Shown here: positions 1 to 35,332 of the stretch, in pieces
Position numbering within the stretch: the first letter of the stretch is position 1
Layout: every line of letters begins with the position of its first letter
Origin: Nodosilinea sp. LEGE 07298
GTDB lineage: Bacteria > Cyanobacteriota > Cyanobacteriia > Phormidesmidales > Phormidesmidaceae
Direction of reading: 5' to 3'
Length of the DNA: 35,332 bases
NCBI RefSeq assembly: GCF_015207265.1
Contig: NZ_JADEXE010000038.1
Span: 1-35,332, forward strand
Notes under the pieces: model-generated
Seen by the model: the letters and a program-made list of their open reading frames with translations, nothing else
Told to the model about the DNA's origin: nothing
Databases searched by the model: none
Program-made: the position numbers and the translations under genes

Positions 1-66
1 CGTGCAGTCGTTCTTCGAAAGGCGACCACTGCTACAGCGCTCATGAACGGGGGTGCTGACCTTCTC

Positions 67-1122
67 TCAGACCCTGCAATCCGCCAATCTAGCTGTCGCG
101 TCACCTCTATGTACTTGACATTTGATAAGCACCCCATCGGGAACGATCACCGCTGCCTTGCCGCCAGTTTTCAGCAACCGCAGGAACAGCGGCATAAACA
201 GCAGCTCGGTTTTGGTGGTTTTGATGACCTTTGAGAGGTCTTTGGCAATGGTGGACTCTTCCACCGCGCCCTTAAACGGCGGATTGGCGAGGATCATGGT
301 AAAGCTGTCCTCGACCCCTGCATGGTCTTCCGACAGCGAATCCCGTGCTTCAATGATCGGCTGTTCGATACCGTGCAGCATCATGTTCATGCTGCCGATG
401 CGCAGCATGGTGGGGTCGAAGTCAAAGCCGTGAAACATTTGGGCGTTGAAATGCTCCCGATTGCCAGGGGCATTCAGAATCAGGTTGCCGTCGCTATCCT
501 TCAGATCGCGCATATATTCGGCGGCGGCCACCAAAAAGCCCCCTGTGCCACAGGCAGGGTCACAAATCACATCACGCGGCCCAGGTGCCAGCAGTTCCAC
601 CATCATCTTGATGATGTGGCGTGGGGTGCGGAACTGGCCATTGGTGCCTGCCGTACTGAGTTTTGAGAGCATGTATTCATAGAGATCGCCCTTGGTATCG
701 CGATCCTCCATGGGAATTTGCTCAATTTGCTTGACCACAGTGGCCAGCAAGGCGGGAGAGGTAATCAAGAACACCGCGTCCTGCATGTGCTTCGCGTAGG
801 TGCTGCTTTTGTGGAATTTGCCCATGTCCTTGATAAAGGGGAAGGCATCATCGCGCACGATGCGCAGCATCTCCTCGGCGTCATCAAGGTTTTTGAAGTG
901 CGACCAACGGATGTGTTGCTGCCCTGGCCCAAAGGTAGGGTTTTCAACGGTTCCACCCAGTCGCTGGGCTTTTCGTTCCTTTGCCAGCTCCAGATCGTCC
1001 AGTCGTTTGATAAACAGCAGGTAGGATATCTGCTCAATCACCGAGAGCGGGTTACTGACACCGTTATTCCAGAATGTGGTCCACAGCTTATCGACCTTCG
1101 ACTTCAGATCACCAGTTATCAT
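67..1122 (-). CDS. hsdM: Type I restriction-modification DNA methylase HsdM, C-terminally truncated
   Basis: This is the N-terminal two thirds of a type I adenine-N6 methylase, the subunit that methylates the recognition site in a complex with HsdS. The HsdM N-terminal helical domain spans about residues 5-140. SAM-binding motif I (DPACGTGGFLV) is at 188-198 and catalytic motif IV (NPPF) at 280-283. The protein follows the family up to VPDGVL (about residue 332), then shifts to an unrelated 19-residue tail and stops at 351 aa; intact family members are usually about 480-540 aa. The target-interaction C-terminal region is therefore missing, and no hsdS or hsdR is visible. It reads toward the window edge. 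It is probably a remnant disrupted by insertion or recombination and is unlikely to work as a full methylase. The family call is secure; activity is doubtful. Confidence 0.85.
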   Translation of the reverse strand: MITGDLKSKVDKLWTTFWNNGVSNPLSVIEQISYLLFIKRLDDLELAKERKAQRLGGTVENPTFGPGQQHIRWSHFKNLDDAEEMLRIVRDDAFPFIKDMGKFHKSSTYAKHMQDAVFLITSPALLATVVKQIEQIPMEDRDTKGDLYEYMLSKLSTAGTNGQFRTPRHIIKMMVELLAPGPRDVICDPACGTGGFLVAAAEYMRDLKDSDGNLILNAPGNREHFNAQMFHGFDFDPTMLRIGSMNMMLHGIEQPIIEARDSLSEDHAGVEDSFTMILANPPFKGAVEESTIAKDLSKVIKTTKTELLFMPLFLRLLKTGGKAAVIVPDGVLIKCQVHRGDATARLADCRV

Positions 1123-1358
1123 GCGCTCTCTACTCTCTACAGCTGGGGCAGAACCCCGTCATTGGCTAGGCAAGCCATAGCACAACCCTGTGCGGCTTGC
1201 CATCAGGCTATTGTAGTTTGCCCTGCCAACGCGACCTATGACACCAGAATCGTAGCGAGGCTTGGAATGGATGGGGCTTTGAGGCGAGGACGGCTTACGG
1301 AGTCTTCACTTGGGTAGCGAAAGAGCTGTGTTGTCGCTTGACCAGTCGAATAAAATTG

Positions 1359-1387
1359 TTTACCAAGTCGGTAAAGTTTATTATGAT
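1359..1387 (+). promoter_or_regulatory. higBA promoter with overlapping operator palindrome
   Basis: TTTACC (1359-1364) and TATGAT (1382-1387) are separated by 17 bases and form a good sigma70-type promoter. The -35 hexamer is also the left half of a perfect inverted repeat, TTTACC-AAGTC-GGTAAA (1359-1375). A palindrome over the -35 box directly before a toxin-antitoxin operon is the expected place for binding by the HTH antitoxin and autorepression. The first ATG is at 1396, so the transcript would have almost no leader. Confidence 0.6.
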
Positions 1388-1395
1388 AGTTAGGC

Positions 1396-1725
1396 ATGGA
1401 GATAACCTTCATTGACGATAAGCTGCGGCAGCTCTGTGAGCGACCTCAGCTGGCGCAAAAAAAGCTGGGTGCCCCTTGCGCGTCCAAGCTACAGAGGCGT
1501 CTCGCAGACCTTTTAGCGGTTTCGTCGGTAAGGGAGTTGATTACTGGTCGCCCGCATCCTCTACATGGAGATCGCGACGGTCAGTTTGCAGTTGATTTAA
1601 CAGGAGGGAAGCGACTTGTGTTTAAGCCAGCGAATGATCCGATACCTCGGGCAGAGGACGGGAGCATTGACTGGACGAAGGTAACGCAAGTCTGCATTTG
1701 TTTTATAGGGGATTACCATGACTGA
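1396..1725 (+). CDS. higB: HigB-like type II toxin (plasmid maintenance killer protein)
   Basis: This 109-aa protein has the RelE/HigB killer fold. The pattern is a short N-terminal strand, a basic helical segment (about 20-45), then the RELITGRPHPLHGDRDGQ and GGKRLVFKPAND stretches typical of the plasmid-killer family. Such toxins are ribosome-dependent mRNA interferases that cleave translated mRNA when free of antitoxin. The gene overlaps the antitoxin by 8 bases, which implies coupled translation. The toxin-first order is the usual one for higBA. The predicted promoter lies only a few bases upstream, so translation is probably leaderless or starts weakly. Family assignment rests on motif order, size and neighbour. 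Confidence 0.8.
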   Translation: MEITFIDDKLRQLCERPQLAQKKLGAPCASKLQRRLADLLAVSSVRELITGRPHPLHGDRDGQFAVDLTGGKRLVFKPANDPIPRAEDGSIDWTKVTQVCICFIGDYHD

Positions 1726-2824
1726 GCTGACACGCCCCTTTGCCCCTGAATGGGTTTCTGCCCCTGGGGATACCATCGCTGATCTTCTTGAAGAGCGTGA
1801 CTGGACTCAGGCACAGCTAGCTGATCGTATGGGTTACACCACCAAGCACATCAGCTTGCTGATCAATGGCAAAGCCCCCATTACCGAAGAAACAGCCCTG
1901 AAGCTGGAGCGTGTTTTGGGTAGCACGGCATCCTTCTGGCTCAATCGTGAAGCTCAATATAGGGCGCAGCTAGCGATCATGGAAGAGCGGGAGCGGCTTC
2001 AGCAGTATGTTTCTTGGCTGGATGAGTTGCCTGTCAAGGCTCTGATGGATCAAGGTCTTATTGCCAAGTGTCGTATGGTCGAGAAAAACAAGCCTGACCT
2101 TGTCCGTCAGATGCTGCGTTATTTTGGTGTGGCATCTCCCGATGATTGGCGCAGTGTGTATGGAGGGATGGAGGTTGCCTTCCGGCGCACACGCGAGGAG
2201 CAAAGTAATGTGGGGGCAATTTCCGCATGGATTCGCTGCGGTGAGATGGAGGCCGAAAAGGTTGAATGTCCGAAGTTCAGTAAGCCACGGTTCCAGAAAG
2301 CGGTACGAGACATTAGAACCCTGACGGTTCTGCCACCGCAGGAGTTTGAACCAAAGCTAAAAAGGCTTTGCTGGGAATCTGGCGTCATTCTGGTCATGGT
2401 GCCAGCCATTCCGAGGGCGCATGTGAGTGGGATGGCACGGTGGTTAAATCCCCATAAAGCACTGATCCAACTGTCCCTGTATGGCAAGCAGAATGACCGC
2501 TTCTGGTTTACTTTTTTCCATGAGGCGGCCCACATCCTGCTACATGACAAGAAAGATATATTTCTGGACGAATGGAATGATGGCGAAAAGCTGAAATCTG
2601 AACAAGAGGAAGAAGCGGACGCATGGGCGCGGGACTTTCTCATTCCGCCCGAATATTCAGATGCATTAAGAACGCTTAGATCAAAGGAGGCTGTGCAGGT
2701 TTTTGCCCAACGGCTTGGAATTCATCCGGGAATTGTCGTGGGACGTTTGCATCATGACGGTATCATTGACCGAAGTTTTATGAACGGATTGAAGGTAAGT
2801 TTCAGGTTTGGGGGGGAATCTTAG
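1718..2824 (+). CDS. higA: HigA-like HTH antitoxin fused to ImmA/IrrE-type metallopeptidase domain
   Basis: This 368-aa protein neutralises the adjacent HigB-like toxin and probably represses the operon. An XRE helix-turn-helix lies at about residues 20-80 (WTQAQLADRMGYTTKHIS and following). The C-terminal half is an ImmA/IrrE (DUF955-like) zinc peptidase domain with the HEAAH motif at 268-272 and a downstream acidic helix, EEEADAWARDFLIP, that supplies the usual third ligand region. Classic HigA is only about 100 aa, so this is the long fused form. In other systems ImmA-like peptidases cleave repressors during stress; here that would mean self-regulated toxin release, which is inference. Start and overlap with higB agree. 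Confidence 0.85.
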   Translation: MTELTRPFAPEWVSAPGDTIADLLEERDWTQAQLADRMGYTTKHISLLINGKAPITEETALKLERVLGSTASFWLNREAQYRAQLAIMEERERLQQYVSWLDELPVKALMDQGLIAKCRMVEKNKPDLVRQMLRYFGVASPDDWRSVYGGMEVAFRRTREEQSNVGAISAWIRCGEMEAEKVECPKFSKPRFQKAVRDIRTLTVLPPQEFEPKLKRLCWESGVILVMVPAIPRAHVSGMARWLNPHKALIQLSLYGKQNDRFWFTFFHEAAHILLHDKKDIFLDEWNDGEKLKSEQEEEADAWARDFLIPPEYSDALRTLRSKEAVQVFAQRLGIHPGIVVGRLHHDGIIDRSFMNGLKVSFRFGGES

Positions 2825-2891
2825 AAATGTCGAAGCTGAATCAGATTCAGAGAAAAATTTTTGAATACAGATGTTAATAAGGGCAAATACA

Positions 2892-3101
2892 ATGGATAAA
2901 TTGATGCAATGGTTCAATGATAACAAGGAATGGGTCTTCTCTGGAATTGGCCTCTCAGTGATTGGCTTGATATGGAAGTTCTTCTTTAAGGATAAGTCAT
3001 CGTCTAGTCGCTCACAGACAATTCGTTCCGGCCGCAATTCAACAAATTTTCAAGCTGGTCGCGATATCAATAATGGAAAATTCCCAAAACGCCGTAAATA
3101 A
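2892..3101 (+). CDS. Small single-pass membrane protein with AGRDI motif
   Basis: The start at 2892 is preferred over an upstream ATG at 2871 because AAGGG (2879-2883) sits 8 bases before it. The 69-aa product has a charged N-terminus, one hydrophobic segment at about residues 14-32 and a basic, serine-rich tail. The tail carries an SGRNSTNFQAGRDI motif closely matching SAGPDSVNLLAGRDI at the start of the next protein. The stop codon overlaps the next start (TAATG), so the two are coupled. I infer a membrane anchor or sensor that docks the large partner through the shared motif. I do not recognise a named family. Its low GC content matches the two following genes. Confidence 0.65.
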   Translation: MDKLMQWFNDNKEWVFSGIGLSVIGLIWKFFFKDKSSSSRSQTIRSGRNSTNFQAGRDINNGKFPKRRK

Positions 3102-6100
3102 TGTTTAGTAAAGCCAATAAACAATCCATCAGTGCTGGTCCTGATTCAGTCAACTTATTGGCTGGAAGAGATATCTATTTTTACAACGGCTTTCCAGTAG
3201 AACTTATAGATGAAAAAATCGATGAAGAAATCAGGCTGATTTGCAAATCGCGTGTTTTTAATGAGTTTGACTCTAAAAGCGCACTCAAGCAACTCGGGCA
3301 GCGTCTGATTGAAGGAGATTTTTCCCAAGGGACTGCTGAGGCAAGATGTAGAGCTTTCGCATGGTGCGCTCGATTGCTGGTCCGTAATGAGCTGGAAACC
3401 GCCAAAGATTATCTGGAACAGGCGCAGGAATTGTTTTCTATTCCAGAGGTTAACATTGCAAAAGCTTTTGTTGCCTCGCAAGAAGGCGATCAGCCCTCAG
3501 CATTAAGACGCTTAAATGAAATAGGCACACCAGCTTCACGTTCAGCAGCATTGATGATTAAGGCTTATCACGAGGGTTATTCAAAGGCCATACAGTGGCT
3601 TGTTGACTCTAGAATTGAAATAACCGACTTAGATGCTGATGGTAAAAATTTCCTTTTAAGATGCCATCTTGGTCATGAAAATTGGGACTTAGCATATGAG
3701 TCTCTTCAAGCAGTAACAGAACAGGATTTAGAAGAATCTCCTATACTTCATCATCTGTTAGCGATTACTAAACTCCTAATCGCAGTACCAAAAGAGTTCC
3801 GTTCTGATATAAGAGATCAGCTGCCTTTGAATGCAGCAGGTTTCCCTTTAGCTGATGATTCAGCCTCAATGGTAAATCGCAGGGAAGCACGAGAACATTT
3901 TATAGAATCTGTAAAAGTTGCGAAATACCTGAACTATCCAATTGCTGCGAAGATTGATGAACAATATGCATTGTGGCTTGAACTGAGAGATCCAGAGACT
4001 CTTGAAATTGGAAAAGAACGTCTAAAAGGCAAGTTGAGTGATTTGAGTTCGGATCTTTCTTTCGTCCCACTTGCTCTTCAATTTGGGATAAGTCTGGATA
4101 TAAAAGCAGTAGAAAATGAGATTGAACGGCAAATCGCTTTAAATGGCGGTTTGACAGTAGAATCAGCTCTTACCCGGTTGACCCTTGCTCAGATGCAAGA
4201 TTCTCCACAAGATGTGGCAAACTATATTGATGAACACTTTGATAGACTAACTGAGTTTCTTAATCTCAAATCGATACGATTTCTCCAAATTGAGATGCTA
4301 AGGTGTTCAGGTTTACATGAAAGAGCCAAGGTATGTCTGCAATCTCTCCAAAAAATGGAGCTTTCTGAGGCGGAGAAAAACAATCTTTCTAGAATGATTG
4401 CCGAAGCAGAGGGGGCAGATCCAATCGAAGCGCGCAAATCGCAGTTTCAACAAGATGACTCGCTAAATTCTCTCTTGGCGTTAGTTGTTGAACTAGAAAA
4501 TCAAGAAGATTGGCGTGGTTTGTGTGAATATGGATTGCTTCTCTTTGAACGTACTCGTTCATTACCAGATGCTTGCCGTCTCGTTGATGCGTTAAACAAA
4601 GCTTTCAGATTTGAGCAAGTAATTGAATTTATTCAGACAAATCATGACCTTCGTTTGCAATCCAGATTTCTACAAATTTCTTACGCTCAGGCATTATATT
4701 TTGAAGGAGAGCTCATCAAGGCACGCACAGAACTGGAAAGTCTAACTAATGAACAAGAAAAACCAGATTCTCGTGACTTGTATCTTAGAATCATTGTCTC
4801 ATTGGGCGATTGGAATGCGATATCAAGTATTGCTGAAAAGGATTACAGGGCAAGAGATTCTAGAAGTGCAAACGAATTGCTTAGAACTGCACATTTTGCA
4901 TTAAATATAGGTGCGCCATATTCCAAAGAGCTGCTGTTTGAAGCAGCATCAAAAGGGGCTAATGATCCAGTTGTATTAGCCGATGCTTATTTTTTGGCAA
5001 CCAATGCTGGTTGGGAAGACGGGGAAGTTACACAATGGCTGCATAAAGCTGCTGAGTTGTCGAAAGAGGATGGCCCAATTCAAATAGTAGATTTGCAAGG
5101 CTTGCTCGACAGGAAGCCTCATTGGGATCGTCGAGAGACAGAGATTTTTCAGCTTTTGATCCAGGGCAGGATGCCATTGTTTCTTGCTGCACAAGGGCTT
5201 AATCAATCCCTTATTCATTTGATGCTTTTCCCAGCATTTACCAACCTATTACAGCCCGACCCAAGGCGTAAGCGTTTAATTCCAGCCTACAGTGGTAAAC
5301 GCTTACCACATAAGATTCAGTTGCCTAGTGCAACTGTAGGTATGGACGCAACAGCACTTCTGACGCTTAGTCTGTTAGATCTTCTAGATAAGGCACTGGA
5401 TAGTATTGAGACAGTTTACCTGCCGCATTCAACCCTTGCTTGGTTACTTGGAGAGAAGAAGAAAGCTGAATTTCATCAACCAAGCCGAGTGAAGGATGCA
5501 CATCAGGTTCGTGATCTGCTTTCACAGGGAAAGCTCCAAAAACTTACCATAGATTCTACTTCTGACAATGAGGTAGCTGCCAATGTTGGAGTTGAACTTG
5601 CAACTTTGATTGCTGAAGCAGAAAAAAACAGCGGTGATGGACATGCGCAGCATCTGGTCATTCAACCAGGTCCGGTTTATCGTATTGCGTCATTCATGGA
5701 AGAAGAGGCCGATTTAAGCAATCATGCCAACGTAATGAGTAGTTGTATGGCAGTCGTAGAGAAACTTCGTACTAAAGGTCAAATTACCGCATCAGAAGAA
5801 AAAAAAGCACTTAACTATTTATGTTTTCATGAAAAGCCTTGGCCTCATCAACCACAAGTTTGTGATAATGCAGTGTTATATCTGGATAACTTAGCGGTTA
5901 CCTATTTTCTACAAATTGGACTACTGGGTAAGCTTAAGCTAGCTGGTTTTACTGTGATTCTATCTCCAACAGCTATTGCTGAATATGATGCATTGCTTGC
6001 TTATGAAGGGATTGCTAGTCAAGTCAACGATGCTATTGAGCAGATAAGGTCTGCTCTTAATACAAGAATAGAATCCGGAAAGGTAAAAATAGGAAAATCA

Positions 6101-6898
6101 GGAAATTCTGGCAGATTCAGGGAAAAAGATCTACCAGAGCATCCTACCGTGGATTTACTGGAGCTCGTCCCATATTGTGATGCAATTATTGTAGATGATC
6201 GGGCTTTAAATCACCATGAATATGTAGCTAATGATAGTAAGCAGACACCACTCTTCACTACTTTAGATCTGATTGATACATTAGCAACGATTGGAGTAAT
6301 TTCAGAAGAAGATCGCTTTGAATGCCTCACAAAGCTTCGTAGAGCAGGATACTTCTTTATTAATGTTGGTAAAGAAGAGCTGAGTGCCTATTTGAGCGAT
6401 TCTCAAGTTATCAATCACAAAGTCGTAGAAACCGCAGAATTGAAAGCAGTCCGAGAAAATATCCTTTGTGTTCGGATGCATGACTTCTTACAGTTTCCAC
6501 AGGAAGCTGTGTGGCTCGATATGACTCGGAAAGTTTTAATTGATTCATTGAAAAACTTTTGGAATGAAAACACAGACTTTTCTACTGCTGAGATTTACTC
6601 TAACTGGCTATTAGAACAGGCCGATCTTCGGGGATGGCTGCACCGTGTTGATTTGACCAATAATAGTCATAGTCATGTTATCAAAAATGCACACGCTGTG
6701 CGTCTCTTGTCTCTATTTATAGCTCCCTTTCAATCTTCGCCCGAAGTTTTAGAGGCCTATTGGAAATGGGCTGAGAATGCAGTTTTTATTCCTACCTTGA
6801 GGAACTTTCCTGACTTGCGTGAATGGCTGATTAATTATCAAAAAGAGCAAATTTCTGAAATAGCTGGGCGAGAATTCAATGCAGGAGAATCGCTATGA
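3101..6898 (+). CDS. Large helical-repeat (TPR-like) protein with C-terminal PIN nuclease domain
   Basis: This 1265-aa protein opens with an AGRDI-type motif (residues about 11-26) shared with the upstream membrane protein. Residues about 100-720 are a long array of helix-turn-helix repeats resembling TPRs. A first PIN-like module begins near D749 (VGMDATALLTLSLLDLLD) but lacks an obvious second acidic cluster. A second, complete-looking PIN domain follows, with candidate catalytic acids D929 (YLDN), E961 (AIAEYD), D1027 and D1032 (YCDAIIVDD). PIN domains are metal-dependent RNases. The gene overlaps its neighbours at both ends (TAATG and ATGA), so it is the core of a three-gene operon. Its AT-rich composition differs from the flanks and indicates transfer. 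A role as an abortive or conflict effector is inference. Confidence 0.7.
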   Translation: MFSKANKQSISAGPDSVNLLAGRDIYFYNGFPVELIDEKIDEEIRLICKSRVFNEFDSKSALKQLGQRLIEGDFSQGTAEARCRAFAWCARLLVRNELETAKDYLEQAQELFSIPEVNIAKAFVASQEGDQPSALRRLNEIGTPASRSAALMIKAYHEGYSKAIQWLVDSRIEITDLDADGKNFLLRCHLGHENWDLAYESLQAVTEQDLEESPILHHLLAITKLLIAVPKEFRSDIRDQLPLNAAGFPLADDSASMVNRREAREHFIESVKVAKYLNYPIAAKIDEQYALWLELRDPETLEIGKERLKGKLSDLSSDLSFVPLALQFGISLDIKAVENEIERQIALNGGLTVESALTRLTLAQMQDSPQDVANYIDEHFDRLTEFLNLKSIRFLQIEMLRCSGLHERAKVCLQSLQKMELSEAEKNNLSRMIAEAEGADPIEARKSQFQQDDSLNSLLALVVELENQEDWRGLCEYGLLLFERTRSLPDACRLVDALNKAFRFEQVIEFIQTNHDLRLQSRFLQISYAQALYFEGELIKARTELESLTNEQEKPDSRDLYLRIIVSLGDWNAISSIAEKDYRARDSRSANELLRTAHFALNIGAPYSKELLFEAASKGANDPVVLADAYFLATNAGWEDGEVTQWLHKAAELSKEDGPIQIVDLQGLLDRKPHWDRRETEIFQLLIQGRMPLFLAAQGLNQSLIHLMLFPAFTNLLQPDPRRKRLIPAYSGKRLPHKIQLPSATVGMDATALLTLSLLDLLDKALDSIETVYLPHSTLAWLLGEKKKAEFHQPSRVKDAHQVRDLLSQGKLQKLTIDSTSDNEVAANVGVELATLIAEAEKNSGDGHAQHLVIQPGPVYRIASFMEEEADLSNHANVMSSCMAVVEKLRTKGQITASEEKKALNYLCFHEKPWPHQPQVCDNAVLYLDNLAVTYFLQIGLLGKLKLAGFTVILSPTAIAEYDALLAYEGIASQVNDAIEQIRSALNTRIESGKVKIGKSGNSGRFREKDLPEHPTVDLLELVPYCDAIIVDDRALNHHEYVANDSKQTPLFTTLDLIDTLATIGVISEEDRFECLTKLRRAGYFFINVGKEELSAYLSDSQVINHKVVETAELKAVRENILCVRMHDFLQFPQEAVWLDMTRKVLIDSLKNFWNENTDFSTAEIYSNWLLEQADLRGWLHRVDLTNNSHSHVIKNAHAVRLLSLFIAPFQSSPEVLEAYWKWAENAVFIPTLRNFPDLREWLINYQKEQISEIAGREFNAGESL

Positions 6899-8823
6899 GT
6901 AACTATTCTATACACAAAGCACTATCTGCAAAAGTCTCATTGGACATAATGCCACCATTAATACGTAACACCTTACTACAGGACAGTACGTTTTGCGATG
7001 ATCATGGGTTAAAAGCAGATGTTGTTATCACTTTTGAACCTGTTAGTCTGTCCATATCACGCGCTAAACTCTTTGATGCCATTCGTAGCGTACTTTCTGA
7101 TATGTCTGAAGTCATAGTCACCGATGTCGAAGGGCAAGAATGGAAGTTAGTTAGTAAAAACGAGAACCCCAATGAAGCAACATTGGAGTTATCTCATGAG
7201 GGGGGGAGTTTACTTCTTCCTGATCTTACTTTGCTATCACCCAATCCCCAGTTGCGAATTCGATCATTTAAAGAACAATCTTCTGAGAATAATTTACCAA
7301 GTTCTGTTAAAGAGGATTGGCTAAATATTATTGCACAGCGTCCGCTTAGAGATCATGAAGTTACTGAGTTCAAGAATGATTTATATGATACACCGATCTA
7401 TGTGGCACAATCGTTACGCCGTAAGTTTGAAATAGGAGAAGTTGGTGTTTCAGATCTTGTCCCTGATTCCCGTAGGTATTACGAGAGATTAATTGGCATT
7501 TATGACGGAAGTGCATCAATCAAAGAATATGCTACTCGATCTGCCAGACAAGTGATGACGTGTCTCAGTAGTTTGTCCCCTTATGACGGTTTTTCATTAA
7601 GCTTATTGCTATCTGCGCATTCCTCACTGACACAAGAAATCCAAATTAGTGGTTTCAGTAGTGAAGAGTTATCTCGTACCTATGATCTTATTGCTAAACA
7701 TGGCGATAGGCTCTCTCAAATTGGTGCAATTGAGGTCGGGTTACGAATTCTTCCTGAATTTCCCATTATTGAACCTTTCATAGTCAGTCTTATTGAGCAA
7801 ATTCGAGACGAAAATGTGGATGATTCTGATAGGGGTTTTCAGCTCTTATCAGCCTTGTTCATTCTCGTAGATGGAGAATTATCGGAAAAGAGGCTATTTC
7901 CCTGTGAACCACCTTTTTATAGAAGACTTGCCTCATTAGCACAGGCTGCTCTCATCCATCGTCAGCTTATGAATACTGGAGTAGGAGAGACGTTCCGTAG
8001 ATGGGCTATTAATATTTGTGGCGAGCAATACTATCTGCAAACGCTTGTAGATATGCGTAAGGAGTCACGATGGAATCCAGATTTTGCGGATGCCAGATTA
8101 CTGAAAGCAGAATTCCTAGGTCGTATTGTAATTGCAGCTCAAAAGTACCCAGATGGACTTAGTAATGCCTCATTAGATGACCTTATCAATGGCACAAATA
8201 ACAACAGTCTTTCTTCATTAGCTAAATCTATCTCGCTATTCTTTCCGGGACCACTGGAAGGTGCTGATGCTCCACCAATGACTTTACCCGTTGATTATTA
8301 TGAGATAATTGAAACACAGCTTAATGCAAATGAACTGACAGAAGCGTCTTTTATAGGGTTGATAAACTTAGCAAATTTCTTCCAAATTGATGACAGCTTA
8401 TTGGACTTAGCTGTAAATGTATTACAGAAAAATAATTATGGTTTTTCAAAATTAGAGGATAAATCGCAGCTTTTCTACCTACTAAGCGGATTGGCTGACG
8501 TAGCTGCTGTTTGTAGAAAACCAGAACTTGCTACTGCCTCACGTTTGCTAACTCGCAGATATAGGCAAAATAAGCAATATAGTCTATCAATCGATGAGAC
8601 CTTGAAAATAGGGATTACTGCTGCTGCTAGTTATGAAGATACTGAGAAGTGGCAGGTTTTTATTGGAGAATGGATGACGGAGATGGCTTTCGGCGAGCTT
8701 AAAGAAAACGAAAGCCGCATACTACATTCGCGTTTACAATATCTGTGTTACATCGTTCCTGAACTGTGGTTTTCGTGTTCGAGAGCGGATGCGGCTCTTC
8801 GTGCATATAATGCGATTTCTTGA
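6895..8823 (+). CDS. Uncharacterised 642-aa protein, partner of the PIN effector
   Basis: The start overlaps the stop of the PIN gene (ATGA), so both are made from one transcript by coupled translation. An N-terminal part of about 130 residues is rich in beta-type segments (VVITFEPVSLS, VIVTDVEGQEW). The rest is strongly helical with repeated leucine-rich segments and no signal peptide, membrane helix or recognisable catalytic motif. I do not recognise the family. Position and coupling suggest a subunit that inhibits, scaffolds or senses for the PIN protein. Base composition is low GC like the rest of the operon. No gene follows on this strand, so it ends the operon. Confidence 0.65.
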   Translation: MSNYSIHKALSAKVSLDIMPPLIRNTLLQDSTFCDDHGLKADVVITFEPVSLSISRAKLFDAIRSVLSDMSEVIVTDVEGQEWKLVSKNENPNEATLELSHEGGSLLLPDLTLLSPNPQLRIRSFKEQSSENNLPSSVKEDWLNIIAQRPLRDHEVTEFKNDLYDTPIYVAQSLRRKFEIGEVGVSDLVPDSRRYYERLIGIYDGSASIKEYATRSARQVMTCLSSLSPYDGFSLSLLLSAHSSLTQEIQISGFSSEELSRTYDLIAKHGDRLSQIGAIEVGLRILPEFPIIEPFIVSLIEQIRDENVDDSDRGFQLLSALFILVDGELSEKRLFPCEPPFYRRLASLAQAALIHRQLMNTGVGETFRRWAINICGEQYYLQTLVDMRKESRWNPDFADARLLKAEFLGRIVIAAQKYPDGLSNASLDDLINGTNNNSLSSLAKSISLFFPGPLEGADAPPMTLPVDYYEIIETQLNANELTEASFIGLINLANFFQIDDSLLDLAVNVLQKNNYGFSKLEDKSQLFYLLSGLADVAAVCRKPELATASRLLTRRYRQNKQYSLSIDETLKIGITAAASYEDTEKWQVFIGEWMTEMAFGELKENESRILHSRLQYLCYIVPELWFSCSRADAALRAYNAIS

Positions 8824-8834
8824 GTTAATATCTT

Positions 8835-9386
8835 TTAGTAGTATTCACGATGATGGTCTGAAACTGGTAATAAAGGAAGTTTTGCGACTGTACTTTCCAA
8901 TACTGCAAGGGCAATGTCGCCCAAAATCACAACGCTGATCGTGAACACGCCGACGAACACCGACTCCATTAAGCTCGTTGTTTTGAACAGATTGACGGTG
9001 TAACGTTTGCGGTTGGGCCAGAGCAGTGGGACTCCTGATGGGGTCATGGCATCACCAGCGATGTGAGAAAGGTAGCCGAGGCACACAGGGGCGACCAGAA
9101 GGGCGATTCTGGTGTCCATGGTAAAAGCTGCTAGGGGCAGCAAGATGAGCATCACAACCACCGCCATCAGGCTATGAGTGACCCCTCGATGCCCGACCAG
9201 GTACGATAATGGGATACTGATGAAGGGAATCCGCCTGCCTAAAGCACTTTTGGGGTGGTCGATATCGGGTAACAGCCCACCCATAGCTGCCGCCATAGTA
9301 CCGACCGCTTCAATAGGTTGGTCAGTGCCGAGGCAGTACAGCCACCACCAACTCATAGCAAAAGGGATGTGGTTACGGGCTTGCAT
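8835..9386 (-). CDS. YdjM-like membrane-bound metal-dependent hydrolase
   Basis: This 183-aa inner-membrane protein of the YdjM / LexA-regulated hydrolase group (DUF457 type) has LPDIDHP near residue 40 and GHRGVTHS near 65. Those two histidine/aspartate motifs are conserved in the family. They are followed by several hydrophobic segments and a HIAGDAMTPSGVPLLWP stretch. I chose the ATG at 9386 because family members start close to an ARNHIPFA-like sequence. The frame stays open to 9491, but that extension would run through a perfect inverted repeat. It is convergent with the PIN operon. In E. coli ydjM is SOS-induced; I saw no clear LexA box here. The exact substrate of the family is unknown. 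Confidence 0.8.
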   Translation of the reverse strand: MQARNHIPFAMSWWWLYCLGTDQPIEAVGTMAAAMGGLLPDIDHPKSALGRRIPFISIPLSYLVGHRGVTHSLMAVVVMLILLPLAAFTMDTRIALLVAPVCLGYLSHIAGDAMTPSGVPLLWPNRKRYTVNLFKTTSLMESVFVGVFTISVVILGDIALAVLESTVAKLPLLPVSDHHREYY

Positions 9387-9452
9387 GTGAGCAATTTGCT
9401 TACATAACTTCAATAGATAATCAACAAAAATCTTGGAAAGCTTTATCTTCTT

Positions 9453-9486
9453 GTTTCCCCAACTATTGGATAAAAGTTGGGGAAAC
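9453..9486. repeat. Perfect 12-bp inverted repeat, candidate recombinase site
   Basis: GTTTCCCCAACT (9453-9464) and AGTTGGGGAAAC (9475-9486) form a perfect inverted repeat around a 10-base spacer. No T-tract follows on either strand, so it is a poor terminator. It lies just upstream of a tyrosine recombinase gene, and the arms contain TTGGGGAAA, similar to the TTGGGGCCA arms used by FimB/FimE. It may be the recombinase core site. That role is inferred from position and shape. Confidence 0.5.
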
Positions 9487-9574
9487 GTCATAACCCCGCA
9501 AAGCCCCTACCCATAAGGGTTACGAGCGATTTTGGGCACTCTTTTTCAATACGCCCCATAAAAGTGCTAGTGAT

Positions 9575-9612
9575 TTTCCCCAAGTTTTACTTACTATTGT
9601 TGGTAAGTTGGG
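9575..9612. repeat. Third TTTCCCCAA copy plus imperfect hairpin before the integrase
   Basis: TTTCCCCAA recurs at 9575-9583, the same core as both arms of the 9453-9486 repeat. It continues into an inverted repeat ACTTAC (9589-9594) / GTAAGT (9603-9608), with outer CCCA/TGGG bases that can pair around a bulge. It may be an accessory or second recombinase binding site, or a regulatory hairpin for the integrase gene. Confidence 0.35.
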
Positions 9613-9644
9613 TTAAAAGAAACTGGGCAAAAAGTGGATCCAAA

Positions 9645-10238
9645 ATGACCGTTGTAAAGAATGCGAACCACCCGCAAAAAGGATCCACCATTCGCGTTGA
9701 GCCTATCCGCGACAAAAAAGCGATTTACCGCATCAAGAAAATTCTGGAAGACCACCCTCGGGACTACTGCCTGTTTGTTGTGGGTATCAACACAGCGTTC
9801 CGCGCTAACGAGCTGCTCTCGATAAAGGCAAAGCAGGTCATGCACCTGCACCCTGGTGATCACTTGGACGTTAAGCAGTCAAAAACAGGTAAGTACCGAC
9901 GGGTTACCCTCAACAAGACAGCGCATGAAGCGATCCAGCAGCTGCTCGCGTCTCGGGAATTTGCTCCCGATGACTATATATATAGTGGTAAGCGCGGTTT
10001 GTTGCAGGTCTCAACGGTCAGCACCATGGTCAAGCAGTGGTGCCAAGATGCTGGGCTGCGGGGTAACTATGCCAGCCATACCCTGCGGAAAACGTGGGGC
10101 TACTGGCAGCGGATTGATCGCGGTACGTCGGTTCCGCTGTTGATGGAGGCGTTAGGTCATGCCACCCAACGGCAAACCCTTGACTACTTAGGCATCCAGT
10201 CAGAGGAAATCTCAGAAATTTATGGGATGGAGCTGTAG
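9645..10238 (+). CDS. Short tyrosine recombinase (FimB-size integrase)
   Basis: This is a site-specific recombinase of the phage-integrase family. From the ATG at 9645 it is 197 aa and carries all catalytic residues: R53 (NTAFRANELL), K80, H145 and R148 (HTLRKT), H172 (GHATQ) and nucleophile Y181 (LDYLGI). It lacks the usual N-terminal core-binding domain, like FimB/FimE (about 200 aa). The frame is open upstream to 9477, but that extension reads through the hairpin repeats and is not protein-like. The gene lies at the border between the low-GC accessory block and the rest of the window, next to inverted repeats, so it may have inserted or may invert DNA here. Confidence 0.85.
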   Translation: MTVVKNANHPQKGSTIRVEPIRDKKAIYRIKKILEDHPRDYCLFVVGINTAFRANELLSIKAKQVMHLHPGDHLDVKQSKTGKYRRVTLNKTAHEAIQQLLASREFAPDDYIYSGKRGLLQVSTVSTMVKQWCQDAGLRGNYASHTLRKTWGYWQRIDRGTSVPLLMEALGHATQRQTLDYLGIQSEEISEIYGMEL

Positions 10239-10260
10239 CTACCAATCTACTTGAGCGTGG

Positions 10261-10695
10261 CTATTTACGATTTGATTGTGAAGGTGTTTGCTGCTTGCTC
10301 TGAGATTCAACTTGACGTTTGATTTCTTCAACAGAAGGATAATTTACTTTGCTAACATCACATTCTTTTGAAACAGCAAGTGATGTTAGATTGCTATAAC
10401 GCTGCCTTAGAGCCTCATATTCTGTTTGTTCGGCATTCTTGAAGTCCATAAAGAACCATGGAACAATGAAAAACCAGCCAGTGACACAAAGAAGAACATT
10501 TTTATTGGTTTTATCAGTTTTAGGCAGAATTCTTTGCATCTCAGATTCTACATTTGCGATTTCATGCTCTAATACATCGCAAGATTTTTGTTTGTCACCA
10601 TATTGAGCAGACATAACCGGAGTAGGAGTTCTTCCGCCACAAGCACTAACTGACAAAAGAGAAATTATTAATAAATGAGATACATATGTTTTCAT
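10261..10695 (-). CDS. Small lipoprotein of unknown function
   Basis: This 144-aa protein starts at ATG 10695; a TTG at 10707 would add four residues. It has a typical lipoprotein signal with hydrophobic core HLLIISLLSVSA and lipobox cysteine (SVSAC-GG) near residue 19. A short hydrophobic stretch, VLLCVTGWFFIVPWFFMDF, sits at about residues 90-110. Helical segments flank it: CDVLEHEIANVESEMQRIL before, and EYEALRQRYSNLTSL after. Similar small lipoproteins with an 'IVPWFFMD' segment followed by an acidic helix are common on accessory elements, but I know of no function. It is probably anchored in the inner or outer membrane after lipidation. It is AT-rich compared with the genes to its right. 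Confidence 0.75.
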   Translation of the reverse strand: MKTYVSHLLIISLLSVSACGGRTPTPVMSAQYGDKQKSCDVLEHEIANVESEMQRILPKTDKTNKNVLLCVTGWFFIVPWFFMDFKNAEQTEYEALRQRYSNLTSLAVSKECDVSKVNYPSVEEIKRQVESQSKQQTPSQSNRK

Positions 10696-10779
10696 GAAAC
10701 AGTCCAAGCGTGCCTTGTTATTTGCGGATGTTTTATAAATTCATATAGTGCCTTTTTCAATGTCTTTATTTAGCGAGGC

Positions 10780-11835
10780 TTATTCCGCATCTTCCGATAG
10801 CTCACTCACCACGGCATTCAGTTCCATTTCCAGCTGTTCAGCGGTTGGAAGGCTATCTTTAAATGCTGGTGGCAGGTCTTCGCGTAGCTTGTAGGTAGAG
10901 ACTCCGATCGGGTTCTGCACGGTATCCAGTGCAAATTCAACAGTGGTCTTGCTTTTGGACTTGCACAAAATGATCCCGATTGTTGGGTTATCGCCCTCGG
11001 TACGGACAGTATGGTTGACGGCTGACACATAGAAGTTCATCTGCCCTGAAAAGGCCGGTTCAAACTCGCCCATTTTCAGGTCAATGACCACATGGCAATG
11101 CAGCCGGGTGTGATAAAACAGCAGGTCAAGCCGATAATCCTTGCCGTCTATCTCCAGAGGATACTGGCTGCCAATGAAGGCAAAACCAACCCCCAGTTCC
11201 AACAGAAAATCTCGAATACGCTCGATCAGACCGTTTTCCAGCTCTCGTTCCACAGCGTTCCGACCAATGGTCAGAAAATCAAAGTTATAGGGGTCTTTGA
11301 TGATTTGCTGTGCCAAGTCAGATTGTGGTTCAGGTAAGGTATTTCTGAAGTTGGTGACTGCACCGCCCAAGCGTTCGTGCAGACGAGTTTCAATCTGCAT
11401 GACCAGAACATTCCGACTCCAACCATTTTCAATCGTTTGCTGGACATACCACAACCGTTGCTGAGGGTCTTTTACTTGGTCAAGAAGTCGGACATTATGC
11501 CCCCATGGAATTTGTGCAACAAGCTGTTGCACTATTTGCTCATCGGGCCACGCTTCGGCAAAAGCCCGCATGTATTTGAGGTTGCGCGGTGAAAAGCCCT
11601 TCATATCTGGGAACTCCCGCTTCAGGTCTTTGGCGAGACGATCCATAACCTTCGCCCCCCATCCTTCCTGTTGCTGGCGGGCGAGGATGTCCTGTCCAAT
11701 CTGCCAGTACAGGATGAGCAGCTCTTTATTGACGGCGAGAGCCGCCTTTACCTGCGCCTGGCGTATGCGTGTTTTGAGGCCTTTGAAAAAGGCATCATAA
11801 TTATCGACGGGAAACAGGGAATTGTCTTTTGGCAA
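10780..11835 (-). CDS. YhcG-type PD-(D/E)XK nuclease family protein (DUF1016)
   Basis: This 351-aa protein matches YhcG/DUF1016 over its length. An N-terminal helical domain (about 10-160) contains YWQIGQDI, GWGAKVMDRLAKDL, FSPRNLKYMRAFAEAW and IPWGHNV. The C-terminal PD-(D/E)XK fold has D237 (YRLDLLF) and D252-x-K254 (VIDLKMG). The start is TTG at 11835, supported by AAGGA at 11844-11848, 8 bases away. The family is frequent near restriction systems and mobile elements and is thought to act on DNA, but its exact role is not settled. It stands alone here with no strand-mate. Family assignment is confident. Confidence 0.9.
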   Translation of the reverse strand: MPKDNSLFPVDNYDAFFKGLKTRIRQAQVKAALAVNKELLILYWQIGQDILARQQQEGWGAKVMDRLAKDLKREFPDMKGFSPRNLKYMRAFAEAWPDEQIVQQLVAQIPWGHNVRLLDQVKDPQQRLWYVQQTIENGWSRNVLVMQIETRLHERLGGAVTNFRNTLPEPQSDLAQQIIKDPYNFDFLTIGRNAVERELENGLIERIRDFLLELGVGFAFIGSQYPLEIDGKDYRLDLLFYHTRLHCHVVIDLKMGEFEPAFSGQMNFYVSAVNHTVRTEGDNPTIGIILCKSKSKTTVEFALDTVQNPIGVSTYKLREDLPPAFKDSLPTAEQLEMELNAVVSELSEDAE

Positions 11836-11923
11836 GGGACTTTTCCTTTATTTGCAGGCATCCTATTATCAGGCTAAGACGGCAATGAGCAATAGGGCTT
11901 TTTGTGATCGTGAAAGTGGAGCC

Positions 11924-12169
11924 ATGACCCAGCCAAGCTACGACCAAGCGCAATGGCAGGAGCTGTTCTGGCAGCGCGGTGATCGCTATTACTGGTGCGC
12001 CCTAAGGCAAAACCTCTTTGGCGAGTGGGTCTTGCTGCGCAAGTGGGGTGGCCGCCGAACCGGCAAGGGTGGCCAGTGTGAAATCCTATGCGCCGACCGC
12101 GAAGAAGGTGATCGCCTGATGCAGGATGTTCTCAAACGCCGCCGCTATCGGGGGTATGTGCTGGATTAG
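11924..12169 (+). CDS. WGR-domain protein
   Basis: This 81-aa protein is almost entirely a WGR domain: YYWCALRQNLFGEWVLLRKWG at about 23-43 (read in two parts, DRYYWCALRQN and LFGEWVLLRKWGG), then GKGGQCEI and a final helix ending in RRRYRGYVLD. WGR domains occur in PARPs and in bacterial DNA-associated proteins, and single-domain versions are common on plasmids. DNA or nucleic-acid binding is likely but not proven for this form. The ATG at 11924 is preferred because it begins the domain with little extra and has a nearby GGAG. It opens the rightward plasmid gene series. Confidence 0.75.
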   Translation: MTQPSYDQAQWQELFWQRGDRYYWCALRQNLFGEWVLLRKWGGRRTGKGGQCEILCADREEGDRLMQDVLKRRRYRGYVLD

Positions 12170-12251
12170 GGGGGAAGCATTCATTCCATAATGTCCCCAC
12201 AGTGACCACTCTGGCTGTCTACCATAGGCTTATTGCGCTCAACAGCAGGTC

Positions 12252-13187
12252 ATGTCGCAGGACGACGGCGGGCAGGTTTGGAACGACATAACAGCGGTAA
12301 CGGGCATTGGCGGATGGGGAACGGCTTCGCCATCGCCAGCGAAGGCTGATGGTGCCGTAGAATCCGACGCTCACCCCGAGGAAAAGCAGCGGGCAGACAG
12401 TGCGGTTGCCGCTTCAGAAAAACATCCCAACCAGCAATCCCGCGCCAAACTGCCATTTCAAGAGAGGGTGCGGGCATCTTACGGGGATTTTATCCGTCGG
12501 AATGGACGCAGCCCGCAGACCTATCAGCAGGCAGATCGCCAACTGATTCTGCGCTTTGTATTGGCGGCGGAGCGGAGTGGGCAGAAACTCAACCGTGGTC
12601 GGATCGAGACCTTGGTTAAGGGGCTAAGTCCTGCCGCTGGTCGTCTTAACCCCAGCGAACGGGATATGTATGTGCGATCACTGGTGACGCGCATTGCGCA
12701 AGACCCCCAACGGGAGCGGGTAAGGCTCAACAAGGATTTTGTGGTGAGCATTATGCCGCGTGAACGTCAGCAAAAGCGTGACTCTGGGACGCCTGCTGAG
12801 CATACGACGGCGGTAATGGCAGCCTATCCCCCAGAAGTCGCGCCGGTAAAACCAGAACCGCCCGCCATCGCCAATGAGAAGAAAACATATAAAGAAATCA
12901 GTGCCAAGATCAAATCCGAGGCGCGGCGCGACAACAAAACCTTAGACGACAAATCCAAGGACATTGAGATCGTCAAAGAGCTGAAGACCCGTGGTCATTC
13001 TGATGAGCAAATTCAGCGGGTGCTGAGCCACAGCCCGCAGATCAGAAATATGAGCGGTCCCGATAAGGCGCAGAACATCAAGGATATTTGCGATAAAGCT
13101 CAAGAGAAAATCCAAGACCAAGTCTCACTTGAAGATAGGGAAAAGCTATGGCACCAGACTATACAAAGTCATGATCGTGGTCGTTAA
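12252..13187 (+). CDS. Plasmid hypothetical protein, charged and helical
   Basis: This 311-aa protein is unrecognised. Residues 1-65 are low complexity and likely disordered. A globular part at about 65-180 contains YGDFIRRNGRSPQTYQQADR and RIETLVKGLSPAAGRLNPSE. A lysine/glutamate-rich helical tail includes KTYKEISAKIKSEARRDNKT and a repeat-like HSDEQIQRVLSHSPQIRNMSG. There is no signal peptide or membrane segment. The style resembles accessory mobilisation or plasmid proteins, and it precedes the TraL/MobD-like gene on the same strand, but no function can be assigned. Its end overlaps the convergent gene by 4 bases. Confidence 0.65.
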   Translation: MSQDDGGQVWNDITAVTGIGGWGTASPSPAKADGAVESDAHPEEKQRADSAVAASEKHPNQQSRAKLPFQERVRASYGDFIRRNGRSPQTYQQADRQLILRFVLAAERSGQKLNRGRIETLVKGLSPAAGRLNPSERDMYVRSLVTRIAQDPQRERVRLNKDFVVSIMPRERQQKRDSGTPAEHTTAVMAAYPPEVAPVKPEPPAIANEKKTYKEISAKIKSEARRDNKTLDDKSKDIEIVKELKTRGHSDEQIQRVLSHSPQIRNMSGPDKAQNIKDICDKAQEKIQDQVSLEDREKLWHQTIQSHDRGR

Positions 13188-13528
13188 GCAGGTTGTTTTC
13201 GGGCAATGTCAATCAGCCAACTAACCATATGATCAATTTTTCGCTTCATGGACTCAGCACAAGGTTTGGGATTGCCTTGTTTGGCTGCTTGGATATCATT
13301 GCCACAATACTTATAGAAAGTTTCAAGAAAAACAGGATCGGTCGGCATATTGACCTTGCGTAGTTCCTGATAGATATGCGTCAGCGTGGCATCAACATCA
13401 TGGCTACAGCGCAGGGCGGCTTCGACATCCTGCTCGAACTCGTTGAGCATGTCTTCCCAGCAGAGTTTGGGGGCATAGTGCCAGGCGGCAAGCCAGCTAT
13501 GTGCGGAGTAGGGTTTGGCATCGAACAT
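13184..13528 (-). CDS. Hypothetical 114-aa protein
   Basis: This short cytoplasmic protein is probably all-helical (WLAAWHYAPKLCWEDMLNEF, DVDATLTHIYQELRKV, MKRKIDHMVSWLIDIARKQ). The ATG is preceded by GAGG within 10 bases on the minus strand. It has four cysteines but no clear metal-binding pattern. It is convergent with the preceding plasmid gene, and there is a roughly 170-base gap to the divergent ATPase gene that could hold promoters for both. I do not recognise the family. Confidence 0.6.
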   Translation of the reverse strand: MFDAKPYSAHSWLAAWHYAPKLCWEDMLNEFEQDVEAALRCSHDVDATLTHIYQELRKVNMPTDPVFLETFYKYCGNDIQAAKQGNPKPCAESMKRKIDHMVSWLIDIARKQPA

Positions 13529-13700
13529 GGTGCGCCTCGTCAGTTATGGCAAAAGCAGATTACTGTAACAAATTCCCATAAAACTTGAAAGAGTCTTGTT
13601 TTCGGGCGTGACGCGCCGAATCCTTCCAATTTAACCCCATGATTTCGTTTTGAATGTCTATGCTGGGAGGATATAAACCTAAACCCGATGGGGGTTCATC

Positions 13701-14399
13701 GTGGCGGATATTCACCTCTTTGGTGGCGAGAAGGGGGGTGTCGGCAAATCTTTGGTATGCCGCGCCGCTGTACAGTACCACCTCGATAACAAGCTTGATG
13801 TCAGCGTGTTTGATACCGACCGCAGTAATCCCGATGTGCGGCGGATTTACGGGGAAGCGGCGAAGTGTCGGGTAGCGGTGTTCTCGGAAGGTGAGAAGTA
13901 CGAGGATAAAGCCAATCAAATCTACAATGCTGCTCTGAAGAAACGGGTCTTATGCAACCTGCCCGCACAGGTGATGATCCCTGTGCGCAACTGGTTTGAG
14001 AATAACGAGCTGCTGGAAATTGCCGCTGAAGATGGCGTGCGCTTCTACCAGTGGTTCGTCAGTGATGGCGGCTATGATTCGCTGAACCTGCTGGGCAAGA
14101 GCATGGAGTCGTTGGGGCCAACAGTGCAACACATAATGGTCAAGAACTACGGCAAGAGCGATGACTGGGAGGCTTTTGAGCAAGATGAAGCCTTGCAGGC
14201 TCTGTTGGTTGAGCAAAAGGCGATCATCATGGATTTCCCCAAGTTCATCGGCAGCGTCGAGCGCAACCGCATGGACAGTGAGAATATGACCTTTGCCCAG
14301 GCGCGGGAAGACAAGCAGCTTGGCTCGATTTCGCGGCAACGGGTGAAGAAGTTTCTGCGGGAAGCCTACGCCGCCTTTGAAGAAGTCGGGGTGTTCTGA
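13701..14399 (+). CDS. TraL/MobD-like ParA-family ATPase
   Basis: This 232-aa deviant-Walker ATPase has the motif GGEKGGVGKS at about residues 8-17, DTDRSNPD near 39-46 and IIMDFPKFIGS near 175. The length and the long insert after Walker A fit the plasmid mobilisation/transfer ATPases TraL (IncP) and MobD (pTF-FC2 type) better than true partition ParA proteins. In those plasmids it is an accessory DNA-transfer protein. The GTG start at 13701 has GGGGG about 5 bases upstream. Its stop overlaps the next gene (TGATG), so the two are coupled. A separate ParA at 34589 more likely handles partition. The ATPase family is firm; the transfer role is inferred. Confidence 0.75.
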   Translation: MADIHLFGGEKGGVGKSLVCRAAVQYHLDNKLDVSVFDTDRSNPDVRRIYGEAAKCRVAVFSEGEKYEDKANQIYNAALKKRVLCNLPAQVMIPVRNWFENNELLEIAAEDGVRFYQWFVSDGGYDSLNLLGKSMESLGPTVQHIMVKNYGKSDDWEAFEQDEALQALLVEQKAIIMDFPKFIGSVERNRMDSENMTFAQAREDKQLGSISRQRVKKFLREAYAAFEEVGVF

Positions 14400-15073
14400 T
14401 GGCCATGGCATCCAAAACTGAATTACTGGACAGGGTGCTGGAGGGCAAAAGCCCTGAAATCAAGGCGCGGGTGCTTGATCTCATCGTGCGGATGGGGATC
14501 GACCCAGAGGATGAATTCTTTCTAATTTTCATCGCATTGGGGCAGTTGCAGGTGTTGATCGAGGACAGCCCGAGGGACTGGCAGCAGCTGTTCACCGACT
14601 TTAAGGAGGAACTGCGGTTATGGGAGGAAAGCAACCTGCGGACGCTGGATCATCTGACCCAGCAGGTACAGGTGATGGAACGTCTCGCCAAAGGCGTGAA
14701 CAGGCTGATCGTCGTCATGCAACCATTGGCGCAAAACTCGCCGCAATTACAGGAGAACTGGCAGAAATTGAGTGGGGACTTGGTGAACTTGAGAGAAACT
14801 GCTCGCCTGGTGTTGACCTCACACAATCGCCACCAGGAAGAAATCACCCTCGCCAAGCAAACCCTGTCCACGATGCGCACCTACGCCCCGCACCAAGAAC
14901 GCTTGCTGAACGACCTGCTGGCGGAGCTGATGCAGCACCAGAACATCTTGCGGAGCCTGGAATCACCGCCGAGCCCGAACGGGATATCTAATTTTTTCAT
15001 GGCATTTGGAGGAGCATTGGCCGCGATTGTGTTCTTTCAGGTGATGATTGCACCATTGTTCATGACTTTGTAA
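14399..15073 (+). CDS. Coiled-coil protein with C-terminal membrane anchor, partner of TraL/MobD-like ATPase
   Basis: This 224-aa protein is translationally coupled to the ATPase (TGATG). The N-terminal part has a conserved-looking stretch, MGIDPEDEFFLIFIALGQLQ and VLIEDSPRDW (about 37-66), known from plasmid proteins of the DUF6753 type in cyanobacteria and others. Then comes a long coiled coil (about 75-190) and one transmembrane helix at the C-terminus (FFMAFGGALAAIVFFQVMIA). It occupies the place of MobE in MobD-MobE pairs. It probably tethers the ATPase, or the plasmid DNA, to the membrane. The domain assignment is from memory and moderate. Confidence 0.65.
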   Translation: MAMASKTELLDRVLEGKSPEIKARVLDLIVRMGIDPEDEFFLIFIALGQLQVLIEDSPRDWQQLFTDFKEELRLWEESNLRTLDHLTQQVQVMERLAKGVNRLIVVMQPLAQNSPQLQENWQKLSGDLVNLRETARLVLTSHNRHQEEITLAKQTLSTMRTYAPHQERLLNDLLAELMQHQNILRSLESPPSPNGISNFFMAFGGALAAIVFFQVMIAPLFMTL

Positions 15074-15087
15074 GAGGGACTCTATCG

Positions 15088-15120
15088 GTCGGGTGAACCG
15101 ACATTAGGAAGAGAGAGGCG
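15088..15120 (+). promoter_or_regulatory. Leader hairpin plus AGGA/AGAGAG motif (copy 1)
   Basis: GTCGG-GTGAA-CCGAC (15088-15102) forms a small hairpin, followed by ATTAGGAAGAGAGAGGCG just before the primase gene. A near copy (GTCGGG/CCCGAC with the same GTGAA core, then AGGACAGAGAGAGCG) precedes the ArdC-like gene at 29048-29080. Two unrelated genes sharing this leader points to a common post-transcriptional or transcriptional control. Confidence 0.5.
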
Positions 15121-15124
15121 TATC

Positions 15125-16090
15125 ATGTCCCGTCAGCCAACATCCAAGCCATCAGCACCGCGTAAGCAACCCGATCGCACCTATCTAGCCGTCAGGCGGC
15201 AGCTAGACGGCATGAACTGTGATGCCTATGAGGTTGGGCTGTTGAATATTGACACCGGCAAGATGACGCCGCGTGTGTACAGTCGGGACGCTGTTCTTAA
15301 ATCGGTATTGTGGCTGAAGCAGAGGAACGCCGCAGGGCATCACATTTACATCCGCCCCCAAGGCAGTGTGGGACTGATTCTGCTGGATGACATTGGGTTG
15401 GGTACCCTCAAGCAACTGGCAACAGATGGCTTTAAGCCAGCGGCAGAGATTGAAACCAGCCCCACCAACTTTCAGGCGTGGGTAAGGGTTTCGATGGAGC
15501 CTATCCCCGAGGAGCTGGCCACCAAAGCAGCCAAGCTACTGGCAGAACGCTACAACGCTGACCCTAACAGTGCCGACTGGCGGCATTTTGGGCGGTTAGC
15601 AGGATTTACCAATCAGAAGCCCATCTATATAGCCGAATATGGCAAAGCCCCTTATGTACTGGCGCATAGCTGCCATGGTGAGTTGGCAGTGCAGGGGTCA
15701 TCCCTATTGAGTGAGGCACAAGTCCTGTTGGAACAAGAGCGGGCGGAGCGGGAAGCGCAGGCGCAAGAAGTTCTGAAGGTGTTGGACATGCCCATGGATG
15801 GGCTGGCTGACCCAGTGGGCTTCTATCAGCAACAGCTTGGAGCGATCAAGGCGCGGTTTGGGGCGGGAACCGACTACAGCCGTGCTGATTGGATGATTGG
15901 CAAGAAAATGTCGATGCTGGGCTATCCACCCGCTGTTATTCAGGCAACGCTCGACCAATGCAGCCCTGATATCGGCGAGCGCAAAAAAGGGCATGAGGAC
16001 GACTATACCCGCCGCACCGTGGACAACATCATGCAGGACATCGAAGTGCTGCGCCAACGGTCAAAATTGGCGGAAATGTTGGAGCGGTGA
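15125..16090 (+). CDS. RepB-family DNA primase
   Basis: This 321-aa protein resembles the RepB' primase of IncQ plasmids and the C-terminal primase of their MobA fusion. It shows the catalytic acid pair D88-D89 (LILLDDIGL), then ETSPTNFQAWVRVS and ADWRHFGRLAGFTNQKP (about 150-166), the most diagnostic stretch of the RepB-primase family. The C-terminal half is helical, as in plasmid primases. It would make short primers for plasmid or transferred-strand synthesis. The start is ATG at 15125, after AGGAAGAGAG. It follows the TraL/MobD-like pair, consistent with a mobilisation or replication module. Confidence 0.85.
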   Translation: MSRQPTSKPSAPRKQPDRTYLAVRRQLDGMNCDAYEVGLLNIDTGKMTPRVYSRDAVLKSVLWLKQRNAAGHHIYIRPQGSVGLILLDDIGLGTLKQLATDGFKPAAEIETSPTNFQAWVRVSMEPIPEELATKAAKLLAERYNADPNSADWRHFGRLAGFTNQKPIYIAEYGKAPYVLAHSCHGELAVQGSSLLSEAQVLLEQERAEREAQAQEVLKVLDMPMDGLADPVGFYQQQLGAIKARFGAGTDYSRADWMIGKKMSMLGYPPAVIQATLDQCSPDIGERKKGHEDDYTRRTVDNIMQDIEVLRQRSKLAEMLER

Positions 16091-16163
16091 GCGTCCGTAT
16101 AGGTCTAAGCCTGACTGTTCTTGGCACAGCGTGTATAATCGTGTGAGCTACATTGTGACGAGA

Positions 16164-16925
16164 ATGCAGCCTCGCCCCCAACTACAGCCTGAACGGGAAA
16201 ATCGCTGTCCTGATTGCTTGTTCTTGGATATCCAAGGCAGGAGAGATGGTGGTTGCTCGGATACTCAAACTATTTTGACTTTAACTCTTAACTTTGAAGA
16301 GAGATGGGAGTCACTGCCATTTGGACGAGTAAAATTTGGATTGCGAGGTGGAGAGCTACGTCTTCTGATTCAAAATGGCTCTGTTCCTTATTCTGATCGG
16401 TCATTAGTGCACGAACTTGCGTTGGCTATTCCTAAAGAGATTACCAATGTTCAGAGTTCAGAGTTACAGGAAGGTGGGGAAGCGAATTTATCTCTTAAAG
16501 ATAAGAATGTGAGTGCCAAAGTCAATACCTCACGCAAGAAGGTATCTGGAATCACAGAGAAATCTGAGGTTAGGAGCTGCCAAGTATCAACTAAGGGCAG
16601 TGAAGATAAGCCAGCTTGGGTGTTCCGACTGAGAACTCCTGATGATCCAGTCTTAATTGGACTGATTCATCATGAATTATGCAAGGTTAGCGTCTTGGGG
16701 AATCCTTGCGTTGTTGAAGCAAAATTTGAAGCGTCAAGGGGCGATATTTGGATCACTGCTACTGAGGGCATTTGGCCATCAGATATCAGTAGTAACGCAA
16801 AAGCCATTATCGAACGTGAGATAGTATTTCATCTTATCCGCTCTTATATCAATCCATACATCAGCAAAGTAATTTTGCCGATTCAGCCAGTTTTTTATCA
16901 GGAAGAATTAGGGGATATTGCATGA
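16164..16925 (+). CDS. Uncharacterised 253-aa protein paired with pentapeptide/NfeD-like protein
   Basis: The first usable ATG in the frame is at 16164; upstream codons belong to the overlapping end of the primase gene in another frame. The N-terminus holds a possible zinc knuckle, CPDC at 15-18 and a later cysteine near 28. Beta-rich segments follow (ILTLTLNFEERW, VKFGLRGGELRLLIQNG), then a lysine/serine-rich linker and a second beta/alpha region (about 150-245). The stop overlaps the next start (ATGA), so the two genes are coupled. Composition is AT-richer than the primase gene, suggesting cargo. I do not recognise the family. The coupling and the partner's domains suggest an effector/adaptor pair. 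Confidence 0.65.
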   Translation: MQPRPQLQPERENRCPDCLFLDIQGRRDGGCSDTQTILTLTLNFEERWESLPFGRVKFGLRGGELRLLIQNGSVPYSDRSLVHELALAIPKEITNVQSSELQEGGEANLSLKDKNVSAKVNTSRKKVSGITEKSEVRSCQVSTKGSEDKPAWVFRLRTPDDPVLIGLIHHELCKVSVLGNPCVVEAKFEASRGDIWITATEGIWPSDISSNAKAIIEREIVFHLIRSYINPYISKVILPIQPVFYQEELGDIA

Positions 16926-17674
16926 GTGATTCTACCTCTATAGATAACTTGCAGAATCGTATTCAAGCGGTTCTTAAGGCTGATAGCCAAGACTTTTTTG
17001 AACTGGCAGAGCTGATGGGGAGAAATCCGCTAAAAGATTATGCTGGGGCAAATTTAGAGGGTGTTAACTTGGAAGGGAAAGACCTTTCAGGAGCAGATTT
17101 TTCGAGAACAAATTTGCGTGGAGCAAACTTGAAAAACTCTAAGTTATCAGGTGCAACATTGATTGGAGCAGATTTGACTGGCGCAAACCTTGAGGGTGCA
17201 GACTTTTCAGATGTCACGATTGATCAAGCAACATTGATTGATCATGCTGGTGTTTTGCCTGACGCAAACCTTTCACCTTTCCCATTGCCTAGGCGTCGGC
17301 GTACAGTGCGAGGGGGATCGCCAACAGGAATACTCGATTATTTAGCATCAAGCCCTGTCGAAACAGGAAGAAAGAAACTCGTAATTTATTCCCAAAGGGA
17401 TTTCCAAAAACCCCGAGGGTTTGGCGTTCCACAAAGTTTGGGCGTGGTAGAAGCTGCAATTGTACCCCACCATACAGGCAAAGTTTCCTATATGGGGACA
17501 TCTTGGCTTGCGCGTTGTCCAACGAACATTGCGATTCAAGAAGGTACAAAGGTGGTTGTAAATCGCCGTATGGGCAACACCTTGATAGTCTCTCCAGCAG
17601 AGGGGTATAGCAATGATGTTTCAGGCCATAAATTAGCAGGTAAGGTTTTTCAGGTTTTCTACAGCCAATCCTGA
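16922..17674 (+). CDS. Pentapeptide-repeat protein fused to NfeD-like OB-fold domain
   Basis: In this 250-aa protein, residues about 40-105 are clear pentapeptide repeats of A(N/D)L-x-G type (GANLEGVNLEGKDLSGADF and so on), which fold as a right-handed quadrilateral beta-helix. A basic linker (PRRRRTVRGG) follows. The last 75 residues, beginning near G186 (GKVSYMGTSWLARCP) and including IQEGTKVVVNRRMGNTLIVSP, resemble the C-terminal OB-fold of NfeD proteins. It is made together with the upstream 253-aa protein. Pentapeptide proteins can mimic DNA or mediate assembly, and NfeD-type OB domains are often found in signalling and conflict fusions. The architecture is unusual, and the role here is unknown. 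Confidence 0.8.
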   Translation: MSDSTSIDNLQNRIQAVLKADSQDFFELAELMGRNPLKDYAGANLEGVNLEGKDLSGADFSRTNLRGANLKNSKLSGATLIGADLTGANLEGADFSDVTIDQATLIDHAGVLPDANLSPFPLPRRRRTVRGGSPTGILDYLASSPVETGRKKLVIYSQRDFQKPRGFGVPQSLGVVEAAIVPHHTGKVSYMGTSWLARCPTNIAIQEGTKVVVNRRMGNTLIVSPAEGYSNDVSGHKLAGKVFQVFYSQS

Positions 17675-17785
17675 AAAACTATTTAGGCTAAATTTCAACT
17701 AGCTATCACCTCTTTCAGAGATCAGTGTCAAAGTTTCCCACTCACTGAGTGGACAGTCTTGGTCCCTTCGTACATCAAATATTAT

Positions 17786-18289
17786 TCAAATTGATGGCAA
17801 CATCACCCCACTCAAGCGTGGCGTCATCTGCTGCATAAACAGTTGCGCCACGTCGTGGTCTTCCTGTCGATCTGACTCGTAGTAGAGCTGCTCTAGCCCG
17901 CGTTTGACGATATCCACGGTTTCAGGGAACTGGAGCATTAGCTCCAGCACCTGATCACCGTAGTGTTCACGAATGGCACTGGTCATGAACTGCGGTGAAG
18001 CCATGAAGCCGACAATCATGTACGGCTCCATGTAGCTCTGCACCATGGAATGGGCGGTGTAGTGAATCGCCGCCCGTTCCCAAGTCGCTTTGCGCCGCAG
18101 ATCGCCGAACTGCTGGCGGATTTCATCCTTGAAGGTTTGGTTGGTGAATGGCAGACGCTCCGCCTCCGCTTCGGTCAGGTCGATGGACTCAGGTGCGCCA
18201 AGGAACACGCCTTTGACAGCACAGAGGCTTTCCCATGCCCAGTAGGCTTCTTTGCGGAGTTGCGAGATTTTGAGCATCTTAGGTATCAC
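17786..18289 (-). CDS. Hypothetical plasmid protein
   Basis: This 167-aa, mostly helical protein begins with GTG at 18289, whose first bases overlap the stop of the upstream gene (GTGA). An ATG five codons in (18277) is a possible alternative. Notable stretches are RKEAYWAWESLCAVKGVFLG, HYTAHSMVQSYMEPYMIVGF and an acidic segment, YYESDRQEDHDVAQLFMQQM. There is no signal peptide or clear membrane helix. It is coupled with the upstream gene of unknown function, so the two likely work together. No family recognised. Confidence 0.65.
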   Translation of the reverse strand: MIPKMLKISQLRKEAYWAWESLCAVKGVFLGAPESIDLTEAEAERLPFTNQTFKDEIRQQFGDLRRKATWERAAIHYTAHSMVQSYMEPYMIVGFMASPQFMTSAIREHYGDQVLELMLQFPETVDIVKRGLEQLYYESDRQEDHDVAQLFMQQMTPRLSGVMLPSI

Positions 18290-18702
18290 TGCTTATTCCA
18301 TGGGAACAGGCGTGAGGCTTTTTGGTAGCCCTGCCGCGCTGAATTGACGATAGGGTGATGTCCCTGTGCGTCATCTTCCATAATCTGGTGGTAGGCGGCA
18401 ATGTCGCCCGTCATCAGGGCTTCTTTGGCGGCGGTGGGCAATTTCGAGCGATCACCTTGCTTCAATCCTAACCCCTGATACAAATCCTCAGTCGTTTCGC
18501 CCGTCATGTGTTCGTTGGCCAGGCGGTTAACGGCGGCGTGGGTGCGGTTCTGCCCGCCGCGCTGTTTGATTTCCCCGTGCAGGCGTCGATTGACCAGACT
18601 GCGGTTTGGTTCTGAGGCATCAATGACGCCGCTGCCTTCCTGCTGAAACAAATCGCCTTGGGTGTCGTTGGGCTGGTTGCGCCAGTGGTCGAGAAATCCC
18701 AT
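18286..18702 (-). CDS. Hypothetical plasmid protein, coupled to the following gene
   Basis: I chose ATG 18702 (MGFLDHWRNQPNDT) because AAGGA lies about 8 bases upstream on the minus strand; the frame is open further to 18762. The 138-aa product is polar and probably partly disordered at the N-terminus, with NRSLVNRRLHGEIKQRGGQN and RLANEHMTGETTEDLYQGLG in the middle and a helical C-terminus. It resembles small plasmid proteins of DNA-associated type, but no family can be named. It is divergent from the RHH-like gene at 18872 and shares with it a roughly 170-base control region with two palindromes. Confidence 0.6.
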   Translation of the reverse strand: MGFLDHWRNQPNDTQGDLFQQEGSGVIDASEPNRSLVNRRLHGEIKQRGGQNRTHAAVNRLANEHMTGETTEDLYQGLGLKQGDRSKLPTAAKEALMTGDIAAYHQIMEDDAQGHHPIVNSARQGYQKASRLFPWNKQ

Positions 18703-18767
18703 CGGTCTTTCCTTCCCCATAGTCGGGGGGCTCAGTGGACGGTGTGTGATGGACAGCCTCATTCTAC

Positions 18768-18811
18768 ACGAATTCGTAAATTCGCGAATTTTTGAATATG
18801 GGAATTATGAT
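18768..18811. promoter_or_regulatory. Two abutting palindromes and a -10 box in a divergent promoter region
   Basis: ACGAATTCGT (18768-18777) is directly followed by AAATTCGCGAATTT (18778-18791); both are perfect palindromes. TATGAT (18806-18811) is a good -10 for the rightward gene at 18872, with the second palindrome covering the -35 position. The region separates divergent genes. The adjacent small RHH-like protein is the obvious candidate regulator, as RHH repressors bind such tandem sites. Confidence 0.6.
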
Positions 18812-18871
18812 AAATATGGCAGGGTTTCTGGTTTGTGCCGACAGGATGAAATAATCTGAGGTGGTCTCGCT

Positions 18872-19060
18872 ATGTACTCACACGCCTTGGTCAGTAAGAA
18901 AGACGATCCCAACTATCAGCAGGTCAGTGGTCACGTTCCTAAGGAGCTGGCTATCCGTTTCAAGCAGCATCTGGCCGCGAAAGACAAGAAGCTGAACGAG
19001 GGGCTGGAAGAGGCGATCGCCGCCTATCTTGCGCAGGAAGCGGGCAAAGCCAGCGACTGA
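18872..19060 (+). CDS. Small ribbon-helix-helix-like plasmid protein
   Basis: In this 62-aa protein, residues about 17-55 fit a ribbon-helix-helix pattern. A strand (QQVSGHVPKE) is followed by two helices (LAIRFKQHLAAKDKKLNEGL, then EEAIAAYLAQEA), as in CopG/ParG-type repressors. GAGGTGG (18859-18865) lies 6 bases before the ATG. It sits behind a pair of abutting palindromes, consistent with autoregulation. It could be a partition partner or a copy-number/operon repressor; no cognate ParA is adjacent. RHH assignment is by secondary-structure pattern, not by a diagnostic motif. Confidence 0.6.
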   Translation: MYSHALVSKKDDPNYQQVSGHVPKELAIRFKQHLAAKDKKLNEGLEEAIAAYLAQEAGKASD

Positions 19061-19112
19061 GCCTTTCTTAGGCAGCGCAAGCCGCCCCCTTGTGTATCGT
19101 TGGAGTGGTTGA

Positions 19113-19349
19113 TTATTCCGCGACGATGGACAGTTGCCTAGCCCCGTTCATCTCTCCCTGAGAGGCAGCACGGGCTTGAGCGAGTTCATCCAGCAATGCC
19201 TGATAGGACTCGGCGTCCTGCATGACGACAGCGGCTTTACCGTTGACCGTCAGCACCATGGGCTGATGGCTGTCCCGTAAGCGTTCCAAGAACTTCCGAG
19301 TATTGCGCTGGAAGTCTGTCAGGGAATGAATATCAAGCAGATTGAACAT
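19113..19349 (-). CDS. Phd/YefM-family antitoxin, no toxin beside it
   Basis: This 78-aa antitoxin of the Phd/YefM type begins FNLLDIHSLTDFQRNTRKFL and continues with HQPMVLTVNGKAAVVMQDAE and SYQALLDELA, the standard order of the DNA-binding N-terminal domain. Such proteins repress their operon and neutralise a RelE/ParE- or Doc-like toxin encoded downstream. Here the downstream space holds only about 50 bases and then the opposite-strand RHH gene, so the toxin is absent. It is an orphan, perhaps retained as a regulator or as a guard against related toxins. Confidence 0.85.
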   Translation of the reverse strand: MFNLLDIHSLTDFQRNTRKFLERLRDSHQPMVLTVNGKAAVVMQDAESYQALLDELAQARAASQGEMNGARQLSIVAE

Positions 19350-19519
19350 CGTGCGTCCAAAACAGGGAATTCACATATAATTCCATGATGGCATATCCCA
19401 TCGTGTAGCCACAACCGTGAGTCATACCGTCTAAACCATTCAGGTCAGCGGATTTGACCGCTATTGTGGCAGAGCTTAGGGGAAATGGATCATAGCCATT
19501 ACAGGCTACCAAAAAACAA

Positions 19520-19543
19520 AGGCTTCGTTGGTGGTGGAAGCCT
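19520..19543 (+). promoter_or_regulatory. Hairpin in the repA leader
   Basis: AGGCTTC (19520-19526) and GAAGCCT (19537-19543) form a 7-bp stem about 40 bases before the repA ATG. The roughly 235 bases between the antitoxin gene and repA contain no other gene. A leader hairpin here could limit repA translation or be part of a countertranscript control, which is inference from position. Confidence 0.4.
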
Positions 19544-19584
19544 GTTCTCGAACCGAACCATGATGTGGTGCAGAACGACAGATA

Positions 19585-20493
19585 ATGGCTAAGAAGTTGT
19601 CACCTGTGATGAACAGGTACATCGAATCTGTGGCAAGTATTCATCAGACGCCGCAAGCTTATGAGCCAGTGTTCACCCCGAGGGAACTGGTGCAGGCAAC
19701 GCTGCCGCACAGTAATCCCGGTGATGACCTGCCCACCTGGTCGCGTCGCAACGGAAATTATGTGCTGGGGATTCAGCCGGGCTGGAACTATGACAAGGAC
19801 GAAAGCTTTGGCTACCCCTACGGCACCATACCCAGACTGTTGATTTACTGGATAGCCACCGAGGTACTGCGTAAGAAGCAGCGGCGGCTTGAGTTGGGGG
19901 ATACCCTAAACGGCTTTATGGATAAGGTCGGCCTGAGCCCAGAGACGGGCGGCGGTAAGCGCAGCGATGCCAAGCGACTGCGGGAACAGATGGATCGGCT
20001 GTTCCATGCCCGCATCACCTTCCAGTTCAGCGCAGAAATGCAGCAGGTGCGCTACCGCAACCGCTTGGACATGCAGGTTGCCCCTAAGACTCAGGTGTGG
20101 TGGTCAGAGCGGCAGCCTGATCAGCAGGTGATGTTTGGTAGCTGGATTGAGCTGGGTGACGAGTTCTATCAGGCGATTATGGAATGTTCGGTACCCATCG
20201 ACATGCGAGCCTTGCGGGCGTTAAAGAAATCCCCGCTTGCGCTTGACCTGTACGCCTGGGCGACGTTTAGGGCAGTGGCGGCCACCCGCAAGGGACGGAT
20301 GCAGAAAGTGCCATGGAAGGCACTGGCGCAGCAGTTCGGCAGTGATTACGCCCGTCCGAGGGACTTTAAGATTAAGGCACGGGCGCAATTGAAAAAAATC
20401 CAATTGGTCTATCCCGATCTCAACCTAGAAGAACAGGATGATTACCTGATCATCCGTCCTAGCCTGCCTGCGATACCAGAGAAGGTGAAGTAA
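19585..20493 (+). CDS. repA: Plasmid replication initiator RepA
   Basis: This 302-aa protein is of the plasmid RepA family (PF04796 type). The most diagnostic stretch is YPYGTIPRLLIYWIATEVLR, starting at residue 77, and LELGDTLNGFMDKVGLSPETGG. These are followed by RLREQMDRLFHARITF, LKKSPLALDLYAWATFRA and the winged-helix-like C-terminus with WKALAQQFGSDYARPRDFK. Such proteins bind iterons and start plasmid replication. Four iteron-like repeats and a DnaA box lie 1.8 kb downstream (22269-22421), beyond a cargo gene. The ATG at 19585 has only a weak ribosome site, as is common for tightly controlled rep genes. Confidence 0.9.
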   Translation: MAKKLSPVMNRYIESVASIHQTPQAYEPVFTPRELVQATLPHSNPGDDLPTWSRRNGNYVLGIQPGWNYDKDESFGYPYGTIPRLLIYWIATEVLRKKQRRLELGDTLNGFMDKVGLSPETGGGKRSDAKRLREQMDRLFHARITFQFSAEMQQVRYRNRLDMQVAPKTQVWWSERQPDQQVMFGSWIELGDEFYQAIMECSVPIDMRALRALKKSPLALDLYAWATFRAVAATRKGRMQKVPWKALAQQFGSDYARPRDFKIKARAQLKKIQLVYPDLNLEEQDDYLIIRPSLPAIPEKVK

Positions 20494-20815
20494 TAGCGGG
20501 ATAGATTATTCTTGATAGCTCTATTGAGGTAATCCCTCCTTTCTTGCAAGGGCAAGAAGTAGAGAGATTTGTGTTGATATTTGTAGCTATTTTCATGGTT
20601 GGTGTGATACCGCCAATACATGAAAGATTTAAAGGTAGCGGTGCAGTGGATAGCGTTTAAATTATCCTGATTCTGAACAAAAGTATGGATGTTCCATCAT
20701 ACATTTGATAGACTCAAACTGTTGTCCTTGGCTAAGCCTCTGCTGAAAAGTAAGCCGCCAAGGGAATCTTAAAAAGTTATTTATTAGCACTATTAAACAA
20801 TATTTGGTGCATTCT
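20494..20815. other. Gene-free spacer after repA
   Basis: No convincing gene is seen here. The spacer contains a hairpin TTCTTGC-AAGG-GCAAGAA (20541-20558) without a T-tract, an AT-rich stretch, and the first copy of a structured repeat (20726-20763). Composition drops in GC after about 20500, marking the left edge of a cargo block. Confidence 0.5.
20726..20763. repeat. Structured repeat, copy 1 (left of cargo block)
   Basis: CCTTGGC (20726-20732) pairs with GCCAAGG (20757-20763), enclosing TAAGCCTCTGC and AAGCC. A second copy at 22077-22108 shares GCTAAGCCTCTGC and AAGCCGC but uses a different, still complementary outer stem. The pair flanks the 57-aa and nuclease-like genes. Confidence 0.55.
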
Positions 20816-20989
20816 ATGAATACCCCAAATAATATTCATGCGCTCTTGGAGAACAACCTCCGTCAGTTAAAAGAGGAAATCCTCAAAAGTGTTATCAACA
20901 GCGGCATAGCACAGGCGGATAATCATGAATTCAGTGATAAAAATTTTGATGAAATTATTGCCGCCGCTCATGCTTCTGTCACAGCATGA
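20816..20989 (+). CDS. Small hypothetical protein
   Basis: This 57-aa ORF begins at ATG 20816 (MNTPNNIHALLENNLRQL) and is predicted to be helical, with an acidic C-terminal half (HEFSDKNFDEIIAAAHASV). No strong ribosome site is seen. It lies in the low-GC cargo block between repA and the nuclease-like gene. Amphipathic spacing makes it plausible as a real small protein, but there is no family match and it could be spurious. Confidence 0.35.
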   Translation: MNTPNNIHALLENNLRQLKEEILKSVINSGIAQADNHEFSDKNFDEIIAAAHASVTA

Positions 20990-21155
20990 ATGTGGTTTGA
21001 ATGCATCTCGTTTGGTACATCTGAACGCATAGCTATTAAGGTAGAACTTTTGAATTAGCGATGTTAAATAAGTTTTGTAGAGATCTTCGATATTCTTAAT
21101 GGAGCAATCTTCCTCTTTTTTCTCGGACTGAACTGTTATACGGCAAGGAAAACTT

Positions 21156-21983
21156 ATGGATTTAAGCAAGCCATCTGAGTGCTTTTGGCACTGTTCAGTG
21201 CAGTTATCTAGTTCAAAAGCTGTGTCAGTAGCTAATGATTTGACATTTGAAGAATTACACAAGTTGGTTGTATCTCCTTGGCTTTCTGGCACACCCTTCG
21301 TGATTTCTGGAACAATCGTGCGTTCGTCCGCACAGGTTGTAAAAATTAGAGTTGCACATACAGATAAGCCTATGGAGTATTATGCCAAAGCATACAACGA
21401 GCGTATGCGTGTTCAAGGCATTGCTGATATGTCCACTAATCGGAGATTGCTCCCTTTTTCTCATGGTACCGACCTTACTTTTGAGCTACTTTTCTCTGGT
21501 GCAAAGTTAGCAGCACCAGAGCCTGATGAAGCTCTAGTTGAACAGCTATGTCGTCGCTTGCCTCAGTCAGCGAGAATCCTTGGAATGCGCTCACGAAAGG
21601 GGAAGGCGTCCTATGAAATTAACGACGAGTACGATGTTCAAGACCTCTTGCACGCTCTAATTCGTAGCTATATCAAATATTCTGTTCAAGAGGATCCACT
21701 TCCAAAAGTTGCAGGTGCGAAGTCTAGTAGAGCCGATATTTCAATCGAAGATCTTGGCATTCTTATTGAACTCAAGTACGTCCATGGTCCAGACGACCAG
21801 AAGCGTCTATTTGAGGAGTTTTCCCAGGACTTGGTTCTTTATGCGCAGTGGAAGCCACTCAAGACACTTATTTACGTTATTTATAACTCCGCTGACTTAC
21901 GCGACCCAGAAGCTCTTGAAAAACTCTCTTCTGAGACTGAGATTAATGGGAAGCGGTTCGCAGTTAAAGTTGTTTTAGTTTGA
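21156..21983 (+). CDS. Protein with C-terminal DpnII/MboI-type PD-(D/E)XK nuclease domain
   Basis: This 275-aa protein has an N-terminal domain (about 1-150) that is unrecognised. The C-terminal domain begins near residue 158 with EYDVQDLLHALIRSYI, the hallmark entry of the REase_DpnII-MboI family. It continues with SSRADISIED (D194) and ILIELKYV (E205-x-K207), giving the catalytic D...E-x-K set. Such domains are found in restriction and other conflict effectors that cut DNA. No methylase is coupled to it, so it is not a simple restriction-modification pair. AGGA stands about 8 bases before the ATG. It is low GC and inserted between repA and the iterons, flanked by structured repeats, so it is probably mobile cargo. 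Confidence 0.75.
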   Translation: MDLSKPSECFWHCSVQLSSSKAVSVANDLTFEELHKLVVSPWLSGTPFVISGTIVRSSAQVVKIRVAHTDKPMEYYAKAYNERMRVQGIADMSTNRRLLPFSHGTDLTFELLFSGAKLAAPEPDEALVEQLCRRLPQSARILGMRSRKGKASYEINDEYDVQDLLHALIRSYIKYSVQEDPLPKVAGAKSSRADISIEDLGILIELKYVHGPDDQKRLFEEFSQDLVLYAQWKPLKTLIYVIYNSADLRDPEALEKLSSETEINGKRFAVKVVLV

Positions 21984-22076
21984 TACTTTAAAACTGCCTT
22001 GAACTAAATGTCCTAAGTAACCAAACATCCTCAATATCCTTTACGTAAGGCTGGAGCCATTTGCTTTACACCGTTT

Positions 22077-22108
22077 CTAGCTAAGCCTCTGCATCTGCAA
22101 GCCGCTAG
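22077..22108. repeat. Structured repeat, copy 2 (right of cargo block)
   Basis: CTAGC (22077-22081) pairs with GCTAG (22104-22108) around TAAGCCTCTGC and AAGCC, matching copy 1 at 20726-20763. The outer stem bases differ between copies but stay paired, so the hairpin itself appears to be conserved. Confidence 0.55.
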
Positions 22109-22178
22109 GCTAATCCCTTGAGCGACTTCTCAACCGCAGGGACTATATACTTCATCCGATTCAGTTAATGACAACAGT

Positions 22179-22200
22179 GCCCATGGTTCACGCCGTGGGC
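22179..22200 (+). terminator. Hairpin after the nuclease-like gene, possible terminator
   Basis: GCCCATGG (22179-22186) and CCGTGGGC (22193-22200) pair over 8 positions with one G-U wobble around TTCACG, followed by TTT. It is a weak candidate terminator or origin hairpin. Confidence 0.35.
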
Positions 22201-22268
22201 TTTACTGTGCCTGTGGAAAATGTCCCCTCTATACCGCTGCTGGAGGGCAGAGCAGGGGGTTAGTACAC

Positions 22269-22470
22269 TTATCCACGGTGAAACGGTCGCGCATCGAGAT
22301 GGTCGGCGCAATCCTAAGCCCCACAGGCGATCCGTCCTGATCGATCATTTTATTAACGGTGCATCGGTCGCGCCCTGATGGTGCAACGGTCGCAGTGATC
22401 GACGGTGCAACGGTCGCGCATACATATAGTGATCTTTCCTCTATGTTCTTCTTTAAAAAATTTCCTATAG
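22269..22470. other. Candidate replication origin: DnaA box, four iteron-like repeats, AT-rich stretch
   Basis: TTATCCACG (22269-22277) matches a DnaA box in 8 of 9 positions. Four copies of a 19-base element of the form CGGTGCAACGGTCGCGCAT lie at 22276-22294, 22357-22375, 22379-22397 and 22403-22421; the last three are spaced 22-24 bases apart. An AT-rich stretch with AAAAAATTT follows (22422-22470) and could be the melting region. This fits an iteron origin for the RepA encoded at 19585. Several GATC sites are present. Confidence 0.7.
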
Positions 22471-22504
22471 GCGACAGCCACGAGACTGTGAAAAATTGCT
22501 CACA

Positions 22505-22562
22505 CCGATCCCCACACAAGGGGGGGATCGGCAGCCATGGGAGAAAGGCTCCCTTCGGGAGC
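22505..22562. repeat. Two strong hairpins between origin and methylase-helicase gene
   Basis: CCGATCCCC (22505-22513) pairs with GGGGATCGG (22523-22531). GCTCCC (22548-22553) pairs with GGGAGC (22557-22562) around TTC. There is no gene between the origin and 22792. The hairpins could be a terminator pair, a single-strand initiation site or part of the origin. Confidence 0.45.
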
Positions 22563-22791
22563 AGGTAGCGACAATGGATCGGTCATAGCAAAGCCTTAAA
22601 TAAATCCCCTAGTTATCAGCATCATCTCTGCACAGGACAACAGTTCCGCCGCGCCTATGCTGTAAAGCGTGATTGCGCTTGACTTTCGCCCCTGCCTGTT
22701 TTTGATTGCTGTTTTTGACGCAATTCATTCCAAAGGGTTGAGGCAAGCCGTGAGATACGCCTGTGGCCATGGGTTCCAGTGTCGGTAACCC

Positions 22792-25700
22792 ATGGCTGAT
22801 ATTCACTATTCACCTGAACTGGTGCAGGAATTTACCCGCTATTTTGCCGCTGGTTATGGCTTTAGCACCATCACCGATGCCCGATCATTTGCTTCTTCGG
22901 TCCTCGGGGAAGAGGTACGCCCAGGGCATGAGCTGGCCAAGCTCGTTGATGAAGCCGCCGAAGCTGCCATCGTCAGAGCTGCCCGCAGCATTGTCACAGG
23001 CTCGTTGGGGTCAGTGCAGACATTTCACCGCCTGGTGGATTTATACCAACGACAGCCATCCTTGACGGTGCGGTCATCGACCAGCGTCCAGCAACAGGCA
23101 TACAGCACGCCGGTGCCGATTGCGCAGCTGGCGGCCAGCCTGGCAGGCATCAACACGGGGACTACCGTTTATGAACCGAGTGCGGGACATGGGGCGTTGC
23201 TGTTACTGGCGCATCCAGAGATGGCGACGGTCAACGAACTGAACCCCGACCGCGCCGCCGATCTACGGGCGCAAGGGTTTGCGGTGACCACCGAAGATGC
23301 TTCCCTGTGGTTGCCCGAGACCTTGCATGATGTGGTGATCGCCAATCCACCGTTTGGGGCAGTCGCCAAGGAAGACGGTCAGAATCGACGGTTTGTGTTC
23401 GGACGGTTCGTCACCACCCAGATTGACCACGCGATTGCCCTCCAGGCATTGCAGGCGATGAAGCCTGACGGACGGGCGGTATTGATTCTGGGTGGCAAGA
23501 TGGGTGACGACGAGGCAAGCCGCAGCCAGCGGTACAACACCCGTGAAACCCGAGGTTTTTACCACACCCTCTACAACGGCTATAACGTCACCCGTCATTT
23601 TTCAGTGTGGGGTAGCCTGTATCGACGGCAGGGCGCAGGGTTTCCGATTGATCTGATCGTGATTGAAGGGCGTGGCGCATCCAGTCTGCCCTTGCCAGCG
23701 GCGCAAGTACCCCCTATTTACAAGGACTTTGACCAGTTAGCGGAACTGCTGCATGACCATGTACTTTCCCAACCCCAACGTGTGGGCTCCGTCCGAAGCC
23801 CCTCGCGTGCTGGCGGTACTGACCCCCAGCAACGAAACAACGCTGCTCCGCGCCCGATATCTGGAGCTACTGACGCGCCGGGTAGGGTGGCTGATCGAGC
23901 AATGGCTGCTGGAGGAAACCCCGACGGCGACGCAGGAGCTGCTGGAGGAAACCCCGACGGCGACGCAGGAGCTGCTGATGGCAACGGCCAACGCCATCGA
24001 CCCGTTGGAGATAACGCCGACTTGGGACGGGGAGCCGGTGAGCTGGCAGCGCAACTGGAGCCGAACACTGGTGCAACGCCTGCCCAACATCCAGCAAGCC
24101 CTGACCGCCCAGGCGATCACCTTTCCCGTAACGATCATCAAGGATCGCCACGAGAAGCAGTGGTTGCTGGGGATGTTTCACATGGAAGACCTGCAACCGA
24201 ACCTGGCGGAGTGGCTGGGGGAGATGCGCCTGCTGTAGAGGAACGCAAACAGGTTCCCTACATTCCTAAAAGCCAGGGCGAACCTGTCGGCACTCAGGTG
24301 CCGGTGAACATGGGGACAGCCCTACGCCGCGCCCTCACCGCCCTGGAAGGCATGGTGGGGCCAGTCGATACCTACGTCATGGATCGCCTCGACTACGACA
24401 GTCGGGACGCCCTGTATCAGGCATTGAGCGCGGAACAGATTGACGCCTGTGCTTTGGCGATTGCCAACATGGAGCGCGGTAGCGGCTTTATCTTGGGCGA
24501 TCAAACAGGCGTTGGTAAAGGGCGGGTAGTGGCCGCCATGATTCGCTACGCCCGCCGCATGGGCGTGTTACCTATTTTCGTGACGCGGGATACCCCGCTG
24601 TACGCCGATATTATTCGGGATTTGAATGACATTGGGATGCCTGGCTTTAACCCGCTGGTGACCAACAGCAATCTCAAACTGCCCTTACCTGATGGGCGCA
24701 TCCTGAAAACCGATACCACCCTGCACAAGCAGATGCTGGAGCAGTTGGTGGACGGTGGGCCGCTGCGGGGCTACGACGGCATTTTCACCACCTATCACCA
24801 GATGCAGACGGTACGCGGCCAAGAGACCACCCGCCGTGCTTTCCTGCGACGGTTTGCCGAAAACAGCTTGCTGATTCTCGATGAGAGCCACGAGGCTGGT
24901 GGTTCGATGAGTGATCGCCGTAAAGGTCAGGAGAATTGCGCCCCCAACCGTGCTGATTTCGCCCGTCAACTGGTGCATACAGCGCAAGGTGTGGTGTATT
25001 CCAGTGCCACCTATGCCAAAGCTCCTGAGGTCATGGACCTGTATGCCCGCACCGACATGGCAAAGGCAGTCGATGGAATGGGGTCGCTCACCTCGATGGT
25101 GGCTTATGGCGGCGTGCCTCTGCAACAGACCTTGGCCACCATGCTGACCGAGGCGGGGCAGTACTGCCGCCGCGAGCGTTCATTTGAAGGGGTGCGCTTC
25201 GATCCCGCGATTGTGCCAGTGGATCGGGACGTGGCGGAGAACATATCCCGCATCATGGCGGGCATCATGCAGTTTGACCGCTGCAAGCAGAAGGCGGTCA
25301 AAGGGATGGACAAACGCCTGAAGTCAGAGGCTAAGGCGGTGCTGGCGGACGGCTCGACGGGGTCAGCGGGTGCATCCAGCACCAACTTCACCAGCATCAT
25401 GCATAACCTGATCGATCAGATGCTGTTCGCCCTGAAAGCCGAGGCAACCGTTCAACAGTCATTAAGCCTGCTGCGGCAAGACAGACGGGAAAAACCCGTG
25501 ATTGCCGTCGCCAACACCATGGGCAGTTTCATCCAGATGTATGCCACCCAGCATGACCTGGCGGTGGGCGATGCACTGGATATGGACTTTGGCGACCTAC
25601 TCCGCCGCTACCTAGAGCGTAGCCGTGATGTGATTGTTGGTGATGCCTACGGCGAGAAACGCCGGGTCCACCTCAGCGATGATGATCTGAGTGATGAGGG

Positions 25701-28700
25701 GCTATCCCACTATCAAGATGTGCTGGCACTGATTGCGGAAACCGATTTCAGCGGCGTACCCGTCAGCCCGATTGATTACATTATCCAGCGGCTAGCGGCG
25801 GAGGGATTCCGCGTCGGTGAGGTCACAGGACGCGAACACATCATTGCCTATGGGGCGGATGGCGACGCCACCTATAGACGGCGGACAGCGGAGGAACGCA
25901 GCAAGCGCACGGCGGTGGAGACGGTTAAAGCCTTTAATGCGGGGCATCTGGATGCGATTATCCTCAACCGCTCTGGCTCGACGGGGATTTCCCTGCACGC
26001 TTCAGCGGCATTTGCCGATCAATCCCCACGTCACATGTTGCTGGCTCAATGTGAGCGCGATATTAACCTTGTTATGCAGATGTTGGGGCGCATTCACCGT
26101 ACAGGACAGGTGGTGCCACCCAGCTTTACCCTGCTGATGGCGGACATCCCCGCCGAGAAACGCCCTGGCATTGTCTTGATGCGCAAGATGGCCTCGCTGA
26201 ATGCCAACACCACGGCAGCCCGCTCCAGCGGCATTGCCTTGGAGGATGTGCCTGATTTTCTGAATGAGTATGGCGATCAGGTGGTGGCCGAGCTGATGCT
26301 GTTCCACCCTGACATTCATGAGCGGCTCGACTACCCGTTGCAGGATGTGGACAGCGGGCACAGCGATGCTGAAGCCACCAAGCGGGTAACGGGGCGTATT
26401 CCGTTGTTGCCGCTGGCGGATCAGGAATCCCTGTATGACCTGATCGAACAACGCTACACCGCCTTTTTGCGGCAGCAGGAAGCCCTGGGTGAATCGCTAC
26501 TGGAAGCCAGCACCCTTGATCTGGATGCCAAAACGATGGCACGGATGGAAATTCAGCCCGCTGATCCAGAGGAAACCTCGCCATTTTGTGGGGCGGTGTA
26601 TCTGGAGGCGGTGGACGTGAAAACCCCACGCAAGCCCTACCCCACCCTGCAAGTGGTCAACACGGTGCGCAAGAACCTGGGGCTGGGTGAAGTCAAAACC
26701 GTTGCCGAGCATGACTTTACGGCGACAGCGACCTGTGCCACGGCGACCGTCGGTGATGTGGTCGAGGCATTGGAGAAGGAAGCGAGATTCTATCGGCTGT
26801 TCAAGGGTGATCGCGCCAAAGCCATTGATACCCAACTGGCTCATGTACGCGGGATATTGGCTGAGTTCATCCCTGGTCAGCGGGTGCGCTTGGTCACGGG
26901 TAAGGGCGACGTGACCTATGGCGTGGTGGCGAAGGTCTGGCGACCTATGGAGGGCAAGGGCAGCCCCGCAGCCCCATCGGCGTGGGAAGTACACCTGCTA
27001 TTGACCGATTCCCTACAAGAAATCAGCCTGCCGTTGTCGCGCATCAACACGGGCAAGGACAATGCGGCCACCTTGACGGTGCAAGAACATGACGCGGCGG
27101 GGGATGAGATTTACAGCAGTTTTGACCTGCGGCAAAGCCATAACCGCGAAACACGGCAGATGTTCACGGGCAATCTGCTGCGAGCCTACGGCAAATACCC
27201 AGGGCATTTGGTCAACTTCACCGACCAACAGGGGCGGATTCGGCAGGGATTACTCACAGGACGCGGTTTTGACATTGAGCGATCACTGGAGCAAGAACCC
27301 GTGTTGTTGCCAACTCTGGGCGATGCGCGGCGGTTTTTGTTCGATGAGATGGGGGGTAAGGGGCAACTGAAGACCCGCGAAGGGCTGCTGACCGTCAAAG
27401 CAGGCAAAGACGGCGGGTTGGTGCTGATCACCAGCAAAGCCAAAGAAATCGGCGGGCAGTATTTTCTGAATGACCAGCTGCTGACCGCCGCCGGTGCCGA
27501 GTTCTTCTCGGTGGCGGATCGCATGGAGTGCCATGTTGATCCTGATCGGGTGGATATCGTGCTGGCCACCTTGGTGCATGACCTCAAAAAGAACCTGTAC
27601 GCCTTTGAGCAGCGGGATCGGGCGCGAACGATGCTGGGGCAAGCCCTGCCAGCCTTCCAGGCGATACCCGAACCTGTCGTTCTTAAACCCTTAATACCCC
27701 CTGCTATCGCTTCAGATCAGGTGCAGCAGAGTGTAGCACCGCCGTCTGCCGCCCTGCCGCATGATGCAGCAACAGATGTAGCAGCGCATGGAGCAGAACC
27801 TGCGGATGTCGATGAAGAAGCCATTGCCCGCCAACAGCGGGTGTTGTCGCCGCTACAGGGTGCAACAACACAACCGCCACGCTTGGCTACACCCTCGGGA
27901 CAGATGGGTGGAGCAGAACGGCAGGTTGCTCGCCTGCTGAACCGTGCCGATTTGTTGGAGGCGGTGATGCAGGGTGAGGATTTTCACCTGAAAGCCGAGA
28001 ATAACCCCTTCATCCCGTTGGTGGTGGAACGCCACGGTGAGTACCTGTACCTGACCCATTATCTGGAGCGTGGCGGTGACCTGTGCATCGACAGCGAGAT
28101 GGTCTTCAGCATTGATGGTCAGGGGCGGTTGTCGCTGTTGGAAACGGCGGTGTTTGGGCCCGTGGGGGAATCCCGCAGCCGTGATCGTGGCTTTGCAGGG
28201 GTATTTGCGCGGAATCTGTTGCGGCAGGGCTTCGCTGAGGCCCTGCAACGCGCCTGGTCGAACCAATCTGAACCGCCAGAACCAGAGCCGGTGGTGGCGG
28301 AGGAGCTGGAGCAATTGTCGCTGTTTGAATTGAGTGCGATCAGTGCAGAGGTACAGACTGGCACCACCACCGATCCATCGCGGGAGCAAAACCCCGTTCC
28401 ATCGTTAGCGGATCTGTGGGCATGGGGGCGAGCCGCCCGCGATCTCAACTTGCCCCGACAACAGCAGATGCAGATTCGCGCCCTGACCAGCAAGGTGCAG
28501 CAAGAACAGCCCGTGACCTTCACGGCGGCAGTGTTGCAGCACATGCAGGCGGATATAGAACGCTACGAACCCTTCCAGCAACGCGGTGCAACAGTGGTTG
28601 CCACAGCCCGCGACATCCTGCAACAGGTCGGGCATCGTGATGGGCGCAATGGCTTGACCTTTGGTGGCCGTATTTATGAACTACGCCAGCAGGGTGATCG

Positions 28701-28848
28701 CCTCGATGTTTGGAAGCGATCAGGGCGAAAAACCGAAATCATCCTACAAGCTATGGGGGAACGGGTGCAGCGCACCACGGTGACAGAGGAAGACCTGCGG
28801 CGGTTTGAGGTACTGACCGCCCGCTTGCAGGCGCGTGGCGCAGCCTAA
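22792..28848 (+). CDS. Giant N6-adenine methylase / Strawberry-notch-type helicase fusion
   Basis: The frame encodes 2018 aa. A methylase domain (about 1-310) has motif I EPSAGHG at 128-134 and NPPFG at 185-189. A superfamily-2 helicase region of Strawberry-notch type has Walker A DQTGVGKGR at 570-578, DESH at 697-700, motif III-like VYSSATYAK, GSTGISLHASAAFADQSPRH and motif VI QMLGRIHRTGQ at 1096-1106. A long C-terminal part (about 1300-2018) has no named domain. Such proteins occur on large plasmids and phages near ArdC and are thought to protect DNA from host defence. Between methylase and helicase (about 322-482) the frame is low complexity (G/A/P/D-rich), and a protein-like ORF lies there in the +1 frame. 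That raises the question whether this is one protein or a reading through an intervening gene. Confidence 0.85.
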   Translation: MADIHYSPELVQEFTRYFAAGYGFSTITDARSFASSVLGEEVRPGHELAKLVDEAAEAAIVRAARSIVTGSLGSVQTFHRLVDLYQRQPSLTVRSSTSVQQQAYSTPVPIAQLAASLAGINTGTTVYEPSAGHGALLLLAHPEMATVNELNPDRAADLRAQGFAVTTEDASLWLPETLHDVVIANPPFGAVAKEDGQNRRFVFGRFVTTQIDHAIALQALQAMKPDGRAVLILGGKMGDDEASRSQRYNTRETRGFYHTLYNGYNVTRHFSVWGSLYRRQGAGFPIDLIVIEGRGASSLPLPAAQVPPIYKDFDQLAELLHDHVLSQPQRVGSVRSPSRAGGTDPQQRNNAAPRPISGATDAPGRVADRAMAAGGNPDGDAGAAGGNPDGDAGAADGNGQRHRPVGDNADLGRGAGELAAQLEPNTGATPAQHPASPDRPGDHLSRNDHQGSPREAVVAGDVSHGRPATEPGGVAGGDAPAVEERKQVPYIPKSQGEPVGTQVPVNMGTALRRALTALEGMVGPVDTYVMDRLDYDSRDALYQALSAEQIDACALAIANMERGSGFILGDQTGVGKGRVVAAMIRYARRMGVLPIFVTRDTPLYADIIRDLNDIGMPGFNPLVTNSNLKLPLPDGRILKTDTTLHKQMLEQLVDGGPLRGYDGIFTTYHQMQTVRGQETTRRAFLRRFAENSLLILDESHEAGGSMSDRRKGQENCAPNRADFARQLVHTAQGVVYSSATYAKAPEVMDLYARTDMAKAVDGMGSLTSMVAYGGVPLQQTLATMLTEAGQYCRRERSFEGVRFDPAIVPVDRDVAENISRIMAGIMQFDRCKQKAVKGMDKRLKSEAKAVLADGSTGSAGASSTNFTSIMHNLIDQMLFALKAEATVQQSLSLLRQDRREKPVIAVANTMGSFIQMYATQHDLAVGDALDMDFGDLLRRYLERSRDVIVGDAYGEKRRVHLSDDDLSDEGLSHYQDVLALIAETDFSGVPVSPIDYIIQRLAAEGFRVGEVTGREHIIAYGADGDATYRRRTAEERSKRTAVETVKAFNAGHLDAIILNRSGSTGISLHASAAFADQSPRHMLLAQCERDINLVMQMLGRIHRTGQVVPPSFTLLMADIPAEKRPGIVLMRKMASLNANTTAARSSGIALEDVPDFLNEYGDQVVAELMLFHPDIHERLDYPLQDVDSGHSDAEATKRVTGRIPLLPLADQESLYDLIEQRYTAFLRQQEALGESLLEASTLDLDAKTMARMEIQPADPEETSPFCGAVYLEAVDVKTPRKPYPTLQVVNTVRKNLGLGEVKTVAEHDFTATATCATATVGDVVEALEKEARFYRLFKGDRAKAIDTQLAHVRGILAEFIPGQRVRLVTGKGDVTYGVVAKVWRPMEGKGSPAAPSAWEVHLLLTDSLQEISLPLSRINTGKDNAATLTVQEHDAAGDEIYSSFDLRQSHNRETRQMFTGNLLRAYGKYPGHLVNFTDQQGRIRQGLLTGRGFDIERSLEQEPVLLPTLGDARRFLFDEMGGKGQLKTREGLLTVKAGKDGGLVLITSKAKEIGGQYFLNDQLLTAAGAEFFSVADRMECHVDPDRVDIVLATLVHDLKKNLYAFEQRDRARTMLGQALPAFQAIPEPVVLKPLIPPAIASDQVQQSVAPPSAALPHDAATDVAAHGAEPADVDEEAIARQQRVLSPLQGATTQPPRLATPSGQMGGAERQVARLLNRADLLEAVMQGEDFHLKAENNPFIPLVVERHGEYLYLTHYLERGGDLCIDSEMVFSIDGQGRLSLLETAVFGPVGESRSRDRGFAGVFARNLLRQGFAEALQRAWSNQSEPPEPEPVVAEELEQLSLFELSAISAEVQTGTTTDPSREQNPVPSLADLWAWGRAARDLNLPRQQQMQIRALTSKVQQEQPVTFTAAVLQHMQADIERYEPFQQRGATVVATARDILQQVGHRDGRNGLTFGGRIYELRQQGDRLDVWKRSGRKTEIILQAMGERVQRTTVTEEDLRRFEVLTARLQARGAA
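23753..24238 (+). CDS. Candidate overlapping gene (161 aa) in +1 frame inside the methylase-helicase gene
   Basis: The ORF starts at ATG 23753 (a second ATG at 23759) just after the methylase domain and stops at TAG 24238, just before the helicase segment resumes. Its product is tryptophan- and leucine-rich and looks globular: RARYLELLTRRVGWLIEQWL, then FPVTIIKDRHEKQWLLGMF. The annotated frame here is low complexity. Over the last 38 codons I count G or C at the third position in 32 of 38 in this frame and 10 of 38 in the annotated one; the genes nearby favour G/C. Other frames, including minus-strand ones, are also open here, which tempers the claim. It may be an overprinted gene, or the native sequence of the linker reached by frameshifting. 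No family recognised. Confidence 0.5.
   Translation: MTMYFPNPNVWAPSEAPRVLAVLTPSNETTLLRARYLELLTRRVGWLIEQWLLEETPTATQELLEETPTATQELLMATANAIDPLEITPTWDGEPVSWQRNWSRTLVQRLPNIQQALTAQAITFPVTIIKDRHEKQWLLGMFHMEDLQPNLAEWLGEMRLL
23906..23971. repeat. Tandem 33-bp direct repeat (two copies)
   Basis: Two identical 33-base units (23906-23938 and 23939-23971) begin with CTGCTGGAGGAAACC. The unit is a multiple of three, so it duplicates EETPTATQELL in the +1 frame and AGGNPDGDAGA in the annotated frame without disturbing either. Confidence 0.8.
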
Positions 28849-28883
28849 GCCTGCCTTTACCCGCGTGCATTAAGCACCCCCCT

Positions 28884-29006
28884 GTGTTCTTTGGGTCGGT
28901 ACGCTGTGTTTATCAGGATTCCGACGGCGTGATTCAGAAAGGTGCGGGCAAACAGTTCGACAGCCTGCCTTCCGGGGCAGCCATCATCCTGCGACCGCGA
29001 GACTAG
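28884..29006 (+). CDS. Possible 40-aa protein or gene fragment
   Basis: From a GTG at 28884 the frame reads FFGSVRCVYQDSDGVIQKGA and ends SGAAIILRPRD before TAG. The composition is protein-like and it fills the gap between the giant gene and the ArdC leader. There is no ribosome site, so it may be a remnant of a longer gene. Confidence 0.25.
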   Translation: MFFGSVRCVYQDSDGVIQKGAGKQFDSLPSGAAIILRPRD

Positions 29007-29047
29007 ATGTAAGCAAGTATGCATAAATGAGAGTGAGAGTTGATTGG

Positions 29048-29080
29048 GTCGGGGGTGAACCCGACAGGACAGAGAGAGCG
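29048..29080 (+). promoter_or_regulatory. Leader hairpin plus AGGA/AGAGAG motif (copy 2)
   Basis: GTCGGG (29048-29053) and CCCGAC (29060-29065) enclose GGTGAA and are followed by AGGACAGAGAGAGCG. It is a near copy of the leader before the primase gene at 15088. The longer stem pairs by matching changes on both sides, which suggests selection on the hairpin. Confidence 0.5.
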
Positions 29081-29123
29081 TTTCCGCTGGCGGGTGTGTT
29101 TAACCCCACAGAGGAGACCTGTC

Positions 29124-30050
29124 ATGACTCAGCCCCGCAAGGATGTTTACGCCCTTGTCACCCATCAGATTATTCAAGCCTTAGAACAGGGTGTGCGCCC
29201 GTGGATGAAGCCATGGGACAGCACCCATCTCAATGGTCGGGTGACCATGCCCCGCCGTGCCACAGGCGAAAGCTATCGCGGTATCAACATCCTGCTGTTA
29301 TGGGGGGCGGCGATCACCGCTGGTTACGACAACCCCATCTGGATGACGGTGAAACAGGCGAACAAGCATCAAGCCAACGTCCGTAAGGGCGAGAAAGGCA
29401 CGATGGTGGTTTATGCCGACACCTTCAGCAAAACCGAAACCAACGACAAAGGCGAGGATGTCGCGGTCGCGATTCCTTATCTGAAGAGCTATACCGTCTT
29501 CAACTGTGCCCAGATTGAGGGACTTTCCGCGCATTTTTATCAGGCAGCCCCACCCACATCATTAGAGAATGTCGTCACCCGTGATCAGCGGCTTGATGCG
29601 TACTTCGCGGCCACTAGGGCAGACCTAAGGCACGGCGGCAATCGCGCCTTTTACAGCATCACCCATGATTATGTGCAGATGCCGCCGCTTGAGGCTTTCC
29701 ACGACTCCGAGAGCTATTACGCCACCCTGGGGCATGAAATGGTGCATTGGACCCGCCATGAGCAGCGGCTCAACCGTGATTTTGGGCGGAAACAGTGGGG
29801 TGATGAAGGCTATGCCCAAGAAGAGCTGGTTGCCGAAATGGGGGCAGCGTTCCTGTGTGCTGCCTTGGACATCACGCCAGAGGTCAGAGATGACCATGCC
29901 GCCTACATCGACAGCTGGCTGAAAGTGCTGCGTGATGACAAACGGGCGTTGTTTAAGGCGGCTTCCTACGCCCAGAAGGCGGTTGATTACCTGAACAGCT
30001 TGCAAGCCCCTTGCACTGCGGAGACCTCACCAGACCAAGTGGCAGCTTAA
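29124..30050 (+). CDS. ArdC-like antirestriction protein with zinc peptidase domain
   Basis: This 308-codon gene starts at ATG 29124, with GAGGAG (29111-29116) 7 bases before it. The N-terminal domain (RKDVYALVTHQIIQALEQGV, then PWMKPWD and GESYRGINILLLW) is the single-strand DNA binding domain of the ArdC/TraC1-type family (DUF1738 type). The C-terminal domain is a zinc metallopeptidase with HEMVH at 204-208 and E238 (VAEMGAAFL) as probable third ligand. ArdC protects incoming plasmid DNA from restriction during conjugation and is carried into the recipient in some systems. It follows the methylase-helicase gene, an arrangement consistent with an anti-defence block. Confidence 0.9.
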   Translation: MTQPRKDVYALVTHQIIQALEQGVRPWMKPWDSTHLNGRVTMPRRATGESYRGINILLLWGAAITAGYDNPIWMTVKQANKHQANVRKGEKGTMVVYADTFSKTETNDKGEDVAVAIPYLKSYTVFNCAQIEGLSAHFYQAAPPTSLENVVTRDQRLDAYFAATRADLRHGGNRAFYSITHDYVQMPPLEAFHDSESYYATLGHEMVHWTRHEQRLNRDFGRKQWGDEGYAQEELVAEMGAAFLCAALDITPEVRDDHAAYIDSWLKVLRDDKRALFKAASYAQKAVDYLNSLQAPCTAETSPDQVAA

Positions 30051-30087
30051 CAACAACGCCCACCATAAGCAGGAGTGCCCCCTGCCT

Positions 30088-30198
30088 ATGTGTATACATG
30101 TTCTTAGGTACGCATTTTTGCATACAAAAATGTCACCATGCAGACACTATGACATGTCGTCATGCCGCCAAGAGTTAGAGGGCTGCCTTGTGAAGGGT
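30088..30198 (+). promoter_or_regulatory. Control region A: ATGTGTATACATGT site, hairpin and conserved leader block
   Basis: The site ATGTGTATACATGT (30088-30101) is followed by an 8-bp hairpin, CATTTTTG / CAAAAATG (30113-30132), a GACATGTC palindrome (30151-30158) and the block GTCATGCCGCCAAGAGT...TGTGAAGGGT (30159-30198). The site and the block recur before the GHKL gene at 30977-31045. This is the only content of the roughly 200-base gap before the 217-aa gene. Confidence 0.55.
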
Positions 30199-30259
30199 GA
30201 GGATGCCATGGACAAGAGATAGGTCATAGGCATCTGCCACACCAACGATGGAGCAGACG

Positions 30260-30913
30260 ATGGGCAAGTGTCCCTATGACTTTTCCCTGCGATCACGGCA
30301 GGATATCATCACCTTTTTAACCCGCAGGGGGCGATCTTATTTCACTTGGCGCACAGGCTACGCCCCCCTGACCTGGAACATCAAGTGCCACCGTTATGAC
30401 AACAGTGGTCATAATCGTGGACGGAAAGACTATCCCATTAACTGCGCCTATGATGCCGTCTGGTCGGCATGGCTGGAACAGATCGCCAACCCCTGCACGG
30501 GGGAACGTAACGAGGATCGCCTATTCTGGCAGGCTTGCGAGGATGGCTTGCGCGACTATCGGTATGGTTATGCCACCGTCTGGCCAGGGGAAGAGATTGA
30601 CGGCAAGTTCATAGTGTTGGGGCGTTCAGGCGGTTATCTGTGCTTAGAAAGCTGGAATGGTCATCGTTTGTGGCATCGCGGCAGCGGCGGAGCTGATGAC
30701 TTTCTTGATTGGTTGCGGGAATTGCCGTTCAGGCAGTTGCGCGAGCTGTACAAACTGGTGGTGTGTCTGGATCAGGACATCCAACCAGAAGCCGAAATAT
30801 CCTACCAATTTCATTTTCAACGGATGCAGTGGGAAGAAGAACACATTCACAAACTGGCGATGACCTTCCCCCATGAGGCGGTGGGCAACTACACCGCAGG
30901 GGCGTTCATTTAA
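30260..30913 (+). CDS. Conserved plasmid hypothetical protein
   Basis: I chose ATG 30260 because GGAG (30250-30253) lies 6 bases upstream; an ATG at 30248 would add four residues. The 217-aa product is rich in aromatic and charged residues (YFTWRTGYAPLTWNIKCHRY, FIVLGRSGGYLCLESWNGHR), with FLDWLRELPFRQLRELYKLV in the C-terminal half. It appears cytoplasmic and has no catalytic motif I recognise. It stands alone between two related control regions and is closed by a good terminator. Its placement with ArdC and the GHKL protein suggests a role in plasmid establishment; no function can be stated. Confidence 0.7.
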   Translation: MGKCPYDFSLRSRQDIITFLTRRGRSYFTWRTGYAPLTWNIKCHRYDNSGHNRGRKDYPINCAYDAVWSAWLEQIANPCTGERNEDRLFWQACEDGLRDYRYGYATVWPGEEIDGKFIVLGRSGGYLCLESWNGHRLWHRGSGGADDFLDWLRELPFRQLRELYKLVVCLDQDIQPEAEISYQFHFQRMQWEEEHIHKLAMTFPHEAVGNYTAGAFI

Positions 30914-30929
30914 TCGCGGTCAATCCATG

Positions 30930-30962
30930 CAGGCATACGGTGAGAACTGTATGCCTGTTTTT
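30930..30962 (+). terminator. Rho-independent terminator
   Basis: CAGGCATAC (30930-30938) and GTATGCCTG (30949-30957) form a 9-bp stem followed by TTTTT (30958-30962), 17 bases after the stop of the 217-aa gene. This is the clearest terminator in the window. Confidence 0.85.
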
Positions 30963-30976
30963 ACGCATGCATGAAG

Positions 30977-31045
30977 ATGTGTTTACATGTCTGCAAGACT
31001 GCCTGTTGTCATGCCGCCAAGAGTGAGAGGGATGCTGTGAAGGGT
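30977..31045 (+). promoter_or_regulatory. Control region B: ATGTGTTTACATGT site and conserved leader block
   Basis: ATGTGTTTACATGT (30977-30990) differs by one base from the site in region A. CTGCAAGACTG follows, and then the block GTCATGCCGCCAAGAGT...TGTGAAGGGT (31008-31045). The core of that block is identical to region A over its first 17 bases, and most of the rest matches. It lies before the GHKL ATPase gene. Confidence 0.55.
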
Positions 31046-31102
31046 TGAAACAAGGGAAGTCAGGCAGAGAGCCGTTTCTCGTCACAACCAACAGGAGGCA
31101 TT

Positions 31103-32794
31103 ATGACTACAATCATCAAACATGTGCAGGCGAAAGTGAACGATAGCGTGCTGGATCGGGTTTCGCGGCTGTATTCAGCGTCGGTCGAGGACATTCTCCA
31201 CGAACTGTTGCAAAACGCCCGCCGCGCCAACGCCAGCAGGATTGAACTGACCACAGCCGCCGTTGACGGACAAACCCTGCTGACGGTGGCCGATGATGGC
31301 AAAGGGGTGGCTGACCCTGCCCTGCTGCTGTCTTTGGGAGAGAGCCAATGGCAGCGGCAGGAAGTCTTAGCGGAAGACCCCGCTGGGATGGGGTTTTTCT
31401 CGCTGGCACTGCGCCCGCATGTCGTGGTGCGATCACACGATTGGTGTCTATCGCTTCAGCCCGAGCATTTCAGCGGGCAACAAGCTGCCCCAGTGACGAA
31501 CGCGCCCGCCATTGAAGGCACGCAGATCACCTTTCCGCTCAGCGAGCAGGAAAGCAAGAGCTTAACTGACACCGTGCAGGAAATGCGCTTCTTTCCGCTG
31601 CCGCTATTGCTGAATGGGACAGAAATCGAACGCGCTGACTTTCTCGCTGAGGCCACGACTATCAACGAGTGGCAGGGCTTACGCATCGGTGTGTATGAGC
31701 GCGATCTGTGGCATTGGGAGTATAAGACCAAGCTTAATTTTCATGGCATCACCATTAAGGCTGACCTGCCCATCCTGCACCAGCGTTACCAGGGTGATGG
31801 GAACTTACAGTCAAAAGAGCTGTTGGTGCGGGTTGATGTTGGTCACTGCGCGGGTTTGAGGCTGGTGCTGCCTGCGCGTAAGGAGGTGGTTAAGGACGTC
31901 TTTTGGCAGGAATTGACTCATGCCTGCTGGCAAGTTCTCTACCGCCATGTGGCTTCTTGGCCAGGGCATCGACTGGCTTTCTCAATGTGGGAAGCAGCCC
32001 ACAGCCAGTATGGGGTAACTCTTGCGCCAGCAATGGCTGAATTGTGGCAATTTTTCCCGAAGAATGCTGATTATCAGAATCAGGATATTCCCAGTGATGT
32101 TGCGGTGGTTCCCGTGGGTTCAAATAGTCTGTTGATCGATCAGGTTGAAATCCCTGAGTACCTCCAGCATCTGCTGAGCCGTGCCACTCAACAGCAGCCT
32201 TTGGATCGCCAGTTCGTGCTGATGCACAAACCCTATCGCGGCTACGCCTGGTATGACGCCCTGCCCCAGTTAGAGGATATTCGGGTCATGGTGCAGGAAG
32301 GCGACAGGGTTTGGGAGATGGATCAAAAAGATCAAGAGCAAGGTGAGAACCGCTTCGTGGATGCGATCTGGCTGGAAGGGCAAGTTATGCAACAGGGAGA
32401 GGTCATTGAAAGGCTACGTTTGCCGCTGGACATTGCCTTCGGTGAACTGGACTGGTGTGGGTGTCTGGCCACCGATCTGACCATCCTTGTAACCCCAAAC
32501 CACCAGTTGAGCGTGGAAGAGCTGACAGACCTGCTGACCGCTGCCTACTTCTGCCCCAGTGATGAAGGTGATCGCCATGACACCCAGTGGGAAGAGTTCA
32601 CCAAGGCAGCCACCAATGTCGCCCTGCAATTGCTGTTAAGCCCTGATGAGGCGACACGCGAGACCATTAAACGGGTGGTTCTTGACGAAGTGCGCTGGCA
32701 TATCCCCTGCAAGACACGGGCAATCATCACGATTGAGGAATCTAAGGTGGCCATTACATTAGAGCCACTGGAGGCAACGCCAGTTCAATCATAA
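31103..32794 (+). CDS. GHKL (Hsp90-like) ATPase
   Basis: This 563-aa protein has an N-terminal GHKL ATPase domain: N-box E34-L-L-Q-N38 (HELLQNARRANASRI), G1 box D64-D-G-K-G (VADDGKGV) and G2 box with GMGFFSLA at about 95-102. This is the ATP-binding fold of Hsp90, MutL and topoisomerase II. The remaining 430 residues are unrecognised, with beta-rich segments and an acidic region. AGGAGG (31093-31098) is close before the ATG. Single-gene GHKL proteins beside methylase-helicase and ArdC genes are seen on large plasmids; possible roles include a chaperone-like or MORC-like DNA clamp. The specific function is unknown. Confidence 0.8.
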   Translation: MTTIIKHVQAKVNDSVLDRVSRLYSASVEDILHELLQNARRANASRIELTTAAVDGQTLLTVADDGKGVADPALLLSLGESQWQRQEVLAEDPAGMGFFSLALRPHVVVRSHDWCLSLQPEHFSGQQAAPVTNAPAIEGTQITFPLSEQESKSLTDTVQEMRFFPLPLLLNGTEIERADFLAEATTINEWQGLRIGVYERDLWHWEYKTKLNFHGITIKADLPILHQRYQGDGNLQSKELLVRVDVGHCAGLRLVLPARKEVVKDVFWQELTHACWQVLYRHVASWPGHRLAFSMWEAAHSQYGVTLAPAMAELWQFFPKNADYQNQDIPSDVAVVPVGSNSLLIDQVEIPEYLQHLLSRATQQQPLDRQFVLMHKPYRGYAWYDALPQLEDIRVMVQEGDRVWEMDQKDQEQGENRFVDAIWLEGQVMQQGEVIERLRLPLDIAFGELDWCGCLATDLTILVTPNHQLSVEELTDLLTAAYFCPSDEGDRHDTQWEEFTKAATNVALQLLLSPDEATRETIKRVVLDEVRWHIPCKTRAIITIEESKVAITLEPLEATPVQS

Positions 32795-32802
32795 TCATGG
32801 TT

Positions 32803-32872
32803 GCATGTATACATGCCGTTTTGGCGTTGTGGCAGCCTGTAAGACTGTTACACGTTGGCATGTAAGTACATG
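32803..32872. promoter_or_regulatory. CATGTATACATG and CATGTA-AG-TACATG palindromes
   Basis: GCATGTATACATGC (32803-32816) is a perfect 14-base palindrome. CATGTAAGTACATG (32859-32872) is a related palindrome with a 2-base centre. Between them are CTGTAAGACTG and TTGGCATGTA, both echoed upstream of parA (TGTAAGA at 34555 and TTGGCATGTA at 34564). It lies at the start of a 560-base gene-free stretch. Confidence 0.6.
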
Positions 32873-32915
32873 GACAGAATTATTTGCCTTAGGTCTTTGG
32901 GAAGATACCTCTCAC

Positions 32916-32933
32916 AAGGGGCTGCGGCCCCTT
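32916..32933 (+). terminator. Hairpin after the GHKL gene
   Basis: AAGGGGC (32916-32922) and GCCCCTT (32927-32933) form a strong stem with loop TGCG. No long T-run follows, so it may be a terminator or part of the structured intergenic region. Confidence 0.4.
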
Positions 32934-33067
32934 AAGCCACAACTACATGCTGAATTTAATTGTGTCCACCTACTTATGCATGTTTTTAAGAGTCAGAGGC
33001 CGAATGGGTACAATTGTCCCCAATGCGGGGGAGAGGACAGGAAGAATACTCATGACTATGTGCTGGC

Positions 33068-33335
33068 ATGTTTACATGTTTGTATGCCCGCATATCACCA
33101 TTCTGACCTGTGGGCCCTTCCCTTTGGGGCTACCCCTCTTGTGTATTGATATTTGGTTGTTTGTTTTCTGTTGGGGCGTTGCCCCCGTCGCGGTCAAGGC
33201 TTCCCAGAGGCATGGTTGCGGGGTTTCCCCAACCTTCACGATGTTGCAGGCTGGGTGATACCCCTCCCCGAACCACGGCCTTGACCTTGCCACCCCCACT
33301 CTCGCCGAGGGGCAGAGGTTGAACCGAGTTCAACC
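33068..33335. other. Highly structured intergenic region before the SLOG-family gene
   Basis: The region has the palindrome-like site CATGTTTACATG (33068-33079), a hairpin GGGGC-GTT-GCCCC (33173-33185), and an outer stem GGTCAAGGC (33192-33200) with GCCTTGACC (33278-33286). The outer stem encloses a bulged hairpin GGTT..GGGG-TTT-CCCC-AACC (33214-33234). A final hairpin GGTTGAA-CCGAG-TTCAACC (33317-33335) sits 5 bases before the ribosome site. The nested stems look like a folded RNA or single-stranded DNA element; no known family is recognised. Confidence 0.5.
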
Positions 33336-33354
33336 ACACAAAGGGAGTTTGAAA

Positions 33355-34239
33355 ATGACACAAGGTCAATCAGCCACGGCAATCTATACCGCTTATGCAG
33401 AGCTTTACGGGATTCGGGAGGATATTACCGCCCTGCCCTTGCCCGACAAAGAGCTAGCCAGCAATGGCATCACCGAAATGCTGGAACTGATGTTCAGCTT
33501 GTTGGTGGACAGCAGCCTTGAACCCGATACAGGCGATTTACTGTGGCAGTTGGTGCAGGTTTTGCACCGTCAGGCGCAACGGTGCGAAAGAGAAAGCGAC
33601 AGCAACGCCGATAAACAGCGGGAATTGCAAGACGCGCAGGACGGTTCAGAGGTGAAGGCGGTATCCCTTGAAGAAGCCTTGACCATGGGGCATTTTCTGC
33701 AAGAGCGGCAAGCCTTTTATGAGGGATTACGCGACCACGCCGCCGATGTTTACGAGGGTTTGACGGGCAAGGCATGGTTGCCCCGCAGCGGCAGCAAGGG
33801 CAGCCGTTCCCCCATCAGTGCGGCAGTGGTGGACAGCCGCGCATTCTTGCACGCCCAACAGCAGGCAAAACAGCAAGCTAACCTACCCGCAGGAGTCAGG
33901 GTGGTGGTGTCTGGTGGTAAACAGGCAACCCATCAGCAGATATGGGCAATTCTGGACAAGGTGAAGGCGAAGCATGGCGAAATCGTATTGCTACACGGTG
34001 GCGGTGATGGTGTTGAACACCTTGCCGCCTTGTGGGCGAAGAATCGGCAGGTGGCGCAGGTGATGTTCCGCCCCGATTGGAACAAGCACGGACGCGCCGC
34101 CCCGTTCAAGCGCAATGATGCGATGTTGCGGCAAGCCCCGCAGGGGGTGATTGTGATTGCCCCTGATAGCGGGATTCACCAGCAACTGATTAGAGAGGCA
34201 ACGCAACAAGGCTTGCGGCTGATGGTGGTGGAGGCATAA
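33355..34239 (+). CDS. YspA-type SLOG-family protein (DUF2493)
   Basis: This 294-aa protein starts at ATG 33355, with AAGGGAG (33341-33347) before it. Residues about 182-294 form a SLOG/YspA domain: RVVVSGGKQATHQQIWAILD, LLHGGGDGVEHLAALWA, FRPDWNKHGRAAPFKRND and VIVIAPDSG. SLOG domains bind or process nucleotide-derived ligands, and several act in conflict systems; stand-alone YspA proteins are common on plasmids. The N-terminal part (1-150) is helical and acidic, typical of the plasmid-borne long form. The gene sits behind the structured leader and belongs to the presumed anti-defence or establishment block. Confidence 0.85.
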   Translation: MTQGQSATAIYTAYAELYGIREDITALPLPDKELASNGITEMLELMFSLLVDSSLEPDTGDLLWQLVQVLHRQAQRCERESDSNADKQRELQDAQDGSEVKAVSLEEALTMGHFLQERQAFYEGLRDHAADVYEGLTGKAWLPRSGSKGSRSPISAAVVDSRAFLHAQQQAKQQANLPAGVRVVVSGGKQATHQQIWAILDKVKAKHGEIVLLHGGGDGVEHLAALWAKNRQVAQVMFRPDWNKHGRAAPFKRNDAMLRQAPQGVIVIAPDSGIHQQLIREATQQGLRLMVVEA

Positions 34240-34244
34240 CTAAG

Positions 34245-34260
34245 GGGGGCATCCGCCCCC
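34245..34260 (+). terminator. GC-rich hairpin after the SLOG-family gene
   Basis: GGGGGC (34245-34250) and GCCCCC (34255-34260) form a tight stem directly after the stop codon. Only a scattered T-rich tail follows, so termination is likely but may be incomplete. Confidence 0.55.
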
Positions 34261-34437
34261 TGCTCTACTGTTGTGCATAATCCAACCTGTAAAAAGCGCG
34301 AGCGGCGTGATGCACCGCCGCGCTGTCGTGACGCTCCTAGGGGATGTATCCCCTGCCGCGTGGCCAACCCCCTTCCTTTCCGCTCACAAGAGCATCCATA
34401 AAAATGCCATGACTTGGCAATGACTTAGATAAAATTG

Positions 34438-34523
34438 GCAGGTGTAGCATCCTGTAGCGCACCCTCTAAACGCTGCACCATTGCTACATGTAGCAGGTGT
34501 AGCAGTGCCATCATGTATACATG
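34438..34523. promoter_or_regulatory. Repeat cluster upstream of parA, candidate partition site or operator
   Basis: GCAGGTGTAGCA occurs twice (34438-34449 and 34493-34504), and TGTAGC occurs four times. TGCTACATGTAGCA (34482-34495) is a perfect palindrome, and CATGTATACATG (34512-34523) is another. The roughly 350-base gap has no gene. Clustered repeats before a parA operon are the usual place for a centromere-like site that also acts as operator. Confidence 0.6.
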
Positions 34524-34588
34524 TCTAAGATTTGTCACTTTTACATGGCTGCATTGTAAGATGTTGGCATGTATTCTGTGGTTGCCTC

Positions 34589-35215
34589 ATGAAAGTTCTG
34601 GCCATCCTCTCGCAAAAAGGTGGTGCCGGTAAAACCACCCTCGCCCTCAACCTCGCCGTCCAAGCAGAAATGGACGGTAAAGCCACCGCGATTATTGACC
34701 TTGACCCTCAAGCCAGTGCCACCAGTTGGGGTGATAGCCGTGATGGCGAAGCCCCCACCGTGGTATCAGCACAGGCTTCCCGCTTATCTCATGTTCTCGA
34801 TGCCGCTGGCAACGCGGGAGCCCATTTCACGATCATTGACTCAGCCCCCCATTCCGAAAGCACCGCCCTCGCCGCTGCCCGTGCCGCTGATTTGGTACTC
34901 ATTCCCTGTCGCCCCGCCATCCTCGACCTCAGAGCCATCAAAGACACCATCGACATCGTGCGCCTAGCAAAGGTAGCTGGTGCTGTGGTCTTGAACGCTG
35001 TGCCGCCCAGAGGGCAATCCATCGCTTTAGAAGCTGAACAAGCCATTGCTTCCTACGATATGTCCGTGGTTCCGATTCACATCGGACAACGCGCCGCTTT
35101 CGTGCATTCGCTGACTGCTGGACAGACGGTTCAAGATTATGAGCCCAGCGGAAAAGCAGCCAATGAAATTAGAACCCTCTACAAGTGGCTCTGGAATCAG
35201 GCAAGCATGGCATAA
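34589..35215 (+). CDS. parA: ParA partition ATPase
   Basis: This 208-aa deviant-Walker ATPase begins MKVLAILSQKGGAGKTTLAL, with KGGAGKTT at about 10-17, DLDPQASATSW near 40-50 and IIDSAPHSES near 80-90. Its short length and lack of an N-terminal HTH fit the type Ib (ParF-like) class, which pairs with a small RHH centromere-binding protein. The ATG at 34589 is used because upstream codons in the frame are not conserved and the protein starts at the first strand. The next gene starts 31 bases downstream and is its probable partner. Repeats and palindromes upstream are the likely partition site. Confidence 0.9.
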   Translation: MKVLAILSQKGGAGKTTLALNLAVQAEMDGKATAIIDLDPQASATSWGDSRDGEAPTVVSAQASRLSHVLDAAGNAGAHFTIIDSAPHSESTALAAARAADLVLIPCRPAILDLRAIKDTIDIVRLAKVAGAVVLNAVPPRGQSIALEAEQAIASYDMSVVPIHIGQRAAFVHSLTAGQTVQDYEPSGKAANEIRTLYKWLWNQASMA

Positions 35216-35221
35216 TGACCA

Positions 35222-35233
35222 CATGTAAACATG
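35222..35233. promoter_or_regulatory. CATGTAAACATG site between parA and its partner
   Basis: This is the reverse complement of the CATGTTTACATG site at 33068 and a member of the palindrome family seen across 30-35 kb. It lies in the 31-base gap before the partial gene. Confidence 0.5.
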
Positions 35234-35246
35234 ATGACGTGTAGAT

Positions 35247-35332
35247 ATGGCAACCAAACGCCCCAACCTCGCCGCTGCCCTACAGGATGTTTCAGGTAAG
35301 GCACCCGCCAAAACCCCTGATCAACCCCCTGC
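35247..35332 (+). CDS. Partial gene, probable ParA partner
   Basis: The ATG at 35247 opens a frame reading MATKRPNLAAALQDVSGKAP and running off the window after about 28 codons. A basic, alanine/proline-rich N-terminus directly after a type Ib parA is typical of small RHH centromere-binding partners. The domain itself is outside the window, so the role is inferred from position. Confidence 0.55.
   Translation, partial: MATKRPNLAAALQDVSGKAPAKTPDQPP

Follow-up and report, generated by a model that had tools for sequence, protein, structure and literature searches.

A likely +1-frame gene nested in the linker of mobile-element methylase-helicase genes of cyanobacteria

We describe what is very likely a real gene nested in the +1 frame of another, within the linker that joins the two enzymatic parts of a large mobile-element gene encoding an adenine methylase (MTase) and a helicase. 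The nested gene would be translated by internal initiation and yield a compact, mostly helical protein, although this translation is inferred and no expression data are available. In the scheme we propose, two products would be made from one mRNA. Ribosomes starting at the upstream ATG would read frame 0 through the linker, generating the MTase-helicase fusion, while others would initiate at an internal Shine-Dalgarno (SD) sequence and ATG where the MTase domain ends, generating the small protein separately. Within the overlap, selection would act on the sequence of the nested protein, and the enclosing frame would need only to remain stop-free in order to serve as a flexible tether. Of this scheme, sequence statistics establish that the +1 frame is coding, that frame 0 is kept open, that an internal ribosome-binding signal exists and that the nested gene is homologous to non-overlapping ones. 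The main reading of a first-pass annotation of this DNA, that the overlapping frame is a real gene, is supported by several lines of evidence: cross-phylum conservation in the same nested position, purifying selection, an internal SD with ATG, non-overlapping homologues and confident predicted folds.

The enclosing gene, its linker and its homologues

The window, i.e. the whole stretch of DNA that was analysed (35,332 nucleotides from Nodosilinea sp. LEGE 07298), contains a giant gene whose product has an MTase domain with an NPPF motif (PF02384, E 5.5e-5, over the cut-off) and, on the C-terminal side, a strawberry-notch-type helicase (PF13872, 7.5e-20; PF13871, 3.4e-24). The features of this locus are listed in Table 1. 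The first-pass annotation had claimed that an ORF in the +1 frame of this gene begins and ends at two domain boundaries. The ORF is present, with its own ATG and TAG, and it fills the linker between the N6_Mtase and AAA_34 matches. The two frames differ in composition much as had been claimed. The enclosing frame has a GC3 of 0.63 in the MTase part and 0.68 in the helicase part, and of 0.44 in the linker, while the counts reported for the last 38 codons (third-position G/C in 32 of 38 for the nested frame versus 10 of 38 for the enclosing one) are exact. Hydrophobic residues represent only 10% of the enclosing-frame linker, which is disorder-prone and had been described as low complexity, versus 36% of the nested product, which had been described as globular and for which structure prediction yields a confident fold (see below). 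Inside the overlap, a tandem repeat makes both products of the window copy longer, with repeats in each, and closes neither frame.

Table 1. Coordinates of the features of the MTase-helicase locus in the window
Feature	Position	Strand	Basis
Enclosing ORF, 2018 aa: N6-adenine methylase and strawberry-notch-type helicase (and DUF6908)	22792..28848	+	Pfam
N6_Mtase Pfam match, aa 178-233, frame 0, with NPPF motif	23323..23490	+	
GGA within AGCGGAA, weak Shine-Dalgarno-like remnant 5' of the nested ATG	23742..23744	+	sequence
Frame-0 linker, disorder-prone, stop-free, amino-acid constraint among homologues not detectable	23752..24255	+	
Putative nested gene, +1 frame, 161 aa, ATG to TAG, stop at 24236-24238	23753..24238	+	
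33-bp tandem repeat, 2.2 copies, inside the overlap	23905..23977	+	
AAA_34 (strawberry notch NTPase) match, aa 543-812	24418..25227	+	
Helicase_C_4 (strawberry notch C-terminal) match, aa 993-1169	25768..26298	+	
DUF6908 match, aa 1712-1814	27925..28233	+	

When the nested product was used as a query, four further copies were found in the same genome, together with copies on Picosynechococcus plasmids. Inspected one by one, all these matches lie in the +1 frame of an MTase-helicase gene, and the source genome harbors five MTase-nested-helicase copies in all (C171, C315, C373, C489 and C565). Using the helicase as bait, we assembled approximately 200 loci; 62 contigs of genomes and 80 of IMG/VR contributed, as did further genomes. 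Iterating a profile of the nested protein led to a converged set of 119 matches over these loci, 117 of which are shifted by +1 with respect to the helicase frame. The remaining two are a stand-alone gene of Leptolyngbya boryana p1 (L205) and a copy fused to the helicase frame (L039:3320-9298), in which the nested gene continues in-frame into the helicase owing to an apparent one-base indel near its end, which is either real or an assembly error. As a guard against the bias of a helicase bait, 390 Cyanobacteriia genomes were searched independently of the helicase, which identified the nested family in 56 of them; a separate search found the helicase in 58. The family occurs in cyanobacteria, two alphaproteobacteria (Paracoccus and Sediminimonas) and IMG/VR contigs; a large terminase is also present in two of the ten IMG/VR records tested.

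These copies bear on the doubt raised previously about indels at 23.75 and 24.24 kb. The fused copy L039 illustrates how a single-base indel can bring the nested gene into the helicase frame, but an arrangement that recurs five times in the source genome and more than 100 times elsewhere, including on finished plasmids (L006-L010 and L246), is virtually impossible to ascribe to sequencing or assembly errors.

Annotation misses the nested gene in nearly all records inspected. On plasmid pAQ6 of the laboratory model strain Picosynechococcus PCC 7002, for example, the nested copy (L246:2782-3288, on the complement of pAQ6 at about 100507..101013; profile E 3e-40, GAGG before the ATG) is unannotated inside SYNPCC7002_RS15125. 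Because cyanobacterial plasmids, predicted phages and two alphaproteobacteria all share the conserved nested gene, many such large MTase-helicase genes probably encode an unannotated small protein, as far as can be judged from sequence. The nested gene is not universal, since seven proteobacterial plasmid relatives (L195, L196 and L198-L202) and an Acinetobacter phage (L204) have MTase-helicases with no comparable +1 gene in the linker. A tblastn search with the nested protein of a viral contig against 50,697 named phages returned no match, a search of Rfam with positions 23400-24600 of the window gave none either, and our literature searches found no report of the nested gene.

Elsewhere in the window, the ORF upstream of the MTase-helicase gene (21156-21983) matched the Aga_Helical-REase models of PADLOC (1.5e-20), and two adjacent genes (3101-8823) matched parts of a TPR-GreAB-C-PIN conflict system. 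A ParA-type partition ATPase (NF041546) is encoded at 34532-35215, which is consistent with a plasmid contig.

Open frames and selection in the overlap

An open +1 frame in a GC-biased, low-complexity linker might simply be due to chance, which the first-pass annotation had insisted must be excluded. At the window locus alone it cannot be, since shuffling synonymous codons of the enclosing frame preserves an open +1 frame in 13% of trials, which is not significant singly, and minus-strand frames are open there as well. The homologues decide the matter. In 114 distinct nested copies there is not a single stop in either the nested or the enclosing frame, while the +2 frame contains 1473. When the nested proteins were kept and their synonymous codons shuffled, the enclosing frame of the 114 copies acquired 307 ± 13 stops (minimum 270), and when the enclosing proteins were kept instead, the +1 frame acquired 320 ± 12 (minimum 273). 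The result was the same upon reduction to 60 clusters, with no stops observed versus 177 ± 10 (minimum 150) expected in frame 0 and 162 ± 9 (minimum 134) in +1. In 58 of these 60 clusters, no +1 stretch within the surrounding ~3 kb is longer than the nested gene. The openness of the minus strand proved to be incidental, as the minus frames contain stops in 89-107 of the 114 homologues.

Rates of substitution computed separately for each frame, a check that had been suggested beforehand, point in the same direction. We used 31 independent close pairs, among which the nested/helicase pair of the window copy does not figure. In the overlap, 873 substitutions fall at the third position of the nested frame versus 419 and 335 at the other positions; in the flanking MTase and helicase parts, the excess is at the frame-0 third position, as is normal. 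The ratio of nonsynonymous to synonymous changes (N/S) is 0.34 for the nested frame (0.27-0.37 when conditional) and 0.88-1.22 for the enclosing frame in the overlap, conditional on the effect in the nested frame. This substitution pattern shows that purifying selection protects the +1 protein. Taken with the absence of stops, the ratios for the enclosing frame imply a linker sequence that is free to drift but must stay open. An enclosing peptide conserved in homologues that carry +1 stops would have refuted the nested gene, and we found the opposite. A peptide singled out in the first-pass annotation is conserved in Brasilonema (KQWLLGMF). With a +1 frame that is open in every copy and has an N/S of about 0.3, and with confident folds and non-overlapping homologous genes to be accounted for, mere chance is an extremely unlikely explanation.

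The same data speak to whether the frame-0 linker is translated. The locus might comprise three translation units, namely the MTase, the nested protein and, upon a restart beyond the nested stop, the helicase, with the frame-0 linker left untranslated. Loci do exist in which an MTase gene, a small gene of the family and a helicase gene follow each other without overlap (L205:2902-3402, L242 and L244), and PGAP has annotated the Gloeobacter locus as a nested CDS plus a helicase CDS. However, an untranslated linker should have accumulated about 300 frame-0 stops in 114 copies, and there are none; non-overlapping members of the family, both stand-alone and in three-gene loci, do gather stops in the frame equivalent to the enclosing one (1-18 stops). 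In addition, a frame-0 start with an SD is found near the nested stop in only 23 of the 114 copies, and a conserved restart of the helicase was not seen. Restarting has thus only a slim chance of being right. A frame 0 that is stop-free and yet unconstrained in sequence indicates that the linker needs to be translated by read-through, as in the two-product scheme proposed above.

Initiation of the nested frame

How ribosomes would reach the nested frame can be inferred from the sequences preceding it. Of the nested starts, 82% are preceded by an SD core that is 5 nt or longer; among 2870 control +1 ATGs taken from these genes, the share is 2.6%. Since the nested start codons were picked partly by their SD, this contrast is somewhat inflated; a second one, which relies on the codons used for Lys-Glu, is less affected. 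Lys-Glu pairs of frame 0 that underlie the nested SD are encoded by AAG GAG in 77 of 84 instances; for pairs at other sites of these genes the figure is 41 of 381 (p=9e-49), and the contrast persists on clusters (32/36 versus 31/186, p=6e-17). In the window copy the SD is merely a weak one (GGA), at a place where most homologues have AAGGAG or GAGG. The nested start codon is ATG in 110 of 114 copies, and its distance from the SD is that of initiation.

The first-pass annotation had left room for another possibility, that the linker is normally reached by frameshifting. Programmed frameshifting from the MTase into the +1 frame would produce an MTase-nested fusion, the frame-0 linker being incidental. 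Upstream SD-like elements can stimulate frameshifting, as in prfB and dnaX, and some copies have a +1 frame that is already open well 5' of the ATG. In 39 of 114 copies, however, a stop of the nested frame directly precedes the ATG, and in 82 of 114 there is one within 15 nt upstream, which favors internal initiation over frameshifting. The retention of the ATG, with an SD at a spacing typical of initiation, and an enclosing frame that is stop-free in every copy despite its unconstrained sequence also count against it. We consider frameshifting very unlikely and retain internal initiation.

The predicted product, its non-overlapping relatives and comparable systems

Nested members range in size from about 90 to 200 aa. 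As assessed by AlphaFold2, using an alignment of 75 family members, the nested protein of the window has a confidently predicted fold (pLDDT 92.6, pTM 0.88), and a 132-aa member from a viral contig was predicted equally to be folded (pLDDT 93.3, pTM 0.86), with its secondary structure elements in the same order. By profile comparison, a shorter viral type has a helical core in common with the family (probability 86%, E 5e-6). No match over cut-off was found for the nested product in Pfam, NCBIfam, PHROGs, PADLOC or PDB sequences; one stand-alone member has a 20-bit match to ParD, which does not reach the Pfam cut-off. When both models were searched against PDB and BFVD, there was no Foldseek match below E 1 and the best VIA Z was 3.0, so that no match was convincing. 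The modelled fold may be new, although a missing match does not prove novelty.

Apart from the three-gene loci, there are stand-alone genes of the family in cyanobacterial genomes (L237-L241 and L243). Five of the six genomes with stand-alone members that were searched lack a helicase of the MTase-helicase kind, which shows that the protein can be of use by itself and is possibly independent of the MTase-helicase. The chromosomal neighbors of two of them (L240 and L243) resemble, by eye, what we take to be the ATP synthase genes atpG/atpA. Distances between nested proteins correlate with those between helicases (r=0.80), indicating that nested gene and helicase have been inherited jointly. Among the 89 members placed in a tree, the stand-alone ones fall inside cyanobacterial nested groups, and supported branches force at least four changes of label. 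Because nested copies are present on either side of the deepest split that the tree shows, nesting is probably ancient and the stand-alone genes have probably escaped from it; without an established root, the reverse, repeated nesting, is not excluded. The three forms of the gene (nested, three-gene and stand-alone) provide natural controls for one another.

Enclosing proteins of this kind belong with a known dyad of polyvalent proteins, LPD36-N6A MTase-SWI2/SNF2, in its strawberry-notch variant, in which an adenine MTase is likewise followed by a strawberry-notch ATPase and which is likewise found on plasmids and viral contigs (PMC5512222). A part in modifying DNA or countering restriction while DNA is transferred has been proposed for DarB-like dyads; overlapping genes or frameshifts are not mentioned in that work (PMC5512222), which makes the nested gene a new element and a candidate third component of DarB-like MTase-helicase systems used in DNA transfer. 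DarB of phage P1, the archetype of the dyad, resembles the enclosing protein in being annotated as an MTase-helicase and in protecting DNA from restriction, but is not hit by our helicase profile. The open +1 stretches of P1 darB contain no match to the nested family and no good SD-ATG. Because of its position, its co-inheritance with the helicase and the three-gene form, the nested product most likely serves the MTase-helicase as a regulator or an accessory subunit when DNA is modified or restriction is countered, an inference to which we give even chances. We lean slightly towards a broader picture, that of a three-part mobile-element system whose small protein, with its unmatched predicted fold, was long kept out-of-frame in a tether, from which it repeatedly broke free as an ordinary chromosomal gene of cyanobacteria. 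If this is true, nested coding would be a stable way of packaging an obligate partner with its enzyme at a fixed dose, and the linkers of other giant multidomain proteins could be screened for it.

Long, deeply conserved out-of-frame nested genes have rarely been documented beyond small viruses, and the present case would show that the stretch joining two domains can cheaply accommodate a second protein. In phage Rz/Rz1-type pairs, whose partners are lysis proteins, and in other out-of-frame nested genes, the second protein is encoded in the +1 frame from its own start inside another gene. In contrast, the overlap described here falls where one enzyme domain is linked to another, and non-overlapping genes of the nested family exist as well. 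Cas11, a small subunit made by internal translation of cas8 or cas10, similarly starts inside the gene of its large partner, but is in frame with the large protein (PMC11899642), whereas the nested gene uses another frame. Overprinted overlapping genes of Escherichia coli also draw two proteins from one stretch of bacterial DNA but are described as recent or orphan (PMC4683798, PMC9927249), whereas conservation of the nested gene extends over cyanobacteria, alphaproteobacteria and viral contigs. Finally, there are +1 ORFs, for which homology to the family has not been shown, at the corresponding place in a giant gene of Bacteroides phage BS-TP4 (L203:3100-3456) and Pseudomonas aeruginosa pIHMA87 (L206:2965-3465), and these could be independent cases.
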